This document shows, piece after piece, positions 1-64,000 of a DNA stretch of 64,000 nucleotides; positions within the stretch are counted from its first letter, which is position 1; each line of letters opens with the position of its first letter. Source of the DNA: Anaerotruncus rubiinfantis (GTDB lineage Bacteria > Bacillota > Clostridia > Oscillospirales > Ruminococcaceae); assembly GCF_900078395.1 (NCBI RefSeq), contig NZ_FKLA01000009.1, positions 1,440,614-1,504,613 of the forward strand. Direction: 5' to 3'. The notes under the pieces were generated by a model that was given only the letters and a program-made list of their open reading frames with translations, searched no databases and was not told the DNA's origin. A program made the position numbers and the translations under genes.

Positions 1-1576
1 CCCGGCGGTATAGTCCTGTCAGTTCATCGGTGGACGCTACCTGCTTCAGACTGTTTACTTCCGTAAGCTCATCATGAACATCGATGCATTTTCCAATGAT
101 GCCGATGATTTCATCCAAGTCCTCTCCCGACCAAAGGGGACGGGCTAAGATTTTGTGCCACCGCCGCTGACCGCGTATATTGAGGCGATAGCTTTTGATG
201 ACAGTTGGTTCGCCGTGAGAGGCAGAGAGAATTTGTTCCCGCAAATTGCTGTAATCATCCGCTTCCATCATCTTCTGAAGCGCATGTTTCTCTGCGGAAT
301 AGATCGTGATTTCAGGCAGGCCCAGTCGCGCCGCTCCCCACTCTGAAAGCACCAGCATATCGGTTTGGAAGCTATATTCAAATTGGATTTCTCTGGACAT
401 GGCCGCAAAAAATTGATACTTGACCCGCTCCTGCTCTAAGAGAGCCAAAGTCCGGTTAGAAGCGTTTCCGCTTTGCAGCAGGCTTTGGGCAAGATCATGC
501 GCTTCCATTTTAGGAATTTTGCCCAGGGAACATATCTTCAGCTCTTTTTCCAGATCCGTGCCGATATCCGTCAGGCAACGTAAAAGAAGCGGATTGAAAA
601 CACCGCACCGCCCGTCCATAATCATCTGCATGGATTGTTCGTGAGAGTAGGCTTTCTTGTAAACACGCTCGTGAGTCAGCGCGTCATATACATCAGCCAG
701 CGCCACGACCTGTGCTTCGATGGGGATCTCGTCGCCCACAAGACCGTCAGGGTAGCCCCCGCCGTCATACCGTTCATGGTGCCACCGGCAAATGTCCCGG
801 GCAATCTTTACAAGCTCTTCCTTCGGATAATACTGTGTTTTTTCCAGCATATTGGCTCCGGCTATGCTGTGGAACTTCATGGTTTCATATTCTTCAGCCG
901 TCAGTCTGTCAGGTTTATTTAATATCTTTTCATCAATGGAAATTTTACCGATATCATGCAGCGCGGAGGCGTTAGCAATAAGCGGTATTTTGGTCTGTAT
1001 ATCCCGGTAGCGATCTGTAACTGCGCAAAGCCGCCTTAACAACAACTCGGTAACCAGACGTATGTTGAGGACATGCATACCGCTTTCGCCGTTGCGGAAT
1101 TCTACGATATGGCTGAGTACATCAACCATAATTTGATTGCTTTTTTCCTTTTCCAACATCTGCTCTGTTACCATATTTTCAAGATGCTTTTGTTTGGAAT
1201 AGAGCATGATCATATGGGAAACGCGGTGCTGCACTGTTCTGGGTTCGAAGGGCCGGCTGATATATTCCATAGCCCCCAAATCATAGGCGTTTTCAATATA
1301 GGCCGGAGAGGTTTCCGACGAAATGATGATCACCGGAATTTGCTCCAGCCATTTGTTTTTGTTCATAATTGCCAGCACTTCAAAGCCGTCCGCTTCCGGC
1401 ATCATGATATCCAAAAGCACAAGCGAGAGCTCGCGCTTGTTTCTCTCAATTTGCGCAATCGCCTCAAGGCCGTTTTCCGCTTCGATGATCTCATACTTCT
1501 CATCAAGGATATCCGCCAATACCGAACGGTTAAGCTCCGCGTCGTCCACGATTAAAATCTTACTTTTCGTATTCAC
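1..1576 (-). CDS. REC / HD-GYP / PAS / GGDEF response regulator, partial at window edge
   Basis: This is a cyclic-di-GMP response regulator running off the left edge; about 525 residues are visible. Residues 1-125 are a receiver domain with acidic DD near residue 11 and phospho-acceptor D56 (LLDIMMP). About residues 165-330 form an HD-GYP phosphodiesterase with HDIGK and HHE plus GGGYP, the signature of an active enzyme. A PAS-like segment follows, and the visible end (ASTDELTGLYR) is the usual opening of a GGDEF domain. The start is a GTG whose first bases overlap the TGA of the upstream Hpt gene, with AGGAGG seven bases before it. The overlap suggests translational coupling, so the Hpt protein may phosphorylate this receiver (inference). 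The C-terminal catalytic motif lies outside the window. Confidence 0.88.
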   Translation of the reverse strand, partial: MNTKSKILIVDDAELNRSVLADILDEKYEIIEAENGLEAIAQIERNKRELSLVLLDIMMPEADGFEVLAIMNKNKWLEQIPVIIISSETSPAYIENAYDLGAMEYISRPFEPRTVQHRVSHMIMLYSKQKHLENMVTEQMLEKEKSNQIMVDVLSHIVEFRNGESGMHVLNIRLVTELLLRRLCAVTDRYRDIQTKIPLIANASALHDIGKISIDEKILNKPDRLTAEEYETMKFHSIAGANMLEKTQYYPKEELVKIARDICRWHHERYDGGGYPDGLVGDEIPIEAQVVALADVYDALTHERVYKKAYSHEQSMQMIMDGRCGVFNPLLLRCLTDIGTDLEKELKICSLGKIPKMEAHDLAQSLLQSGNASNRTLALLEQERVKYQFFAAMSREIQFEYSFQTDMLVLSEWGAARLGLPEITIYSAEKHALQKMMEADDYSNLREQILSASHGEPTVIKSYRLNIRGQRRWHKILARPLWSGEDLDEIIGIIGKCIDVHDELTEVNSLKQVASTDELTGLYRR

Positions 1577-1953
1577 AACAGGACCTCCTCTGCCGCCGTA
1601 CTTTTCAGGCAGGTTTCAATACAGCTCAGTATGACTTGATAGGTCTGTTTTGTTTTTGAAAGCAGGGGCGTGATGTTGGCATTTGCTTCCCGGGGACGAA
1701 GCAGTTCCGTCAACTCGCTTACCTCGCCGGCAAACTTGGTAAACTGCATATTCAGAGCCAGACCTTTGAGGGTATGCGCAGCACGAAACGCCGTTTCGTA
1801 ATCATTTTGTTCCAAGGCTTTGCAAAGTGCGTCCAGATTGGCATCCTTTTGCATAATCTTAAAATATTTGATAATCCGCTCATCGGTCTTAAACAGGCGG
1901 GTAGCGTCGGCATAGCTTCCGCCTATTTTTATGTAACATTCTTCAACATTCAT
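1573..1953 (-). CDS. Hpt domain phosphotransfer protein
   Basis: This is a 126-residue single-domain histidine phosphotransfer protein. The motif AAHTLKGLALNM carries the expected phosphorylated histidine, and the length fits a four-helix Hpt bundle. Its stop codon overlaps the GTG start of the REC/HD-GYP gene, so the two are translationally coupled and probably exchange phosphate. The hybrid histidine kinase that would feed it is not visible here. Family assignment is clear from the Hpt motif; the partner is inferred from the overlap. Confidence 0.85.
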   Translation of the reverse strand: MNVEECYIKIGGSYADATRLFKTDERIIKYFKIMQKDANLDALCKALEQNDYETAFRAAHTLKGLALNMQFTKFAGEVSELTELLRPREANANITPLLSKTKQTYQVILSCIETCLKSTAAEEVLL

Positions 1954-2010
1954 TCGTTTTCCCCTACTTCCGCTTATTTAAGCCGATACAGTGCTTTATA
2001 TTTTTGAATT

Positions 2011-2892
2011 TTATTTATCACACAGTTCACACAGTTTTTTCTTTTTCATCGCGTACATCATGTGGTCGGCACGGTCCAAAAAGGATTCCGCTGTATCATT
2101 TTTATATAGAACCGCAACCCCGTGGCTAATCGAAATGCTGTATTCCGGATGAGATTCAAAATGGAAAGAGGCCAATGAACAGGCCGCCTTATCACATATC
2201 GCCATGGCCGCTGACGGATCAATGTTTTCAAATATCACCGCAAACTCGTCTCCGCCAACTCTTACTGAATGGATGCTTTCGTTCATCAATGCTTTCAGCG
2301 TGTCCGCAATTTTTAAAATTACCTCGTCGCCAAATACATGCCCAAAACGGTCATTTACGTGCTTAAAGCGGTCAATATCCAAAACAGCCAGGGACAATGG
2401 CTTGCTTTCACTCTTTGCATGCGCCATCATAGAGGGCAGATTTTCCAACAGGTATTGTTTATTGAATAAATTCGTAGAGTTGTCCTTCATAATTCTCTCG
2501 TCAAAAAGAGAAATTAGAGACATCACCTCATCCGCGTTCCGCAAATTATTCTCCTGCAGAAGAAAGCTATTGCTGACATCCTGTATAAGTTCAATAGAAT
2601 ATCTGCGTTTTTTGATTTCAATCGGAATGGAATGAATCAAAAAGATACGCTTATCCAGAAAGCAGAGCTTGATCATGGGCTTGTTTTCTTTTATGGCACG
2701 GCAGGAGGTGCAGTTCATACAGGGGGCGTTCATATTCCACACCTGATAGCATTTCTGGTTCGTCTCAATTAACTGTCCGTGGCGATAATCAAACACCTTG
2801 TGCGTATCAACATCCACGATGCGGTAAAATTCCGGAACATGAAGAGAAAGCTGTTTTTGCAGTTCATCTTCCAATCGCTTAAATTCAAACAT
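2011..2892 (-). CDS. Diguanylate cyclase with Cys-containing sensor domain
   Basis: This is a 293-residue GGDEF protein expected to make cyclic di-GMP. The C-terminal half has DIDRFKHVNDRFGH and an intact GGDEF motif (RVGGDEFAVIF). No RxxD inhibitory site is visible just before GGDEF, so product inhibition may be absent. The N-terminal half is PAS-like and holds a cluster of three cysteines (CMNCTSC), which could bind metal or sense redox. A longer frame reaches 2919, but the ATG at 2892 has AAGGGAG upstream and is preferred. It lies upstream of the Hpt/HD-GYP pair on the same strand, making a synthesis and breakdown signalling cluster. Confidence 0.85.
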   Translation of the reverse strand: MFEFKRLEDELQKQLSLHVPEFYRIVDVDTHKVFDYRHGQLIETNQKCYQVWNMNAPCMNCTSCRAIKENKPMIKLCFLDKRIFLIHSIPIEIKKRRYSIELIQDVSNSFLLQENNLRNADEVMSLISLFDERIMKDNSTNLFNKQYLLENLPSMMAHAKSESKPLSLAVLDIDRFKHVNDRFGHVFGDEVILKIADTLKALMNESIHSVRVGGDEFAVIFENIDPSAAMAICDKAACSLASFHFESHPEYSISISHGVAVLYKNDTAESFLDRADHMMYAMKKKKLCELCDK

Positions 2893-3305
2893 TTTCCCGC
2901 GCTCCCTTATCAACTTCACTCTTTATCTAAATCTAAAAGCTATTTCAGCAGAAGCAAATGACGCTATATTTACCTCGAAAATCCACGCGCCAAAACCGTG
3001 TACCTATAATATATTAGTTTACTGCACATTTCGACAAAAGTCAATTTGTAGACACAGCGTTTCATATAAATTGTCGTAAAACAACTGCCCGATATCAATA
3101 ACGCGGCGCAACCGCTTTCTATTTTGCCGTTTATATCCGATATGCCGTTGCCCTTGTCTTGATACAGCTTGGAGGTTGCGGTTTTAGGCATAGCAAAAGG
3201 CGGACAGCCGAAACTGTCCGCCTCATACCCCCACATTTTAGGCCGGTTTACGAAATATCCTTATGAACACTCGCTCAAAGCGGGATGTTTTTTTACGATT
3301 CCGAT
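2893..3305. other. Intergenic region without a convincing gene
   Basis: This stretch separates the diguanylate cyclase from the symporter, both on the minus strand. A short minus-strand reading frame (2970-3236) has no family resemblance and spans the terminator of the symporter, so it is not called. The left part is AT-rich and would hold the promoter of the diguanylate cyclase. Confidence 0.6.
3195..3222 (-). terminator. Rho-independent terminator after symporter gene
   Basis: A perfect 9-bp stem (GGCGGACAG with CTGTCCGCC) with a 6-base loop is followed on the minus strand by TTTTG. It lies about 80 bases past the stop codon of the symporter. Confidence 0.8.
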
Positions 3306-4508
3306 TTAGGCGTTCCGATCCGGACGTTTGATGAAGCGGTGATAGACCGCGTCCACCACTACGGCGATGGCATTGTCTCCCGAAACGTTGCATGCGGTGC
3401 CAAAGCTGTCCTGTGTGATGTAAAGCGCGATCAACAGGCTCGCGAGCGCGCTGTCCGAGGCGATCCCCACCATCGGCAGAAACGGCAGGGCGGACATGAT
3501 CGCGCCGCCCGGCGCGCCCGGTGCGGCAACCATCGCGATGCCGAGTGTCATGATGAATGGAATTATGGTGTGCAGCCCCACATCCATTGCGTTCATGAGC
3601 AGGACGCTGGTGACGCAGCAGGTGATGGTGATCATGCTGCCTGCCAGATGGATGTTCGCGCAGAGCGGGATCACAAAGTTACGAATCTGGGCGGAAACGC
3701 CGTTTAGCTCGGCGCAGCGCAGGTTGACCGGGATGGTCGCGGCGGACGACTGGGTTCCCATGGCCGCAAGATAGCCGGAAACCTGGTGGCGCAGCATCGA
3801 AAAGGGGTTCTTTTTGCCGATGGCCCCCGCGAACAGAAAGATTGCGAGCAGATAGCAAAGGTGCAGGCAGATGACCACGAGGAACACCTTCCAGAGCACC
3901 GAGAGGATCAGGAAGGTCTGTCCGCTGTAGGTCATGTTGGCGAAGGTGCCCATGATGTAAAGCGGCAGCAGCGGGATGATGGCCACGTTCAGCACCTTGA
4001 CAATCATTTTTGAAAACTCATTGGCCAGGCTGTAAGCGCTGTCGCCGATTTCGCGTCCGCGCATCGAAGAGATGCACAGCCCCAAAACGAAAGCCAGCAC
4101 GATCGCGCCGGTGACATCGAAAAGCGGTTCCAGAGGGATTGAGAAATAGGGGGAGAGCATCCCGGCTTCCGGGTCTCCGATCGAGGCGACGATGCCGCCC
4201 GTGACAAAATGAGGAAACAGGTTGATTGCAACAAAGAATGCGAGACTCCCGGCCACGATGGTGGAAGCATAGGAAATTCCGGCGGTGATCCCAAGGAGTT
4301 TCCCGGCGCCGTGGGTGAGGTCGGCAATGCCGGTCACGACGAAGGCCAGGATCATCAGTGGGATGATGAAGCGCAAAAAGGTGCTGAACAGACTTGAAAG
4401 GGTGATCACAATCCGCACGAGCGGGGCGGGCAGAAAGCTGCCGATGAGGATGCCGAGCAGGATCCCGATAATGAGGCGCGGCACAAGGCCAAGTTTTTTC
4501 TTTTCCAT
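3306..4508 (-). CDS. Dicarboxylate/amino-acid:cation symporter (DAACS family)
   Basis: This is a 400-residue polytopic membrane transporter of the glutamate/dicarboxylate symporter family, using Na+ or H+ to import small acidic solutes. The helical hairpin motif appears as GTQSSAATIPV and the transmembrane-8 signature as NVSGDNAIAVVVD. The frame extends to 4670, but the ATG at 4508 has GGAGAG upstream and gives a normal N-terminus (MEKKKLG followed by a first helix). It is divergent from the tandem periplasmic-binding-domain diguanylate cyclase at 4698, so the cyclase may sense a solute that this protein imports (inference). The substrate cannot be told from sequence alone. Confidence 0.88.
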   Translation of the reverse strand: MEKKKLGLVPRLIIGILLGILIGSFLPAPLVRIVITLSSLFSTFLRFIIPLMILAFVVTGIADLTHGAGKLLGITAGISYASTIVAGSLAFFVAINLFPHFVTGGIVASIGDPEAGMLSPYFSIPLEPLFDVTGAIVLAFVLGLCISSMRGREIGDSAYSLANEFSKMIVKVLNVAIIPLLPLYIMGTFANMTYSGQTFLILSVLWKVFLVVICLHLCYLLAIFLFAGAIGKKNPFSMLRHQVSGYLAAMGTQSSAATIPVNLRCAELNGVSAQIRNFVIPLCANIHLAGSMITITCCVTSVLLMNAMDVGLHTIIPFIMTLGIAMVAAPGAPGGAIMSALPFLPMVGIASDSALASLLIALYITQDSFGTACNVSGDNAIAVVVDAVYHRFIKRPDRNA

Positions 4509-4697
4509 CTTTTCTCTCCATCTGTATGTTCTGAAGGTGCGGTGCTTTCCTATTGTACGATATCCGGCGCGTTCTGGCAAGAGGCCGCGCTCCGGGCCGT
4601 GTGAAAGGCAGCCGCAGCCTTGCAATTTGAGGTGCATTAGGATAGAATGGGAGATAACCCCCGGGGACAAGGCCGGGGAGATGTGAGGGGCGTTATT

Positions 4698-7193
4698 ATG
4701 AAAACCTGCCGGTTGAAGCGGCTTTTGAAGAATACCCTCGGCATTTTGTTTGTTGCGGGGCTTTGTTTGGGTCTCTCCTGTGCCCCGCAGGCGCTGGCGT
4801 CGTCCGCGCGGACAATCCGGGTGGGCTTCCCCCTTCAGAAGGGGCTTGCCGAAATCGACGATGCGGGGGATTATTCCGGCTATACCTATGAGTATTTGCA
4901 GGAGATTGCCCAGTATACCGGATGGGAATATGAGTTTGTGCAGGTACCGGGCAGCATCGACGAATCGCTGACCGAGATGCTGCGCATGCTCCAGGCGGGG
5001 GAAATCGATCTGCTGGGCGCGATGGTTTACAGCGACGCGCTGGCGCAGGAATACGATTATCCGGGAAGCAGCTACGGGATGGCCTATTCGGTGCTCTGGG
5101 CGTTGGAGGAGAATACAAAGATTAACGAGAGCAATTACCGGACGTTGGATCCGCTGCGGATCGCGGTGCTCGATATGGCAAACAGCCGGATTGCGGCGCT
5201 TGAGCAGTTCTGTGAGATGAACCAGATCACATACGAACTGATCAGGTGCGGTACACAGGAGGAACAGACCGCCGCGCTGAAAGACGGGCGCGCGGATGTG
5301 CTGCTCGATGTGGACCTGAACCGGCAGGAGGGCGTTCGGACCATTGCAAAGTTTGCCCCGCAGCCATATTATTTTGCGACCACAAAGGGAAATTCCGAAA
5401 TTGTTAACAAACTCAATTTCGCAATCTTGAAAATCAACGAGGCCGATCCGTATTTTGCGGTGAACCTCTATGACAAATATTTTGGAGGGACACGGTCGAT
5501 CTTGGTCCTTTCGGATGAAGAACAGGCCTATATTTCCGAAGCGGGCACAATCCCGGTGGCAGTGTCCACCGCGGACGCGCCGATACAGCGGTTGGATGAA
5601 AAGACCGGGGATTTTTGCGGCATTTCGGTCGATCTTCTCCGGCTGGTCGCGCAGCGGACGGGGCTTGCCTTCTCGTTTGAACCGGCAGGGGCCCCCGCAT
5701 CCATGCGGGAGAGCCTAGCTGATGGAAAAATCGTTATGGTGGCGGGGATGCCTTATGACTACAATGTGGCGCGGGATTATGGTGTGGCGCTGACCCGGCC
5801 GTACCTCGAAACCAAAATCATCATGGTTCTGCATAAGGATTTGGAGGTGGATGACTTTTCCGGGCTGCGCATCGCGCTCGTGCCGGAGTTATCAGGATTC
5901 AACCGCTATGGGAGCGAAACCGTCTGGCGTGACACGATAGAGGAATGCATGGAAGCGGTGGAGCGCGGGGAGGCCGATTACAGCTATGGGGACAGCTATG
6001 CCGTCCAATACCATTTCAATCGGTCCGCCTACCGGAACCTGCTCCTGATCCCGGAAGCGAACATTTCCGAACAGATTTGCATGGGTGTGAGCAAACAGGC
6101 GGACGTCAACCTGCTGACGATCATCAACAAGGTTGTGAACAGTATTTCGGACGCGGATATCCAGTCGATCATCTATACCAATACGGTCGAATCCACGCCG
6201 GTCACCTTCCAGGACTTTATAGATTCAAATCCCCGCGCTGTCATTCTGGCGGTGGTTGTGTTCGCGTTGCTTCTGCTCGGTGCGATGTCTCTGTATTTTT
6301 ACCTGCGTGTGCGGACCGAACGCGCGCTGGCTTTTGAAAACCTGCGCTACCAGCAGCTGTGCAAGCTGACGGGCGAGCACCTGTTTGAATATGATTACCG
6401 GAAGGACTGCCTGACTTTGTCAGAGGAGAGCTCGAAAGAGCTCGGAAGGCCGCGGGTTATGCGTCAGTACGCGAAACAGCTGGCGGAACGGGTTGCCAAG
6501 GGGGAGGAGGACCTGCTCCCGCTTTACGAGTGGATCGTTTCCGGCAAAGATGGGATGCGGGATATCCGCGTCAGGCTGCCGGACGGAAATTTTCGCTGGA
6601 TGCGCCTGATCACCAAGAATATCGGCGGAGCGGAAACTCGGCCGGATTATGTAATCGGAAAGATGATGAATGTCCAGCGGGAACGCGAGGAACGCGAATA
6701 CCTGCTGCGCCAGGCGCAGTCGGACAGTCTGACGGGGATCTATAACGCGGCGACCTGCCGCGACCTGATTACAAAGATCCTTGCCGGAAACCGCAAGGAC
6801 GATCAGGGCGCGCTTTTCATTATCGATATCGACTGCTTTAAGGAGGTCAACGACCGTTTTGGCCACTTTGCCGGGGATCAGGTTCTGATGGAAACCGCCG
6901 CCGTACTGCGGGCGGTTTTCCGCAAGGAGGACGTCATCGGCCGGTTGGGCGGGGATGAATTTTTGGTGTTCATGAGGCGCACAACAAGCCGAAAGCTGGT
7001 GGAGAGCAAATGTGAGATGCTGCTGGAACGGATTCATGGGATCTTTCCGGGAGAGGATGGGCATCCAGTTTCCGTCAGCGTCGGCGTTGCGCTTTCCAAC
7101 GTGGGGCAAAGTTTTGACGCGCTTTATAAAGAGGCCGACGGCGCGCTTTACGCGGTGAAAAAGCGCGGAAGGGACAGCTGCGAGATCGTCTGA
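4698..7193 (+). CDS. Membrane sensor diguanylate cyclase with two tandem SBP_bac_3 domains
   Basis: This is an 831-residue sensor. It begins with a signal peptide (cleavage probably after ALAS), then two consecutive family-3 solute-binding domains (about residues 38-265 and 270-510), each like amino-acid ABC binding proteins. One transmembrane helix follows near residues 515-535, then a PAS-like domain, then a GGDEF domain with an intact motif (RLGGDEFLVF) and DIDCFKEVNDRFGH. External amino-acid-like ligands are expected to control cyclic-di-GMP synthesis inside the cell. The frame extends upstream to 4647, but the ATG at 4698 has GAGGGG nearby and directly precedes the signal peptide. Confidence 0.9.
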   Translation: MKTCRLKRLLKNTLGILFVAGLCLGLSCAPQALASSARTIRVGFPLQKGLAEIDDAGDYSGYTYEYLQEIAQYTGWEYEFVQVPGSIDESLTEMLRMLQAGEIDLLGAMVYSDALAQEYDYPGSSYGMAYSVLWALEENTKINESNYRTLDPLRIAVLDMANSRIAALEQFCEMNQITYELIRCGTQEEQTAALKDGRADVLLDVDLNRQEGVRTIAKFAPQPYYFATTKGNSEIVNKLNFAILKINEADPYFAVNLYDKYFGGTRSILVLSDEEQAYISEAGTIPVAVSTADAPIQRLDEKTGDFCGISVDLLRLVAQRTGLAFSFEPAGAPASMRESLADGKIVMVAGMPYDYNVARDYGVALTRPYLETKIIMVLHKDLEVDDFSGLRIALVPELSGFNRYGSETVWRDTIEECMEAVERGEADYSYGDSYAVQYHFNRSAYRNLLLIPEANISEQICMGVSKQADVNLLTIINKVVNSISDADIQSIIYTNTVESTPVTFQDFIDSNPRAVILAVVVFALLLLGAMSLYFYLRVRTERALAFENLRYQQLCKLTGEHLFEYDYRKDCLTLSEESSKELGRPRVMRQYAKQLAERVAKGEEDLLPLYEWIVSGKDGMRDIRVRLPDGNFRWMRLITKNIGGAETRPDYVIGKMMNVQREREEREYLLRQAQSDSLTGIYNAATCRDLITKILAGNRKDDQGALFIIDIDCFKEVNDRFGHFAGDQVLMETAAVLRAVFRKEDVIGRLGGDEFLVFMRRTTSRKLVESKCEMLLERIHGIFPGEDGHPVSVSVGVALSNVGQSFDALYKEADGALYAVKKRGRDSCEIV

Positions 7194-7288
7194 CCGCCTT
7201 TTCGGGGCAGGAAGCTGAAAACGAAGGGGAAAGACCGTGCCGGAATTGGGAAACCTGATGAAAAGCGGCCTTCTGGGACAGGAAACGA

Positions 7289-7318
7289 TTGACAAGCGGG
7301 AACCGGCTGTGCTATTCT
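7289..7318 (+). promoter_or_regulatory. Sigma-A promoter of the riboswitch/oadB unit
   Basis: TTGACA at 7289-7294 and TATTCT at 7313-7318 are separated by 18 bases. This places the transcript start about 30 bases before the riboswitch core. Confidence 0.7.
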
Positions 7319-7357
7319 TAATAAAAAGTTAACAATTGAATTGTTTCATATCGAAAT

Positions 7358-7450
7358 CCAGGGGAGTAGTCAGTACTTAGGTGCAGTTAAATCAACATCA
7401 CGGGTCCTGCTTCGGATCATGGTTTAACTTGAAATGACAAGACCTGTGTT
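7358..7450 (+). ncRNA. yybP-ykoY-like (Mn2+) riboswitch aptamer
   Basis: The segment has the landmarks of the yybP-ykoY manganese riboswitch in order: CAGGGGAGTAG at the 5' side, a short hairpin (GTAC-TTAG-GTGC), a long arm closed by GTTAAA/TTTAAC that holds TCAACATCACGGG, and CAAGACCTG at the 3' side pairing back to CAGG. The 3' strand is shared with the terminator stem at 7439-7476, so aptamer and terminator compete. In this family, metal binding usually stabilises the aptamer and allows read-through. The downstream gene is a sodium-pump subunit, an unusual target. A sodium-sensing class cannot be excluded without a covariance search. Confidence 0.72.
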
Positions 7451-7480
7451 CATAGTCCTTTATGAACACAGGTCTTTTAT
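7439..7480 (+). terminator. Riboswitch expression-platform terminator
   Basis: A perfect 16-bp stem (7439-7454 with 7461-7476) with a 6-base loop is followed by TTTAT. Its 5' arm contains the 3' strand of the aptamer, giving a transcription on/off switch. Confidence 0.85.
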
Positions 7481-7585
7481 TCTGTGATTCTTCCTGGTTT
7501 GTGCCGGCCTTCGCGGCCGTTCTTATAGATCGCCCGGGCAGCGGGCGTTGACAGCATCCACTATTCTATTAAAGGGGTCGAAAAT

Positions 7586-8725
7586 ATGGAATTTCTGCTA
7601 TCCGGTATCCTTGCGATCCAGCCTGAACAGATTGTGATGTACGCAATTGGCGGGCTGCTGATCTATCTGGCGATTGCAAAAGGCTTTGAACCCGCGTTGC
7701 TGATGCCGATGGGCTTCGGCGCGATCCTTGTGAACCTGCCGCTTTCAGGCGTTGTGAACCAGGTCACGGCCGGCATCGGAGAGGTGCCGGGCATTATCCA
7801 ATGGCTGTTTGAAACGACAATTGAATCTTCCGAGGCGCTGCCCATCCTTCTGTTCATCGGCATTGGCGCGATGATCGATTTCGGGCCGCTGCTTTCGAAC
7901 CCGAAGATGATGATCTTTGGCGCGGCGGCGCAGTTCGGCATCTTCTTCACCGTCTGCGTGGCGTCGCTCTGCGGTTTTGACCTTAAGGACGCCGCTTCCA
8001 TTGGGATCATCGGCGCCGCCGACGGCCCGACTTCGATCCTGGTTTCCCAGATCTTCAAATCGAACTACATGGGTGCGATTGCGGTGGCGGCTTATTCATA
8101 CATGGCGCTGGTACCGATCGTGCAGCCGTTTGCCATCAAACTGGTCACCACCCAAAAAGAGCGGATGATCCGCATGCCCTATAACCCGAAGAGCATCACC
8201 AAGACCACCCGCATCCTGTTTCCGATTATCGTCACGATCATCGCGGGGCTGGTCGCGCCGATGTCGGTTTCGCTGGTCGGCTTTCTTATGTTCGGAAACC
8301 TCCTGCGCGAATGCGGTGTGCTGACCTCCCTCTCGCAGACCGCGCAGAACGAATTTGCAAACATTATCACCCTGCTGCTCGGTATCACGATCTCCTTCTC
8401 GATGCGCGCCGAACAGTTTGTAACCTGGCAGACCCTGCTCATCATGTGCCTGGGGCTTCTGGCCTTTGTTATGGATACGATCGGCGGCGTGCTTTTTGCA
8501 AAGCTGATGAACCTTTTCCTGCGGGAGAAGATCAATCCGATGATCGGCGCGGCCGGCATTTCGGCTTTCCCGATGTCCGCCCGGGTCATCCAGAAGATGG
8601 CGCTCGCGGAGGACAAACAAAATCATTTGCTGATGCATGCCATCGGCGCAAACGTTTCGGGCCAGATCGGGTCGGTGATCGCCGGCGGCATCATCCTGTA
8701 TCTGATTCCGACATTCATCAAATAA
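7586..8725 (+). CDS. oadB: Sodium-ion-translocating decarboxylase beta subunit
   Basis: This 379-residue integral membrane protein belongs to the beta subunit family of oxaloacetate, glutaconyl-CoA and methylmalonyl-CoA decarboxylases, which pumps Na+ out on decarboxylation of carboxybiotin. Family motifs include GIGAMIDFGPLLSNP and GAADGPTSILVSQ, the latter in the ion-binding region. AAAGGGG precedes the ATG. It is followed 16 bases later by a tiny gamma-like protein, but no alpha (carboxyltransferase) or biotin carrier gene lies nearby. Which decarboxylase it serves is therefore unknown. Expression is expected to depend on the upstream riboswitch and terminator. The symbol is by family only. 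Confidence 0.85.
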   Translation: MEFLLSGILAIQPEQIVMYAIGGLLIYLAIAKGFEPALLMPMGFGAILVNLPLSGVVNQVTAGIGEVPGIIQWLFETTIESSEALPILLFIGIGAMIDFGPLLSNPKMMIFGAAAQFGIFFTVCVASLCGFDLKDAASIGIIGAADGPTSILVSQIFKSNYMGAIAVAAYSYMALVPIVQPFAIKLVTTQKERMIRMPYNPKSITKTTRILFPIIVTIIAGLVAPMSVSLVGFLMFGNLLRECGVLTSLSQTAQNEFANIITLLLGITISFSMRAEQFVTWQTLLIMCLGLLAFVMDTIGGVLFAKLMNLFLREKINPMIGAAGISAFPMSARVIQKMALAEDKQNHLLMHAIGANVSGQIGSVIAGGIILYLIPTFIK

Positions 8726-8741
8726 GGGAGGATTTGCAGAA

Positions 8742-8897
8742 ATGTTCAGTGCAAGCGCAATCAGTAACTTTTGGATTTCCCTTGAAGTGATGGGGCTTGG
8801 GATGTTTGGCATCTTTACGGTTATCCTGGCGATCATGGGCGTTGTTGTGGTGCTCACCAAGGCCGGATCAAAGACCGGAAAGTCCGAGGACGAATAA
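8742..8897 (+). CDS. Small single-helix membrane protein, OadG-like gamma subunit
   Basis: This 51-residue protein has one hydrophobic helix (about residues 15-39) and a charged tail (KTGKSEDE). The start follows AGGGAGG at a normal distance. Position directly after the beta subunit, size and topology match the small gamma subunits that anchor sodium-pump decarboxylases, although these are too short and variable for firm assignment. It ends just before a strong bidirectional terminator. Confidence 0.7.
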   Translation: MFSASAISNFWISLEVMGLGMFGIFTVILAIMGVVVVLTKAGSKTGKSEDE

Positions 8898-8922
8898 AGC
8901 CGACATTCAGAAAATGGAATGG

Positions 8923-8955
8923 AAAAGCCGCGCGCCCATGGGCGCGCGGCTTTTT
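8923..8955. terminator. Bidirectional terminator between oadB unit and gntR
   Basis: A perfectly self-complementary GC-rich 24-base stem region (8927-8950) is flanked by AAAA and TTTTT, so it works on both strands for the convergent genes. Confidence 0.88.
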
Positions 8956-8961
8956 GGCTGT

Positions 8962-9711
8962 TCAGAATTTTTTGCGCAGAAGCGTGAAATCGAAAAAGTC
9001 GGTATAGAATTCAAAGGAACGCATCACCGGACGGCTGAGCTTGCAAAACCCGATTTCGTCGAGCATGATGAGCGCATCGCCTTTTGCAGCCTCCAGACGT
9101 GACCGGATGAGCGGGTCGGCGTTGGTGGCGCGCAGCTTGGCGATACTGGTGACGACGGTGAGCCCGCAATACCGGTCGAGGATATCGAACACCGGCATCG
9201 ACCAGTCGATATCCGCGTAGTTCATCCCTTCAAGGAGGGCCTTTGGCAGGTAGTCAACCGAATAGATGACAGGAGTACCGCTGGCGAGCAGCCGTTTTTC
9301 GCAGACGATAGCGGGCGCGCCGGAATCGATCTGCAAGATTTCCGCCAGCTCTTCGTCGGCGGGCTCCACCCGCAGCGAAATGCTGTCAACGCCTGGGCGG
9401 TAGCCCGCGTCGCGGATGAGCTCGTTATATTCGAGTTTCAGATCGAGCCGGTGCTTGAGGCCCACGATCTCCCGGTTGATGACCGTCCCGATGCCGCGCA
9501 CCCGCTCGATGAACCCTTCCCGTTCCAGATCGGAGAGCGCATCGCGGATGACGGTGCGGCTCACCCCCAGGCGTTCCGCCAGCTCCACCTCGGAGGGAAG
9601 GCGTTCCGCGGCTGAAAAAGCGCCTTCCTTCAGCTCCTTGATGAGCAGCGCGCTCACCTGGGTGGACATGAGCCTTCCGCCCAGATAGGGAAGTTCGTAT
9701 TCTGACGGCAT
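8962..9711 (-). CDS. GntR-family (HutC subfamily) transcriptional regulator
   Basis: This 249-residue regulator has an N-terminal winged helix-turn-helix (RLPSEVELAERLGVSRTVIR, residues about 30-70) and a C-terminal UTRA effector-binding domain typical of HutC-type repressors. The ATG at 9711 has AAAGAGG upstream; a start 18 bases further upstream lacks a ribosome site. It is transcribed away from the guanine deaminase gene with a shared 213-base promoter region, so it probably controls that gene and perhaps purine catabolism more widely (inference). The effector is unknown. Confidence 0.85.
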   Translation of the reverse strand: MPSEYELPYLGGRLMSTQVSALLIKELKEGAFSAAERLPSEVELAERLGVSRTVIRDALSDLEREGFIERVRGIGTVINREIVGLKHRLDLKLEYNELIRDAGYRPGVDSISLRVEPADEELAEILQIDSGAPAIVCEKRLLASGTPVIYSVDYLPKALLEGMNYADIDWSMPVFDILDRYCGLTVVTSIAKLRATNADPLIRSRLEAAKGDALIMLDEIGFCKLSRPVMRSFEFYTDFFDFTLLRKKF

Positions 9712-9751
9712 GCGAATAACCTCTTTCATTTGAAAGTAAAATAGAAGGAGC

Positions 9752-9780
9752 TTGCAAAAACTGGAGGAATGGGGTATGAT
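9752..9780 (+). promoter_or_regulatory. Promoter of guanine deaminase gene
   Basis: TTGCAA (9752-9757) and TATGAT (9775-9780) with a 17-base spacer. It lies within the divergent region with gntR. Confidence 0.6.
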
Positions 9781-9817
9781 GAAATCGGAATAGATTAGTA
9801 TGATTAATAACGATATT

Positions 9818-9846
9818 AGATAAAATTCCACCGCGATCTTTGCCAA
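9818..9846 (-). promoter_or_regulatory. Promoter of gntR
   Basis: Read on the minus strand: TTGGCA (9846-9841) and TTATCT (9823-9818) with a 17-base spacer. This faces the guaD promoter, so one bound repressor could block both. Confidence 0.5.
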
Positions 9847-9924
9847 ATTTCCTAATATATCCTTCATTATACGCGGTAATCAGACAAATTACAAGGGAAA
9901 ATCTCTGTAAAGGGGAATTGCACG

Positions 9925-11199
9925 ATGAAATCGGGCGCTTCATTTGCCGTCAAGGGCGCGATCCTGCACAGCGCTTCAAAAGATGAGATCCGCTGCCTTC
10001 CGGACGGTTATCTGATCTGCGAAAACGGCCTGGTCGCGGGCGTATTCCGTGTGCTGCCGGAAAAATATGCAGGGATCCGGGTGGTTGACCACACCGGGAA
10101 GCTGGTGATCCCAGGGCTTTGTGACCTGCATCTGCATGCGCCGCAGTACGCCTTTCGAGGGTTGGGGATGGACCTCGAGCTGCTTGACTGGCTGGACGCC
10201 CGCGTATTCCCGGAGGAGGCGAAGTTTGACTGTCTCGCCTATGCGGGCAAAGCTTACGGAATCTTTGCCGACGCGCTCAAAGAGAGCGCGACCACCCGCG
10301 CCTGTATCTTTGCGACCATCCACACCCCGGCGACCCTGCTGCTGATGGGACTGCTGGAAAACGCCGGCCTGCATGCGCTGGTCGGCAAGGTGAATATGGA
10401 CCGAAACAGCCCGGATGCGCTGCGGGAAGCAGGGCCGGAACAGTCGCTCGACGCGACCCGGCAGTGGATCGAAGCCTGTTCGGATTTCCGGAATGTGAGG
10501 CCAATCCTCACGCCGCGCTTCATCCCCTCCTGTTCGGACGCGCTTTTGGAAGGCCTTTCGATGCTGCAAAGGGATTACGGCCTGCCGGTTCAGTCGCACC
10601 TTTCCGAGAACCTTTCCGAAATTGCGTGGGTGAAGGAACTCTGCCCGGGCGTTTCCTGTTATGGCGAGGCATATGACCGATTTGGACTGTTCGGCGGGAG
10701 CTGCCCCACGGTTATGGCGCACTGCGTCCATCCGGAACCGGCGGAACTGGCGCTGATGCAAAAGCGCGGCGTCTTTATCGCGCACTGCCCGCAGTCGAAT
10801 GAGAACCTTGCTTCCGGCATTGCTCCGGCGCGCGCCTATCTCGACGCGGGGATGCCGATGGGGCTGGGCACCGATATGGCAGGCGGCTTCTCCCTTTCGA
10901 TGCTGCGGGCCATGGCTGACGCGGTGCAGGTTTCCAAGCTGCGCTGGCGGCTGGTGGATGAAACAAAAAAGCCGCTCTCGGTTTCTGAGGCGTTTTATCT
11001 CGCAACCCGCGGCGGCGGGGCGTTTTTCGGCAAGGTCGGCGCATTTGAGCAGGGATATGAATTTGACGCGGTGGTATTCGACGACGCGCGCCTGCCGCAT
11101 CCGCAGGCGCTCACGCCGCTGGAGCGGCTGGAGCGGCTGATCTTTTTGTCGGATGGCCGCGAAGTCTGTGAAAAATATGTGGCGGGGATAAAAATATAA
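9925..11199 (+). CDS. guaD: Guanine deaminase (amidohydrolase)
   Basis: This 424-residue amidohydrolase is predicted to convert guanine to xanthine and ammonia. Zinc-binding and catalytic motifs are in place: PGLCDLHLHAPQ, then QSHLSEN, AHCVHP and GLGTDMAGG. The segment after the first HxH (FRGLGMDLELLDWL) is characteristic of guanine deaminases rather than generic cytosine or chlorohydrolase members. TAAAGGGG precedes the ATG. Its product xanthine is the substrate of the dehydrogenase encoded next. It is divergent from a GntR-type regulator and ends in a terminator. Confidence 0.85.
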   Translation: MKSGASFAVKGAILHSASKDEIRCLPDGYLICENGLVAGVFRVLPEKYAGIRVVDHTGKLVIPGLCDLHLHAPQYAFRGLGMDLELLDWLDARVFPEEAKFDCLAYAGKAYGIFADALKESATTRACIFATIHTPATLLLMGLLENAGLHALVGKVNMDRNSPDALREAGPEQSLDATRQWIEACSDFRNVRPILTPRFIPSCSDALLEGLSMLQRDYGLPVQSHLSENLSEIAWVKELCPGVSCYGEAYDRFGLFGGSCPTVMAHCVHPEPAELALMQKRGVFIAHCPQSNENLASGIAPARAYLDAGMPMGLGTDMAGGFSLSMLRAMADAVQVSKLRWRLVDETKKPLSVSEAFYLATRGGGAFFGKVGAFEQGYEFDAVVFDDARLPHPQALTPLERLERLIFLSDGREVCEKYVAGIKI

Positions 11200-11210
11200 C
11201 CAAACCTGTG

Positions 11211-11254
11211 CAACCAAATTTTCTTTGGAGATGGAGAAAATTTGGTTGTTTTCT
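11211..11254 (+). terminator. Terminator after guaD
   Basis: A 14-bp stem (CAACCAAATTTTCT with AGAAAATTTGGTTG) with a 10-base loop is followed by TTTTCTTT. Confidence 0.8.
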
Positions 11255-11275
11255 TTCCCGGAAGGCGTTATAATA

Positions 11276-11304
11276 TTGACAAATAAAAGTATGACTTTTA
11301 TAAA
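11276..11304 (+). promoter_or_regulatory. xdhABC promoter with palindromic operator in the spacer
   Basis: TTGACA (11276-11281) and TATAAA (11299-11304) have a 17-base spacer. Overlapping the spacer and -10 is a perfect palindrome, TAAAAGT-ATG-ACTTTTA (11284-11300). The same core recurs in the promoters at 15130 and 35725, so a shared regulator is likely (inference). Confidence 0.78.
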
Positions 11305-11387
11305 TTGTATCCTGAAAAAGAAAGAAACTGTAATGAAACTTAGGCAGAAACGATAAACACTTCCCGGTTGAACAGGAGGTATGCGCG

Positions 11388-13703
11388 ATGGGAATTGGCA
11401 GGAGCATCAACCGCGTGGACGCGGTGGAAAAGGTGACCGGCAACGCGAAATATACCGACGACCTCACCCCGCGAAACGCGTTGGAAGCTAAAGTCGTGCG
11501 CAGCACGATTGCAAACGGGCGGGTGCTGCGATTCGACCTTTCCGAAGCGCTGGCAGTGCCGGGAGTGGTGAAAATCCTCACCTGCTTTGACGCGCCGGAG
11601 CACTGTTTTCCGACCGCTGGGCATCCCTGGTCGACCGATCCGAAACATCAGGATGTGGCCGACCGCCGCCTTTTAAACGAGCGGGTGCGCATTTACGGCG
11701 ACGAGATCGCCGTTGTCATCGCGGAGGACGAGATCGCCGCCGCACGCGCTGCGCGGCTCGTAAAGGCCGAGTACGAGGAGTATCCCGCAATTACCACGGT
11801 CGAACAGGCAATGGCGCCCGGGGCCGTCCCAATCCACGACGAAAGGCCGGATAATATCCTGGCGCACAGCCGTTACCGTGTCGGCGACCTGGATTTCGAC
11901 GAGGCGGTCAGGGAAGATGAGGTACGCGTCTTTGAGCAGCAATATACCACCCAGACAGTCCAGCACTGCCACATCGAGCCGCCTGTTTCCTTTGCCTATA
12001 TGGAGAACGGCCGGATTGTGGTGGTTTCCTCCACCCAGATCCCGCACATCGTCCGGCGGGTCGTCGGGCAGGCGCTTGGCGTTCCATGGGGCAGGGTACG
12101 GGTGATCAAACCGTATATCGGCGGGGGATTCGGCAACAAGCAGGAGGTGCTCTACGAGCCGCTTAACGCCTGGCTGACCACCCAGGTGGGCGGCCGGCCG
12201 GTGCGGCTGGAAATCTCCCGCGAGGAGACCTTTTCCTGCACACGGGTGCGCCATGCAATCACCTTCCGGGTCAGGACCGCCGTCCGTTCGGACGGCAGGC
12301 TGGTCGCCCGCAGGTTGGAAGCTTGGTCGAATCAGGGAGGCTATGCGTCTCACGGCCACGCGATCGTGGCGAACGCGGCGAACGCCTACCGCCACACCTA
12401 TCACGACGAGAAATCCCTGACTGCGGACGCCTACACCGTCTATACGAATATCGCTTCCGGCGGCGCGATGCGCGGTTACGGCATCCCGCAGGCGGTATTC
12501 GCGCTCGAAAGCGGGATGGACGATATCGCCGCGGCGCTGGGGCTCGATCCGATCACGATGCGCGAAAAAAATGTGATGCGGCTCGGATATGTCGACCCGA
12601 TGACCGGTATCACCTGCCATTCGACTGGCCTGCTCGAGTGTATCGAGAAGGGCAAGGAGTTCATCCGCTGGGACGAGAAGCGCAGGGCATACCGGAACCA
12701 GACCGGCGACATCCGGCGCGGGGTGGGCATGGCGCTTTTCAGCTACAAGACTGGCGTCTACCCGATTTCGCTTGAAACGGCGGCCTGCCGGCTGATTCTC
12801 AACCAGGACGGCACGGCACAATTGCAGATGGGCGCGACCGAAATCGGCCAGGGCGCCGATACGGTGTTCACCCAGATGGCGGCGGAGACGATTGGCCTGC
12901 GGGATGAGGACATTCATATTGTTACGATGCAGGATACCGACGTCGCGCCGTTCGATACCGGCGCATACGCCTCCCGCCAGACCTATGTCAGCGGCATGGC
13001 GCTTAAAAAGACAGCCGGGATTTTTCGGGAGAAGATCCTCAGTTACGCTTCTGAGATGCTGGAACTGCCGGCGGACGCGCTCGACATTTCCGACAGCCGC
13101 ATCGTTGCGCATGAAAGCGGTGAAACACTCCTTACGATGCAGGCGCTCGCAATGGAGGCCTTCTATAGCCTGACCCATTCGGTACATATCACCGCAGAGG
13201 CCACAAACCACTGCAAAGACAACACCTTTGCGTTCGGCGTCTGCTTTGCCGAGGTGGAGGTGGATATCCCGGTCGGCAAGGTGAAGGTGCTCGATATCAT
13301 CAACGTCCACGATTCCGGCGTGCTTATCAACCCGAAGCTCGCGGAAGCACAGGTGCACGGCGGCATGAGCATGGGACTGGGGTATGGATTGGGCGAGCAG
13401 CTCCTCTATAACGACGCGGGCAGGCCGTTAAACGGCAACCTGCTTGATTACAAACTGCCCACCGCGCTGGACACACCGGAATTGCATGCGGATTTTGTGC
13501 AGCCGGTCGATCCAAGCGGTCCCTACGGGAATAAGGCGCTCGGTGAGCCGCCCGCGATCCCGCCGGCACCCGCGGTGCGCAACGCGGTGCTGCATGCCAC
13601 CGGCGTGGCGGTGGATACGCTCCCGATGAACCCGCAGAAGCTGGTGGAGCTGTTCACCGAGGCCGGGCTCATCAAGGGAAGGGAGGGATCTTCGGATGTA
13701 TGA
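11388..13703 (+). CDS. xdhA: Xanthine dehydrogenase, molybdopterin-binding subunit
   Basis: This 771-residue large subunit of a molybdenum hydroxylase is expected to oxidise xanthine or hypoxanthine. The N-terminal part opens with the family start (VDAVEKVTGNAKYTDDL). Molybdopterin-binding and active-site segments include GGGFGNKQEVLYEPL, GGAMRGYG, GATEIGQGADTV and the C-terminal GEPPAIPPAPAVRNAV with the catalytic glutamate. Length and order resemble three-subunit XdhABC enzymes of enterobacteria. AGGAGG precedes the ATG. The stop overlaps the start of the FAD subunit by 8 bases, implying coupled translation. Confidence 0.9.
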   Translation: MGIGRSINRVDAVEKVTGNAKYTDDLTPRNALEAKVVRSTIANGRVLRFDLSEALAVPGVVKILTCFDAPEHCFPTAGHPWSTDPKHQDVADRRLLNERVRIYGDEIAVVIAEDEIAAARAARLVKAEYEEYPAITTVEQAMAPGAVPIHDERPDNILAHSRYRVGDLDFDEAVREDEVRVFEQQYTTQTVQHCHIEPPVSFAYMENGRIVVVSSTQIPHIVRRVVGQALGVPWGRVRVIKPYIGGGFGNKQEVLYEPLNAWLTTQVGGRPVRLEISREETFSCTRVRHAITFRVRTAVRSDGRLVARRLEAWSNQGGYASHGHAIVANAANAYRHTYHDEKSLTADAYTVYTNIASGGAMRGYGIPQAVFALESGMDDIAAALGLDPITMREKNVMRLGYVDPMTGITCHSTGLLECIEKGKEFIRWDEKRRAYRNQTGDIRRGVGMALFSYKTGVYPISLETAACRLILNQDGTAQLQMGATEIGQGADTVFTQMAAETIGLRDEDIHIVTMQDTDVAPFDTGAYASRQTYVSGMALKKTAGIFREKILSYASEMLELPADALDISDSRIVAHESGETLLTMQALAMEAFYSLTHSVHITAEATNHCKDNTFAFGVCFAEVEVDIPVGKVKVLDIINVHDSGVLINPKLAEAQVHGGMSMGLGYGLGEQLLYNDAGRPLNGNLLDYKLPTALDTPELHADFVQPVDPSGPYGNKALGEPPAIPPAPAVRNAVLHATGVAVDTLPMNPQKLVELFTEAGLIKGREGSSDV

Positions 13704-14583
13704 TATCGAAGGGATCTATCAGGCAAAAAGCGCTGCGGACGCGATTGCCGCTTTGCGGGACGACCCAAAAGCGCTTGTCATTTCGGGCGGCAGCGACCTG
13801 CTTATCAAGATTCGGGAGGGCAAGCTGGCAGGCTGCCGCCTGGTGAGCATTCACAGCCTTCCGGAGCTCACAGGCGTTTCGATGGATGCGGGCGGACGCA
13901 TCCGCATCGGGCCAGTGACGACCTTCTCCCACATCACAAACGATCCGCTCATCCAAAAACACCTGCCAATGCTTGGTGAAGCGGTCGATCAGGCGGGCGG
14001 GCCGCAGCTGCGCAACATCGGGACGATCGGGGGAAATGTCTGCAACGGCGTGACCAGCGCGGACAGCGCCTCCACGCTGCTCACGCTGAACGCGATGCTC
14101 GAACTGACCGGCCCGGATGGCGCGCGCCTGGTGCCGCTGGAGCGTTTCTACAAAGGCCCCGGCAGAGTTGATCTTGCGCACGCCGAGCTGCTGACCGCTA
14201 TTTTCATTGAAAAAAGTGATTACGAAGGTTTTGGCGGGCACTATATCAAATATGCCCAGCGCAATGCGATGGATATCGCGACGCTCGGCTGCGCGGTCAA
14301 TGTGAAGCTTTCCGCTGATCGAAAGGCGGTGGCGGATCTGCGGCTGGCGTACGGCGTCGCTGCGCCAACGCCAATCCGATGCCGCGGGACCGAAGCGCTC
14401 GCGGCAGGGCGCGGGATTGACGCGGAGCTTTTCGAGCTGGTTGCAGAAACCGCTGCCACAGAGGTTGCGCCGCGCACGAGCTGGCGCGCGTCAAAGGAAT
14501 TCCGCGTCCAGCTTGTGAAGGAGCTGAGCCGCCGCGCGCTGGACAGGGCAATCAAACATGCGGGAGGTGTGGCTGATGCTTAA
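13696..14583 (+). CDS. xdhB: Xanthine dehydrogenase, FAD-binding subunit
   Basis: This 295-residue subunit passes electrons from the iron-sulfur subunit to NAD+ via FAD. FAD-contact motifs are VISGGSDLLIK near residues 27-37 and RNIGTIGGNVCNG near residues 110-122, both normal for the CO dehydrogenase flavoprotein family. It overlaps xdhA by 8 bases and xdhC by 8 bases, so the three subunits are translated as a tight unit. Confidence 0.9.
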   Translation: MYDIEGIYQAKSAADAIAALRDDPKALVISGGSDLLIKIREGKLAGCRLVSIHSLPELTGVSMDAGGRIRIGPVTTFSHITNDPLIQKHLPMLGEAVDQAGGPQLRNIGTIGGNVCNGVTSADSASTLLTLNAMLELTGPDGARLVPLERFYKGPGRVDLAHAELLTAIFIEKSDYEGFGGHYIKYAQRNAMDIATLGCAVNVKLSADRKAVADLRLAYGVAAPTPIRCRGTEALAAGRGIDAELFELVAETAATEVAPRTSWRASKEFRVQLVKELSRRALDRAIKHAGGVADA

Positions 14584-15061
14584 GGTGATTACAATGACGG
14601 TCAACGGCAAGCCCGCAGAGATTGCGGTCGATGAGCGCGAATCGCTCGCGGATACGCTGCGAAAGCGTTTGGGGCTCACCAGCGTCAAAAAAGGATGCGA
14701 AGTTGGGGAATGCGGCGCCTGCACCGTTCTGGTGGACGGCGAGGCGATCGACAGCTGCATCTATCTGGCCGTTTGGGCGGAAGGCAAGAGTATCCTCACG
14801 GTTGAAGGCCTGCGCGGCCCGGCCGGCGAACTCGACCCCATCCAGCAGGCGTTTGTGGAAGAGGCTGCGGTACAATGCGGTTTCTGCACGCCGGGGCTCA
14901 TCATGTCTGCGGTGGAGATTGTGGGCAGTGGGAAAAAGTATACCCGTGACGAACTGCGTAAACTTATCTCCGGGCACCTTTGCCGCTGTACCGGATATCA
15001 GAACATTCTGAACGCGCTCGAGCGGATTGTCAACGAAACCCACAAGGTGGTTGGAAAATGA
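14576..15061 (+). CDS. xdhC: Xanthine dehydrogenase, [2Fe-2S] subunit
   Basis: This 161-residue subunit carries two [2Fe-2S] clusters. The first uses the plant-ferredoxin-like motif CEVGECGACTVLVDG and the later cysteine in DSC; the second uses CGFCTPG and CRCTGY. The ATG at 14576 has GGGAGG seven bases upstream, which is why the upstream ATG at 14558 is not used. It relays electrons from the Mo site to the FAD subunit. A strong terminator follows. Confidence 0.9.
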   Translation: MLKVITMTVNGKPAEIAVDERESLADTLRKRLGLTSVKKGCEVGECGACTVLVDGEAIDSCIYLAVWAEGKSILTVEGLRGPAGELDPIQQAFVEEAAVQCGFCTPGLIMSAVEIVGSGKKYTRDELRKLISGHLCRCTGYQNILNALERIVNETHKVVGK

Positions 15062-15081
15062 AAAAATTTTTTCAAAATGAG

Positions 15082-15112
15082 AACCTCCGCCGATTTTGGC
15101 GGAGGTTTTTTG
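15082..15112 (+). terminator. Terminator after xdhABC
   Basis: A 10-bp stem (AACCTCCGCC with GGCGGAGGTT) with loop GATTTT is followed by a T run. Confidence 0.88.
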
Positions 15113-15129
15113 GAAGACGCGGGATTGCA

Positions 15130-15157
15130 TTGACAAGTATGACTTTTATGATAGAAT
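15130..15157 (+). promoter_or_regulatory. Promoter of cofactor/molybdate operon with shared operator
   Basis: TTGACA (15130-15135) and TAGAAT (15152-15157) have a 16-base spacer holding AAGTATGACTTTTATGA. The core AAGT-ATG-ACTT matches the xdhA operator exactly, in the same position relative to -35 and -10. Confidence 0.75.
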
Positions 15158-15206
15158 AAGAAAAGCGTTATATCTATTTGAGAATAACGGTTGAAGGAGG
15201 CGGACG

Positions 15207-15602
15207 ATGGATAACCTGCAATATTCCCTGAAGGTGCGCCTCAAACGGGACGGGGTATTCTACGGGCCGGGCGTTTCCGAACTGCTCCTGCGGGTGGACC
15301 GCACCGGTTCGCTCCAGACGGCTGCCGGCGAGATGGGGATGTCCTATTCAAAGGCATGGAAGATTGTGCGCACAGCGGAACAGGAGCTCGGTTTCATGCT
15401 GCTGGAGCGGCATGTGGGCGGCGCTGGCGGCGGTTTTTCAAGGTTGACCGAACAGGGCCGGAGCTTTGTGGAACGATATGAGGCGTTCCAGAAGGCGGTC
15501 TATTTAAACGCCGACCGGCTGTTTGCGGAGTATTTCGGCGGTACATTCTGCGCACCGCAAAATAATGGTGAGATGGAAGGCGAAAGGCATGAAGAAGATT
15601 AG
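15207..15602 (+). CDS. ModE-type winged-helix regulator lacking molybdate-binding domains
   Basis: This 131-residue protein matches the N-terminal LysR-like DNA-binding domain of ModE (TGSLQTAAGEMGMSYSKAWK). It stops before the C-terminal Mop/TOBE domains that bind molybdate in full-length ModE (about 260 residues). It heads the operon for cofactor synthesis and molybdate transport, with AAGGAGG upstream. It is the best candidate to bind the shared AAGTATGACTT operator in its own promoter, but this is inference. With no molybdate domain, it may respond to another signal or act by abundance only. Confidence 0.8.
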   Translation: MDNLQYSLKVRLKRDGVFYGPGVSELLLRVDRTGSLQTAAGEMGMSYSKAWKIVRTAEQELGFMLLERHVGGAGGGFSRLTEQGRSFVERYEAFQKAVYLNADRLFAEYFGGTFCAPQNNGEMEGERHEED

Positions 15603-16614
15603 AACGGAGGATGCGGTCGGGCATGTGATCTGCCATGACATGACCCAGATTATCCGCGGCGTGACCAAGGACGCGCGTTTTCGCAAGGGACATATTGTAG
15701 CGGCGGAGGATATTCCGGTGCTGCTCTCGATGGGAAAGGACTACCTCTACGTCTGGGAGAAACAGGAGGGCATGCTGCACGAGGACGAAGGCGCAAGGAT
15801 CCTTTGCGATCTTTGCAAAAATGAGCATATGGAGGAGAGCGGCATCAAGGAGGGGAAGATCGAGCTTTCCGCTGCCAGCGACGGGCTGTTCGCATTCGAC
15901 GCGGCGCGGCTGGAAAAGCTCAATGCCCTCGGCGAGCTGATGATCGCGGCCCGCTCGAACCATCTGCCGGTTAAAAAAGGCGACAAACTCGCGGGGATGC
16001 GGGTGATCCCGCTCGTGATCGCAAAGGAGAAGCTCGACGCCGCGAAAGCCATTGCCGGCACTGAACCTGTCATGCGGATTCTGCCCTACAAGCAGAAAAA
16101 GTGCGGTATTGTCACCACCGGAAACGAGGTGTTCCATGGCCGCATCAAAGATACCTTCAGCCCGGTCGTCGCGGAAAAGCTGGGGGAATACGGCGGGCAG
16201 GGTATGGGTGTCACCTCCTGCGGAGACGACCCGAAAAATATCACTGCCGCAATCAAAGCGTTCCTTGCGGACGGCGCGGAACTGGTGGTCTGTACCGGCG
16301 GCATGAGCGTCGACCCGGACGACCGCACCCCGGCCGCCATCCGCGATACTGGTGCGCGGATCATAAGCTACGGCGCGCCGGTCCTGCCGGGCGCGATGTT
16401 CCTGCTTTCGTATCTCGGCGGCGTGCCCATTATGGGGCTGCCTGGCTGTGTGATGTATGCCAAACGCACCATTTTTGACCTGGTTCTGCCGCGCGTCATG
16501 GCGGACGACCCGGTCACGGCGCAAGATCTTGCAAAACTTGGAAACGGCGGGCTCTGTCTGGGCTGCGAGCCCTGCCGCTATCCAAACTGCGGGTTTGGAA
16601 AGGGTGGTGTGTGA
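15589..16614 (+). CDS. MoeA/MogA-like molybdopterin-binding protein with C-terminal Cys cluster
   Basis: This 341-residue protein contains the MoCF-biosynthesis fold ([16 protein letters not shown]) in its C-terminal half. The N-terminal half is not the canonical MoeA domain pair. It is therefore a clostridial molybdopterin-binding relative rather than a textbook MoeA. The last 20 residues form [15 protein letters not shown], a four-cysteine C-x2-C-x2-C-x4-C cluster that could hold metal. The chosen ATG lies inside the end of the ModE-like gene (overlap 14 bases). It probably acts in molybdate insertion or cofactor maturation for the hydroxylases of this locus (inference). Confidence 0.75.
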
Positions 16615-17093
16615 TGGACGGGCTTACCCATATCGATGAAAACGGCAATGCCGTGATGGTGGATGTGAGCGAAAAGGAAGTGACCGAGCGGGCCGCGGTC
16701 GCGGAGGGGACGATCCGGATGAACCGGGAGGCTTATACGGCGATCGTAACCCGGACAGCGAAAAAAGGGGACGTGCTCAGCGTGGCGCAGGTGGCGGGCA
16801 TCATGGCCGCGAAGCGCACCTGGGAGCTGATCCCGCTTTGTCACCCGCTCGCGTTGAACAAATGCGAAATCACCTTTGTGGTCGACCCGCAGCGGATGGC
16901 AGTTACCGCGGCCTGTACGGTCAGGGTGAGCGGAAGGACCGGCGTGGAGATGGAAGCGCTCACCGGCGTTTCGGTGGCGCTGCTGACAATTTACGATATG
17001 TGCAAAGCGGTCGACCGCTGCATGGAGATCGGGGAAATCCGCCTGCTCCAGAAAAGCGGGGGGAAGTCGGGGAAATTTACCCGGCCAGTCTAA
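16614..17093 (+). CDS. moaC: Cyclic pyranopterin monophosphate synthase
   Basis: This 159-residue protein carries out the second half of the first step of molybdenum cofactor synthesis with MoaA. MoaC motifs are [16 protein letters not shown] and [27 protein letters not shown], shown here only in part, plus the N-terminal [17 protein letters not shown]. The ATG overlaps the TGA of the previous gene (TGATG); an in-frame GTG one codon earlier is possible. Length is normal for the family. Confidence 0.92.
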
Positions 17094-17113
17094 TAGAAAA
17101 GGAGGCGGCGCGG

Positions 17114-18085
17114 ATGAGGGACAACTGCGGACGCGAAATCGATTATCTTCGGGTGTCAGTCACCGACCGATGCAATTTGCGCTGTGTTTACTGCATGCCG
17201 GAGGAAGGGGTTGAGCCGGTCTCCCATCGGGAGATCCTCTCATTCGAAGAAATTCTGCGGGTCTGCCGCGCAGCGGCAAAGCTTGGCGTGCGCCGCATCC
17301 GCCTGACAGGCGGGGAGCCGCTTGTCAGGCGCGGTATTGTGGATTTGGTGCGCCGGGTGAAGGAGATCGACGGGATCGAACAGGTGAGCGTCACGACGAA
17401 TGGGCTTCTCTTCTGCGATATGGCGCAGGATCTGGCGGCTGCGGGACTCGGCGGGGTGAATGTGAGCCTCGATACGCTCGATCCGGCCGTTTTTTGCCGG
17501 ATCACCCGGCGGGACAGTTTTGGCAAGGCGCTGGAGGCGGTTAGAACAGCACTGGAGCTGGGGCTTTTGGTGAAGGTGAACTGTGTGGCAGCGGAGGAAT
17601 TCGGGATGCAGCATCCGCTTTCGGTGGCGGGGCTGGCAAAGGATCATCCAGTGGACGTTCGGTTCATTGAGATGATGCCGATCGGCCTGGGCAACGGCTT
17701 TACGCCAATTCCCGGCGGGCGGATCAGGACAGCGCTCGAACGGCTGTATGGCCCGATGACGGCGTGTGCCGGAAATGGCGGAGGGCCGGCTTCCTACGGG
17801 ATGCTGCCAGGATTTTGCGGGCGGGTCGGCTTCATCAACGCGCTGAGCGACCGGTTCTGCGACAGCTGCAACCGGGTGCGGCTGACGGCGGAGGGCTTTT
17901 TAAAGCTCTGCCTGCATTACGATGTTGGGATTGACCTGCGAGGGCCGCTGCGCGATGGGATTTCCGACGAAGCGCTTGCTGCGCTCATGCGGGAAGCGAT
18001 TCTGCAAAAACCTGTGGGACATCAATTCGGCGCGCGGGGGACCGCGCATGTGGAACAGCACCGAATGGTGCAGATTGGAGGATGA
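17114..18085 (+). CDS. moaA: GTP 3',8-cyclase
   Basis: This 323-residue radical SAM enzyme starts molybdenum cofactor synthesis from GTP. The N-terminal [4Fe-4S] motif is CNLRCVYC, followed by the SAM motif TGGEPLVR. The second cluster is supplied by C-terminal cysteines (FCDSCNRVRL and the later KLCLH). The ATG has AGGAGG seven bases upstream; a longer upstream frame overlaps moaC and is rejected. The usual C-terminal GG is present (VQIGG). It sits 20 bases after moaC and 4 bases before the MOSC gene. Confidence 0.93.
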   Translation: MRDNCGREIDYLRVSVTDRCNLRCVYCMPEEGVEPVSHREILSFEEILRVCRAAAKLGVRRIRLTGGEPLVRRGIVDLVRRVKEIDGIEQVSVTTNGLLFCDMAQDLAAAGLGGVNVSLDTLDPAVFCRITRRDSFGKALEAVRTALELGLLVKVNCVAAEEFGMQHPLSVAGLAKDHPVDVRFIEMMPIGLGNGFTPIPGGRIRTALERLYGPMTACAGNGGGPASYGMLPGFCGRVGFINALSDRFCDSCNRVRLTAEGFLKLCLHYDVGIDLRGPLRDGISDEALAALMREAILQKPVGHQFGARGTAHVEQHRMVQIGG

Positions 18086-18089
18086 ACGG

Positions 18090-18527
18090 ATGCGTGGAAA
18101 AGTGATCGCGGTCTGCATCAGTGAGAAACGCGGCACTCAGAAGAAAAATGTGGGGAGCGCTGTGTTCCGGGAGAGTTGGGGAATCGAAAACGATGCGCAC
18201 GCGGGAGATTGGCACCGTCAGGTGAGTCTGCTTTCGTACGATAAGATCGAGGCGTTTCGCGCGCGCGGCGCCGAGGTGGACGACGGCGCGTTTGGGGAGA
18301 ATCTCGTGGTGGAGGGGATCGATTTCCGCTCGCTGCCGGTCGGGACGATTCTCGACTGCAACGGCGTGGTGCTGGAGATGACCCAGATCGGCAAGGAATG
18401 CCACAGCCACTGCCAGATCTATCAGAAGATGGGCGAATGTATCATGCCGACCGAGGGCGTTTTCGCGCGGGTGCTGCGTGGCGGGACGATCTCGGCGGGG
18501 GATTTGATGGAGGTGCGCGATGTTTAA
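18090..18527 (+). CDS. MOSC domain protein
   Basis: This 145-residue protein consists of one MOSC domain, a beta-fold found in molybdenum cofactor sulfurases and YiiM-like proteins. Recognisable segments are GIENDAHAG near residue 30 and FGENLVVEGIDF near residue 65, plus a conserved cysteine in IGKECHSHC. Such stand-alone MOSC proteins lie in clostridial Mo operons and may deliver sulfur or selenium ligands to the cofactor (inference). It overlaps the next gene by 8 bases. Confidence 0.85.
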   Translation: MRGKVIAVCISEKRGTQKKNVGSAVFRESWGIENDAHAGDWHRQVSLLSYDKIEAFRARGAEVDDGAFGENLVVEGIDFRSLPVGTILDCNGVVLEMTQIGKECHSHCQIYQKMGECIMPTEGVFARVLRGGTISAGDLMEVRDV

Positions 18528-19020
18528 AGCGGCGATCATCACAGCAAGCGATAAGGGCGCCGCTGGGCTGCGGGAGGACAAAAGCGGCGCCGTTGTGCGG
18601 GAGATCTGCGAACAGTACGGCTACGAGGTCATTTTTTATAAAATCCTGCCGGACGAACGGGATGTGATTGCGGACGAGCTGCGCCGGCTGTGCGACGAAG
18701 GGGTTGCCGAACTGGTGTTCACCACCGGCGGGACCGGATTTTCCCCGCGCGACTGCACGCCGGAGGCGACACTCGATGTGGCTGAAAGGCTCGCGCCCGG
18801 CATCTCCGAGGCCATGCGTTATTCGAGCTTAAACATAACGAAACGGGCGATGCTTTCGCGCGGCGTGTCGGTTCTGCGAAAGGGGACGCTCATCGTGAAC
18901 CTGCCCGGCAGTCCCAAAGCCGTGCGGGAAAACCTGACGTTTGTCATGCCTGAACTTGCCCATGGGCTTGCGGTGCTCACAGGCAAGGCGCAGGAATGCG
19001 CCGCGCCTGAGACAAAATGA
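18520..19020 (+). CDS. MogA/MoaB-type molybdopterin adenylyltransferase
   Basis: This 166-residue protein carries the MoCF domain with the motifs FTTGGTGFSPRDCTPEA and NLPGSPKAV. It adenylylates molybdopterin before metal insertion. The length fits MoaB or MogA; the two cannot be told apart with confidence. It overlaps the MOSC gene and is followed after 19 bases by the molybdate-binding lipoprotein, so cofactor synthesis and metal uptake are in one transcript. Confidence 0.87.
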   Translation: MFKAAIITASDKGAAGLREDKSGAVVREICEQYGYEVIFYKILPDERDVIADELRRLCDEGVAELVFTTGGTGFSPRDCTPEATLDVAERLAPGISEAMRYSSLNITKRAMLSRGVSVLRKGTLIVNLPGSPKAVRENLTFVMPELAHGLAVLTGKAQECAAPETK

Positions 19021-19039
19021 TATAAAGGAGAAAAGAAAT

Positions 19040-19888
19040 ATGAAAAAACTGTTTTGTATGATCCTTGCGGCGGCAATGGTGCTGGCCGCAGGATGTTCCT
19101 CCGGCTCCGAGCCCGCTTCCTCCGCGGCGCCGGCCTCCGGACCGGCCCTCGAGCCAGCGTCTTCTGAAGAAGCTTCGGAAGCGGCGGCAGGCGAGCCGGT
19201 TGAACTGATGGTTTCGGCGGCGGCGAGCCTGACCGACTGCCTCACCGAGATGAAAGCGCTTTACGAAGCGGAAAACGAAGGTGTGACCCTGACCTTCAAC
19301 TTCGGCGCGTCCGGCGCTTTGCAGCAGCAGATCGAACAGGGCGCACCGGCCGATGTGTTTTTCTCGGCGGGCAAAAAGCAGATGACCGCGCTTTCCGAAG
19401 CGGGGCTTATGAACGACGCAACGGTGAAGGATATCCTCGAAAACAAAGTCGTATTGATTGTCCCGGCGGGCGGAGAGAAGATTGAATCGTTTGAAGCTTT
19501 GGCTGATACCTCCATCACCCAGATTGGCGTGGGTGAACCTTCGAGCGTCCCGGTCGGCCAGTATACCGAGGAGGCGTTTGCGAATCTCGGCCTCACCGAC
19601 AAGCTGAAAGACAAACTTGTCTTTGCCAAGGATGTGCGCGAAGTGCTCTCCTGGGTCGAAACCCAGAACGTACAGGCCGGGATTGTGTATGAGACCGACG
19701 CGAAGATCAGCGACAAGGTGGAAATCTGCTGTGCCGCGCCGGAGGGTTCCCATAAGAAGGTCATCTATCCGGTCGGCGTGACCAGGGACAGCACCGCTCC
19801 CGATGCCGCGAAGGCGTTCGTCGATTATCTTTTCGGAGACGAAGCGAAGGATCTGTTTGTCAAATACGGCTTCTCCCCGGTATCGTAA
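19040..19888 (+). CDS. modA: Molybdate ABC transporter substrate-binding lipoprotein
   Basis: This 282-residue protein is a lipoprotein with lipobox LAAGC and a Ser/Ala/Pro-rich linker (residues about 20-55). The molybdate-binding fold begins at VELMVSAAASLTDCLTEM, with FNFGASGALQQQIEQGAPADVF and GEPSSVPVGQY typical of ModA. It captures molybdate (and possibly tungstate) outside the membrane for ModBC. AAAGGAG precedes the ATG at 19040. Confidence 0.92.
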   Translation: MKKLFCMILAAAMVLAAGCSSGSEPASSAAPASGPALEPASSEEASEAAAGEPVELMVSAAASLTDCLTEMKALYEAENEGVTLTFNFGASGALQQQIEQGAPADVFFSAGKKQMTALSEAGLMNDATVKDILENKVVLIVPAGGEKIESFEALADTSITQIGVGEPSSVPVGQYTEEAFANLGLTDKLKDKLVFAKDVREVLSWVETQNVQAGIVYETDAKISDKVEICCAAPEGSHKKVIYPVGVTRDSTAPDAAKAFVDYLFGDEAKDLFVKYGFSPVS

Positions 19889-19910
19889 AATTATTTGAGG
19901 AGGTGCGGGG

Positions 19911-20600
19911 ATGGGCTCGTTCGACCTGGCGCCGCTTTGGATTTCGCTGCGCACTTCTGTGCTTGCGGCGGTGCTCGTATTTTTTTTCGGGGTGCTGTTT
20001 GCCCGGCTGTTCCTTTATGCGAACGGCCCGGTCAAGTGGCTGACCGACGTACTGTTCACCCTGCCGCTCGTGCTTCCGCCGACGGTGGTCGGTTTCTTCC
20101 TGCTGGTGGTATTCGGACGTAACAGCCCGATCGGCAGGTTCCTCGGCGGGCTCGACATTTCGCTTGTCTTTTCCTGGCAGGCCACAGTGCTTGCGGCGGT
20201 GGTGGTTTCCTTCCCGCTGATGTACCGGGCAGCCAAAGGGGCGCTCGAGCAGGTGCCGGTGGATCTGGTTTGGGCGGCGCGTACGCTTGGGATGCCGGAA
20301 AGCCGGATTTTCCTGCGGGTGATGGTCCCGCAGGCATGGCCGGGGATCGCGGCGGGCGCGGCGCTTTCGTTCGCGCGCGCGCTCGGGGAGTTCGGCGCGA
20401 CGATGATGATCGCGGGCAATATCCCCGGACGCACCCAGACAATGCCGGTGGCGATCTATTTTGCCACGGCGGGCGGGCATATGGACGCCGCCGCAATCTG
20501 GGTGGCGATCATCACGGTGGTGTCCTGCATCGTGCTCGGCCTGATGAATTACTATAATGGCAGGCAGACGGTAAAGAATGCCGCGGGAGGCGGGATATGA
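19911..20600 (+). CDS. modB: Molybdate ABC transporter permease
   Basis: This 229-residue permease has five or so membrane helices and the ABC-interaction loop AARTLGMPESRIFLRVMVPQ, followed by ALSFARALGEFGATMMIAGN, as expected for ModB. GAGGAGG precedes the ATG. Its stop overlaps the modC start (ATGA), giving coupled translation. Confidence 0.93.
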   Translation: MGSFDLAPLWISLRTSVLAAVLVFFFGVLFARLFLYANGPVKWLTDVLFTLPLVLPPTVVGFFLLVVFGRNSPIGRFLGGLDISLVFSWQATVLAAVVVSFPLMYRAAKGALEQVPVDLVWAARTLGMPESRIFLRVMVPQAWPGIAAGAALSFARALGEFGATMMIAGNIPGRTQTMPVAIYFATAGGHMDAAAIWVAIITVVSCIVLGLMNYYNGRQTVKNAAGGGI

Positions 20601-21643
20601 GCCTTTTTGCGGAAATTTATAAGCAACTCGGCAGTTTCACACTGGATATAAAGCTCGAAGCGGAAAACGAGGTGCTGGGGCTGCTCGGCGCGTCGGGCTG
20701 CGGCAAAAGCATGACCCTGCGCTGTATCGCGGGAATTGTGAAACCGGATCATGGGCGGATCGTTTTAAACGGGCGGGTGCTGTTTGATTCGGAAGAACGG
20801 ATAAACCTTTCCCCACAGCAGCGCGGGGTGGGGCTCATGTTCCAGAGCTACGCGCTGTTTCCGAACATGACCGTTGCGCAGAATATCGCGGCTGGTGTGA
20901 AGGACAAGGAGAAACAGCCGGAGCTGGTGCACAAATTCTGTTCGCTTCTGCAGCTAGACGGGATGGAAAACCGCCTGCCGCATCAGCTTTCGGGCGGACA
21001 GCAGCAGCGGGTTGCGCTTGCGCGGATGATGGCGAGCGAGCCGGGCCTATTGATGCTCGACGAACCGTTCTCGGCACTTGACGGGCAGCTGCGGCATACG
21101 ATCGAGCCGGAGTTCGCTGCCGCGCTCGATGCCTTTGAAGGCGCCGTTCTCTATGTTTCTCACAGTATCAGTGAAATCTATCGCTACTGCGGCCGCACCG
21201 CGGTCATGACGGACGGACGGGTCGTGGAATGCGCGCCCACGGGACAGCTGTTCGCACAGCCATCTTTTGTGGAGACTGCCCGGCTGCTCTGCTGCAAGAA
21301 TATTTCGCCGCTCACTGAAATCGCGGGGGAGTACGCGACCGCTTCTGCCTGGAATATGCGTCTGCGGTTCGCGCGTCCGCTTGATGGGTGCTGTCAGGCT
21401 GGAATTCATGACGACGATCTTTATTTCTGCGATAAAGCGGGGGAAAACTGTTTTGCGGCTGTGGTTGAGCAGGTCTATGACCGGCCGCGCAAAGCGGTAG
21501 TGCAGGTGCGCCTGCCGGGCGCGCGGGAACCGCTGCGGGTTTCCTGCGGGCGGGAAACCGCTGGGCGGGTTTCCAAAATGGGCACGGTGTATGTCTGTTT
21601 TCCGATGGAAAAGCTGCTGCCGCTGCGCGAAAAAGAAAGATGA
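20597..21643 (+). CDS. modC: Molybdate ABC transporter ATP-binding protein
   Basis: This 348-residue ATPase has Walker A (GASGCGKS), the signature LSGGQQQR and Walker B (LLMLDEP). The C-terminal 110 residues are a TOBE-like domain typical of ModC, where molybdate or another regulator can bind. It powers import by ModB. It is the last gene of the operon that begins at 15207, and ends in a terminator. Confidence 0.92.
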   Translation: MSLFAEIYKQLGSFTLDIKLEAENEVLGLLGASGCGKSMTLRCIAGIVKPDHGRIVLNGRVLFDSEERINLSPQQRGVGLMFQSYALFPNMTVAQNIAAGVKDKEKQPELVHKFCSLLQLDGMENRLPHQLSGGQQQRVALARMMASEPGLLMLDEPFSALDGQLRHTIEPEFAAALDAFEGAVLYVSHSISEIYRYCGRTAVMTDGRVVECAPTGQLFAQPSFVETARLLCCKNISPLTEIAGEYATASAWNMRLRFARPLDGCCQAGIHDDDLYFCDKAGENCFAAVVEQVYDRPRKAVVQVRLPGAREPLRVSCGRETAGRVSKMGTVYVCFPMEKLLPLREKER

Positions 21644-21648
21644 AAAAA

Positions 21649-21680
21649 GGGCGGATTCCTGTGGGGAATCCGCCCTTTTT
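21649..21680 (+). terminator. Terminator after modC
   Basis: An 11-bp stem (GGGCGGATTCC with GGAATCCGCCC) is followed by TTTTT. Confidence 0.9.
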
Positions 21681-21783
21681 CTAAAACTAGAATTTTGCAA
21701 GAAAAATGTAATAAAAAACTATTATTATTGATAAAAAGATGTTATAATATGGGTAACCAAATTCTTCACAGGAGGTTATCAAC

Positions 21784-22158
21784 ATGAATAAAATCATCAC
21801 TGCACAAAACGCACCGGCGGCTGTCGGCCCTTATTCCCATGCGGTTCTCGCGGGAAATACCGTCTACACTTCCGGCCAGCTCGGCGCGGACCCAAAGACC
21901 GGCGAGCTTGGCAGCGGAGTGGAAGAACAGGCGAAGCTGGCTTTTCAGAACCTGATTGCGGTGCTTGCTGAGGCTGGGATGTCCCTTTCCGATGTGACAA
22001 AAACCACTGTTTTCCTCGCGGACATGGGAGACTTTGCCGCGGTCAACAAGATCTATGCGGATTTCTTTGGCGGTCATGCGCCGGCACGTTCCTGCGTACA
22101 GGTTGCCGCGCTGCCGAAAGGCGCCTTGTTTGAAATTGAGGCGATAGCAGTCAAATAG
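21784..22158 (+). CDS. ridA: RidA-family enamine/imine deaminase
   Basis: This 124-residue protein is a full-length RidA (YjgF) member with the signature AAPAAVGPYSHAV-like start, GQLGADPKTGEL, and the catalytic arginine in APARSCVQVAALPKGALFEIEA (partial). It hydrolyses reactive imines released by PLP enzymes such as the diaminopropionate lyase encoded further on, and so fits a purine/amino-acid breakdown locus. TATAAT lies at 21743-21748 and AGGAGG precedes the ATG. It appears to be monocistronic. Confidence 0.92.
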   Translation: MNKIITAQNAPAAVGPYSHAVLAGNTVYTSGQLGADPKTGELGSGVEEQAKLAFQNLIAVLAEAGMSLSDVTKTTVFLADMGDFAAVNKIYADFFGGHAPARSCVQVAALPKGALFEIEAIAVK

Positions 22159-22216
22159 CGGCGGAAATTTTTGGCCAATTTGCGTCTGGATTTTATAATT
22201 TCTGTGCAGAATAGCC

Positions 22217-22258
22217 AAAAGTATACCTGATACTTTTTTATCAAAACTGTGATAAAAA
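22217..22258. promoter_or_regulatory. Two adjacent inverted repeats between ridA and the purine permease gene
   Basis: AAAAGTAT-ACCTG-ATACTTTT (22217-22237), followed by T residues, may be a weak terminator for ridA. It is overlapped by TTTTTATCA-N6-TGATAAAAA (22235-22258), a perfect 9-bp inverted repeat ending two bases before the -35 of the permease promoter and so a plausible operator. Confidence 0.5.
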
Positions 22259-22260
22259 TC

Positions 22261-22289
22261 TTGCAACACACCTGCAAATGGTCTATAGT
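22261..22289 (+). promoter_or_regulatory. Promoter of NCS2 permease operon
   Basis: TTGCAA (22261-22266) and TATAGT (22284-22289) with a 17-base spacer. Confidence 0.65.
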
Positions 22290-22348
22290 TAAAGTGATCC
22301 TAATTAAAATATATTAGGCATCAAAATTTTTTGTAAGGTTGTGTCGCA

Positions 22349-23680
22349 ATGAAAGAGATCGACAGCAAGAAAACAGGTTCGGTATTTGAAATGTCCGGTG
22401 TGCCTGCCGCAAAAGAGGTCGTGCCTCTGGGATTGCAGCACGTTGTGGCGGCGATTGTTGGAGTCGTTACTCCGGCGATCATCCTCTCCGGCGTCCTGGG
22501 GATCAGCGCCGCGGATAAAACCCTTTTGATCCAGGTTTCCCTGCTGATCACGGCAATCGCCACACTGGTACAGGTGTTTGGGCTGGGACCGGTCGGCGCG
22601 CGGCTGCCGGTCGTGATGGGCGTCAGCTTCGCCTATGTACCGACCCTGCTGGCTTTGGGAAATGAATACCATGATATCCGGGTCATCCTTGGCGCGCAGA
22701 TCATCGGCGGCGCGGTGGCGATTATTTTTGGCATCTTCGTCAAGCAGCTGCGGGTGTTCTTTCCGCCGATGGTGACCGGTACGGTCATCTTCACAATTGG
22801 GCTTTCGCTCTATCCGACGGCGGTCAAATACATGGCTGGTGGCGCGGGCAGCGAAACCTTCGGTTCCTGGCAGAACTGGCTGGTAGCGATCATCACGCTG
22901 GCCGTGGTCATCTTCTGCAACTACTTCACCAAAGGCGTCACCAAGCTTGCATCGATCCTGATGGGCATCATTGTGGGATATATTGTAGCCCTCTGCATGG
23001 GCATGGTGGACTTTACCTCGGTCGGCGCGGCGGGTATCGTCTCGGTGCCGGTGCCGATGCATTTCGGTCTCAAGTTTGTCCCGGCAGCCTGCGTATCGAT
23101 GGCGGTTATGTACATCGTCAACTCGGTGCAGACGATCGGCGACCTGACTTCGACCACAATCGGCGGCCTCGACCGTGAGCCCACCGACCAGGAGCTGCAG
23201 CGCGGCATCATCTGCCAGGGCTCCGCGAGCATCTTCGGTGCCTTCTTCGGCGGCCTGCCGACCGCGTCCTACAGCCAGAATGTCGGCATCGTGACGGTGA
23301 ACCGTGTGGTCAACCGCGTGGTCTTTGGCTTTGCGGCGATCATTCTGCTGATCGCGGGTTTTGTCCCGAAGTTCTCGGCGCTGCTCACCACCATCCCGCA
23401 GTGTGTCATCGGTGGCGCGACCATCTCGGTTTTCGCGCAGATCACCATGACCGGTATCCGGATGATCTCCTCGGTCAAACTCACTCCGCGCAACACCGCC
23501 GTGGTTGGCATTTCAGTCGCGCTTGGCGTGGGCGTCACCCAGTCGGCCGGTTCGCTGGCGGGCTTCCCGGGCTGGGTTGGCACCGTATTCGGCGGCTCCT
23601 CAGTTGTTATCGCGACTCTGGCCGCCATCCTGCTCAACCTGATCCTGCCGAAAGATCCGGTTGAGGCGATCAAGAAATAA
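22349..23680 (+). CDS. NCS2/NAT family purine (xanthine/urate) permease
   Basis: This 443-residue polytopic transporter belongs to the uracil-xanthine permease family. The NAT signature region reads SQNVGIVTVNRVVNR, with the QN-x-G opening but an Asn where most members have Thr. The conserved IGDLTSTTIGG and the paired acidic residue helix are also present. The surrounding genes for purine breakdown favour xanthine or urate over uracil (inference). The next gene, 25 bases on, is a YheO-type regulator on the same transcript. Confidence 0.87.
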   Translation: MKEIDSKKTGSVFEMSGVPAAKEVVPLGLQHVVAAIVGVVTPAIILSGVLGISAADKTLLIQVSLLITAIATLVQVFGLGPVGARLPVVMGVSFAYVPTLLALGNEYHDIRVILGAQIIGGAVAIIFGIFVKQLRVFFPPMVTGTVIFTIGLSLYPTAVKYMAGGAGSETFGSWQNWLVAIITLAVVIFCNYFTKGVTKLASILMGIIVGYIVALCMGMVDFTSVGAAGIVSVPVPMHFGLKFVPAACVSMAVMYIVNSVQTIGDLTSTTIGGLDREPTDQELQRGIICQGSASIFGAFFGGLPTASYSQNVGIVTVNRVVNRVVFGFAAIILLIAGFVPKFSALLTTIPQCVIGGATISVFAQITMTGIRMISSVKLTPRNTAVVGISVALGVGVTQSAGSLAGFPGWVGTVFGGSSVVIATLAAILLNLILPKDPVEAIKK

Positions 23681-23704
23681 AATTCCCTAAAAGGGGGAGA
23701 TGCG

Positions 23705-24343
23705 TTGAACAAATACCTGCGTTCCTATCTGCCGCTGGTGGATTTTCTGGCGGACTGTCTGGGAGACAGCACCGAAGTGGTGCTGCATGATCTGACAGAC
23801 TGGCATCAGAGCGTGGTGGCGATTCGCAATGGGCATATCAGCGGACGGGTGGTTGGCTCACCGATCACCGACCTGAGCCTGAATGTTCTGAAAACAGCCT
23901 CTTTTGAGAAGCTGCCGTACATGGCGAATTACCAGGGCGTTGCAAAAAATGGGCATCAGTTAAAATCCTCGACTTATTTTATCAAGGATGAGGATGGCCA
24001 GATGGTCGGGATGCTCTGCATCAACAGCGATTACCACGCATTGAGCGAAGCTTATGAAAAACTGGGATCGGTGATCACAGCCTTGGGTTTACAGGGAAAT
24101 ACCGGGATCAAAGAGAACTTCAACATGAATGTTGGCGATCTGGTACAGGCGAACATCAAGCGGATTTGTCCGAATATTGAGGAGCAGGTCGGCAGGATGA
24201 GCCAGAAGGATAAGCTGGAGATTGTGGAAGGGCTCAACGATATGGGTACATTCCTGGTGAAAGGCGCGATTGGCTGTGTTGCTGAAAATCTGGGCGTATC
24301 GGTACCAACCATCTACCGCTATTTAAATATGATCAAGAAGTGA
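23705..24343 (+). CDS. YheO/DauR-type PAS-like HTH regulator
   Basis: This 212-residue protein has an N-terminal YheO-type PAS domain (LGDSTEVVLHDL, then STYFIKDEDGQMVGMLCIN) and a C-terminal helix-turn-helix (LGVSVPTIYRYLN). Members such as DauR regulate amino-acid catabolism. It is cotranscribed with the purine permease, so it may sense a purine or a breakdown product (inference). The start is a TTG with GGGGGAG six bases upstream. A second member of the same family lies at 25588. A terminator follows directly. Confidence 0.83.
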   Translation: MNKYLRSYLPLVDFLADCLGDSTEVVLHDLTDWHQSVVAIRNGHISGRVVGSPITDLSLNVLKTASFEKLPYMANYQGVAKNGHQLKSSTYFIKDEDGQMVGMLCINSDYHALSEAYEKLGSVITALGLQGNTGIKENFNMNVGDLVQANIKRICPNIEEQVGRMSQKDKLEIVEGLNDMGTFLVKGAIGCVAENLGVSVPTIYRYLNMIKK

Positions 24344-24376
24344 AAAATACCCGGGAGGCGGCTCCCGGGTATTTTT
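24343..24376 (+). terminator. Terminator after YheO-type gene
   Basis: A perfect 15-bp stem (24343-24357 with 24362-24376) has a GCGG loop and ends in TTTTT. Its core CCCGGGAG is repeated in the terminator at 24949, on the other side of the hairpin array. Confidence 0.88.
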
Positions 24377-24948
24377 CTCCTTCGCACGGTATGGTTTCGC
24401 GCGTTTCACCGTGCGCCGCTTCTGCGCGTTTCGCCGCGCGCCACGAGTCCATTTCTTGCTTGTCCAAGAAATGGACGAAAGAAGGACACGCGGGGAGACC
24501 CCGCGGCCCCCTTGCGCGCGATTTTGCTGCCTGCGGCAGAGATCACGCGCAATCTGCTTAGACAAAACGTGGCGTTCCGCGTTTGGCAGCCTGCTCGCCT
24601 GGCGGCGAAGCGCGCTTATGCGCGACGGCTGCTCACGGGGGCTTTTCGCCCCCGTGTCCCCCGGTAAAGTGTCGTCTGCGACGACCCGCCGCCTTTGGCG
24701 GCGGATTCGGGATAAGGAACGCGGGACGGGTTTTCGCAACCTTGCGAAAACCGGCTGCGCCGAAAGCGGACAAATGGATTGTAATGCGCTTCGCGCATCG
24801 CGAAAAGTTTTCGCCAAGTTTCCCAATCAAAAGTTTTGGTCAAGCTTTTTCAAAAGCTTGCGGGGGTCGCGGGGGCGGCGCCCCCGTGACTTGCGCCGCA
24901 GCGCCCCTTCAGGCGTTTTTTCGGTTCCTTTTTCAAGAAAAAAGGAAC
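24377..24948. repeat. Non-coding array of tandem unrelated hairpins
   Basis: About 570 bases without a credible gene hold many short perfect hairpins one after another. Clear examples are 24384-24414 (GCACGGT/ACCGTGC), 24447-24476 (12-bp stem), 24489-24505 (CGCGGGG/CCCCGCG), 24634-24656 (CACGGGGGC/GCCCCCGTG), 24671-24685 (GTCGTC/GACGAC), 24686-24704 (CCGCCGCC/GGCGGCGG), 24729-24752 (11-bp stem) and 24924-24947 (GTTCC-rich stem). Stems do not share sequence, so this is neither CRISPR nor a simple tandem repeat. Reading frames across it are Arg/Ala-rich shadows in all frames. Similar stretches are, to my knowledge, common in related genomes, but that needs a search. Confidence 0.7.
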
Positions 24949-24969
24949 GCCCGGGAGAAACTCCCGGGC
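24949..24969 (-). terminator. Terminator of ribbon-helix-helix gene
   Basis: A GCCCGGGAG/CTCCCGGGC stem lies immediately after the stop codon on the minus strand, followed by GTTCCTTTTTTC. Confidence 0.7.
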
Positions 24970-24970
24970 A

Positions 24971-25150
24971 TTATTTTTTATCGTCATTTTCTTCGAGGCA
25001 TTGCTCAATCATACTGATGACAACATTATTGAAGCTTGTGTCATACTGTTGGGCGATCGCGGTAACTCTATCGATCAGCTTCTGTGAGATGTATAACGTT
25101 TTATAGGAGGCTTTTTCTTTTTGTTTTGTCTTTTTAGGGACGAATGACAT
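24971..25150 (-). CDS. Small ribbon-helix-helix-like protein
   Basis: This 59-residue basic protein has a predicted ribbon-helix-helix DNA-binding core (YKTLYISQKLIDRVTAIAQQ, then SFNNVVISMIEQCLEE), similar to antitoxins and plasmid or ICE regulators. The ATG at 25150 has AGGAGGGG upstream; the longer frame is not needed. It is divergent from a small gene at 25267, with a perfect 24-base palindrome between them, an arrangement expected for an autorepressor. No partner toxin is recognised. Confidence 0.68.
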   Translation of the reverse strand: MSFVPKKTKQKEKASYKTLYISQKLIDRVTAIAQQYDTSFNNVVISMIEQCLEENDDKK

Positions 25151-25198
25151 TAATACCCCTCCTAACAATTCTATTTTAAGATAAAATTGAATGTTAAA

Positions 25199-25222
25199 AT
25201 ACAACAGAATTTTCTGTTGTAT
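25199..25222. promoter_or_regulatory. Perfect palindrome, probable operator overlapping a -10 element
   Basis: ATACAACAGAA and TTCTGTTGTAT (11 bp each) are separated by two bases. The right arm runs into TATAAT (25220-25225), the likely -10 of the gene at 25267, so binding would block transcription. The adjacent ribbon-helix-helix protein is the obvious candidate ligand. Confidence 0.68.
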
Positions 25223-25266
25223 AATTGGAGGATATCTGTTACAATAATCAAAAAGGAGGGACATTT

Positions 25267-25536
25267 ATGAAGGATAAACAAACTGTGATCACTGACCTTT
25301 TCAACCTTGAGATGGAGCGCAACGATGTGAATGAATCGACCGAAATCGACGAGCTGCATGCCAAACGCCAAAAACTTGAATGTGACCTTCTCTTTGCCCT
25401 GGACACGGACGAAAACCGCGGGCGGTTGGAACAACTGCTTGAATGCCTCGACGAGATCAACCACCTGCGCAACGAATACTATTTCAAACGCGGCTATGAG
25501 CTCACGACAAAATTTATCTTTCAGGGCCTGCTTTGA
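25267..25536 (+). CDS. Small hypothetical protein, helical
   Basis: This 89-residue acidic protein with AAGGAGGG upstream is predicted to be mostly helical and has no recognised motif. A run like KRQKLECDLLFAL followed by LEQLLECLDEINHLR suggests a helical hairpin. It resembles small clostridial proteins of unknown function found singly on chromosomes. Its promoter contains the 24-base palindrome, so it is probably controlled by the divergent ribbon-helix-helix protein. Confidence 0.65.
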   Translation: MKDKQTVITDLFNLEMERNDVNESTEIDELHAKRQKLECDLLFALDTDENRGRLEQLLECLDEINHLRNEYYFKRGYELTTKFIFQGLL

Positions 25537-25542
25537 AGCAAA

Positions 25543-25580
25543 ATAAAGGGCGGACGCGCATACGCGCATCCGCCCTTTAT
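25543..25580. terminator. Bidirectional terminator
   Basis: ATAAAGGGCGGA...TCCGCCCTTTAT with an inner GCGC/GCGC stem is flanked by A and T runs. It serves the convergent genes on both sides. Confidence 0.82.
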
Positions 25581-25587
25581 CTATTTC

Positions 25588-26220
25588 TCATTTTGCGTCG
25601 ATGTAGCTATAAAGCGTATACTTTGAAATGCCGAAGTATTTGGAAACCTTGTCGCCGCTCTTGGTGATGAGGAACGCCCCGGTGTTGTTGAGGAACTGGA
25701 TCGCTTTGATCTTGTCATCCTTGTTCATCAGCGCGACCGGCTTGCCGACGTTGCGCACACTCTGTTCAATCAGCTCGTCGAGCAGGTCGTTGACATTTTG
25801 GGTAATCCGTTCCGGTTCTTTTTCCGGCTGATCGGTGCTGATGAGCGGTTTGAGCGCGTTTTCCACCATGAGCAGGCTGGTGATGTCATAATTGATCGCA
25901 AAAATTCCCACCGCGTCGCCGTTTTCGTCGCGGATATAGATGGTGCTCGATTTGAGGATTTTTCCGTCGTGCGTTTTGGTCAGATAATTGAGGTGGTCTT
26001 TCAAATTGCTGCGGTCGCCATGAAGCGCTTCCAGAACGACGTGAGAAGGCCCGTCGCCAAGCTTGCGGGAGGTCACATGGCCATTTTCAATCGCGACGAT
26101 CGAACTGTCCGGATTGTTGGAGGTCAGGTCATGCACGACCACTTCGCAGTCATTTCCGAATTGCTGTGCGATCCCTTTGGCAAGCTGTTTCAAAAAATCC
26201 AGCGTCATAGCGTCAAACAT
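25588..26220 (-). CDS. YheO/DauR-type PAS-like HTH regulator
   Basis: This 210-residue paralogue of the regulator at 23705 has FGNDCEVVVHDLTS, STIYIRDENGDAVGIFAIN and a C-terminal helix-turn-helix (YFGISKYTLYSYID). It is divergent from the ssnA-ygfK-hyuA operon and is the natural candidate regulator of purine breakdown here. Its own promoter has an 18-base palindrome (26238-26255) right after the -10, whose half-site ATAGAAT recurs at the start of the ssnA transcript. The effector is unknown. Confidence 0.84.
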   Translation of the reverse strand: MFDAMTLDFLKQLAKGIAQQFGNDCEVVVHDLTSNNPDSSIVAIENGHVTSRKLGDGPSHVVLEALHGDRSNLKDHLNYLTKTHDGKILKSSTIYIRDENGDAVGIFAINYDITSLLMVENALKPLISTDQPEKEPERITQNVNDLLDELIEQSVRNVGKPVALMNKDDKIKAIQFLNNTGAFLITKSGDKVSKYFGISKYTLYSYIDAK

Positions 26221-26237
26221 AGATTGATTCTCCTTCG

Positions 26238-26255
26238 GAATAGAATATTCTATTC
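26238..26255. promoter_or_regulatory. ATAGAAT palindrome at the start site of the YheO-type gene
   Basis: GAATAGAAT-ATTCTATTC is a perfect 18-base palindrome placed at about +5 of the minus-strand transcript. The half-site ATAGAAT/ATTCTAT is repeated at 26373-26379 and 26389-26395, facing the ssnA promoter. Confidence 0.7.
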
Positions 26256-26258
26256 TTC

Positions 26259-26286
26259 ATCATACCACAATCGACGGATTTTGCAA
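26259..26286 (-). promoter_or_regulatory. Promoter of YheO-type regulator gene
   Basis: On the minus strand, TTGCAA (26286-26281) and TATGAT (26264-26259) with a 16-base spacer. Confidence 0.6.
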
Positions 26287-26319
26287 CAAAAAATGTTGCA
26301 CCTAAAAAATATTTTTTAG
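26282..26319. promoter_or_regulatory. Two further palindromes in the divergent promoter region
   Basis: TGCAACA-AAAAA-TGTTGCA (26282-26300) and the perfect CTAAAAAAT-ATTTTTTAG (26302-26319) lie between the two promoters. Both could bind regulators, for instance a global one; no identity is assigned. Confidence 0.55.
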
Positions 26320-26336
26320 AAAATGTGCAGGAACTA

Positions 26337-26365
26337 TTGCATTTTAAGCCTGTTCATGTTAAACT
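26337..26365 (+). promoter_or_regulatory. Promoter of ssnA-ygfK-hyuA operon
   Basis: TTGCAT (26337-26342) and TAAACT (26360-26365), 17-base spacer. The transcript would begin near 26372, at the ATAGAAT-N9-ATTCTAT element. Confidence 0.55.
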
Positions 26366-26371
26366 AAAGTC

Positions 26372-26534
26372 AATAGAATAAAGGCAAAATTCTATGAAAA
26401 TTGAATTGTTTTCAGGCTGCAACGGAGTGCTGCGCGCACGGGCTGGATGTTCACCATTTGAACCCGGCTGATTCGCATCCGCCCCCTCCAGCCGGACAGG
26501 GTGTTCATCCAAAGATAGGATGGACGCCTTTTTT
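26372..26534 (+). promoter_or_regulatory. Structured attenuator leader ahead of ssnA, candidate riboswitch
   Basis: A terminator stem GGTGTTCATCC/GGATGGACGCC (26500-26510 with 26518-26528, two G-U pairs) ends in TTTTTT. Upstream, a hairpin closed by CGGG/CCCG (26439-26442, 26463-26466) carries a bulged GGATG (26445-26449). GGATG can pair with CATCC at 26476-26480, or GGATG-TT-CACC (26445-26455) can pair with the 5' arm of the terminator. These choices are mutually exclusive, as in a transcription-control riboswitch. GGAG (26424) with CTCC (26486) closes the fold. The GGAG...GCATCCGC...CTCC layout recalls the tetrahydrofolate riboswitch, but most of its core is missing. Confidence 0.6.
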
Positions 26535-26577
26535 AATGGTTTTGAAAGTATGAACCCGAATGAAGGAGGAAAAAGTC

Positions 26578-27915
26578 ATGTTACTGGTAGGAAACGGAAG
26601 GCTGCTCACCCGCGGGAAACACAACCGCCTGATCGAAAACGGATGTGTCGCAGCCGACGGGGATACGATCGTTGCAGTCGGAACAACCGCTGAACTGAAG
26701 GAAAAATATCCCGGCGCGGATTTCATCGACGCACATGGCGGCATGATCATGCCCGGGCTTATCAACGCCCACAATCACATCTACAGCGCCTTCTCGCGCG
26801 GTATCGCAATCAACGGTTACAACCCGCAGAATTTTCTTGACATCCTCGACGGCATGTGGTGGACGATCGACCGCAACCTGCTGCTTGAAGATACCCGCAT
26901 GAGCGCGATGGCCACCTATCTCGACTGCATCAAATGCGGCGTGACCACTGTTTTTGACCATCATGCGAGTTTCGGCGAGATCCCCGGCAGCCTCTTTGCG
27001 ATCGCGGACGCGGCCCGCGCGCTCGGCGTGCGCACCTGCCTGTGCTATGAGGTCTCCGACCGGGATGGGGAGGAGAAGATGCGCCAGGCGGTCAAAGAGA
27101 ACGCGGACTTCATCAAATTCTGCGCGGAAGAAAATTCCGACATGGTCAAGGGCATGATGGGCATGCACGCTTCCTTCACCCTCTCGGACGCGACCCTCGC
27201 GCACTGCCGCGAAAATACGCCGGAAGGCGTGGGCTTCCACATCCATGTGGCGGAGGGCATGACCGATGTCTACGATTCTCTCAAAAAATATGGCAAACGG
27301 GTGATCAACCGGCTCTACGACAATGATATCCTCGGGGAAAAGACCATCGCTGGCCACTGCATTCATGTCAACGGGATCGAGATGGACATTCTCAAACAGA
27401 CGGATACCATGGTGGTACATAACCCGGAATCGAATATGGGAAACGCGGTCGGCTGCCCGCCGACCATCGAGCTGATGCGCCGGGGCATCCTCTGTGGGCT
27501 CGGCACCGACGGCTACACGAACGACATGTACGAGTCGATGAAGGCCGCCAACTGCCTGCATAAACACAATCTCTGCGACCCGACCGTCGCATGGGCGGAA
27601 GTGCCGCAGATGCTGTTCGAAAACAACGCCGCCATCGGCGCGCGTTCTTTCCAAAAGCCGCTGGGCGAACTTTCGGAAGGAGCGGCGGCAGACATCATCG
27701 TGAGCGACTATATCCCGCTCACCCCGATGAGCGCGGACAATGCGAACGGTCACACCCTGTTCGGCATGAGCGGCCGACAGACGGTGACCACCATCATCGA
27801 TGGAAAGGTCCGGATGAAGGACCGGGAACTCATTGGCATCGATGAACAGGCGGTCCTCGCGCATGCACGGGAACAGGCCGCTGGCATGTGGAAACGGATC
27901 AACGCGAGCAAATAA
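26578..27915 (+). CDS. ssnA: SsnA family aminohydrolase of the purine/urate cluster
   Basis: This 445-residue metal-dependent amidohydrolase matches E. coli SsnA (442 residues) in length. Metal motifs are LINAHNHIYSAF, FHIHVAEG, GHCIHVN and GLGTDGYTND. SsnA genes accompany ygfK, hyuA and xdhD in the bacterial urate/purine degradation clusters and likely open a ring intermediate; the exact reaction is not fixed by sequence. The ATG at 26578 follows AAGGAGG; the upstream in-frame ATG does not. It is first in the operon, after the attenuator leader, and ygfK starts 27 bases after its stop. Confidence 0.88.
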   Translation: MLLVGNGRLLTRGKHNRLIENGCVAADGDTIVAVGTTAELKEKYPGADFIDAHGGMIMPGLINAHNHIYSAFSRGIAINGYNPQNFLDILDGMWWTIDRNLLLEDTRMSAMATYLDCIKCGVTTVFDHHASFGEIPGSLFAIADAARALGVRTCLCYEVSDRDGEEKMRQAVKENADFIKFCAEENSDMVKGMMGMHASFTLSDATLAHCRENTPEGVGFHIHVAEGMTDVYDSLKKYGKRVINRLYDNDILGEKTIAGHCIHVNGIEMDILKQTDTMVVHNPESNMGNAVGCPPTIELMRRGILCGLGTDGYTNDMYESMKAANCLHKHNLCDPTVAWAEVPQMLFENNAAIGARSFQKPLGELSEGAAADIIVSDYIPLTPMSADNANGHTLFGMSGRQTVTTIIDGKVRMKDRELIGIDEQAVLAHAREQAAGMWKRINASK

Positions 27916-27941
27916 AAGAGAAGCGCAAGGAGGATATGATC

Positions 27942-30900
27942 ATGAGCGATAAGATGAGACCGATCGCATTTGATAAATTGATGAACTGGGCACTGAATGA
28001 ATATGCGCAGCAGAAATCGATCTTCGGCGTGGCGAAGGTTTTCCGGCACAAACCGGATGACAAAAAGCTGCCGATCTTCAAAGAGCGGCTCGAAGCGCCG
28101 TTTGGACCGGCGGCTGGCCCGCACACCCAGCTCGCGCAGAACATCATCGCCGCTTATGCGGCGGGAAGCCGCTTTTTCGAGCTCAAGACGGTGCAGAAGA
28201 TGGATGGCGAGGAGCTTTCCGCCTGTGTGGCGAAACCCTGTATTACCGCCGCGGATGAATGCTACAACTGCGAATGGTCGACCGAACTGACCGTCCCGCA
28301 GGCGTTCGACGAATATGTCAAGGCGTGGTTTGCCTGCAAGCTGTTGGCAAAGGAACTGGATTTGGGAGATCCGGATGGTTTTGTATTCAATATGTCGGTC
28401 GGCTACGACCTGGAGGGGATCAAAACTCCAAAAATTGATGCATACATCGAAGGAATGAAGGACGCAGGAAACACCGAAGTGTTCCAGGCATGCAAAAAGT
28501 GGGCGCTTGCGAATGTGTGCCGTTTTGCCAAGGTGGACGCGGCCTATATCGAGGCGGTCAGCCCGCGCGTGAGCGATTCGATCACTCTATCGACCCTGCA
28601 CGGCTGCCCGCCGCAGGAGATCGAGCGGATCGCGACCTACCTCATCACCGAGAAGAACCTCAACACCTACATCAAATGCAACCCGACCCTTTTGGGCTAC
28701 GAATTCGCCCGCAAAACGCTGGATGACCTTGGCTTCGATTATATCGTGTTTGACGACCACCACTTTAAGGAGGATCTGCAGTTCTCCGACGCGGTGCCGA
28801 TGTTCCACCGTCTCACCGCACTCACGCAGGCGCGCGGACTCGAATTCGGCGTAAAGCTCACCAACACCTTTCCGGTCGAGGTATCCGCCGGCGAGCTGCC
28901 GAGCGAGGAGATGTACATGTCCGGCCGGTCGCTTTATCCACTGACCATCTCGCTCGCGAAAAAGATCGCCAAGGAATTTGACGGCAAGCTGCGCATCTCG
29001 TATTCCGGCGGCGCGGATCTGCATAACATTGAAAAGCTCTTCGCCTGCGGCATCTGGCCGATCACCCTGGCCACTACGCTTTTAAAGCCGGGCGGCTACG
29101 AACGGATTTATCAGATGGCCGAAGCGCTCCTCAACTGCGGCGACCAGCCATTTAGCGGGGTGAATGTCGCGGCGGTCAGCGATTTTGCCGAGGATGCGCT
29201 CGGGGATCCCTACTACCGCAAGCCGATCAAGCCCCTGCCGTCCCGCAAAATGGCGAGGAAGGTGCCGCTTGTCGACTGCTTCGAAGCTCCCTGCCGTGAC
29301 GGCTGCCCGATCAGCCAGGACATTCCGGCCTATCTGCGGCTGGCGGGTGAGGGAAACTACCTGGAGGCGCTTAGAGTCATCACCGAGCGCAATCCGCTGC
29401 CATTCATCACCGGCACCATCTGCCCGCATCACTGCGCGGACAAATGCACCCGCAATTTCTATGAGGAGAGCGTGCGCATCCGCGATGTGAAGCTCGAAGC
29501 GGCAAAAGCGGCCTACGCAGACCTCATGAAAGAACTCAAAAAGCCCGTGCCCGCGTCGGACGCGAAGGTTGCGGTTGTGGGCGGCGGGCCCGCCGGCCTT
29601 GCCGCGGGTTATTTCCTGGCGAAAGCGGGGGTGGCGGCCACCGTGTTTGAAAAACGGGGCCAGCTTGGCGGTATCGTGCGCCATGTGATTCCGGCGTTTC
29701 GGGTTTCCACTGCGGCGATCGAGAATGACATTGCGCTGGTGAAGGCGCTGGGCGTGCGGTTTGAAACCGGTGTGGAAATCAGCTCCGCGAAAGAACTGTT
29801 CGACCAGGGATTTACCCATGTGATCTTTGCAAACGGTGCCTGGAAGCCCGGCGTGCTGAAGCTCGAATACGGCGAGGCGATGAATGTCATCGCGTTCCTT
29901 GAGCAGTGCAAGAGCGATATAGACAATGTGAACCTCGGCGAAAACGTTGTTGTCATCGGCGGCGGAAACACCGCCATGGACGCTGCCCGCGCCGCAAAAC
30001 GCGCGCCGGGTGTCAAAAATGTGCGGCTGGTCTACCGCCGCAACAAGCGGTATATGCCCGCCGATGAGGAAGAGCTGGCTTTGGCCATTGCGGATGGCGT
30101 GCAGTTCTGCGACCTGCTTGCGCCGGTCGGCGTCAAAGACGGCGTTCTCACCTGCCATCGTATGAAACTTGGCGAACCGGATGAATCCGGCCGCCGCCGC
30201 CCGGTCGATACCGGTGAAGTGATCACCGTTCCCGCGGATACCGTCATCGCCGCGGTTGGCGAGAAGGTGGACAGCGCGTTCTATGGACAAAACGGCATTG
30301 CGCTCACCGAACGCGGCTATGCGAGGGTGAACGAAAACCTTGAGACGAGCGTTCCGGGCGTCTATATTGTCGGCGACGCAAACCGCGGCCCGGCCACGGT
30401 GGTCGAGGCGATCGCGGATGCGGCGAAAGCGGCCAAAGCGATCTGCGGCGCGGATTGCGACGCTTATGCCGCATGCAATGTAAGCCCGGATTACACGCAT
30501 GCGCTGGCAAAGAAGGGAAAACTCTGCGGGGAGTGCGCTTCCTGCAAGGAAAGCGACCGCTGCCTCGAGTGCGCGACCGTGTGCGAATGCTGCGCCGACG
30601 TCTGCCCGAACCGCGCCAATATCACGGTCGCGGTGCCCGGCAAACGCATGCGCCAGATCATCCATGTAGACGGCATGTGCAATGAATGCGGCAACTGCGC
30701 GACCTTCTGCCCGTACGACAGCGCGCCGTATAAGGACAAATTTACCCTGTTCTGGAGCGAGGAAGACTTTGCGGACAGCGAAAACGAAGGCTTCCTGCTG
30801 CTCGACGGCGAGAAGCAGACCTACCGTGTCCGGCTTGACGGACAGGTGGAATGCGTGAGTCTGGGAGATCCGGAATGTACCGTTCCAGAGGATATCTGCC

Positions 30901-30944
30901 GTCTGATTTCGGCTGCCTGGGGCCAGCGTCAATATCTGTTCTGA
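27942..30944 (+). CDS. ygfK: YgfK-type iron-sulfur flavoprotein of purine degradation
   Basis: This 1000-residue protein resembles E. coli YgfK (about 1030 residues), once called a putative selenate reductase subunit. Residues 1-430 form a dihydroorotate-dehydrogenase-like barrel. A cysteine-rich linker (CRDGCPI near 445) leads to a GltD-like oxidoreductase with two nucleotide folds (VVGGGPAGLAAG near 547, VVIGGGNTAMDAARAAKR near 670). The C-terminus holds ferredoxin-like clusters (CGECASCKESDRCLEC near 862, CNECGNCATFC near 914). It is expected to deliver low-potential electrons for reducing a purine ring. The ATG at 27942 lies eight bases after AAGGAGG, unlike the ATG at 27936. Confidence 0.9.
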   Translation: MSDKMRPIAFDKLMNWALNEYAQQKSIFGVAKVFRHKPDDKKLPIFKERLEAPFGPAAGPHTQLAQNIIAAYAAGSRFFELKTVQKMDGEELSACVAKPCITAADECYNCEWSTELTVPQAFDEYVKAWFACKLLAKELDLGDPDGFVFNMSVGYDLEGIKTPKIDAYIEGMKDAGNTEVFQACKKWALANVCRFAKVDAAYIEAVSPRVSDSITLSTLHGCPPQEIERIATYLITEKNLNTYIKCNPTLLGYEFARKTLDDLGFDYIVFDDHHFKEDLQFSDAVPMFHRLTALTQARGLEFGVKLTNTFPVEVSAGELPSEEMYMSGRSLYPLTISLAKKIAKEFDGKLRISYSGGADLHNIEKLFACGIWPITLATTLLKPGGYERIYQMAEALLNCGDQPFSGVNVAAVSDFAEDALGDPYYRKPIKPLPSRKMARKVPLVDCFEAPCRDGCPISQDIPAYLRLAGEGNYLEALRVITERNPLPFITGTICPHHCADKCTRNFYEESVRIRDVKLEAAKAAYADLMKELKKPVPASDAKVAVVGGGPAGLAAGYFLAKAGVAATVFEKRGQLGGIVRHVIPAFRVSTAAIENDIALVKALGVRFETGVEISSAKELFDQGFTHVIFANGAWKPGVLKLEYGEAMNVIAFLEQCKSDIDNVNLGENVVVIGGGNTAMDAARAAKRAPGVKNVRLVYRRNKRYMPADEEELALAIADGVQFCDLLAPVGVKDGVLTCHRMKLGEPDESGRRRPVDTGEVITVPADTVIAAVGEKVDSAFYGQNGIALTERGYARVNENLETSVPGVYIVGDANRGPATVVEAIADAAKAAKAICGADCDAYAACNVSPDYTHALAKKGKLCGECASCKESDRCLECATVCECCADVCPNRANITVAVPGKRMRQIIHVDGMCNECGNCATFCPYDSAPYKDKFTLFWSEEDFADSENEGFLLLDGEKQTYRVRLDGQVECVSLGDPECTVPEDICRLISAAWGQRQYLF

Positions 30945-30959
30945 TCTGCTATCGTTTCA

Positions 30960-30983
30960 GGGACGGGGACTTTCCCCCGTCCC
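30960..30983 (+). terminator. GC-rich hairpin between ygfK and hyuA
   Basis: GGGACGGGG with CCCCCGTCCC forms a strong stem, but only a weak T stretch follows. It may cause partial termination or protect the upstream mRNA end. Confidence 0.45.
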
Positions 30984-31012
30984 TTGAAGCCGTTTTAAAG
31001 GAGAGATGTTTT

Positions 31013-32389
31013 ATGGATCTGATCATTCGGGGCGGCACAGTTGTGACGCCGCGGGAGAGTTATGAAGCTGACGTGCGGATCACAGAGGGGAGGATCTCCG
31101 CTGTCGGGCGGGATCTGGCGGCAAAGGGATGTGAAACTTACGATGCCTCCGGCTGCAAACTGTTCCCGGGCTTTATCGACGCGCACACCCATCTCGATAT
31201 GGATACCGGCGCGGCGCTCACCGCGGACGATTTTGTGAGCGGCACGCGTGCCGCCGCCGCGGGTGGAACGACGATGCTGCTTGACTTTGCAACGCAGGAC
31301 CGCGGCGGGACGCTCTGCGGCGCATTGGACGTCTGGCATGGCAAGGCCGACGGAAAATCCTCCTGCGACTATGGCTTCCATATGGCAATCACCGACTGGA
31401 ATGAAATGGTTTCGCGGGAGCTTGACGAGATGGCGCGGCAGGGCGTGACCTCGTTCAAGTGCTACCTTGCCTATGATAATCTGCGGATCAGCGACGGCCA
31501 GCTTTATGAGATCCTGAAGCGGGTTGGCCAGCTGCATGGCATCGTGGGCGTTCACTGCGAGAACGGCGATCTGGTCAACGAAATGATCGCTGAAAACCGC
31601 CGCGCGGGCAACCTCTCAACGGAATACCACCCGCTGTCCCGTCCGGATTTTGTCGAAGCTGAAGCGATTGCGCGCTACTGCTATATTGCGAAAGCAGCGG
31701 GCGTGCCGGTCAACATCGTGCATTTGAGCACCCGGATGGGGCTCGAAGAGGCGCTGCGGGCCCGCGCGCGCGGGCAAAAGGTCTATATCGAGTCCTGCCC
31801 GCAATATTTCGCATTTGACGATAACGTTTACAGCTTGCCGGACTTTGCGGGCGCGAAATACGTCTGCTCGCCGCCGGTGCGTAAGCCATATGATCAGCGG
31901 GCGCTGTGGGACGCGCTCGCAAAAGGTGAAATCGATACGGTTTCCACCGACCATTGCTCTTTCAACTGGAAAGGGCAGAAGGAACTGGGCCGGGAGGATT
32001 TTTCCAAAATTCCCAATGGCCTGCCCGGCATCGAACACCGGCCTGCCGTGATGTACACGCTCGGCGTGGCGGCGGGGCGGATGACCGAAAACCAGATGGC
32101 CGCGATGCTCTCTGAAAATACCGCCCGGCTTTTTGGCATGTATCCGCGCAAAGGCGTGATCGCGCCGGGCGCGGATGCGGACATCGTCGTGTGGGACCCC
32201 ACGTGCTGTTGGACAATCACGGCCGCTGATATGGAGCAGAAGGTCGACTATACCCCGTATGAAGGTATGCGGATGCAGGGAAAAGCAAAGGCGGTCTTTC
32301 TGCGTGGACAGCTGGTGGCCGCCGGCGGAAAGGTGCTTATGGAACGCAAAGGCGTCTATGTTCCACGCGGCGAAAGTGAATATTTCTAA
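31013..32389 (+). CDS. hyuA: Hydantoinase/dihydropyrimidinase-type cyclic amidohydrolase
   Basis: This 458-residue enzyme matches the size of E. coli HyuA/YgeZ (461). Motifs: DAHTHLDM (metal), the carbamylated lysine in TSFKCYLAY, HCENGDL, and STDHCSF with the metal aspartate. It opens hydantoin-like rings. In the purine cluster it probably acts on a ring intermediate made by YgfK and SsnA (inference from linkage). AAAGGAG lies before the ATG at 31013; the longer frame runs into ygfK. A bidirectional terminator follows. Confidence 0.88.
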   Translation: MDLIIRGGTVVTPRESYEADVRITEGRISAVGRDLAAKGCETYDASGCKLFPGFIDAHTHLDMDTGAALTADDFVSGTRAAAAGGTTMLLDFATQDRGGTLCGALDVWHGKADGKSSCDYGFHMAITDWNEMVSRELDEMARQGVTSFKCYLAYDNLRISDGQLYEILKRVGQLHGIVGVHCENGDLVNEMIAENRRAGNLSTEYHPLSRPDFVEAEAIARYCYIAKAAGVPVNIVHLSTRMGLEEALRARARGQKVYIESCPQYFAFDDNVYSLPDFAGAKYVCSPPVRKPYDQRALWDALAKGEIDTVSTDHCSFNWKGQKELGREDFSKIPNGLPGIEHRPAVMYTLGVAAGRMTENQMAAMLSENTARLFGMYPRKGVIAPGADADIVVWDPTCCWTITAADMEQKVDYTPYEGMRMQGKAKAVFLRGQLVAAGGKVLMERKGVYVPRGESEYF

Positions 32390-32393
32390 AAGG

Positions 32394-32426
32394 AAAAGCC
32401 CCGGCAGCTTTGCTGCCGGGGCTTTT
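32394..32426. terminator. Bidirectional terminator between hyuA and mocA
   Basis: A perfect 15-bp stem (AAAAGCCCCGGCAGC with its complement), TTT loop, T run on both strands. Confidence 0.9.
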
Positions 32427-32433
32427 GGCGTTT

Positions 32434-33009
32434 TTATTTATTGGGGAGGTCGGCGCGGTAGTCAACGTCGCAAAGTTCAAGCGGATCGTTGGCCTCCACG
32501 ATATCCAGGAGGGCCTTGTGCCGCTTGATGACCGCGCCGCCCGATTGATTCGGCTCCAGGGCGGCAAGCTCCGGAAAGAGGGCGGCGGGAAAAAAGACCG
32601 GATTCCCGCGGTTTCCGTTATGCCCCAGCGCGATGATACGCTCCGGCGCGGCGGAAAACGCCCGCACAAGCTTTTCGATGCTTTCGGCGGACAGTGCCGG
32701 CTGGTCGCAGACCGAAAACATGCAGCCGTCGGCGCCGGGCACGAGCGCCGCGAGGCCGAGCCGGATCGTTTTGGCGATATCATCTGTCGTGTCGTCGTTT
32801 TCCGCGATGGTAAAGCCGTGCTGCGCGGCTGAAACTGCAACATTCGCATAGCGCGTGACGGCCACCACCTGATTGAACAATTCAGACGGGAATCTGGAAA
32901 AGATATGGTCGGCCATCGGTTTGCCGTTATAATCAGCGAGCAGCTTGTTGCCGCCAAAACGTTTGGAATGGCCGGAAGCGAGAAAGATGCAGGCAAGCCT
33001 GAGCGCCAT
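32434..33009 (-). CDS. mocA: Molybdenum cofactor nucleotidyltransferase (MocA/YgfJ-like)
   Basis: This 191-residue enzyme has the nucleotide-binding opening LASGHSKRFGGNKLL and the metal site VCDQPALS. It is in the MobA/MocA superfamily, and E. coli YgfJ (MocA) makes the cytosine dinucleotide form of the cofactor for xanthine dehydrogenases. It lies directly downstream of the fused hydroxylase on the same strand, which supports that role. GGAGG precedes the ATG. The base specificity (CTP or GTP) is inferred. Confidence 0.82.
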   Translation of the reverse strand: MALRLACIFLASGHSKRFGGNKLLADYNGKPMADHIFSRFPSELFNQVVAVTRYANVAVSAAQHGFTIAENDDTTDDIAKTIRLGLAALVPGADGCMFSVCDQPALSAESIEKLVRAFSAAPERIIALGHNGNRGNPVFFPAALFPELAALEPNQSGGAVIKRHKALLDIVEANDPLELCDVDYRADLPNK

Positions 33010-33035
33010 GGGACACCTCCTGAATACGGTGGGTT

Positions 33036-35594
33036 TTATCTCTTTTTGCGGCTGTAGGGGGTATCCTCCAGCGGCAGAGTGTTGCGGAACTTCCCGTCGT
33101 AATTGTAGTAGGCGAGCTGGACGGCGGGCGGGGTCGGAATCGAACAGATTTCGCCGATACCTTTCGCGCCGCAGGCAAGTTCGGAATGATTCTTTTCCAC
33201 AATGATTGCCCGCACGTCGGGCGTCTGGGTGGATTTCAGAAGCCCAAGCGTTCCGTATTTGGCGGTCGGACGGCCGTGGTCGAGCGGATAATCCTCGGTG
33301 AGCGAATAGCCAAGGCTCATCACCACGCCGCCTTCGATCTGCCCTTCGATGCTGACCGGGTTGACCGCGCGCCCCACGTCGTGCGCCGCAAGTACCAATT
33401 TCAGTTTACCATCCTCGTCAAGATCCACCAGATGGGTGGCGTAGCCGTAGGCGATGTGGCTGACAGGATTGGGTTTGTCGGAGCCCATCTTGTCGGTGAC
33501 GCCGAGATATTCCCCCAAAAATTCCTGCCCATTGAGCGCTTCCAGCGGCCGGTCGCCTTTGGCTTGCATGAGCGCCAGACAGGCGCGCCGGGTGGCTTCG
33601 CCGGTAAAAAGGGTCTGGCGGGAGGCGGTCGTGTTTCCAGCATCAGGGGAATCGGCGGTGTCGGGGGTGTCGTAAACCACCTTTTCAAGCGGCAGTCCGG
33701 TCGTTTCACAGGCGATCTGGGTGACGATGGTACCCATGCCCTGTCCGATGCAGGCCGCGCTCGAATGGATATGCACCTTGCCGTTCTCCACAGTCAGGCG
33801 GCAGCGGCCGGTATCGGGAATGCCCACGCCGAGGCCGCTGTTTTTCATCGCGCAGGCGATGCCCGCTTTCGGGTGCGCGTCGTAATACGGTTTCACCGCT
33901 TCAAGCGTCTCAACCAGCGCGGTCGAATCGTCCGCGATCTGCCCGTTCGGCAGCACCTGCCCGGGGCGGATCGCGTTGCGGTAGCGGATCTCCCACGGCG
34001 AGATTCCCACCTTTTCCGCGAGCAGGTTGAGGTTGCATTCGGTCGCAAAGCAGCTCTGTGTCACCCCGAAGCCGCGGAACGCGCCGCAGGGCGGATTGTT
34101 GGTGTAATAGGCCTTGCCGTCAATGTCGATGTCCTGGTAATTGTAGGGGCCGGCCGCGTGGGTGCAGGCGCGCTGCAAAACCGGGCCTCCAAGCGAGGCG
34201 AACGCGCCGGTATCTGAAACGAGCGTCGCCTTCATGGCGGTGAGATGGCCGTTTTCGTCACAGGCAGTGGTGAACTCCATCTCGAAGCCATGACGTTTCG
34301 GATGGCAGAGAATGCTCTCCCTGCGGGTGAGCGAGAACTTGACCGGCTTTTTGGTGAGCAGGGCGAGGATGGCGGCATGATGCTGGACGCTCATGTCCTC
34401 CTTGCCGCCAAATCCACCGCCGACCATCTTCGCGACTACCCGCACCTTTTCAGGCGGCAGGCCGGTCGCTTCGGCGCATTCCTTCTTGGTCTGGTAGATG
34501 CCCTGGTCGCCCGAATAGATCACCACGCCGCCATTTTCAGGGGCCGCGACCGCGGTTTCCGGCTCGAGGAAGGCGTGCTCGGTGGGCGGGGTGATATATT
34601 TGGTAGTGACCACATATTTGGATGCGGCAATCTTTGCATCCGCGTTTCCGCGCACAAGGCGTTCATGCGCCAGCAGGTTGCCGCCCTCCTGAAGCTGCGG
34701 CGCGTCCGGCGCCATCGCTTCGCGCGGCGAGCAGACCGGGGTCAGCTCCTGATAATCCACCTTGACGAGCTCGCGCGCCTGGTTCAGGGTTTCGCGGTCG
34801 CGCGCGGCGATCAGCACGATCGGATCGCCGAGGAAGTGGGTTTCCTCCCCGACGGGAACCAGCACATACTGGTCCTTTTTGAGGTGCCCGACCTTTCCCT
34901 TGCCGGGCAGCCCGGAGGCGGTGACGACCAGCTCCACGCCGGGCAGCGCCTTCGCCGCGTCGGTATCGATCGAGAGGACCTTCGCGCGTGGGAACTGTGA
35001 GCGCACCGCGCCGCCGTAAAGCATGCCGGGAAGCTGGAGGTCGTCGGCGTACTGGGCTATGCCGAGCGCCTTGTCGTGCGCGTCGACCCGGTGGATGTTT
35101 TCCCCGAGGATGCCGGAAAAGTCGTGTGCCGGTACGGGCGCATCCTCCCGGAAAAGCTTTGCCGCCAGCAGGATCGCCTCTTCAATCTTCTTATAGCCGG
35201 TGCAGCGGCATATATTGTTTTTGATGGCGTCCTTGACCTCGGCGGGGGTAGGGTCGGGGATCCGGTCGATGAGCCCCTTCGCGCTGATGATCATGCCGGG
35301 CGTGCAGAAACCGCACTGTACGGCGCCCGCATGCGCGAAGGCGTAGGCGTAGACATCCTTCTCGCGGACGGAAAGCCCCTCAAGCGTGACGATCGATTTG
35401 CCGGCGGCCCGTGCGGTAGAAAGGATGCAGGCCTTGGTGGGCTTGCCGTCGACCAGAATCATGCAGGTGCCGCAGGCGCCTTCCGAACAGCCGTTTTTTA
35501 CCGAGGTGAGCCGGAGCGTTTCACGCAGATAGCCAAGGAGCTTTTCATCCTTTTCGGTCTGCTGTCTTTTTCCATTTACAATAAATTCATACAT
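33036..35594 (-). CDS. xdhD: Selenium-dependent xanthine dehydrogenase-type molybdenum hydroxylase (fused Fe-S and Mo subunits)
   Basis: This 852-residue fusion has an N-terminal [2Fe-2S] domain (CSEGACGTCMILVDG, CGFCTPGM, CRCTGY) followed by the molybdopterin catalytic domain (VGGGFGGKEDM, GAFRGFG, AACIGQGMGT, AKGIGEICSIPTPPAV). It has no FAD domain. The arrangement matches selenium-dependent xanthine dehydrogenases, which carry a labile Se ligand on Mo rather than selenocysteine; no internal TGA is present. The start at 35594 has GGAGG eight bases upstream; 35 upstream residues of the frame are excluded. It likely works with YgfK or another electron donor. Its promoter contains the shared palindrome. 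Confidence 0.88.
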   Translation of the reverse strand: MYEFIVNGKRQQTEKDEKLLGYLRETLRLTSVKNGCSEGACGTCMILVDGKPTKACILSTARAAGKSIVTLEGLSVREKDVYAYAFAHAGAVQCGFCTPGMIISAKGLIDRIPDPTPAEVKDAIKNNICRCTGYKKIEEAILLAAKLFREDAPVPAHDFSGILGENIHRVDAHDKALGIAQYADDLQLPGMLYGGAVRSQFPRAKVLSIDTDAAKALPGVELVVTASGLPGKGKVGHLKKDQYVLVPVGEETHFLGDPIVLIAARDRETLNQARELVKVDYQELTPVCSPREAMAPDAPQLQEGGNLLAHERLVRGNADAKIAASKYVVTTKYITPPTEHAFLEPETAVAAPENGGVVIYSGDQGIYQTKKECAEATGLPPEKVRVVAKMVGGGFGGKEDMSVQHHAAILALLTKKPVKFSLTRRESILCHPKRHGFEMEFTTACDENGHLTAMKATLVSDTGAFASLGGPVLQRACTHAAGPYNYQDIDIDGKAYYTNNPPCGAFRGFGVTQSCFATECNLNLLAEKVGISPWEIRYRNAIRPGQVLPNGQIADDSTALVETLEAVKPYYDAHPKAGIACAMKNSGLGVGIPDTGRCRLTVENGKVHIHSSAACIGQGMGTIVTQIACETTGLPLEKVVYDTPDTADSPDAGNTTASRQTLFTGEATRRACLALMQAKGDRPLEALNGQEFLGEYLGVTDKMGSDKPNPVSHIAYGYATHLVDLDEDGKLKLVLAAHDVGRAVNPVSIEGQIEGGVVMSLGYSLTEDYPLDHGRPTAKYGTLGLLKSTQTPDVRAIIVEKNHSELACGAKGIGEICSIPTPPAVQLAYYNYDGKFRNTLPLEDTPYSRKKR

Positions 35595-35724
35595 CTGGGG
35601 GTCCTCCATTCGCGCCGGCGGCACATACATAATAATTTTTTGGTACGCCAGCATTCTTTTAGAAAAGTGATGGTGATCCAAAAGGGAACGCTTAGCCAAA
35701 TTTTTAACATTTCAGGGCGGAATG

Positions 35725-35760
35725 CCAAAATATAAGTATTACTTTTATAAGTCTAACATT
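35725..35760 (-). promoter_or_regulatory. xdhD promoter region with the shared palindrome
   Basis: On the plus strand, TATAAGT-ATT-ACTTTTATA lies at 35731-35749. The core AAGT-ATT-ACTT differs by one base from the xdhA and cofactor-operon operators. On the minus strand a weak TTAGAC and TATATT frame it at promoter spacing. Confidence 0.6.
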
Positions 35761-35851
35761 AAAAAAATAAATAATCAAGCGAAAGTAATGAGAAAAGTGC
35801 ACAAAAAACTAAAAAATTTTTAGTTAACACAAATTTTTTTGAGAAAACCCA

Positions 35852-35879
35852 TTGACACAACGTTTTTCTATGCTATGAT
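35852..35879 (+). promoter_or_regulatory. Promoter of ygeX-ygeY-ygeW-yqeA
   Basis: TTGACA (35852-35857) and TATGAT (35874-35879) with a 16-base spacer, in the AT-rich divergent region with xdhD. Confidence 0.75.
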
Positions 35880-35927
35880 GGGGTTAGAAACCAAATAAAC
35901 GATTCAGATACAGGAGGCAGGTTGCAA

Positions 35928-37139
35928 ATGGAACAGATCAAATGGGCGGCCAACCGGATGCCGAAAAGCGAAGACAAACAGCTTTTGATTATGGCGCTGG
36001 AAAATGTGGCCAAGGCCCGAAACTTCCACCAGAGTTTCCCGCAGTATTCGGTCACCCCGCTGGCTCAGCTTCAGAAGATGGCTTCGGTCCTGGGCGTGGG
36101 CGACATCTTCGTAAAGGATGAGTCCTACCGGTTTGGGCTCAACGCCTTCAAGGTGCTCGGCGGTTCCTTTGCGATGGCCCGTTACATAGCAAAACAGCTC
36201 GGCCGCGACGTGGCCGACGTCGATTACAATTATCTCACCTCGCCGGAACTCAAAAAGGATTTCGGCCAGGCTACCTTCTTCACCGCCACCGACGGAAATC
36301 ACGGCCGCGGCGTGGCGTGGGCGGCCAACAAGCTCGGCCAGAAAGCGGTCGTGCTGATGCCCAAAGGCAGCACCAAGACCCGCTTTGACAACATCGCCGC
36401 CGAAGGCGCCGCGGTCACCATCGAAGAGGTCAACTATGACGAGTGCGTGCGCCGCGCAAATGCCCTGGCCGAAAAGACAGAACACGGCGTCATGGTGCAG
36501 GACACCGCCTGGGACGGCTACGAGGAAATCCCGGCCTGGATCATGCAGGGTTACGGCACAATGGCGTCGGAAGCCGCCGAACAGCTCAAGGCCGCCGGCG
36601 TTGAGCGCCCGACCCACATCTTTATTCAGGCGGGCGTCGGAAGCCTCGCCGGAGCGGTGCAGGGGTATTTCGCAAACCTCTTCCCGGACAACACCCCGAC
36701 CACCGTCATCATGGAAGCCCAGGCCGCCGATTGCCTTTATAAAGGCGCGGTCGCCTGCGACGGCAACCCGCGCATCGTGGACGGGGACTTACAGACGATC
36801 ATGGCGGGACTTGCCTGCGGCGAGCCGAACACCCTTTCATGGGAGATCCTCAAGAACCATTCGAGCTTCTTCGTCTCCTGCCCCGACTGGGTTTCCGCCA
36901 AAGGCATGCGGATGCTGGGCGCGCCCTGCAAAGGCGACCCGCAGGTCATCTCGGGCGAGTCCGGCGCGGTCGGCATGGGCCTCATCGCGACGCTGATGGA
37001 AAGCGACGATTACAAGGAGCTGCGTGAAAAGATCGGTCTGGATAAGGATAGCAGGATCATCATGTTCTCCACCGAGGGCGACACCGACCCGGAGAACTAC
37101 CGCAAAGTGGTATGGAACGGGGATCATCCGTCCAAATAA
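35928..37139 (+). CDS. ygeX: 2,3-diaminopropionate ammonia-lyase
   Basis: This 403-residue PLP enzyme of fold type II is predicted to split 2,3-diaminopropionate into pyruvate and two ammonia. The PLP lysine is in RFGLNAFKVLGGS, and the phosphate-binding glycine-rich loop reads AGVGSLAG; both match E. coli YgeX. In urate/purine clusters the substrate is the last three-carbon fragment of the ring. A TTG lies two codons upstream but is too close to GGAGG; the ATG is used. RidA (21784) may clear the enamine it releases. Confidence 0.9.
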   Translation: MEQIKWAANRMPKSEDKQLLIMALENVAKARNFHQSFPQYSVTPLAQLQKMASVLGVGDIFVKDESYRFGLNAFKVLGGSFAMARYIAKQLGRDVADVDYNYLTSPELKKDFGQATFFTATDGNHGRGVAWAANKLGQKAVVLMPKGSTKTRFDNIAAEGAAVTIEEVNYDECVRRANALAEKTEHGVMVQDTAWDGYEEIPAWIMQGYGTMASEAAEQLKAAGVERPTHIFIQAGVGSLAGAVQGYFANLFPDNTPTTVIMEAQAADCLYKGAVACDGNPRIVDGDLQTIMAGLACGEPNTLSWEILKNHSSFFVSCPDWVSAKGMRMLGAPCKGDPQVISGESGAVGMGLIATLMESDDYKELREKIGLDKDSRIIMFSTEGDTDPENYRKVVWNGDHPSK

Positions 37140-37198
37140 AACGGCATGGAATACAGAACGGATTCTGACTGCATAGATAGAAAGTGGAGGAAAGCATT

Positions 37199-38518
37199 AT
37201 GGATTTCAGTAAGATCAAAGAAGCCGCCGAAGGGTATCGCGCGGATATGACCAGATTCCTGCGCGACATCGTAAAGTTCCCCGGCGAAAGCTGTGGCGAA
37301 AAAGAGCACATCGACCGCATTGCACAGGAGATGCGCAAAGTCGGTTTCGACGAAGTCGTCATCGACCCGATGGGCAACGTCCTCGGCTACATGGGTACCG
37401 GCAAAACCCTGATCGGATTTGACGCACACATCGATACGGTCGGCATCGGCAACAAATCCAACTGGACCTTCGATCCCTACGAGGGATACGAAAACGACGC
37501 CGAAATCGGCGGGCGCGGCGTTTCCGATCAGCTCGGCGGCATCGTTTCGGCGGTCTACGGCGCGAAGATCATGAAGGATCTCGGTATGCTCAATGACGAA
37601 TACCGCGTCGTGGTGACAGGCACCGTCCAGGAGGAGGACTGCGACGGACTCTGCTGGCAGTACATCATCCGCGAGGACAACGTCCGTCCGGCGTTTGTCG
37701 TTTCGACCGAGCCGACCGACGGCGGCATCTACCGCGGCCAGCGCGGACGCATGGAAATCCGCATCGACGTCAAGGGCGTTTCCTGCCACGGTTCCGCTCC
37801 GGAGCGCGGCGACAACGCGATCTACAAGATGGCCGATATCCTGCAGGATGTGCGCGCGCTCAATGAGAACGATGCGGAAGAGGGCACCGAAATCAAGGGA
37901 CTTATCAAGATGCTCGACGAGAAATACAACAAAGAGTGGAAGGAAGCCCGCTTCCTCGGACGGGGCACCGTCACCACTTCTGAAATTTTCTTCACTTCTC
38001 CTTCCCGCTGCGCGGTCGCGGATTCCTGCGCTGTGTCGCTTGACCGCCGCATGACCGCGGGTGAAACCTGGGAAAGCTGCCTTGAGGAGATCCGCGCGCT
38101 GCCTGCCGTCAAAAAGTACGGCGACGACGTCAAGGTTTCGATGTATACCTATGAGCGCCCGTCCTACACCGGCTGCGTCTATCCGATCGAATGCTACTTC
38201 CCGACCTGGGTGATCCCGGAGGACCACAAGGTTACCAAGGCGATGGAAGCTGCCTACAAGGGCCTTTACGGAGACAGCCGCGTCGGCCCGACCCCGGAGA
38301 TCGAAGCGGTGCGCAAAGCCCGCCCGCTGACCGACAAATGGACCTTCTCCACCAATGGCGTCACCATCATGGGCCGCAACGGCATCCCGTGCATTGGTTT
38401 TGGACCGGGCGCCGAAGCGCAGGCCCACGCCCCCAACGAGATCACTTGGAAGACCGACCTGGTCCGCTGCGCGGCCGTCTACGCCGCCCTGCCGACCGCC
38501 TATATCGAGAACAAATAA
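37199..38518 (+). CDS. ygeY: YgeY-type M20 peptidase/deacetylase
   Basis: This 439-residue zinc hydrolase of the M20 family has [11 protein letters not shown] (metal His and Asp), a bridging-acid motif TVQEEDCDG and a dimerisation domain in the middle. It matches YgeY of the purine cluster, where it probably removes a carbamoyl or acyl group from an amino acid intermediate before YgeX (inference). The ATG follows GTGGAGG. It is 60 bases after ygeX and 54 before ygeW. Confidence 0.87.
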
Positions 38519-38572
38519 GACCGGTTGATCGATAAACCCATCGAAGCCAAAAGAATAAAGGAGTAATGTGAA

Positions 38573-39772
38573 ATGGATCAGAAATTGCAGGCCTATATTG
38601 ACAAGCTCAACAAGCTGAACTTCAAAGAGATGTACGAGAACGACTTCTTCCTCACCTGGGAAAAGACGAACGACGAACTCGAAGCAATTTTCACCGTTGC
38701 CGACGCGCTGCGCTATATGCGCGAGCAGAACATCTCCACCAAGATCTTTGAAAGCGGCCTTGGCATCTCGCTTTTCCGCGACAACTCCACCCGCACCCGC
38801 TTCTCTTTCGCTTCCGCCTGCAACCTGCTGGGCCTTGAAGTGCAGGATCTTGACGAGGGCAAAAGCCAGATCGCGCACGGCGAGACGGTCCGTGAGACCG
38901 CGAACATGGTTTCGTTCATGGCCGACGTGATCGGTATCCGTGACGATATGTATATCGGTAAGGGCAACGCCTATATGCACGAGTTTTCCGAGGCGGTCCG
39001 TCAGGGCCACAAGGACGGCGTGCTCGAGCAGACCCCGACCCTTGTGAACCTCCAGTGTGATATCGACCACCCGACCCAGGCGATGGCCGACGCGCTGCAC
39101 CTGATCCACGAATTCGGCGGCATTGAGAACCTCAAGGGCAAAAAGATCGCCATGACCTGGGCATATTCCCCCTCCTATGGCAAGCCGCTTTCGGTCCCGC
39201 AGGGCATCATCGGCCTCATGACCCGCTTCGGCATGGACGTGGTGCTTGCGCATCCGGAAGGCTACGAGGTCATGCCCGAGGTCGAGGAGGTCGCCAAAAA
39301 GAACGCGGAGGCTTCGGGCGGCAGCTTCAAAAAGGTCAACTCGATGGCCGAAGCCTTCAAGGACGCGGATGTCGTCTATCCGAAGAGCTGGGCGCCGTTT
39401 GCCGCGATGGAAAAGCGCACCAACCTCTATGGCGCGGGAGATTCCGACGGCATCAAAGCGCTTGAGAAGGAGCTGCTCGCACAGAACGCGAATCACAAGG
39501 ACTGGTGCTGCACCGAAGAGCTGATGAAGACCACCAAGGACGGCAAAGCGATCTACATGCACTGCCTGCCGGCGGATATCAACGACGTCTCCTGCAAGGA
39601 CGGTGAAGTCGAGGCTTCGGTGTTCGACCGTTACCGCACCCCGCTCTATAAGGAAGCTTCTTTCAAACCGTACATCATCGCCGCGATGATCTTCCTCGCA
39701 AAGACCAAGGACCCGCAGGCGACCCTCAAGGCGCTTGAGGAACGTGGAGCCGACCGCTGGTTCCAGAAATAA
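38573..39772 (+). CDS. ygeW: YgeW knotted carbamoyltransferase
   Basis: This 399-residue enzyme is related to ornithine and aspartate transcarbamylases and is of the YgeW subgroup, whose true substrate is unsettled. The carbamoyl phosphate loop is FRDNSTRTRFSFASA, followed by HPTQAMADALHL and the HCLPAD motif near residue 325. In this operon it should run in reverse, transferring a carbamoyl group from a ureido intermediate to phosphate, so that carbamate kinase can make ATP. AAGGAG precedes the ATG. Length agrees with E. coli YgeW (396). Confidence 0.9.
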   Translation: MDQKLQAYIDKLNKLNFKEMYENDFFLTWEKTNDELEAIFTVADALRYMREQNISTKIFESGLGISLFRDNSTRTRFSFASACNLLGLEVQDLDEGKSQIAHGETVRETANMVSFMADVIGIRDDMYIGKGNAYMHEFSEAVRQGHKDGVLEQTPTLVNLQCDIDHPTQAMADALHLIHEFGGIENLKGKKIAMTWAYSPSYGKPLSVPQGIIGLMTRFGMDVVLAHPEGYEVMPEVEEVAKKNAEASGGSFKKVNSMAEAFKDADVVYPKSWAPFAAMEKRTNLYGAGDSDGIKALEKELLAQNANHKDWCCTEELMKTTKDGKAIYMHCLPADINDVSCKDGEVEASVFDRYRTPLYKEASFKPYIIAAMIFLAKTKDPQATLKALEERGADRWFQK

Positions 39773-39919
39773 GCCCACCCACATTACCTTCCAATAGATC
39801 CTTTCCGGCGCTGGCTCACCTGTATCTGTGAAAACTTTGTGCAGGTGAGCCTTGCCATTTCCCTGGCAAAGCCGCCGGGGAGGATTTCGGTGCTTTAGAT
39901 TGAAAAGGAGGCAGCTTAC
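39773..39919 (+). other. Intercistronic hairpin between ygeW and carbamate kinase gene
   Basis: GGCTCACCTG (39813-39822) pairs with CAGGTGAGCC (39842-39851) across a 19-base loop, with no T tract. It may be an mRNA-processing or stability element that sets the ratio of YgeW to carbamate kinase. Confidence 0.5.
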
Positions 39920-40861
39920 ATGGGAAAGAAAATCGTGATTGCCCTGGGCGGCAACGCGCTCGGCAATAACCTGCCGGAGCAGATGGTCGCGGTGAAATAT
40001 ACGGCGAAAGCCATTGTGGACCTCATTGAGGAGGGACACGAGGTCATCATCTCGCACGGCAACGGCCCGCAGGTCGGCATGATCCAGAAAGCGATGGCCG
40101 AGCTTGTGCGAAGCGACCCGAAACAGACGCTCGCGCCGCTCTCGGTCTGCACCGCGATGAGCCAGGGCTACATCGGCTACGACCTGCAAAACGCCCTGCG
40201 TGAAGAACTGCTCGACCGCGGAATCGAAAAAGGGGTCTGCACCGTGCTGACCCAGGTGATTGTCGATCCGGAGGACGAAGCGTTCAAAAATCCGACCAAA
40301 CCGATCGGCGCGTTCATGACTAAAGAGGAGGCTGACAAAGCCGCCGCTGAGAAGGGCTGGGTCATCAAGGAGGATTCCGGGCGCGGGTACCGCCGCGTGG
40401 TGGCTTCTCCGAAGCCGCAGGGAATTGTTGAGATCGAAACGGTCAAGGCGCTGGCCTCGGCTGGACATATCCCCATCGCCTGCGGCGGCGGCGGGATTCC
40501 GGTATTCTGCTCGGAAGGGCATCACCTCAAGGGCGTTTCCGCGGTGATAGACAAGGATTTCGCATCCTGCCGGCTTGCGCAGCAGCTCGATGCCGACTGC
40601 CTGATCATCCTGACCGCGGTCGAGAAGGTCGCTGTCAATTTCGGCAAGCCCGACCAGAAGTGGCTCTCTTCGATCACTCCGGAGGAAGCCCGCAAGTATA
40701 TGGGCGAGGGGCATTTTGCACCGGGCTCGATGCTGCCGAAGGTACAGGCCGCCGTCGAGTTCGCGGAATCGAAACCTGGGCGCACAGCGCTGATTACCCT
40801 GCTTGAAAAAGCAAAGGACGGCATTGCTGGAAGGACCGGCACCGTGATTGCGGCGGGCTGA
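39920..40861 (+). CDS. yqeA: Carbamate kinase
   Basis: This 313-residue amino-acid kinase fold enzyme makes ATP from carbamoyl phosphate and ADP. Motifs are IALGGNALG at the N-terminus, SHGNGPQVG, and GGGGIPV. AAAGGAGG precedes the ATG. It is the energy-yielding last step of the yge operon and corresponds to E. coli YqeA; an arginine deiminase role is unlikely since arcA and argF-type genes are absent. A very strong terminator follows. Confidence 0.9.
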   Translation: MGKKIVIALGGNALGNNLPEQMVAVKYTAKAIVDLIEEGHEVIISHGNGPQVGMIQKAMAELVRSDPKQTLAPLSVCTAMSQGYIGYDLQNALREELLDRGIEKGVCTVLTQVIVDPEDEAFKNPTKPIGAFMTKEEADKAAAEKGWVIKEDSGRGYRRVVASPKPQGIVEIETVKALASAGHIPIACGGGGIPVFCSEGHHLKGVSAVIDKDFASCRLAQQLDADCLIILTAVEKVAVNFGKPDQKWLSSITPEEARKYMGEGHFAPGSMLPKVQAAVEFAESKPGRTALITLLEKAKDGIAGRTGTVIAAG

Positions 40862-40939
40862 ACCCGCTTTCTTCCCGCGCCGGTACCGGAATCTTGCCTC
40901 CGGCGCCGGGTACGCGTTTCTTTTTCCATCCCAGCCAAA

Positions 40940-40985
40940 GGCCCGGAAAGGGCCCGCTAGACAGCGGGCCCTTTCCGGGCCTTTC
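40940..40985 (+). terminator. Terminator after carbamate kinase gene
   Basis: A perfect 19-bp GC-rich stem (40940-40958 with 40963-40981), loop AGAC, followed by a short T stretch. Confidence 0.85.
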
Positions 40986-41077
40986 CGGCCTTCTGATAGA
41001 CAACGCATAGGGCTCCCTTTACCATCGCGCCATAAAGTAAAATAAAAAACAAGCGGATGAAAGGACGGGAACGTCAT

Positions 41078-42469
41078 ATGGATGAAAAACGGGCGCTTTT
41101 GCAGAAAATTCCGCAGGTCGACCTGTTGCTCCGGCGGGAAGCAGTCCGCGAAGCGTGTGAAAGCTTTGGACATACCGCGGTGCGCAAAGCGGTGCGGCAG
41201 GTTCTGGACAGCTTGCGCGCCGGACTGCTCGCAGGGGAAGTGCGGGAAATCCCATCGATGGAAGCGCTGGAAAAACAAACGGTTGAAGCTCTGAAAAAGG
41301 CGCGGGAAAGCGGCCTGCGCCGGGTGATCAACGCGACCGGCGTCGCGCTGCACACCAATCTTGGGCGCGCTCCGCTGGCGGAAAAAGCGCTAAAAGCGCT
41401 GGAAGCCGCGGCCGGTTATTTAAATTTGGAGTACGATCTGCCGAGCGGTGAGCGCGGCAGCAGGGGAACGTTTGTCGAGCCGCTGCTCTGCGCGCTCTGT
41501 GGCAGCGAGGCGGCGCTTGTGGTGAACAATAACGCGGCGGCACTGCTGCTTGCGCTTTCAACCTTTTCAAAAGGAAAGGAAATTGTCGTTTCGCGCGGGG
41601 AGCTTGTGGAAATCGGGGACGGATTCCGAATCCCCGATATCATGGCGGAGAGCGGCGGAACGCTTTGCGAGGTTGGCTCGACCAACAAGACGCGGCTTTC
41701 CGATTATGAGAACGCCATCAATGAACAGACAGGGATGCTGCTCAAAGTGCATACGAGCAACTACCGGGTGATTGGGTTTTCCGCGTCGGTACAGGTACGG
41801 GAACTTGCCGCGCTCGGCGCAAAACACAATTTACCGGTATTGGCTGATCTTGGAAGCGGCGCAGTGCTTGAGGCTTCCGAGTATCCGTTTTCAGGGGAGC
41901 CGACCGTGCCGCAGACGCTGCGCGATGGCGCGGATTTGGTCTGCTTTTCCGGGGACAAGCTGCTCGGCGGCCCGCAGGCGGGTATCCTGCTTGGCAAAAA
42001 GGAACTGATCGCGCGGATGAAGCGCCATCCGCTTGCGCGGGCCCTGCGCATCGATAAGCTGTCGCTGGCCGCGCTGGAAGCGACCCTGCGGCTCTATGAG
42101 AACCCAAAACGTGCAAAGGAAGAAATCCCTGTGCTGGCGTCTCTGAGCGCCGTATCGGAGTCCTTGCGGCGCCAGGCGCAGGCCCTTTGCCGGGAAATCG
42201 TGGAATCCGGCGCGGATTGCGGCACGCGGGTGGTGCCGCAGCAGCGGCCGGTGGGCGGCGGGGCGGCGCCGGGCCAGCTGCTTGACGGATTTGCTGTGGC
42301 GGTGTGTCCGCATAGATGCGCGGTCGAACAATTGGAGGCGCTTTTGCGAAACGCAAATCCTCCGGTGATTGCGCGGATTTTTGACGGGGAGCTGCTGTTT
42401 GACCCCGCCACGATTTCGGAGTCGGATTTTGAAGCGGTCGCGGCGGCGCTGGCGAAAAGCCTGGGGTGA
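41078..42469 (+). CDS. selA: L-seryl-tRNA(Sec) selenium transferase
   Basis: This 463-residue PLP enzyme turns seryl-tRNA(Sec) into selenocysteyl-tRNA(Sec) using selenophosphate. The N-terminal tRNA-binding domain is followed by RRVINATGVALHTNLGRAPL and the PLP lysine in FSGDKLLGGPQAG. The ATG at 41078 has AAAGGACGGG upstream; the one at 41057 has no ribosome site. It begins the selA-selB-tRNA-Sec unit. The selenophosphate source gene selD is not in the window. Confidence 0.93.
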   Translation: MDEKRALLQKIPQVDLLLRREAVREACESFGHTAVRKAVRQVLDSLRAGLLAGEVREIPSMEALEKQTVEALKKARESGLRRVINATGVALHTNLGRAPLAEKALKALEAAAGYLNLEYDLPSGERGSRGTFVEPLLCALCGSEAALVVNNNAAALLLALSTFSKGKEIVVSRGELVEIGDGFRIPDIMAESGGTLCEVGSTNKTRLSDYENAINEQTGMLLKVHTSNYRVIGFSASVQVRELAALGAKHNLPVLADLGSGAVLEASEYPFSGEPTVPQTLRDGADLVCFSGDKLLGGPQAGILLGKKELIARMKRHPLARALRIDKLSLAALEATLRLYENPKRAKEEIPVLASLSAVSESLRRQAQALCREIVESGADCGTRVVPQQRPVGGGAAPGQLLDGFAVAVCPHRCAVEQLEALLRNANPPVIARIFDGELLFDPATISESDFEAVAAALAKSLG

Positions 42470-42473
42470 TGGG

Positions 42474-44330
42474 ATGAAACATGTGATGATCGGGACGGCG
42501 GGACATATCGATCACGGCAAGACGGCGCTCGTCAAAGCATTGACCGGCACGGACACCGACCGGCTCGCGGAGGAAAAGCGCCGGGGGATTACGATTGACC
42601 TTGGATTTGCACAGATGGTGCTGCCGGGAGGGACCCTTGCCGGAATCGTGGATGTGCCCGGACACGAAAAATTTATCCGCAATATGCTGGCTGGCGCAGG
42701 CGCGATCGATCTTGCGCTGATGGTGGTCGCGGCTGACGAGGGCGTGATGCCGCAGACGCGGGAACACTTGGACATCCTGACGCTGCTCGGCGTTCAGCAT
42801 GGCGTGGTCGCATTGACAAAGTGCGACCTTGTGGATGAGGAGACGCTGGAACTGGCAAAGGAGGATCTGCGGGAGGCCTTTGCAGGCAGCTTTTTGCAGA
42901 AAGCGCCGGTGGTGGAGGTTTCTGCTGTCACCGGTATGGGGATTTCTGCATTGCGGGAGGCGCTCCTGCTGGCAGTGGGAAAGTGTCCGGAACGCGGCAG
43001 CGGCCGCCCGTTTCGGATGCCGGTTGACCGGGTATTTACGGTGGATGGATTTGGGACAGTGGTCACCGGGACGGTACTTGGCGGAACCCTTTCGGTCGGC
43101 GACCCGGTCGTGGTCTGTCCCCAGGGACTCGAAGCACGGGTGCGCGGCCTGCAAAGCGGCGGTACAGATGTCGCTGCTGTCTTTGCAGGCCAGCGGGCTG
43201 CCGCGAACCTCGGTGGGATCAAACGCGAGAATATCGGTCGCGGCAGCCTGCTGGCCTGCCGGGTGTTGAGCTGTACACGGCTCGACGTCCGGCTGGACGC
43301 GCTCCCCACGGCGCACATCCTGCATCACGGCTCCAGGCTGCATTTGGCGATTGGGACGGCCAGCGTGGTCTGCCGGCTGATCCTTCTGGATCAGGATACG
43401 CTGTATCCGGGAGAATCCGCCTATGCGCAATTGCGGCTGGAGCAGCCGGTAGCGGCGCAGTACGGCGACCGGTTTGTGGTGCGCTTTTATTCACCGCTCC
43501 TGACGGTTGGCGGAGGCATCGTGCTTGACGCCTGTCCGAACAAACACAAGCGGTCGGATCCGGAAGTGCTGTCCCGCCTGCACTGTTACAGAAATGGGAC
43601 GCTTTCAGATCAGCTCGTCTATGAGCTGTCCCACGCGCTTTATACGCGGCGGGATCTCCGGGAGCGGTTCCTTCACTGTGCAGACGCCGCGTTTGACGAG
43701 GCATGGCAGGTCTTGCTGGATCGTGGAATGATCATGGAAACGGGCGGACTTGTGGGAACGCCCGCGCTGATGGCGGAAAGCGGACAGGCAATCCTGAAGG
43801 CGCTTGCCGCTTATCATCTGGAGCATCCCTTGTCAGATGGATTCCCGCTGTCTGAAATGCAGAAATGTTTTCCGGCTGCGCTGATGGAATCGCTGTTGGA
43901 AAAAGGGATGATAGTCCGGCGTGATGCCGCTGCTGCTCTGCCTGAATTTGTGCCGCTGCAAACCGATGCGGGCAGTTCGGCGCGCGAAAAACTCTTTGCC
44001 GCCTATCGTGCTGCCGGGTTTGCGCCACCTGCGCCCGCCAGCCTGGCGGAAAAAACCGGAATTGCACCGGAAATGGTTTTTCGGATGCTGGAGCTGCTGA
44101 GACGGGACGGGGAGCTGATCTGTGTGGGCCCGGAGCTTTTCTTTTTGCGGGAAACGGTTGATTGCGCCAAGGAAAAGTTTGAAACGCTCACAAAGCGGCA
44201 GGAAAGCGTTCGGCTTAGCGAATTGCGCGATGCATTGGGAGCCTCTCGCAAATATACCCAGGCGATACTGGAATATTTTGACGAAATCGGCTATACTGTG
44301 AGGGACGGGGACGTTCGCAGACTGAAATAA
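42474..44330 (+). CDS. selB: Selenocysteine-specific elongation factor
   Basis: This 618-residue translation factor brings Sec-tRNA to UGA codons with a SECIS hairpin. The GTPase domain has [17 protein letters not shown] and TKCD. EF-Tu-like domains follow, then about 250 residues of winged-helix repeats that bind the SECIS RNA, ending in a typical final module ([20 protein letters not shown]). It starts 4 bases after the selA stop, and tRNA-Sec lies 11 bases after its own stop. Confidence 0.93.
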
Positions 44331-44341
44331 CCGTCCGAGAT

Positions 44342-44437
44342 GGGAGCAGATGGGCGCTGGTGTGTCCCTCGGTCTTCAAAACCGATGCGGGTGGTTATAA
44401 CTGCCCGGGTGGGTTCGATTCCCACATGCTTCCGCCA
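44342..44437 (+). tRNA. selC: tRNA-Sec (anticodon TCA)
   Basis: This 96-nt tRNA has anticodon TCA at 44376-44378 in the loop CTTCAAA, closed by TCGGT/ACCGA. It has a long variable arm (GGGTGG...TGCCC), a T arm GTGGG-TTCGATT-CCCAC and an encoded GCCA end. The acceptor stem GGGAGCA pairs with TGCTTCC (one G-U). The eighth acceptor position, normally paired in tRNA-Sec, reads G against A. A terminator follows at once. Confidence 0.95.
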
Positions 44438-44439
44438 GC

Positions 44440-44476
44440 AAAAAACGCTTAGAAAACTGTTCTAAGCGTTTTTTTT
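44440..44476 (+). terminator. Terminator after tRNA-Sec
   Basis: AACGCTTAGAA pairs with TTCTAAGCGTT and is followed by a run of eight T. Confidence 0.9.
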
Positions 44477-44657
44477 CATGGCCGGGCAGATGTGCCGGCG
44501 TTGCCGTCTTTCTGCTGAGTGAGGAATAATACCAAATTTGCGCACAGGATAATCCGTGTCCCTGGCGCTTCCATCCCAATACGCGATTTGCGTTTGTGAT
44601 TTGCATTTTCACGCAACTTTTCCTTTACTTAAAGGTATGGGTGAAAGGTGGTGAAGG

Positions 44658-44879
44658 ATGCGAGGCATAAAAACAAATGAACTGGGCGTATTGGACAGGA
44701 TAATGAGTGAATTGCAGTGGAAACTATCGGAGATATGCCGGAGACTGCATAAAGGATCCGGAAAACTGGCAGAAAAGAAAACAGGTTTGGCAATTGTGGA
44801 ATCTGGTCTGAATACCTCGTCCAGTAAGGTCAGGAGAGGGCAAATGAGACTATATAAGGAGGAACAGAGTGGATTTTAA
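44658..44879 (+). CDS. Small basic hypothetical protein of phage-type cassette
   Basis: This 73-residue basic protein has a ribosome-site-like GGTGGTGAAGG before the ATG and overlaps the next start by 11 bases. No domain is recognised. Its place just before a holin-like gene suggests a phage-derived cassette. It could be a chance frame. Confidence 0.4.
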   Translation: MRGIKTNELGVLDRIMSELQWKLSEICRRLHKGSGKLAEKKTGLAIVESGLNTSSSKVRRGQMRLYKEEQSGF

Positions 44880-45162
44880 AGAGTTTTTCACATGGGAATA
44901 TATCGCAACCTTTGCGGGGTGCATGGCCTGCACCGGTGTAATCACCCAGTTTATTAAGAACTGGCTGGACAGTCTCGTACATATCCCGACGCAGCTGCTT
45001 GCCTACCTTGTGGCCCTTGTGGTGCTGCTGGCGGCGCAGGGCTTCACGGGGGCGCTCACGCCGTCGATGGCGGCGCTTGACCTGCTTAACGCTGTGCTGA
45101 TCGCCACGGCGGCCAGCGGCGCCTACGATGGGATCAAGCGGATTGGTGGCGGCAATGGCTGA
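44869..45162 (+). CDS. Holin-like small membrane protein
   Basis: This 97-residue protein has two hydrophobic segments (about residues 8-30 and 40-60) and a third, weaker one near 70-85. A GTG start follows AAGGAGG by six bases. Its stop overlaps the start of the lysozyme gene, the usual holin-endolysin arrangement. The sequence is too short and variable for a family name. Confidence 0.65.
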   Translation: MDFKEFFTWEYIATFAGCMACTGVITQFIKNWLDSLVHIPTQLLAYLVALVVLLAAQGFTGALTPSMAALDLLNAVLIATAASGAYDGIKRIGGGNG

Positions 45163-45940
45163 CGTTGTGGCGCACGGGATCGATATTTCCTCCCATCAGG
45201 GCGAGATCGACTTTGCGAAGGTCAGGGCGGCGGGATACTCCTACGTCATCATCAAGGCGGGACAGGGCCTGCGGGAATTCCAGACCTTCCGGGGGAAGTA
45301 CCTGCCCGCTGTGCTAGCCGCCGGTCTCGACTGGGGCGCGTACTGGTGGAGCGACGCGGTGACGGTGGACGAGGCCAGACGGGAGGCGGAGGTTTTTGTG
45401 GCGGCACTCGGGAAGCTGAGGCCAACCTATCCGGTCTATATGGATCAGGAATATGCTTCGTCCTGCGGCCAGTGGGGGCTGAATCAGGGCAAACAGACCC
45501 GCACCGATATGGCGGCGGCGTTCCTGCAAACGCTCGAGCAGGCCGGATACTATGCGGGACTCTATGCCTCAAAGGACTGGCTGGAACATTGGGTGAATGC
45601 GGACAAGCTCAAAAACTACGATAAGTGGGTGGCGCAGTACGCGGCAAAATGCACCTATGGCGGGGCTTATGGGATGTGGCAGCACCACGGAGATGTGCCG
45701 GGGTTCGTGGGCCGCTGCCCGGGGATCAGCGTACCGGTTGACCTCAACGACTGCTACCGGGATTACCCGGCGATCATCAAGGTAAACGGCCTCAACGGAT
45801 GGGGCGCGCAGGAGCCGTCTGGCGAGATGGTGCCGCGCGGTGAATACGATTCCGTAGTGGCCGAGCGGGACGCTTTGCAAACGAAATATGACGGGCTGGT
45901 AGCCGATATACAGGCGGTGATCAGCAAATACAGGGGGTAA
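45155..45940 (+). CDS. Glycoside hydrolase family 25 lysozyme (endolysin)
   Basis: This 261-residue muramidase has the GH25 motifs HGIDISSHQGEIDF (catalytic Asp region), YSYVIIKAGQG, PVYMDQEYAS with the catalytic acid, and MWQHHGDVPG. There is no signal peptide, as expected of a phage endolysin needing a holin. The C-terminal 40 residues form a coiled-coil-like tail (YDSVVAERDALQTKYDGLVA). It overlaps the holin-like gene by 8 bases. Confidence 0.87.
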   Translation: MADVVAHGIDISSHQGEIDFAKVRAAGYSYVIIKAGQGLREFQTFRGKYLPAVLAAGLDWGAYWWSDAVTVDEARREAEVFVAALGKLRPTYPVYMDQEYASSCGQWGLNQGKQTRTDMAAAFLQTLEQAGYYAGLYASKDWLEHWVNADKLKNYDKWVAQYAAKCTYGGAYGMWQHHGDVPGFVGRCPGISVPVDLNDCYRDYPAIIKVNGLNGWGAQEPSGEMVPRGEYDSVVAERDALQTKYDGLVADIQAVISKYRG

Positions 45941-45944
45941 CAGG

Positions 45945-46265
45945 ATGGATGCACAATTCTGGACGGCGGTGCTGCCGTCAACCATGTCGGCTCTGGCTTT
46001 GATCGTCGTGGCGGTGATCGAGACCAGGGAAAGCAAAAGCCGCAAACGAACCGAGGCCAGAGCCGCCCGCCGCGCGGAGGAAAGCCGCTTGTCAATGGAA
46101 TTGATGTCCGCAGCCTGCAAGCTGTCCACAGTGACTGCTAAGGCCGTGACGGGGCACAAGACCAACGGGGACGTAGAGGAGGCGTTGGAGATGTCCAAAG
46201 AGGCGCAGGAACAATACGAGCGATTTAAAACGAGATTGGCTGCTGATCAGGTGGCAAAGATATGA
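45945..46265 (+). CDS. Small membrane-anchored helical protein of phage cassette
   Basis: This 106-residue protein has one N-terminal membrane helix (about residues 8-25) and a long charged helix (RESKSRKRTEARAARRAEES). Phage lysis modules often hold such proteins (spanin- or holin-associated), but no family is recognised. It starts 5 bases after the lysozyme stop with AGGATGG-type spacing. A terminator follows. Confidence 0.6.
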   Translation: MDAQFWTAVLPSTMSALALIVVAVIETRESKSRKRTEARAARRAEESRLSMELMSAACKLSTVTAKAVTGHKTNGDVEEALEMSKEAQEQYERFKTRLAADQVAKI

Positions 46266-46310
46266 TAAACGGGCCTTCCGGTTATTCCGGTTGGCCCGCC
46301 CTTCTTTACG

Positions 46311-46341
46311 CAAAGATGCCCGCACATGGCGGGCATCTTTG
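46311..46341 (+). terminator. Terminator of phage-type lysis cassette
   Basis: CAAAGATGCCCGC pairs perfectly with GCGGGCATCTTTG. The trailing T tract is limited. Confidence 0.65.
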
Positions 46342-46613
46342 CAGGGAAACAATATTTTATTTCACCCGGAGCATCGAGTGTTTAAAGTTTATCATAAATT
46401 AGCATAGTTATTCAATGGGATATATCGATAATGTTAGGCGGGCGCTAAAAGATTGTAAGGCTAACTAAATTTTATATAGTCACAAATAATGTATATGGTA
46501 TAATTTAACAATAACAATATGACTGCGTAGAAGGCGCAGGGCAAAGCATAAAATATGTTCGTCAACATATTTTATAAGTGGCTTATAATGCTGGTTTGCA
46601 GCTATAAATATGG

Positions 46614-46662
46614 ACGTTCGGAACGCAGAGGCCGCAGGTTCTAGTCTTGTCACCTCGACCCA
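46614..46662 (+). pseudogene. 3' half of tRNA-Pro (CGG), probable attachment-site remnant
   Basis: The segment reads like the anticodon loop (TTCGGAA, anticodon CGG), variable region, T arm (GCAGGTTCTAGTCTTGT) and acceptor strand (CACCTCGACC) of a clostridial tRNA-Pro. There is no 5' half: upstream sequence has no D arm and the anticodon stem does not pair. Tyrosine integrases of phages use tRNA 3' ends, and a lysis cassette lies just upstream, so this is a likely att scar. Confidence 0.65.
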
Positions 46663-46669
46663 TAAGCCA

Positions 46670-46713
46670 AAAGAAGCAATAACACCGCCTTTTGGCGGTG
46701 TTATTGCTTCTTT
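46670..46713. terminator. Strong bidirectional terminator-like hairpin
   Basis: AAAGAAGCAATAACACCGCC and its perfect complement form a 20-bp stem with loop TTTT. It lies right after the tRNA-Pro fragment, as if it were that tRNA gene's original terminator. Confidence 0.82.
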
Positions 46714-47070
46714 CAATGTATAGTTAAATACATGATATGTGTATTTGTTATTTTAATATCCAAGTGATAAGATGAAACCATCGAAAATAACCGGTTGTAA
46801 AGACGGTGCCTCTCGGTGAAAAAGGATCTTTATCTGCGTGCCACTCTTCGAGCTACATCTGGGTGGGAAGACGCCCTGGGCCATGACGATGTGATTGTGA
46901 CATTTTCCATGGAAGAATGATCGTAAAAAGCAGAACCGAAAGAATATCGGTACATGTGCCAATCCTGGAAGCAGTATTCGGCGGCAGGCCGCCATGTAAC
47001 GTCTGCTGAACAAATTTTTATGAAACATCAAAGTGGAGAAGGGTATTTAACGAGCTTCATGGAGCATATC
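46714..47070. other. Intergenic region, no gene recognised
   Basis: No reading frame here has a ribosome site or family resemblance on either strand. The composition is close to coding (about half GC), so it may be a decayed gene left by the adjacent phage remnant. Confidence 0.5.
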
Positions 47071-47099
47071 TTGTAAGAATAATTTGTGTGTGATATACT
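47071..47099 (+). promoter_or_regulatory. Promoter of CdaR-type regulator gene
   Basis: TTGTAA (47071-47076) and TATACT (47094-47099) with a 17-base spacer. Confidence 0.65.
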
Positions 47100-47177
47100 A
47101 AAAGAACAGAAAAAATAATTTTTTTTAGTGATTATTTGCAACTCCTTCCTTAACCGAATTTTGTGAAAGGAAGTATA

Positions 47178-48407
47178 ATGGGGATTCCACTATACGGGGT
47201 GTTGGATATGCTCAATCAGGGAATTGGACAGGAAATCGCACTTGCGGCGAGCCGGATCATTGGACACGGCGTTCTGATTACCGATGCGGAAGGAGTCGTA
47301 TTGGGATGCTATGATTTAAAGCGGATTGGTTCGCTGCATGAGGCATCGCTGCCGGTGATGAAAAGCCGGAAACCCGCATTTTTGGATGAACAGGCTTGTA
47401 AAGTATACAAAGGAACACGTTATGGAGTCACATTCCCGATTGAACTTGGAAATGAGGTTGTCGGATCGGTTGGGATCACCGGAAGGCTGGAGGAGGTTTC
47501 CCAATATGGGCAGCTGATCCAAATGTTTGTGGAAGTTTTTTTAAAGGAACGGCTGGAACAAAATCTGTCTCAGCTGCGGGATCGGGACAGGTATAACCTG
47601 CTTTTGGAAATCACCGCTTTCCATGCGGGCGGAGCGGATGAGGAGAATATCCTGCTGCATGCAAAGGCCCTGGGGTTTGATCTTTCAGTTCCCCGTGCTG
47701 CGATTATGGTGGAGATCCAGGAAGAAAACAGCGCTTCCGCGCGGCCGGAGAATATGCCTGGCAGCAGGCCGGATATCAGCGCAATTGTGGAACGGGTTTT
47801 TTCTGAACGGGAGAATATTTATATCCCGCTCTCAATTAACCGGATCATGATTTTTGCAGTGCTGGGTGCCCATGAGAGTGAACGTGATGTCAAGTCGACG
47901 GTTCAGCGCAGAGGCGGGGAGCTTTTGGAGATGTTTGCGCGCAGCGGCGTATGCGCGAAGGCCGGAGCGGGGAGCCTGGCAACCGATCTGGTGACGTTGC
48001 GGCAATCTTATTATGACGCCTACCAGGCCATGATGATCTGCCGTTGGACTGGGGAGCCGGGCCGCCTGGTGTACATTAAGGACAGCCATCTGGAACGGCT
48101 TGTTTTCAATATCTCAAGCGAAGCCTATACTTCCTTTTATAAGGACAATCTGCAGGCGCTTGTGCGGCAGAAGGATGGGGATGAACTGCTGCGCGTGATC
48201 CTTGTCTGGTGTGAAACCAAATTTAACGCCACCGAGTCCTCGCAGCGGCTGCACATTCATAAAAACACGCTGTCCTACCGAATCAACCGGATACAAAAAA
48301 TCAGCGGGCTGGATCTGAAAAATTTTAAAGAGGCAACAGCGCTGTATATTGCGGTTACATTGTATTATCTCAAACCGAGGGGATATATGGCCCTTCCGGA
48401 ACCATGA
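47178..48407 (+). CDS. CdaR/PucR-like transcriptional regulator
   Basis: This 409-residue regulator has an N-terminal diacid-recognition domain (residues 1-135: LAASRIIGHGVLITDAEGVV, then YGVTFPIELGNEVVGSVGIT) and a C-terminal PucR-type helix-turn-helix (SSQRLHIHKNTLSYRINRIQ). CdaR proteins activate genes for hydroxy-diacid use. It lies upstream of the opine dehydrogenase and TRAP genes, on the same strand but with its own terminator, and is the likely regulator of that set. The ATG is preceded by AAAGGAAG. Confidence 0.85.
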   Translation: MGIPLYGVLDMLNQGIGQEIALAASRIIGHGVLITDAEGVVLGCYDLKRIGSLHEASLPVMKSRKPAFLDEQACKVYKGTRYGVTFPIELGNEVVGSVGITGRLEEVSQYGQLIQMFVEVFLKERLEQNLSQLRDRDRYNLLLEITAFHAGGADEENILLHAKALGFDLSVPRAAIMVEIQEENSASARPENMPGSRPDISAIVERVFSERENIYIPLSINRIMIFAVLGAHESERDVKSTVQRRGGELLEMFARSGVCAKAGAGSLATDLVTLRQSYYDAYQAMMICRWTGEPGRLVYIKDSHLERLVFNISSEAYTSFYKDNLQALVRQKDGDELLRVILVWCETKFNATESSQRLHIHKNTLSYRINRIQKISGLDLKNFKEATALYIAVTLYYLKPRGYMALPEP

Positions 48408-48430
48408 AGACTGCAAATCAGCCGCTTTTA

Positions 48431-48474
48431 AAAACTGTCGCCGAACATAAAAAATGTTCGGCGACAGTTTTTAT
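48431..48474 (+). terminator. Terminator after CdaR-type gene
   Basis: An 18-bp stem (AAAACTGTCGCCGAACAT and complement) with an A5 loop, followed by T. Confidence 0.9.
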
Positions 48475-48585
48475 TTGAGATAAACCGATTAGATAATTGT
48501 CCATATTTTTTGTTATATGTTTAAATATTATATAATATTATTACAATAAAATCTTTGAGAGTCCCGCGTTTTTTTGTAATAACAG

Positions 48586-48618
48586 CTGGATGTTTCCAGA
48601 ATTTTTTCCAGTTATACT
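48586..48618 (+). promoter_or_regulatory. Promoter region with repeated CTGGA/TCCAG elements
   Basis: CTGGA-N4-TCCAG (48586-48599), then another TCCAG at 48607-48611, then TATACT at 48613-48618. The -35 is poor, suggesting an activator-dependent promoter; the CdaR-type protein could bind these repeats. Confidence 0.5.
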
Positions 48619-48695
48619 AATCTTAGTTCCTGAAAGTTGCGCAGGGGCTGAGATCCAAAGAGAATAAGTTGGAATAAGAACAGGAGGGATTTGGT

Positions 48696-49781
48696 TTGGC
48701 AGCAAAAAAGATCGCAATCCTTGGTGATGGAAACGGCGCACACATGATGGCTGCTGATTTTGCCATGAAGGGTCATCAGGTCAGCATGTACATTTACGAA
48801 GCGCGCGAAGAGGTGCGCAAACTGATGGAGACCAAAACCATCAACATTGAAGGCGTTCTGAAAACCTCTGTAAAACTCCATAATGTAACCTGCGATATCG
48901 AGGAAGCAATCAAAGAGGCGGATTATATCTGTATTGTAACCCCTGCGTTCGTTCATGCTTTTTATGCAAATCTGCTCAAAGGAAAAGTGAAGAAAAATCA
49001 GGTGATCGTGACCTTCCCGGGCGCGTTCGCGGCACTTCAAATCAAAAAAGTGTTCGGAGATGATCCGGAATGCCCAGTATTTGCGGATGTTAACAACCTG
49101 CCGTATGATACACGTCTGAGCGGCCCCGCTAAGGTGAACCTGTTCGGACGCAATGCCGTGAACATCGCGTTTTTGCCCGCATCGGCCGGTGACAGCCTGA
49201 TCGATGAGATGCGGGTGGACCTCTTCCCATTTGAAAAGGTTTACCGCGATGTGCTTGAATGCGGCCTGTCGATTGTCAACCCGGCCTGGCATACCGGTCC
49301 CTGCCTTTTAAGCGTGACCTCCATCGAAAACCCGACAAACAACTTTTTTGTCTATGAGCACGGCTGGACCCCGTCGGCCTGCAAGCTGAACATTGTTCTG
49401 GATCAAGAGCGGAAAGCGGTGGGCAAGGAGCTTGGTTACCATCTGCGCCCAATGGAGGATTTCAGCGGGATGCCGGACGGGTTTACCTGGCAGCAGCTGT
49501 ACGCGGCCGGGCACGGAGCGATTTCGCTCACTCCCATCTGCGGCCCGAACAACATTTTTGACCGCTACCTGACCGAGGACGCGCCGTACGGGTTGGTGCC
49601 GTGGGCGGCGATCGGTGGATTGCTGGGCGTGCCGATGTCGATGACCAACTCCTGTATCGATATTTATAATGTCATCCATGAGACCGACTGGCGCAGGGAG
49701 GGGCTCACTGCGGAGGATCTCGGCATCGACGGCATGAACAAGGAACAGCTGCTTACCTATGTGCAGACCGGAAAGAAGTAA
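48696..49781 (+). CDS. Octopine/nopaline (opine) dehydrogenase-family protein
   Basis: This 361-residue NAD(P)-dependent enzyme has the Rossmann opening KIAILGDGNGAHMMAAD and the C-terminal opine dehydrogenase domain, with a likely catalytic histidine in NPAWHTGPC. Family members reversibly join or split an amino acid and a keto acid through a secondary amine. It is followed by a TRAP transporter, suggesting uptake and oxidation of an opine-like or N-carboxyalkyl amino acid (inference). The start is TTG with GGAGG upstream. Confidence 0.83.
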   Translation: MAAKKIAILGDGNGAHMMAADFAMKGHQVSMYIYEAREEVRKLMETKTINIEGVLKTSVKLHNVTCDIEEAIKEADYICIVTPAFVHAFYANLLKGKVKKNQVIVTFPGAFAALQIKKVFGDDPECPVFADVNNLPYDTRLSGPAKVNLFGRNAVNIAFLPASAGDSLIDEMRVDLFPFEKVYRDVLECGLSIVNPAWHTGPCLLSVTSIENPTNNFFVYEHGWTPSACKLNIVLDQERKAVGKELGYHLRPMEDFSGMPDGFTWQQLYAAGHGAISLTPICGPNNIFDRYLTEDAPYGLVPWAAIGGLLGVPMSMTNSCIDIYNVIHETDWRREGLTAEDLGIDGMNKEQLLTYVQTGKK

Positions 49782-49822
49782 GACGCATCCACCACGACCA
49801 TATGCTGGTAAGGAGGATTTCC

Positions 49823-50899
49823 ATGAAAAAGGTTATCGCACTCGTTCTTTCAATGAGCCTGTTATTGTTAGCTGCCTGTGACAAAAGTGCAAGCGGCGCG
49901 GAAAGCCAGACGGCGCCCGCTCAGCCTTCCGGCCAGGCGTCTGCGCCTGCGGATACAAACAAGGACAGCTCGGAAAGTTATTCATTCCGGCTTGCAACCC
50001 ACTATGCGACAAGCCATCCCGGCTATGCCGCGCTGGAGAGGATCGCGGCTGATCTCAATGAGCAGAGCGGCGGAAAAATCGAGGTCAAACTCTATCCGTC
50101 GAGTCAGTTGGGCGACTACACATTGACCTATGAGGACCTGATGAGAGGTTCCGTCGACTTTGCGCTCATCCCAATTCCCAGCGAATACGATCCAAAACTG
50201 GAGATGAACTTTGTCCCCTACATGGTGACGGACTACAGTCAGATGGAATCGGCGTACGGCCCGGATTCCTACTTCTACAAGGAGTATGGCGGGATCCATG
50301 AAAACCTGGGCGTCAAACTTTTGGGGCTCTATGTGGAAGGTCTGATTGGATTCGGACTTACGCAGCTGCCGGATAGTTACGCGGATCCAGCGGCTTCCAA
50401 GGGTTTGATGATCCGCTGTCCGGCAATCGAGGTTTACAACCTGGTGACCGAAGACATGGGCTATTCCGCGACTACAATCCCCTATGCGGACCTTTACAGC
50501 GCGCTGCAGACCGGTGTGGTCGACGGCTGGATCGGCGGCACGCCGCAGCTCAACTACACGGACTTTAAGGATGTTATCAAATACTATGTGGATTACAACG
50601 TTTTTGCTGAAAATATCGGGTTCTTCATGAGCCTTGATGTTTTTAACAGCCTTCCCGCTGAATACCAGACCATGATTCAGGACGCCTTCATGAAGGAAGC
50701 GATCAACAGCTATGCGGTCGCGGAGCAACTGGACAATGAAGCGCTCTCAAAAATGGAGGAGTATGGGATCGAAATTGTCCGGCTGACCGATGAACAACGG
50801 GCCGCCTATGCGAAGAGCATCCAGGAAAAAACCTGGCCGCGCCTTTACAAGAATATTGGTGAGGAGACTCTTAAAAAACTGGTAGAAGCAGTTCAGTGA
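49823..50899 (+). CDS. dctP: TRAP transporter substrate-binding protein (DctP family), lipoprotein
   Basis: This 358-residue protein has a lipobox (LLAAC) and a Ser/Ala/Pro-rich linker. The DctP fold includes ATHYATSHPGYAALERIA, KLYPSSQLGDYTLTYEDLM and YADLYSALQTGVVDGW. The conserved arginine that binds the substrate carboxylate is probably the one in GLMIRCPAIEVY. It captures an organic acid or opine-like solute. AAGGAGG precedes the ATG. Confidence 0.9.
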   Translation: MKKVIALVLSMSLLLLAACDKSASGAESQTAPAQPSGQASAPADTNKDSSESYSFRLATHYATSHPGYAALERIAADLNEQSGGKIEVKLYPSSQLGDYTLTYEDLMRGSVDFALIPIPSEYDPKLEMNFVPYMVTDYSQMESAYGPDSYFYKEYGGIHENLGVKLLGLYVEGLIGFGLTQLPDSYADPAASKGLMIRCPAIEVYNLVTEDMGYSATTIPYADLYSALQTGVVDGWIGGTPQLNYTDFKDVIKYYVDYNVFAENIGFFMSLDVFNSLPAEYQTMIQDAFMKEAINSYAVAEQLDNEALSKMEEYGIEIVRLTDEQRAAYAKSIQEKTWPRLYKNIGEETLKKLVEAVQ

Positions 50900-51009
50900 T
50901 GTTCCAGCCTGTTCGGGCGGCTGTGCGGTTGACAGCCAGCCGTCCGAACAATCCCAAAAGGCCTTTTTGGAATTTTGACGGATAAATGGACGAAATGTGA
51001 GGTGAGAGG
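50900..51009 (+). other. Intercistronic hairpins between dctP and dctQ
   Basis: TGTTCGG-GCGGCTG (from 50910) pairs with CAGCC-A-GC-CGTCCGAACA (to 50950), and CCAAAAGG/CCTTTTTGG (50954-50970) forms a second stem. With no clear termination tract, these likely lower dctQM expression relative to the abundant binding protein. Confidence 0.55.
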
Positions 51010-51666
51010 ATGCCGTCTGTACCCTTCGATATCACACAGACTTTATTTTGGAAGATCCTGCTGCGGGTGGTGCGCTTCGTTATGGTTTCCTGCAGCGTGA
51101 TTTCCACCGCCTGTATTATCTACTCCCTGACCCTGCGCTATATATTCCAGAAGAATTTTTATGGTTCGGATGAAGTGATTCTGATGTTTGCATTCTGGCT
51201 CTATTTTATGGGAGCCGTACATGGAAGTTATGAAAACAGCCATATCAAAGCGGATCTTCTGAATGTTTACATAAAGAACCTTCGCGTGAAGGATGTCATG
51301 GGCCTGATCGCGCAGTTTTTGACAATCGTTGTCAATGCCATCCTGCTGTTCTGGGCGTGGGATTACTTTTTGTGGGGACTCAACAAGATGCCGCTCTCCA
51401 CAGGGCTGAAGATACCGCTGGTGATTCCGCAGAGCGCAATTTTCTTCTCCCTGCTGTTGATGGTGTTTTACCATATCTGCTATTTCTGCATCAATATCCA
51501 CAAGTTTACATCCTGCGGATATTTTTCGGTTCCGCAGTATGGCGACTATATCACGGAAAAACTCAAAGCGCGGTATTCTACCGCTGCCGCGCCTTTGAAG
51601 GCAGAGGTTGAAGCGATGCTGAAAGCCGATGAAGAGGCGGAAAAGCAGAAAGGGGATGGGCAGTAA
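51010..51666 (+). CDS. dctQ: TRAP transporter small permease (DctQ family)
   Basis: This 218-residue protein has four membrane helices in the DctQ pattern, with a conserved NFYGSDEVILMFAFWLYFMG segment in helix 2. It stabilises the large permease and contacts the binding protein. It also has a hydrophilic C-terminal tail of about 55 residues, longer than in many DctQ proteins (KAEVEAMLKADEEAEKQ). AGGTGAGAGG precedes the ATG. Its stop overlaps the dctM start (TAATG). Confidence 0.88.
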   Translation: MPSVPFDITQTLFWKILLRVVRFVMVSCSVISTACIIYSLTLRYIFQKNFYGSDEVILMFAFWLYFMGAVHGSYENSHIKADLLNVYIKNLRVKDVMGLIAQFLTIVVNAILLFWAWDYFLWGLNKMPLSTGLKIPLVIPQSAIFFSLLLMVFYHICYFCINIHKFTSCGYFSVPQYGDYITEKLKARYSTAAAPLKAEVEAMLKADEEAEKQKGDGQ

Positions 51667-52970
51667 TGGAGATAGCGGTCAGTATTCTGATCCTGATGGT
51701 CGCGTTGATCATCGGCATGCCGATTCCATATGCGTTTGGCGCATCCTTCATCTGGATTGCTTATTCGCTGGATTTCCAAACGGACTTTTTGCTGGCGGCG
51801 GGCTACAGCCAGCTCAATTCGGTGGTTCTGCTTGCCATCCCGCTGTTCGTGCTGGCCGGCGGCATCATGGAAAAAGGACAGATCGGAGAATCGCTGGTCG
51901 GGCTGGTGGAACGGTTTGTCGGCCGGTTCAAAGGGGGCCTTGCCGCTGTGGCGGTAGTTGCGAGCGCGATTTTCGGTTCCATTTCCGGAAGCGCTTCGGC
52001 CACGCTTTCCTGTATCGGTTCCATTATGGAACCCCGTATGACAAAGGCCGGCTATGAAAAAGGCTATACGGCGGCAATCCTTTCAGCGGCTTGCCCGCTG
52101 GGGCTTCTGATCCCGCCCAGTTCCGCGCAGATCCTTTACGCTTGGTCCAGCAACCAGTCAGTTCTGGCCTGTTTTGCTTCCACAGTTGGTCCTGGCATCA
52201 TTTTGGTATTGTTCCTTTGCGTGGTAAATGGATTCCTTGCCAGGAGGATGCCGATTATCATTCCGGAAAAACAGCCACGCGCCGTTTGGATGGAAGAAAC
52301 GAAGAAAAAGACCCTGCACGCTGTGCCGTCGCTGATAATGCCGCTCATCATCCTGGGAGGAATCTACGGCGGGATTATGACGCCGACCGAAGCGGCGGCA
52401 GTCAGCGTCCTGTATGCGATCCCGGTCGGAATGTTCCTCTACCGGGGGCTTACCCCAAAGGGCCTCAAGGACGCGCTCATCGACACTTCGACCACCACGG
52501 GCGTCATCATGGTGATGTTCTTCATGGTCATGATCCTGAGCAGGCTTTTCACAATGGAAGATGTGCCGGGACGGATTGCAAACGCGCTGCTGCAGGTGAC
52601 CGACAACAAATATATCCTGCTCCTGCTGATCAATGTGTTCATGATTATCATCGGGATGTTGATGGACGATGTCAGCGGAATCCTGCTGAGCACGCCGATC
52701 CTTCTGCCGATCGTGACGGCGTTGGGGGTGCATCCGATTCATTTCGCGGCAATTCTGGGCGTAAACCTCGGCATGGGGAACATCACCCCGCCGACCGCCC
52801 CGATGCTCTATCTGAGCGGGCGCGTGTGCAACGCGAAAATCAACAAGATGCTTCCGCCGACTTTGGTGTTCATCCTGTTTGCGTATCTGCCCACTCTGCT
52901 GATCACGACCTTTATCCCGGCGGTTTCCCTTACGCTGCCGAAATTGATCCTGCCGAAGCTGTTCCTGTAG
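51666..52970 (+). CDS. dctM: TRAP transporter large permease (DctM family)
   Basis: This 434-residue polytopic protein of the ion transporter superfamily carries the Na+-coupled transport path. It has the DctM family segments FGSISGSASATLSCIGSIM, PPSSAQILYAW, PTEAAAVSVLYA and GMLMDDVSGILLSTP. It completes a full DctPQM system with the two preceding genes. Confidence 0.92.
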   Translation: MEIAVSILILMVALIIGMPIPYAFGASFIWIAYSLDFQTDFLLAAGYSQLNSVVLLAIPLFVLAGGIMEKGQIGESLVGLVERFVGRFKGGLAAVAVVASAIFGSISGSASATLSCIGSIMEPRMTKAGYEKGYTAAILSAACPLGLLIPPSSAQILYAWSSNQSVLACFASTVGPGIILVLFLCVVNGFLARRMPIIIPEKQPRAVWMEETKKKTLHAVPSLIMPLIILGGIYGGIMTPTEAAAVSVLYAIPVGMFLYRGLTPKGLKDALIDTSTTTGVIMVMFFMVMILSRLFTMEDVPGRIANALLQVTDNKYILLLLINVFMIIIGMLMDDVSGILLSTPILLPIVTALGVHPIHFAAILGVNLGMGNITPPTAPMLYLSGRVCNAKINKMLPPTLVFILFAYLPTLLITTFIPAVSLTLPKLILPKLFL

Positions 52971-52985
52971 GCGCTTTGGAGCTGC

Positions 52986-53022
52986 AAAAAGAGGGGCGGA
53001 CATTCGGCCGTCCTTCTTTTTT
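52986..53022 (+). terminator. Terminator after dctM
   Basis: AAAAAGAGGGGCGGAC pairs imperfectly (G-U allowed) with GGCCGTCCTTCTTTTTT, loop ATTC. Confidence 0.7.
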
Positions 53023-53094
53023 GCGTGGAATTGAAAAATGCGGCAGGAACTTATATAATAAAAGAAAAAGAACATCAGCAAAAGGGGGAGCGGT

Positions 53095-53826
53095 ATGCGT
53101 ACGGCAATTGTCGCGGACGACGAGCCCATCACACGGCTGGATATTTCGCAGATGCTGGAGGAACTGGGGTTCCAGGTACTGGGACAGGCGTCCGATGGAT
53201 TTGACGCGGTCGAGCTTTGCCGCGCGCACCATCCGGATGTGGCGCTTCTGGATGTACGCATGCCGATTTTTGACGGCCTTGGCGCAGCGGAAACAATTGT
53301 AAATGAGGAGCTGTCCGGCTGTGTAATTCTCCTGACCGCATTTTCCGATCCGGAACTGGTGGAACGAGCGGGAAAGGCCGGCGTGACCGGATACCTTGTA
53401 AAGCCAGTGGAACAGCGGCTCATTTTGCCCACTGTTGAGGTGGCGATCGCACAGAGCAGGCGTCTGCGGGAAAGCAGAAGGGAGAGCGCGCAGGCCAAAG
53501 AAAAGCTGGAGGAGTTGAAATTTGTGGAGCGCGCGAAGGGAATCCTGGCCTCGCAGCGTCAGATCAGCGAAATGCAGGCTTATCAGGAGCTGCGGCGTAT
53601 GGCGATGAACAAGCGCTGCCCGGTCGGCGTGCTGGCACGGGCAGTTGTGGAGAGCTGCGGCGCGCGTCCCGCCTTCAGACGGGACAAGGAGCGGCTGATG
53701 GAGCTGCTGCATCTTTCGGAAAGGGAAGCGTACGCCCGTATCCGGCAGGCGGCGCAGGAAAAGGATATGACGCCTGAACAGGCCGCGGCATGGCTGGCCG
53801 CACAGGCAGCGGAGGAACAAAAATGA
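53095..53826 (+). CDS. eutV: ANTAR response regulator of ethanolamine genes (EutV-like)
   Basis: This 243-residue regulator has a receiver domain (acidic DDE near 8-10, phospho-acceptor D53, T81, K103), a coiled linker and an RNA-binding ANTAR domain (about 137-190: VERAKGILASQRQISEMQAYQELRR). After it comes a second ANTAR-like stretch (about 196-240: DKERLMELLHLSEREAYARI), making the protein about 50 residues longer than typical EutV. EutV proteins bind dual hairpins in nascent RNA to prevent termination. It starts just after a GGGGGAG site, and its stop overlaps the kinase start. Confidence 0.85.
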   Translation: MRTAIVADDEPITRLDISQMLEELGFQVLGQASDGFDAVELCRAHHPDVALLDVRMPIFDGLGAAETIVNEELSGCVILLTAFSDPELVERAGKAGVTGYLVKPVEQRLILPTVEVAIAQSRRLRESRRESAQAKEKLEELKFVERAKGILASQRQISEMQAYQELRRMAMNKRCPVGVLARAVVESCGARPAFRRDKERLMELLHLSEREAYARIRQAAQEKDMTPEQAAAWLAAQAAEEQK

Positions 53827-54917
53827 TGCTGCGGGAGCTTTGCCGTATCCAGACGGCCTTATCAGAAGCGGACATCGCGCGGCTGGAACAGCTGGAGCAG
53901 GAGCTCCCGGTGATTGCGGAACTCACAAATGCTGACATCTTCATCGACTGCTTTGACAAAAGCGGCCGTACCGTGCTGGTTGCGGCACAGGCGCGTCCGG
54001 CACAGGTCGGTTCTTCTGTCTATGCGGAGGATGTGGTGGGAAAGACCGTTTTGCGCGAGATGGAACCTGCGGTTTATCATGCGGTTGAAAGCGGACTGCC
54101 CGCGCGCGACCTAAAAGCCATCACCCAGGAGGGCGTGACGGTCCGTCAGGATGTTGTCCCGGTGCGTGGAACAGACGGAAAGGTCATCGGTGTGCTCATC
54201 TGTGAAAAGGATATTTCGGGCAGGCTCATCCGCGAAAAGAAATATGATGAGCTGGCGCGCGAAAAGGAAGAGCATGCCGGCAAACAGCTTCTGGTGGCCG
54301 GGAAAACGGGCGATGTGCGGATGCGGGAGGTACACCACCGGGTGAAGAACAATCTGCAGATGATCGCTTCGATCATGAACCTGCAGGCGCGTCGGAGCGA
54401 CAATCAACAGGTGCGGCGCGCGTTTCGCGAGAATACCCAGCGGGTGCTGAGTATCGCTGCGATCCACGATATCCTGACGCGCGGGGAGGAGGGCGGCGGT
54501 GTACGGCTGCTGCTCCTGCTGGAACGAATCTGCCGGGAAATCCAGGCGGTGTCCGGTATTGGGAGCCGGGTGCGCATCCTTGTAGAAGGGGATGATCTGT
54601 TGATTTCGGCGGATCTCGCGTCTTCGATTGCGCTTGCTGTGAATGAGCTGGTCACGAATGCGCTCGAGCATGGATATCCGGGGGATCGCACCGGCAGGGT
54701 GACGGTAAAAGCGCAAGCGGGCAGGCTGTTTTCCACGATATGGGTCGAGGATGACGGAGTTGGCTACGATCCAATGGAACCTCGCAGGGGCAGCTTGGGG
54801 CTTGAACTGGTCACCCTCACTGCCCGGGATAAACTGCGGGGGGATTTTCGCATCGCGCCGGATGAAACTGGGACAAAGGCCTATTTTTCTTTCCGGATGC
54901 CGCCGAAAGAGGATTGA
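53823..54917 (+). CDS. eutW: Sensor histidine kinase of ethanolamine genes (EutW-like)
   Basis: This 364-residue cytoplasmic kinase has an N-terminal sensor region (residues 1-155, like the EutW/PocR-type ligand domain, with IDCFDKSGRTVLVAA), a HisKA_2 phospho-acceptor (EVHHRVKNNLQMIASIMNLQ) and an HATPase domain (NELVTNALEHGYPG, WVEDDGVGYDP). It phosphorylates EutV when ethanolamine is present, as shown for Enterococcus. The ATG overlaps the eutV stop (ATGA). Promoter elements of the eut structural operon lie at its end. Confidence 0.87.
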   Translation: MMLRELCRIQTALSEADIARLEQLEQELPVIAELTNADIFIDCFDKSGRTVLVAAQARPAQVGSSVYAEDVVGKTVLREMEPAVYHAVESGLPARDLKAITQEGVTVRQDVVPVRGTDGKVIGVLICEKDISGRLIREKKYDELAREKEEHAGKQLLVAGKTGDVRMREVHHRVKNNLQMIASIMNLQARRSDNQQVRRAFRENTQRVLSIAAIHDILTRGEEGGGVRLLLLLERICREIQAVSGIGSRVRILVEGDDLLISADLASSIALAVNELVTNALEHGYPGDRTGRVTVKAQAGRLFSTIWVEDDGVGYDPMEPRRGSLGLELVTLTARDKLRGDFRIAPDETGTKAYFSFRMPPKED

Positions 54918-54942
54918 TTTTCCACTTTTGGTGTGCTATACT
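54914..54942 (+). promoter_or_regulatory. Promoter of the eut structural operon
   Basis: TTGATT (54914-54919) and TATACT (54937-54942), spacer 17 bases. The -35 overlaps the last codons of eutW. The start would fall at about 54949, so the leader begins directly with a hairpin. Confidence 0.75.
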
Positions 54943-54948
54943 AAAAAC

Positions 54949-55020
54949 GTACAACAGGGTACATCATTTGATAAGGCAATAAGGCCAAAGCAGTAATTTA
55001 TTACTGCTTTGGCCTTTTTT
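54949..55020 (+). promoter_or_regulatory. ANTAR-type dual-hairpin attenuator and terminator ahead of eutA
   Basis: Hairpin 1 is GTAC-AACAGG-GTAC (54949-54962) and hairpin 2 is GGC-AATAAG-GCC (54975-54986). Both have six-base loops, and hairpin 2 shares its 3' strand with the 5' arm of a perfect 16-bp terminator (54981-54996 with 55001-55016, then T). This is the layout of EutV targets, where protein binding stabilises the hairpins and blocks the terminator. The loops have A at position 1 but also A, not G, at position 4, which departs from the known A1/G4 rule. Confidence 0.72.
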
Positions 55021-55049
55021 GTTTTTTCGCAAGGAGGCGGGCGGATTTC

Positions 55050-56480
55050 ATGGCTGCGGAGCAATTTTTGAGTGTCGGGATCGATATTGGAACCTCCACC
55101 ACGCAGGTTGTTTTCAGCTGTCTCACAGTGGAAAATAAAGCGGGATACTTTTCGGCGCCGCGGGTTTCGATCGTGGATAAACGGGTGGTCTATACAGGGG
55201 AAATCCACCGCACGCCGCTTTTGAACAGCGTGCGGATCGACGCGCAGGCGGTGCAGCGGATCGTCGCCGGGGAGTTTGCGCGCGCGGGATATATGCCGGC
55301 GCAGATTGGGACCGGCGCGGTGATCATCACCGGGGAAAGCGCCCGTAAGGAGAACGCCCGGGCGGTACTTGAAAAGCTCAGCAATTTTGCGGGGGAGTTC
55401 GTCGTTTCTACCGCAGGGCCTGATTTGGAGGCGGTGATTGCCGGAAAGGGAAGCGGCGCATGGCAATACTCTGTGGACAACGCCTGCGCGGCTGTGAACA
55501 TCGATATTGGAGGAGGCACCTCCAATATTGTGCAGTTTTATGATGGCCGGGCGGTTGCCCGCGGATGCGTGGATATCGGCGGCGGGCAGATCTGTTTTTC
55601 GCCGGATGGCGTCCTCACATACCTCAGCCCGAGCGCGCGGGCAATTGCGGATGCCTGCGGTTCTGCGCTGCGGGAAGGGACGCGGGTGGACAAAGCGGAG
55701 CTGTGCAAAGTTTGTGAAGCAATGGCGGAATTGCTTTTCCAGCTCACGGCCGGGGAACGGTCGGTTCTGCTCGACCGGGTGCGCACAGCGGAAAGCTCCC
55801 CTTTTATCCCGCCGTATCCCACGCAGGCGGTATTTTTTTCGGGCGGCGTGGCGCGGTGCTTTTATGAAAACGAGACGGAAATCGAAAAATACGGGGACAT
55901 TGGGGTGATCCTTGCCCAAAAACTGCGAAAGAGCCGGTTCTGCTCGGAATACCGGATCGTGAGCGGTTGTGAGACGATCCGCGCGACGGTGGTTGGGGCG
56001 GGCTGCTATACCACCGGCATCTCCGGAAGCACCATTTTTTACAGCGCGCCGCTTTTTCCACAGAAGAACCTGCCGGTGCTGAAATTGAGCATGCGGGAGC
56101 AGGACGCCTGCTTTGCGGGTGAAAGCGCCACACTTGTGGAACAGCTTGGATGGTTCCTTGCGCAGACGGACGGCGAAAAACTGCTGCTTGCGCTGCCAGG
56201 CCGCTCCAATCCCACCTACGACGCGCTCAAAAGGCTGGCGGAAACCATTGCTGCGGCGGTACGCCAGGTGTACCCGCCCGGCGCGCCGGTCTTTCTCGCA
56301 GTGGAAACCGATATGGCCAAGGCGCTGGGCCAGGCGGTTTTCGCCGCGCTTCAAAGCGCGCGCCCGGTCGTTTCGATCGATGCGGTTCAGGTTGAGCAGA
56401 ACGACTACATCGATCTCGGAAGGCCGCTGATGGATGGACTTGTCATTCCGGTGGTGGTCAAGACGCTGATTTTTGGATAA
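55050..56480 (+). CDS. eutA: Ethanolamine ammonia-lyase reactivating factor
   Basis: This 476-residue ATPase of the actin/Hsp70-like fold exchanges damaged cobalamin on ethanolamine ammonia-lyase. Motifs are VGIDIGTSTTQVVFS (phosphate 1), NIDIGGGTSNIV (phosphate 2) and FSGGVARCFY. It is the first gene after the attenuator. AAGGAGG precedes the ATG, with EutB 21 bases downstream. Confidence 0.92.
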   Translation: MAAEQFLSVGIDIGTSTTQVVFSCLTVENKAGYFSAPRVSIVDKRVVYTGEIHRTPLLNSVRIDAQAVQRIVAGEFARAGYMPAQIGTGAVIITGESARKENARAVLEKLSNFAGEFVVSTAGPDLEAVIAGKGSGAWQYSVDNACAAVNIDIGGGTSNIVQFYDGRAVARGCVDIGGGQICFSPDGVLTYLSPSARAIADACGSALREGTRVDKAELCKVCEAMAELLFQLTAGERSVLLDRVRTAESSPFIPPYPTQAVFFSGGVARCFYENETEIEKYGDIGVILAQKLRKSRFCSEYRIVSGCETIRATVVGAGCYTTGISGSTIFYSAPLFPQKNLPVLKLSMREQDACFAGESATLVEQLGWFLAQTDGEKLLLALPGRSNPTYDALKRLAETIAAAVRQVYPPGAPVFLAVETDMAKALGQAVFAALQSARPVVSIDAVQVEQNDYIDLGRPLMDGLVIPVVVKTLIFG

Positions 56481-56501
56481 AGCCAGATTAGGAGGCAGAG
56501 C

Positions 56502-57872
56502 ATGAGCTATCAGGTGATTCTGGGGGGCAACACCTTTTCTTTTGACACGGTGAAGGAGGTGCTTGCCAAGGCAAATGAAGAAAAGTCCGGGGATATTCTC
56601 GCCGGGATTGCGGCGTCGTCCGATATCGAGCGGATCGCGGCAAAGGAGGCGCTCGCAAACATGACGCTGCATGAGCTTCGGGAGAATCCCGCGGTGCCGT
56701 ATGAAATCGACGATGTGACCCGGATGAATCAGGATGGGATCAATGAATACGCTTATGGAAAAATCAAAAGCTGGACGGTCGCGCAGCTGCGGGAGTGGAT
56801 TCTCGATTCAAACACGGACGAAGCGCAGCTGCGGGAGATCGGAAAGGCGCTGACAGCGGAGATGGTAGCCGGCGCCGCCAAACTGATGAGCAATCTGGAT
56901 CTCATCTATGCGGCGTCAAAGATGCAGGTTCCAGCGCGCTGCAATACGACGATCGGCCTGCGCGGGACGCTTTCCACCCGCCTGCAGCCAAACCACACCA
57001 CAGACAATCCCGAAGGGATCACAGCTTCGCTGTTTGAAGGGCTCAGCTACGGATGCGGAGACGCGCTGATCGGGCTAAATCCGGTGAATGACACGGTGTC
57101 GAGCTTGGCGGAAGTGCTGCGGCGGTTTGACGAGGTGAAAAACGAATTTGGGATACCGACCCAGATCTGTGTGCTGGGGCATATCACCACTCAGATTGAA
57201 GCGGTCAGGCAGGGCGCTCCGGCCGATATGATCTTCCAGTCGATCGCGGGCAGTCAGAAGGGAAACGAAGCGTTTGGTTTTACCACGCAAACCGTCCTGG
57301 AGGCAAAGGAGCTGCTCAAACGGCACGGCACCTCCACCGGCCCGAATGTCCTCTATTTTGAGACCGGGCAGGGCAGCGAGCTTTCCTCCGACGCGCATTA
57401 CGGAGCCGACCAGGTGACTATGGAGGCGCGCTGCTATGCCTACGCGCGCAACTTTGCGCCGTTCATGGTGAATACGGTGGTGGGATTTATCGGCCCGGAA
57501 TACCTTTATGACAGCCGCCAGGTGATCCGCGCGGGTCTGGAGGATCATTTTATGGGGAAACTTTCCGGGGTGCCGATGGGCTGCGACTGCTGCTACACAA
57601 ACCATATGATGGCGGATCAAAACGACATCGAAAACCTCGCGCTGCTGCTTGGAGGCGCCGGGGTCAACTACATCCTCGGTGTACCCACCAGCGACGACAT
57701 CATGCTGAACTATCAGACCAACGCTTATCATGATGTCAATGCCGTGCGGGAAATTTTGGGGAAGCGTCCGATTCGGGAGTTCGAACTCTGGCTGGAAAAG
57801 ATGGGGATTATGGAGGACGGCAAACTGACCGGCCGTGCGGGCGATCCCACCATTTTTGTGAAAAGGAGGTGA
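56502..57872 (+). CDS. eutB: Ethanolamine ammonia-lyase large subunit
   Basis: This 456-residue TIM-barrel subunit binds ethanolamine and cobalamin; with EutC it splits ethanolamine to acetaldehyde and ammonia. Its length is close to Salmonella EutB (453), and segments such as NTTIGLRGTLSTRLQPNHTT and MGCDCCYTNHM are family-typical. TTAGGAGG precedes the ATG; the stop lies in the GGAGGTGA used as the ribosome site of eutC. Confidence 0.94.
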   Translation: MSYQVILGGNTFSFDTVKEVLAKANEEKSGDILAGIAASSDIERIAAKEALANMTLHELRENPAVPYEIDDVTRMNQDGINEYAYGKIKSWTVAQLREWILDSNTDEAQLREIGKALTAEMVAGAAKLMSNLDLIYAASKMQVPARCNTTIGLRGTLSTRLQPNHTTDNPEGITASLFEGLSYGCGDALIGLNPVNDTVSSLAEVLRRFDEVKNEFGIPTQICVLGHITTQIEAVRQGAPADMIFQSIAGSQKGNEAFGFTTQTVLEAKELLKRHGTSTGPNVLYFETGQGSELSSDAHYGADQVTMEARCYAYARNFAPFMVNTVVGFIGPEYLYDSRQVIRAGLEDHFMGKLSGVPMGCDCCYTNHMMADQNDIENLALLLGGAGVNYILGVPTSDDIMLNYQTNAYHDVNAVREILGKRPIREFELWLEKMGIMEDGKLTGRAGDPTIFVKRR

Positions 57873-57878
57873 CCGGGC

Positions 57879-58820
57879 GTGCTCGATGAAAAACTGGTCG
57901 AACAGATTGTGGAGGAGGTGCTTGCCGGATTGCGCCCGAAGGCTGTGGGACCGCCGAAACAGACGGACCGTCCAAAGTGCAAAGCCGCCGAAGACCGGGC
58001 GGCGCTTCCGCCGCTGAGCGCGCCGCCCGTCCATCCGGCTTTGGAAGAAAAGCGGGAGGCAGGCGCGCTTGATCTGGCTTCTCCGCAAGCGAAAGCGGAG
58101 ATCCTGCTTCGGTCGCCGCAGGATCCGGATGCGCTTTTACGGATGAAAGCGCGCACCACCGCGCGCATCGGGGTTGGGCGCTGCGGTCCGCGGCTCAATA
58201 CCCGCACGCTGTTGACGCTGCGCGCTGACCATGCGGCGGCGCGGGATGCCGTATTCACAGATGTGGATCAGGCGATGCTAGACCGATTGGGGCTGTTCAC
58301 GATTCAGACGCGGTGCCGGGATAAGAATGAATTCCTGACCCGGCCGGATCTTGGGAGGCAGTTCGACGAAGAAACGCTCGCGGGTCTGCGCGAAAAATGT
58401 GTGCGGACCCCCGACATACAGATCTATGCGGCCGATGGGCTGTCCTCCACAGCGGTGAACGAGAACCTGCCGAATATCCTGCCGGTGCTTCTGGAAGGGC
58501 TGCCGGCCAAGGGATTCAAGGTGGGTACGCCATTTTTCGTCCGCTATGGCAGGGTGCCCGCAATGGATCAGGTTTCGGAAACGCTCGGCGCGGCGGTTAC
58601 CTGTGTGCTGCTTGGAGAGCGCCCCGGGCTTGCAACGGCGGAAAGCATGAGCGCCTACATTGCCTACAAAGCGACGGTTGGCATGCCGGAGGCGCGGCGC
58701 ACAGTGGTTTCCAACATCCATCGAGCAGGTATTTCGGCGGTGGAAGCGGGCGCGTATATCTGTGACGTAATTGAAGCGATCCTTGCTGCGAAAGCCAGCG
58801 GCGTGGATCTCAGAAAATAG
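57879..58820 (+). CDS. eutC: Ethanolamine ammonia-lyase small subunit with N-terminal targeting helix
   Basis: This 313-residue subunit completes the cobalamin enzyme. It begins at a GTG after AAAAGGAGGTGA. Residues 1-17 (LDEKLVEQIVEEVLAGL) form an amphipathic helix like those directing enzymes into microcompartments, followed by a Pro-rich linker (about 20-60). The catalytic part (MKARTTARIGVGRCGPR onward) matches EutC. The C-terminal segment AGISAVEAGAYICDVIEAIL contacts cobalamin. It is 10-20 residues longer than EutC of Salmonella because of the linker. Confidence 0.92.
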   Translation: MLDEKLVEQIVEEVLAGLRPKAVGPPKQTDRPKCKAAEDRAALPPLSAPPVHPALEEKREAGALDLASPQAKAEILLRSPQDPDALLRMKARTTARIGVGRCGPRLNTRTLLTLRADHAAARDAVFTDVDQAMLDRLGLFTIQTRCRDKNEFLTRPDLGRQFDEETLAGLREKCVRTPDIQIYAADGLSSTAVNENLPNILPVLLEGLPAKGFKVGTPFFVRYGRVPAMDQVSETLGAAVTCVLLGERPGLATAESMSAYIAYKATVGMPEARRTVVSNIHRAGISAVEAGAYICDVIEAILAAKASGVDLRK

Positions 58821-58831
58821 GAGGCGAAAAG

Positions 58832-59485
58832 ATGACGGGAGATCCCATTCAAACCACAGTGCTTTCCGCCCGGATGATCCCGAATGCTGATCCCATGCTC
58901 CTGAAAGCGCTGCGGGTGCCGCAGGGGCTGCGCAGCTTGGGAATCCTCACGACCGACAGCGACGACGTTTCCTATGCGGCGCTTGACGAGGCCACAAAAA
59001 AGGCGCGGGTGCGGGTCGCCTATGCGAAGAGCATGTACGCGGGTTCCGCCAATGCGAACACCCGGTTAGCGGGGGAGTTTATCGGCATTCTTGCGGGACC
59101 GGACCCGGCGGAAATCCATGCCGGGCTGCAGGCGGCGGTGGACTTCATCAAGCACGACGCCTGCTTTTACAGTGCCTGCGGGGATGATTCGGTGGTGTAT
59201 TTCGCACACTGTATTTCCCGCACGGGTTCGTACCTCTCGAAACAGGCGAAAGTACCGGAGGGCGGCGCAATGGCTTATCTGATCGCGCCGCCGCTGGAAG
59301 CAATGGTCGGAATTGACGCGGCGCTCAAAGCCGCGGATGTGGAGATGAGGATATTTTATGGCCCGCCAACCGAGACAAACTTCGCGGGAGGACTCCTGAC
59401 CGGCGATCAGGCCGCCTGCAAAGCCGCTTGCGAAGCATTTGCGGATATGGTGTGTGCGGTTGCGCAAGCTCCGCTCATATATTAA
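58832..59485 (+). CDS. eutL: Microcompartment shell protein EutL
   Basis: This 217-residue protein has two permuted BMC domains forming a trimer with a gated pore. Family segments are GLRSLGILTTDSDDVSYAALDEATKKA (partial), GSANANTRLAGEFIGILAGPDP and FYGPPTETNFAGGLLTG. It lets substrates or cofactors through the shell. AGGAGG precedes the ATG, 11 bases after eutC. Confidence 0.94.
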   Translation: MTGDPIQTTVLSARMIPNADPMLLKALRVPQGLRSLGILTTDSDDVSYAALDEATKKARVRVAYAKSMYAGSANANTRLAGEFIGILAGPDPAEIHAGLQAAVDFIKHDACFYSACGDDSVVYFAHCISRTGSYLSKQAKVPEGGAMAYLIAPPLEAMVGIDAALKAADVEMRIFYGPPTETNFAGGLLTGDQAACKAACEAFADMVCAVAQAPLIY

Positions 59486-59500
59486 GGGGGAATCGTAGAA

Positions 59501-61006
59501 ATGACGCTGGATAAAGATCTGCAGTCGATTCAGCAGGTGCGCTGTCTTGTCGCCGCGGCGAAACAGGCGGCCGGGCAGCTTGCGCAAATGACACAGGAAC
59601 AGCTCGATGTGATCATTCGGGAGATCGCCGCCGACTGTGCCGCCAATGCGCAGCGGCTGGCAAAGCTTGCAAATGAAGAAACCGGATTCGGCAACTGGCA
59701 GGATAAGGTTCTGAAAAATCTTCTCGGCAGTACGATGACCTACGATTATATCCGGGATATGCGGGTTGTGGGAATACTCAGCGAAAACCGGGAGAGAGGG
59801 CTGATGGAAATTGGCGTTCCGGTTGGGGTGGTCGCGGCCCTGATCCCGTCCACCAATCCGACTTCAACGGTGATGTATAAATGCCTCATCGCAATCAAGG
59901 CCGGCAACAGCATTGTAATAAGCCCGCACCCGAGCGCGAAAAACTGCATACTGGAAACGGTGCGCATTGTGCAGGAAGCGGCCAGGCGTGCGGGCGCGCC
60001 GGAGGGGACGGTCGGCTGTATCGAGCTGACGACCGCACAGGCGACCGACGCGCTCTTAAAGGCAAAGGATGTCGGGCTGATCCTGGCGACCGGTGGAGAG
60101 GCGATGGTGCACGCGGCCTACAGTTCCGGAAATCCGGCGATCGGTGTCGGACCGGGAAACGGCCCCGCGTTCATCGATAAAAGCGCGGACATTCCAAACG
60201 CTGTCAGACGGATCATCGAGAGCAAAACTTTCGATAACGGCACTATCTGCGCATCCGAACAGTCGATCGTCACCGAACGCGCGGCGGAGGAACAGGTGGT
60301 TTCCGAACTCAGACGGCAGGGCGGATACTTCCTTTCGCCGGAGGAATCCAAAAAGCTGGCCGGCTACATCCTGCGGGCAAACGGGACAATGAACCCGCAG
60401 ATTGTCGGCAAGACGGCGCAGGTGATCGCTGATCTGGCGGGCATCAAAATTCCTTCCGGAACGCGCGTGCTGATTTCCCGGCAGAAGGAAGCTGGGCGCC
60501 AAAATCCTTACACACGCGAAAAACTTTGTCCGATTCTGGCATTTTTTGTGGAGGAAAATTGGGAGGCGGCCTGCGCACGCTGTATGGAGATCCTTCATAT
60601 TGAGGGAGCGGGCCATACAATGACCATCCATGCGCGGGATGAAAACCTGATCCGGGAATTCGCGCTGAAAAAACCGGTTTCCCGCCTTTTGGTCAATGTG
60701 GCCGCCGCACTCGGCGGCGTGGGGGCGCTGACCAATCTTGCACCCGCCCTGACGCTGGGATGCGGTTCAGTTGGCAAAAGCGCCTCCTCGGACAATATTT
60801 CGCCGAAGAACCTGATCAATATCCGCCGGGTTGCCTGGGGGATGAAGGAGCTTTCGGAAATCCGGGGAGAAAATCCTGCGCCGCCGCTCGCCAAACCGTC
60901 CGCCGGCACGCCCGGAAAGCAGCGTACCGGCACGGACGTTCCCTTTACGCGGGAAGAGGTGGAGCTGATCACCAAAGCGGTGCTGGCGCGGCTTGGACAA
61001 CGGTAA
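59501..61006 (+). CDS. eutE: CoA-acylating acetaldehyde dehydrogenase
   Basis: This 501-residue aldehyde dehydrogenase turns acetaldehyde plus CoA and NAD+ into acetyl-CoA inside the compartment. The catalytic cysteine is in FDNGTICASEQS and the nucleotide loop in ILATGGEAMVHAAYSSGNP. The C-terminus has a Pro-rich linker and a helix (FTREEVELITKAVLARLGQR) resembling encapsulation peptides, which here sit at the C- rather than the N-terminus. AAGGGGG precedes the ATG. Confidence 0.92.
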   Translation: MTLDKDLQSIQQVRCLVAAAKQAAGQLAQMTQEQLDVIIREIAADCAANAQRLAKLANEETGFGNWQDKVLKNLLGSTMTYDYIRDMRVVGILSENRERGLMEIGVPVGVVAALIPSTNPTSTVMYKCLIAIKAGNSIVISPHPSAKNCILETVRIVQEAARRAGAPEGTVGCIELTTAQATDALLKAKDVGLILATGGEAMVHAAYSSGNPAIGVGPGNGPAFIDKSADIPNAVRRIIESKTFDNGTICASEQSIVTERAAEEQVVSELRRQGGYFLSPEESKKLAGYILRANGTMNPQIVGKTAQVIADLAGIKIPSGTRVLISRQKEAGRQNPYTREKLCPILAFFVEENWEAACARCMEILHIEGAGHTMTIHARDENLIREFALKKPVSRLLVNVAAALGGVGALTNLAPALTLGCGSVGKSASSDNISPKNLINIRRVAWGMKELSEIRGENPAPPLAKPSAGTPGKQRTGTDVPFTREEVELITKAVLARLGQR

Positions 61007-61066
61007 TCCGCACGGCGCGGTTGAAACCATAGATCCATTGGAAAAACGATATAGGAGGAATCAGCA

Positions 61067-61360
61067 ATGGCAGCAACATTACAGGCGCTTGGAATGGTGG
61101 AAACAAAAGGTCTGGTCGGTTCGGTGGAAGCGGCGGACGCGATGGTCAAAGCGGCGAACGTCAGCCTGATTGGAAAGGTACATGTCGGCGGCGGTCTGGT
61201 CACTGTTATGGTGCGCGGGGATGTCGGCGCGGTCAAGGCGGCGACCGACGCGGGCGCGGCAGCGGCTTCCCGTGTTGGGGAACTGGTTTCGGTGCATGTC
61301 ATTCCGCGCCCGCATCCGGAGGTGGAATATATCCTTCCGTCACTGACGCAGGGAGATTAA
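61067..61360 (+). CDS. eutM: Microcompartment hexameric shell protein EutM, copy 1
   Basis: This 97-residue BMC-domain protein forms hexagonal tiles with a small pore. It has the family pattern [20 protein letters not shown] and [21 protein letters not shown] second copy follows 60 bases later, differing at about 12 positions (near 88% identity). TAGGAGG precedes the ATG. Confidence 0.95.
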
Positions 61361-61420
61361 CATTCGGAAGGCGCAGATTGAAAATATATACTATAAAAAT
61401 GATGGCAGGAGGAAATAAAA

Positions 61421-61717
61421 ATGGCAGCAACATTACAGGCACTCGGCATGATTGAAACAAAAGGGCTGGTAGGCTCGATTGAAGCGGCGGACGCAATGGT
61501 CAAAGCGGCGAATGTCAATCTGATTGGAAAGGTGCATGTCGGCGGCGGTCTGGTCACTGTTATGGTACGCGGGGATGTCGGTGCGGTCAAAGCGGCGACA
61601 GACGCGGGCGCGGCGGCGGCTTCCAAAATTGGCGAGCTCATTTCTGTGCATGTGATCCCGCGCCCTCATTCCGACGTGGAGTACATCCTGCCGACGCTTG
61701 CCGCCAGCGACAAGTAA
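61421..61717 (+). CDS. eutM: Microcompartment hexameric shell protein EutM, copy 2
   Basis: This 98-residue near-duplicate of the preceding gene has mostly conservative changes (for example V to I at 11, 20, 70, 74) and a variable last six residues (LAASDK). The pore segment is nearly identical. Tandem BMC-H genes allow mixed hexamers or dose control. GCAGGAGG precedes the ATG. Confidence 0.95.
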
Positions 61718-61732
61718 TACGGGAGCGGCAGT

Positions 61733-62506
61733 ATGACCATCATAACCGAAGCAACTTTGCGCGCGGCGCTGCTTCAGGAGGGAATCCGGGAATACCGCGC
61801 GCCAGCGGAGGCTTTTGTCACGCCGCTGGCCCGCGAATATCTATCAGACCGAAAAATTGAGCTGGTTTTTTCACCGGCGGAGCCATGTGAAACAATGCAG
61901 GTGAATCCGGGAGGGATGCCATGCGACCCGGTGCAAAAAAATGGAGAAAAGACCTATCGGGATGCGGCGACTGGGGCAAACTATGCGGAAAAACCGGAAA
62001 ATATGACCCATCTGCGAGGAAACCTGTTGGTGCCGAAAAGCCATCCGCGCATTGCCCTGCGCGGAAAGCTCGATACGCTGGAAGCGGAGATCGTCTGTTT
62101 GCAGGTGCGGGCGCAGGGACAGGGCTATTCCGTACTCACCGAGCAGCTTGAGGACGCGCTGCGCTACACCCGCGCGGTTCTTTCCGCTGAAGTGCGGGAG
62201 CTTGCGCTTGGAGAACCGGAGTTCTGCGGGCTTTCTCCGGTGCAGCTGCGGGAGATCTCCCACAATGTGAAAAAAGAGATTGGGATCGCACACCCGGTTC
62301 CCAACCGAAGCTATGGAGAGATCGGAGCCGGACTCAACCTGCTGCGTGTACGCGCGCGGGAATGTGAGCTTGCCGCGGTGACGGCTTTTGCGGAGGACGG
62401 CGCACAGCGAATGGATATTATCCAGGCGCTCAACCGCCTCTCCAGTGGTTTTTATATTCTGCTTTGCCGTTTTTTGGCAGAACAGGTAAAGGAGGGGTGC
62501 AGATGA
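61733..62506 (+). CDS. eutT: Cobalamin adenosyltransferase, EutT type
   Basis: This 257-residue enzyme makes adenosylcobalamin for EutBC. The helical core matches the EutT/PduO-type family (KSHPRIALRGKLDTLEAEIV, then ISHNVKKEIGIAHPVPNRSYG). The N-terminal third is less conserved and holds two cysteines (PCETMQ, MPCDPVQ), while the metal-binding Cys motif of Salmonella EutT is not evident. The stop overlaps the pduL start. Confidence 0.85.
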   Translation: MTIITEATLRAALLQEGIREYRAPAEAFVTPLAREYLSDRKIELVFSPAEPCETMQVNPGGMPCDPVQKNGEKTYRDAATGANYAEKPENMTHLRGNLLVPKSHPRIALRGKLDTLEAEIVCLQVRAQGQGYSVLTEQLEDALRYTRAVLSAEVRELALGEPEFCGLSPVQLREISHNVKKEIGIAHPVPNRSYGEIGAGLNLLRVRARECELAAVTAFAEDGAQRMDIIQALNRLSSGFYILLCRFLAEQVKEGCR

Positions 62507-63150
62507 ACCTGGAAGAGATTCAGTCGATTGTGGAAGAGGTTGTTTCCCGCTGCCGGGGCAAGGATGGGAGAAATGAAGCGCATACCGGAATCCTTGTGGA
62601 AGCTTCGGCCCGTCACGTGCATCTGACACAACAGGCGGTCGAAACGCTTTTTGGACCGGGAATAAATCTTTCCCCGAAACGGATGCTTTCCCAGCCGGGA
62701 GAGTTCCTTGCGGAGCAGCGCGTTCGGCTTGTTACGTCAAAAGGGACGATCGACAGCGTTGCGGTGCTGGGGCCGGCGCGCGGCGCGGTGCAATGCGAGC
62801 TTTCAATGACCGACTGCCGCGCGCTGGGGCTTTCCGCACCGGTGAACCTTTCCGGGGATCTTACCGGCGCGGGCAACGTTGTGATTGTCGGGCCGTCCGG
62901 CGTGTTGGAGGCAAAAAGCAGCGTAATTGTCGCGCGCGCGCATATCCATCTCACCCCGGCGGCTGCGGCAGAACAGGGCGTCTCGGATGGGCAGCATGTG
63001 CGTGTCCGGGTGGAGAGCGCACGTCCGGTGTGCTTCGCGGATGTGGTCATCCGTGTGAAGGATTCCTTCGAGCCCGCGATGCATCTCGATTTTGACGAGG
63101 CAAACGCCTGCCTGTGCGGCAAGGACACAAAAGCGTATATTCTGCGATAA
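62503..63150 (+). CDS. pduL: Phosphotransacylase PduL/EutD type
   Basis: This 215-residue enzyme converts acetyl-CoA to acetyl phosphate, recycling CoA inside the shell. Residues 1-15 (MNLEEIQSIVEEVVSRC) resemble an encapsulation helix. The two zinc-binding histidine motifs are ASARHVHLT and RAHIHLTP. The chosen ATG follows AAAGGAGGGG and overlaps eutT by 4 bases; the longer frame has an unlikely N-terminus. Confidence 0.92.
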   Translation: MNLEEIQSIVEEVVSRCRGKDGRNEAHTGILVEASARHVHLTQQAVETLFGPGINLSPKRMLSQPGEFLAEQRVRLVTSKGTIDSVAVLGPARGAVQCELSMTDCRALGLSAPVNLSGDLTGAGNVVIVGPSGVLEAKSSVIVARAHIHLTPAAAAEQGVSDGQHVRVRVESARPVCFADVVIRVKDSFEPAMHLDFDEANACLCGKDTKAYILR

Positions 63151-63162
63151 GGAGGCGGTCGG

Positions 63163-63828
63163 ATGTCAACGGAAGAAAATAGGCGGCAGCTCGTGGAGCT
63201 GGTCACGCAGGAAGTGCTGCGCGCACTCAGCGCGCAGATTTCGCCGGAGGGACCAGCAATTCTGGTCATAGGGGAACCGGAGCTTTTGCCGAAGGAATTT
63301 TTGGAGCGGCATACGGTTTGTTCCCTTGCGCAGTATGCTGGCTGCGAAGAGATGGCGCGGTGGGAGGGGGTATATATCACCGCGTTGACCTGTACGCAGC
63401 TCGCGGATATCGCGCTCGGACGGGACGAGAGTCCCGCTGCCCGCGCCGTGATAAACGTTCTGCTTCAGAAAAAGCCGGTTCGTATGCTGGAAACGGCGCC
63501 CGCTCACCGCAGGATGGATGCCGATCGGGAAAGCGGGCTTTACTGGCGGATGGAAAGCTATGTCGAAACGCTGCGGGAATTTGGCGTGCAGATTTTCGCC
63601 GCGCAGGGAGCTTCGCCAGGCGCGGAGAAAGCAAAGCCCGGGAAACCGCCGCAGACCTTGCCTCCTAAACAACAATCGGGACGGCTGGTCACCGAAGCTA
63701 TGGCGAGAAGCCTGGCTGCGAAGGGAGAAAAGACGGTCGTCCTGGGACCGGAAACAATCGTCACTCCCTCCGCAAAGGATGTGTTCCTGCATGCGGGGAT
63801 AACCGTGCGGCGGGATTTATGTAAATAA
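63163..63828 (+). CDS. Ethanolamine-locus protein of unknown function with targeting helix
   Basis: This 221-residue protein begins with a helix (RRQLVELVTQEVLRALSAQI) of the encapsulation type. The rest has a Rossmann-like strand (AILVIGEPELLPKEF) and a C-terminal KTVVLGPETIVTPSAKD motif, resembling a conserved hypothetical family in clostridial eut and other microcompartment operons. No catalytic residues can be named. AAGGAGG precedes the ATG, 12 bases after pduL. Confidence 0.72.
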   Translation: MSTEENRRQLVELVTQEVLRALSAQISPEGPAILVIGEPELLPKEFLERHTVCSLAQYAGCEEMARWEGVYITALTCTQLADIALGRDESPAARAVINVLLQKKPVRMLETAPAHRRMDADRESGLYWRMESYVETLREFGVQIFAAQGASPGAEKAKPGKPPQTLPPKQQSGRLVTEAMARSLAAKGEKTVVLGPETIVTPSAKDVFLHAGITVRRDLCK

Positions 63829-63854
63829 ACCGGACGGGTATTTGGGAGGTTGCA

Positions 63855-64000
63855 ATGCTTATTTGTGAAGTGATTGGCCATGTGTGGGCGACCAAAAAAT
63901 CGCCGGAATTGGAAGGACAGAAACTGATGGTGGTTCGCGAGACGGAAAGCGGCCGCGGGGGAAACGTCCTTGTGGCGGCTGACCAGGTCGGCGCAGGAGT
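63855..64000 (+). CDS. eutN: Microcompartment vertex protein EutN/CcmL, partial at window end
   Basis: The visible 48 residues (MLICEVIGHVWATKKSPELEG, shortened here) match the pentameric BMC-P vertex proteins that close the shell corners. TTGGGAGG precedes the ATG. The gene continues past the window edge, and further eut genes are expected beyond it. Confidence 0.9.
   Translation, partial: MLICEVIGHVWATKKSPELEGQKLMVVRETESGRGGNVLVAADQVGAG

Follow-up and report, generated by a model that had tools for sequence, protein, structure and literature searches.

The leader upstream of ssnA in the window, by which we mean the whole stretch of 64,000 nucleotides analysed here, is a member of the known RNA family ssnA RNA (Rfam RF03031), and it probably works as an ON switch at the level of transcription, through which a small molecule of purine catabolism would activate the genes ssnA-ygfK-hyuA for anaerobic urate degradation. 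The Rfam model matches over its full length at 26407-26454 (all coordinates are on the plus strand unless noted otherwise), with a cmscan score of 51.4 bits against a gathering cut-off of 37.3 bits (E = 3.2e-11), and RF03031 is the sole family out of 4227 Rfam families that matches at E up to 1 within 26300-26600. Our rebuilt model, R1, the alignment of which includes the window, scores 51.5 bits at 26412-26446. Besides the score above the curated cut-off, the leader shares with the family the core sequence, the 2 helices P1 and P2 with the conserved internal loop, and the place before ssnA, with the core ending at 26445 and ssnA starting at 26578. The Rfam model itself spans 48 nt without a terminator, the window sequence agrees poorly with it at the flanks, and the alternative pairings and terminators of the leaders described below lie outside or across the edge of that model. 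The initial annotation had proposed a new class of riboswitch or attenuator with some features recalling the tetrahydrofolate (THF) riboswitch (RF01831). The leader is already catalogued as RF03031, and the Rfam search of 26300-26600 gave no match to a THF model at E up to 1; nor was there a match in this search to the xanthine/urate (NMT1) riboswitch, which we assume to be among the 4227 families.

The conserved, aptamer-like core (Rfam model positions 9-39) occupies 26415-26445, located 5' of most of the elements named in the initial annotation, and stands out by column conservation in an alignment of 102 distinct sequences (alignment A2), in which 12 of 36 columns are invariant and 10 more are conserved at 90% or above. 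Its 31 nt form 2 helices of 4 bp each, namely P1, in which 26415-26418 pairs with the GGCU of 26441-26444, and the P2 hairpin (26427-26439), in which 26427-26430 pairs with 26436-26439. P1 and P2 are paired in 99.9% of 816 cells, compared with at most 62.4% for a slid structure. Double-sided changes occupy 20 cells versus 5.7 in shuffles, with none of 500 shuffles as high, and affect 3 pairs: 9-38 (AU, GU, GC) and 10-37 (GC, AU, GU) in P1, as well as 24-30; in P2, C-G is replaced by U-A on both sides in 8 of the 102 sequences. A count of 3 doubly changed pairs was reached in 61 of the 500 shuffles, and the covariation thus comes from 3 pairs only. Sequences collected by the pattern scan, which are mixed in A2 with those found by Rfam, were selected for most of the core positions and are therefore silent on core variation. 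In the window, 7 pairs of P1 and P2 were checked and are canonical, and the eighth, 26415-26444, is G-U. One divergent member (L276) has P1 rewritten as GACC/GGUC with all pairs retained.

Downstream of the core, the window leader carries an intrinsic terminator with a U-tract (26498-26534; stem 26498-26530, U-tract 26529-26534, -18.2 kcal/mol), just as the initial annotation had read it, and the 2 competing pairings which it described are also present. In the open pairing, GGATG-TT-CACC (26445-26455), located directly after P1, pairs with GGTG-TT-CATCC (26500-26510), the 5' arm of the terminator, which doubles as the 3' strand of the antiterminator; all pairs checked are canonical. The closed pairing of GGATG (26445-26449) with CATCC (26476-26480) is likewise canonical and is longer than originally described: GGGC (26440-26443) adds pairs with GCCC (26481-26484), so that GGGC-U-GGATG (26440-26449) and CATCC-GCCC (26476-26484) form 9 canonical pairs with 1 bulged U. 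Formation of this helix would remove the P1 3' strand and the antiterminator strand simultaneously. The 2 remaining pairings of the initial annotation, GGAG (26424-26427)/CTCC and CGGG (26439-26442)/CCCG, use bases of the P1 and P2 helices of the core itself and would hence belong to an off state.

When compared with a dinucleotide-shuffled linker, the closed helix of the window is better than expected (p = 0.012), and the antiterminator pairing of the window alone is weak (p = 0.10 with dinucleotide shuffles, swap rank 0.16, and 0.025 with mononucleotide shuffles). Folding of the leader as a whole (26400-26540) gives z = -1.96, with 7 of 200 shuffles equally good. In a model of the growing transcript, the closed helix has a probability of 0.85 at 26485 in the free RNA and of 0.32 with the core forced, and at 26515-26520 the antiterminator has probabilities of 0.98 and 0.88 in the free RNA, in which the core is not forced. 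At 26525, the free RNA has terminator and antiterminator probabilities of 0.68 and 0, respectively, versus 0.30 and 0.58 with the core forced, and from 26530 onward, with the hairpin complete, the terminator stands at 1.00 with or without the core. The modelled effect of the core in the window would accordingly be limited to a short stage of transcription around 26525 and the predicted coupling is modest, so that it carries less evidential weight than what the relatives show.

In the mechanism that we propose for the window, binding of a purine-catabolic small molecule would stabilise the core, with P1 holding the GGCU of 26441-26444; the strand 26445-26455 would then capture the terminator 5' arm at 26500-26510, and RNA polymerase would read into ssnA. 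When the ligand is absent, GGGC-U-GGATG would pair with CATCC-GCCC (26476-26484), breaking P1 and hiding the antiterminator strand, and the terminator would form.

The relatives show how the core is wired to terminators. Removal of 13 sequences with 4 or 5 edits from 202 distinct core-like matches left 189 leaders, a set that is without the upstream copies of tandem pairs, 2 of which were added to A2. Terminator layouts were counted in 184 of these leaders (5 were dropped for having too little downstream DNA), which are related to each other and fall into 78 clusters, one of them with 77 leaders. In 38 leaders, the best terminator is formed out of core sequence; another 11 have a terminator abutting the core, 129 have a distal one, and 6 have none. 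The 5' arm of the terminator is the 3' part of the core in some leaders (L104, L109, L034, and L247) and its 5' half in others (L097 and L249), and pairing with the 5' half across a long loop is also found in 2 distal and 1 missing-terminator leaders. Overall, the base pairs of the core and of the terminator are incompatible in 39 of 181 scored leaders. In 25 of the 41 leaders concerned (the 38 plus the 3 with long loops), representing 22 of 34 clusters, the core pairs more strongly with its own 3' flank than with shuffled versions of it (p ≤ 0.05). The 16 core-embedded leaders that are not significant at 0.05 include 4 leaders of NfnAB-like genes (p 0.73-0.83) and a hyuA leader (L230), each of which has a strong hairpin. 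A classification based on duplexes only had assigned more leaders to the core and was replaced, given that its long 3' arms, on our reading, included both arms of the terminator. In the abutting leaders (L016, L070, L071, L222, and others), the terminator begins no more than a few bases past P1, and these leaders show no obvious control logic. Some leaders (L004, L017, L052, L053, L060, and L093) carry 2 ssnA RNAs one after the other, separated by 117-169 nt; in tandem leaders of the Gemmiger type, which were read by eye, each copy has a hairpin with a U-tract that pairs with the 5' half of the core.

In leaders with distal terminators, the design followed by the window leader, the strand right after P1 is complementary to the 5' arm of the terminator. 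This was tested on 128 leaders in 38 clusters (2 short leaders were dropped): summed over the 38 cluster representatives, the pairing energy is -564.8 versus -367.5 (sd 20.4) in permutations, none of 5000 of which did as well. Individually, 22 of the 38 representatives are significant relative to shuffled tails (p ≤ 0.05), and 9 of the 38 are so by swap rank. Of the 2 competing states that had been proposed for the window, the open pairing is thus general among relatives with distal terminators, whereas the closed pairing is not: only 4 of 36 leaders with long linkers have such a linker helix at p ≤ 0.05, and a general off-state helix of this kind is unsupported. Forcing of the core in truncated transcripts of 130 leaders raised the probability of the antiterminator by more than 0.1 in 40, lowered it in 12, and left it unchanged in 78, including the window leader. 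Equilibrium coupling between core and terminator in full-length leaders, which carries little information in the case of distal terminators, does not exceed 1 kcal/mol in either direction for 89 of 132 such leaders, lies above +1 for 35, and falls below -1 for 8. Another helix may provide the off state in the largest lineage, where a strand upstream of the core pairs with the post-core strand over at least 5 bp in 97 of 187 leaders (2 were dropped) from 11 clusters, compared with a mean of 20 and at most 29 in shuffles. By forming, this extra helix would deprive P1 of positions 9 and 10 and mask the antiterminator strand; a role in closing the aptamer is the alternative.

Since the folded core would prevent the terminator in both the core-built and the distal designs, either directly or via the antiterminator, the comparison argues for an ON switch, a direction that also suits a catabolic operon. 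Across the relatives, mutually exclusive pairings link the core to a gene-control element, as expected of a riboswitch, and the assignment of the window leader as a cis-regulatory attenuator with mutually exclusive states before a purine-degradation operon is supported. Conceivable, although we advance it with less assurance than the reading of the window leader itself, is the broader proposal that ssnA RNA is a natural urate- (or 2,8-dioxopurine-) activated transcriptional ON riboswitch for the reductive urate pathway in Oscillospiraceae and their relatives, with an unusually small aptamer (31-nt core) wired to terminators in at least 3 ways (through the 3' part of the core, through its 5' half, and by antiterminator capture), and in some genomes with 2 copies in series.

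The genes behind the window leader are ssnA (26578-27915; NF005540 and TIGR03314 above cut-off, with the start placed by the ribosome-binding site and the profile), ygfK (27936-30944; TIGR03315, 1435 bits), and the hydantoinase gene hyuA (31010-32389; TIGR02033, 577.9 bits, with a presumptive start; the profile begins at residue 57 of the open reading frame 30851-32389). Apart from SsnA, YgfK, and D-hydantoinase (HyuA), NCBIfam models identify in the window a Se-dependent xanthine dehydrogenase, an NCS2 permease (pbuX score just under the cut-off), YgeX (diaminopropionate ammonia-lyase), YgeY, YgeW, and carbamate kinase; a MocA/YgfJ-like protein scores below its cut-off. The xanthine dehydrogenase gene is on the other strand and is not behind the leader. 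These genes match the anaerobic reductive urate pathway as outlined in PMC12507026, in which XdhD produces 2,8-dioxopurine, YgfK and SsnA carry out reduction and opening, and HyuA, YgeW/YgeY, and YgeX finish the degradation. Between the permease gene and ssnA, there are 2 genes for YheO-like PAS_6/HTH_22 regulators, at 23705-24343 on the plus strand and at 25588-26220 on the minus strand; a CdaR-like protein, a further neighbouring regulator, scores below its cut-off. A perfect palindrome (GAATAGAAT/ATTCTATTC) at 26238-26255 precedes the divergent regulator gene. Just 5' of the RNA, at 26373-26395, ATAGAAT-N9-ATTCTAT forms an inverted repeat with a spacer. Both are possible operators of the divergent regulator, and the operon may therefore have DNA- as well as RNA-level control. 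The urate-pathway genes are followed in the same locus by a tRNA-Sec identified by Rfam and by frames which we take to be selA and selB.

The first gene after the leader is ssnA in 175 of the 189 distinct leaders, an NfnAB-like pair in 4, hyuA in 2, a Xan_ur permease gene in 1, and a gene for a YczE/DUF6198 membrane protein in 1; it is unassigned in 1, and the leader DNA is too short in 5. No purine-synthesis genes are found among the assigned first genes. The NfnAB-like electron-transfer pair behind ssnA RNA (L249, L253, L097, and L236, of which L249 was scanned) may feed reductant to urate reduction; a frame beside L249 is presumably carbamate kinase. Gene content suggests urate, or a compound close to it, as the ligand, and our best guess places urate first, followed by xanthine and 2,8-dioxopurine; the steps encoded behind the leader come after urate in the pathway. 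The purine or urate ligand suggested in the initial annotation thus gains indirect support. The proposed ligand class and the purine-catabolic genes are shared with the NMT1 motif, the xanthine/urate riboswitch, which is described in PMC7373994 as a class of alpha-, beta-, and gamma-Proteobacteria that represses its genes, probably by acting on translation. By contrast, ssnA leaders are found in Oscillospiraceae and relatives and employ a transcription terminator with a predicted ON direction, and the window leader matches no Rfam family other than ssnA RNA.

The exact 20-base core pattern was present in 109 stretches from one-per-species genomes; among the 80 listed matches, most titles name Oscillospiraceae or their genera and many only Clostridia, and a match in Rhizobiales (L026) was rejected as a clear chance hit. 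RF03031 matched in 110 of 400 genomes from the family of genome G001 (103 over the cut-off), in 18 of 297 from the Gemmiger family (15 over the cut-off), in 9 of 295 from the order, and in 6 of 391 from the class, where the only one over the cut-off is the centre genome itself; in the phylum, R1 matched only the centre genome among 189. The weak Rfam matches outside the family (5 class genomes and 3 Gemmiger-family genomes) have no similarity to 7 window proteins within the loci examined. SsnA (E ≤ 1e-100) is encoded in 130 of the 400 genomes drawn from the G001 family, that is, in 105 of the 110 genomes with the RNA versus 25 of the 290 without it; 20 of these 25 were inspected. SsnA proteins at least 65% identical to that of the window occur in 9 genomes, 8 without the RNA and 1 (G076) with it. 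Two divergent members, in which P1 is changed but paired, precede ssnA in G203 (L276, 1772-1806, minus strand) and G075 (L278, 1604-1638, minus strand). They score 34.7 and 37.3 bits, respectively, with R1, the former being inside the alignment of R1 and the latter outside, and both are missed by the Rfam cut-off.

Several other readings of the leader were considered. Rather than being an aptamer, the core might serve as the docking site for an antitermination protein that binds RNA, which we regard as unlikely. LicT/BglG-type proteins bind a RAT site of approximately 30 nt overlapping a terminator, a small hairpin with an internal loop that folds in a mutually exclusive manner, and a nearly invariant core of only 31 nt that shares sequence with the terminator in 38 of 184 leaders has the same layout; however, the 2 regulators beside the operon are of the DNA-binding PAS_6/HTH_22 type, and the proteins scanned in the window, which cover part of its genes, include none recognised as an RNA-binding antiterminator, the RNA having been compared via Rfam only. 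We give still less credence to an OFF switch, in which the bound core would favour the terminator and the operon would be shut by an end product or by a preferred purine or nitrogen source. Such a direction would fit the 12 of 130 distal leaders in which forcing of the core lowers the antiterminator probability and the 8 of 132 with coupling below -1 kcal/mol, and the extra upstream helix of the largest lineage can be read as an aptamer-closing stem. Yet that helix uses positions 9 and 10, which are part of P1, the embedded terminators are incompatible with the core, and the antiterminator strand, which starts directly after P1, is compatible with it.

As to what is sensed, a non-purine signal, such as the reductant state, a selenium or molybdenum compound, or ammonia, appears improbable, slightly more so than the OFF direction. 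The tRNA-Sec, the presumed selA and selB frames, and the MocA/YgfJ-like gene (below cut-off) in the same locus, as well as the 4 leaders before the NfnAB-like pair, would be in line with such a signal, but among the 183 leaders whose first gene was assigned, there is none in front of a gene for selenium or molybdenum. A THF-like riboswitch is the most improbable reading by far: the short resemblance noted initially, GCATCCGC...CTCC together with a GGATG/CATCC-like contact, is the evidence in its favour, whereas membership in that family is refuted by the Rfam search described above, the contact is not general among relatives, and the gene context is that of urate degradation, with 182 of 184 leaders preceding ssnA, hyuA, NfnAB-like, or permease genes (of the other 2, one precedes a YczE-like gene and one is unassigned). 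We retain the ON switch responding to a purine-catabolic molecule as the preferred reading of the window leader.

The ssnA RNA family is already known from Rfam, and the window adds 1 member to it. Provisionally new are the ON logic across several terminator layouts and the tie to the urate pathway: our literature search returned no paper on ssnA RNA, its shared ON logic, or the urate link, and no RNA sensor for the urate pathway was found in the literature searched. The novelty is provisional because the source paper of the family, presumably Weinberg 2017, is outside the literature covered. According to PMC12507026, a gut-bacterial urate gene cluster influences host purine and urate homeostasis, and urate degradation in E. 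coli is repressed by glucose. The prediction that follows from the proposed mechanism, namely that the ligand raises read-through, is cheaply testable, with a single 31-nt core and few candidate ligands. If urate or its first reduction product is sensed, an orphan RNA family would gain its ligand, the sensor of the pathway would be identified, and a ready urate-responsive genetic part would be supplied.
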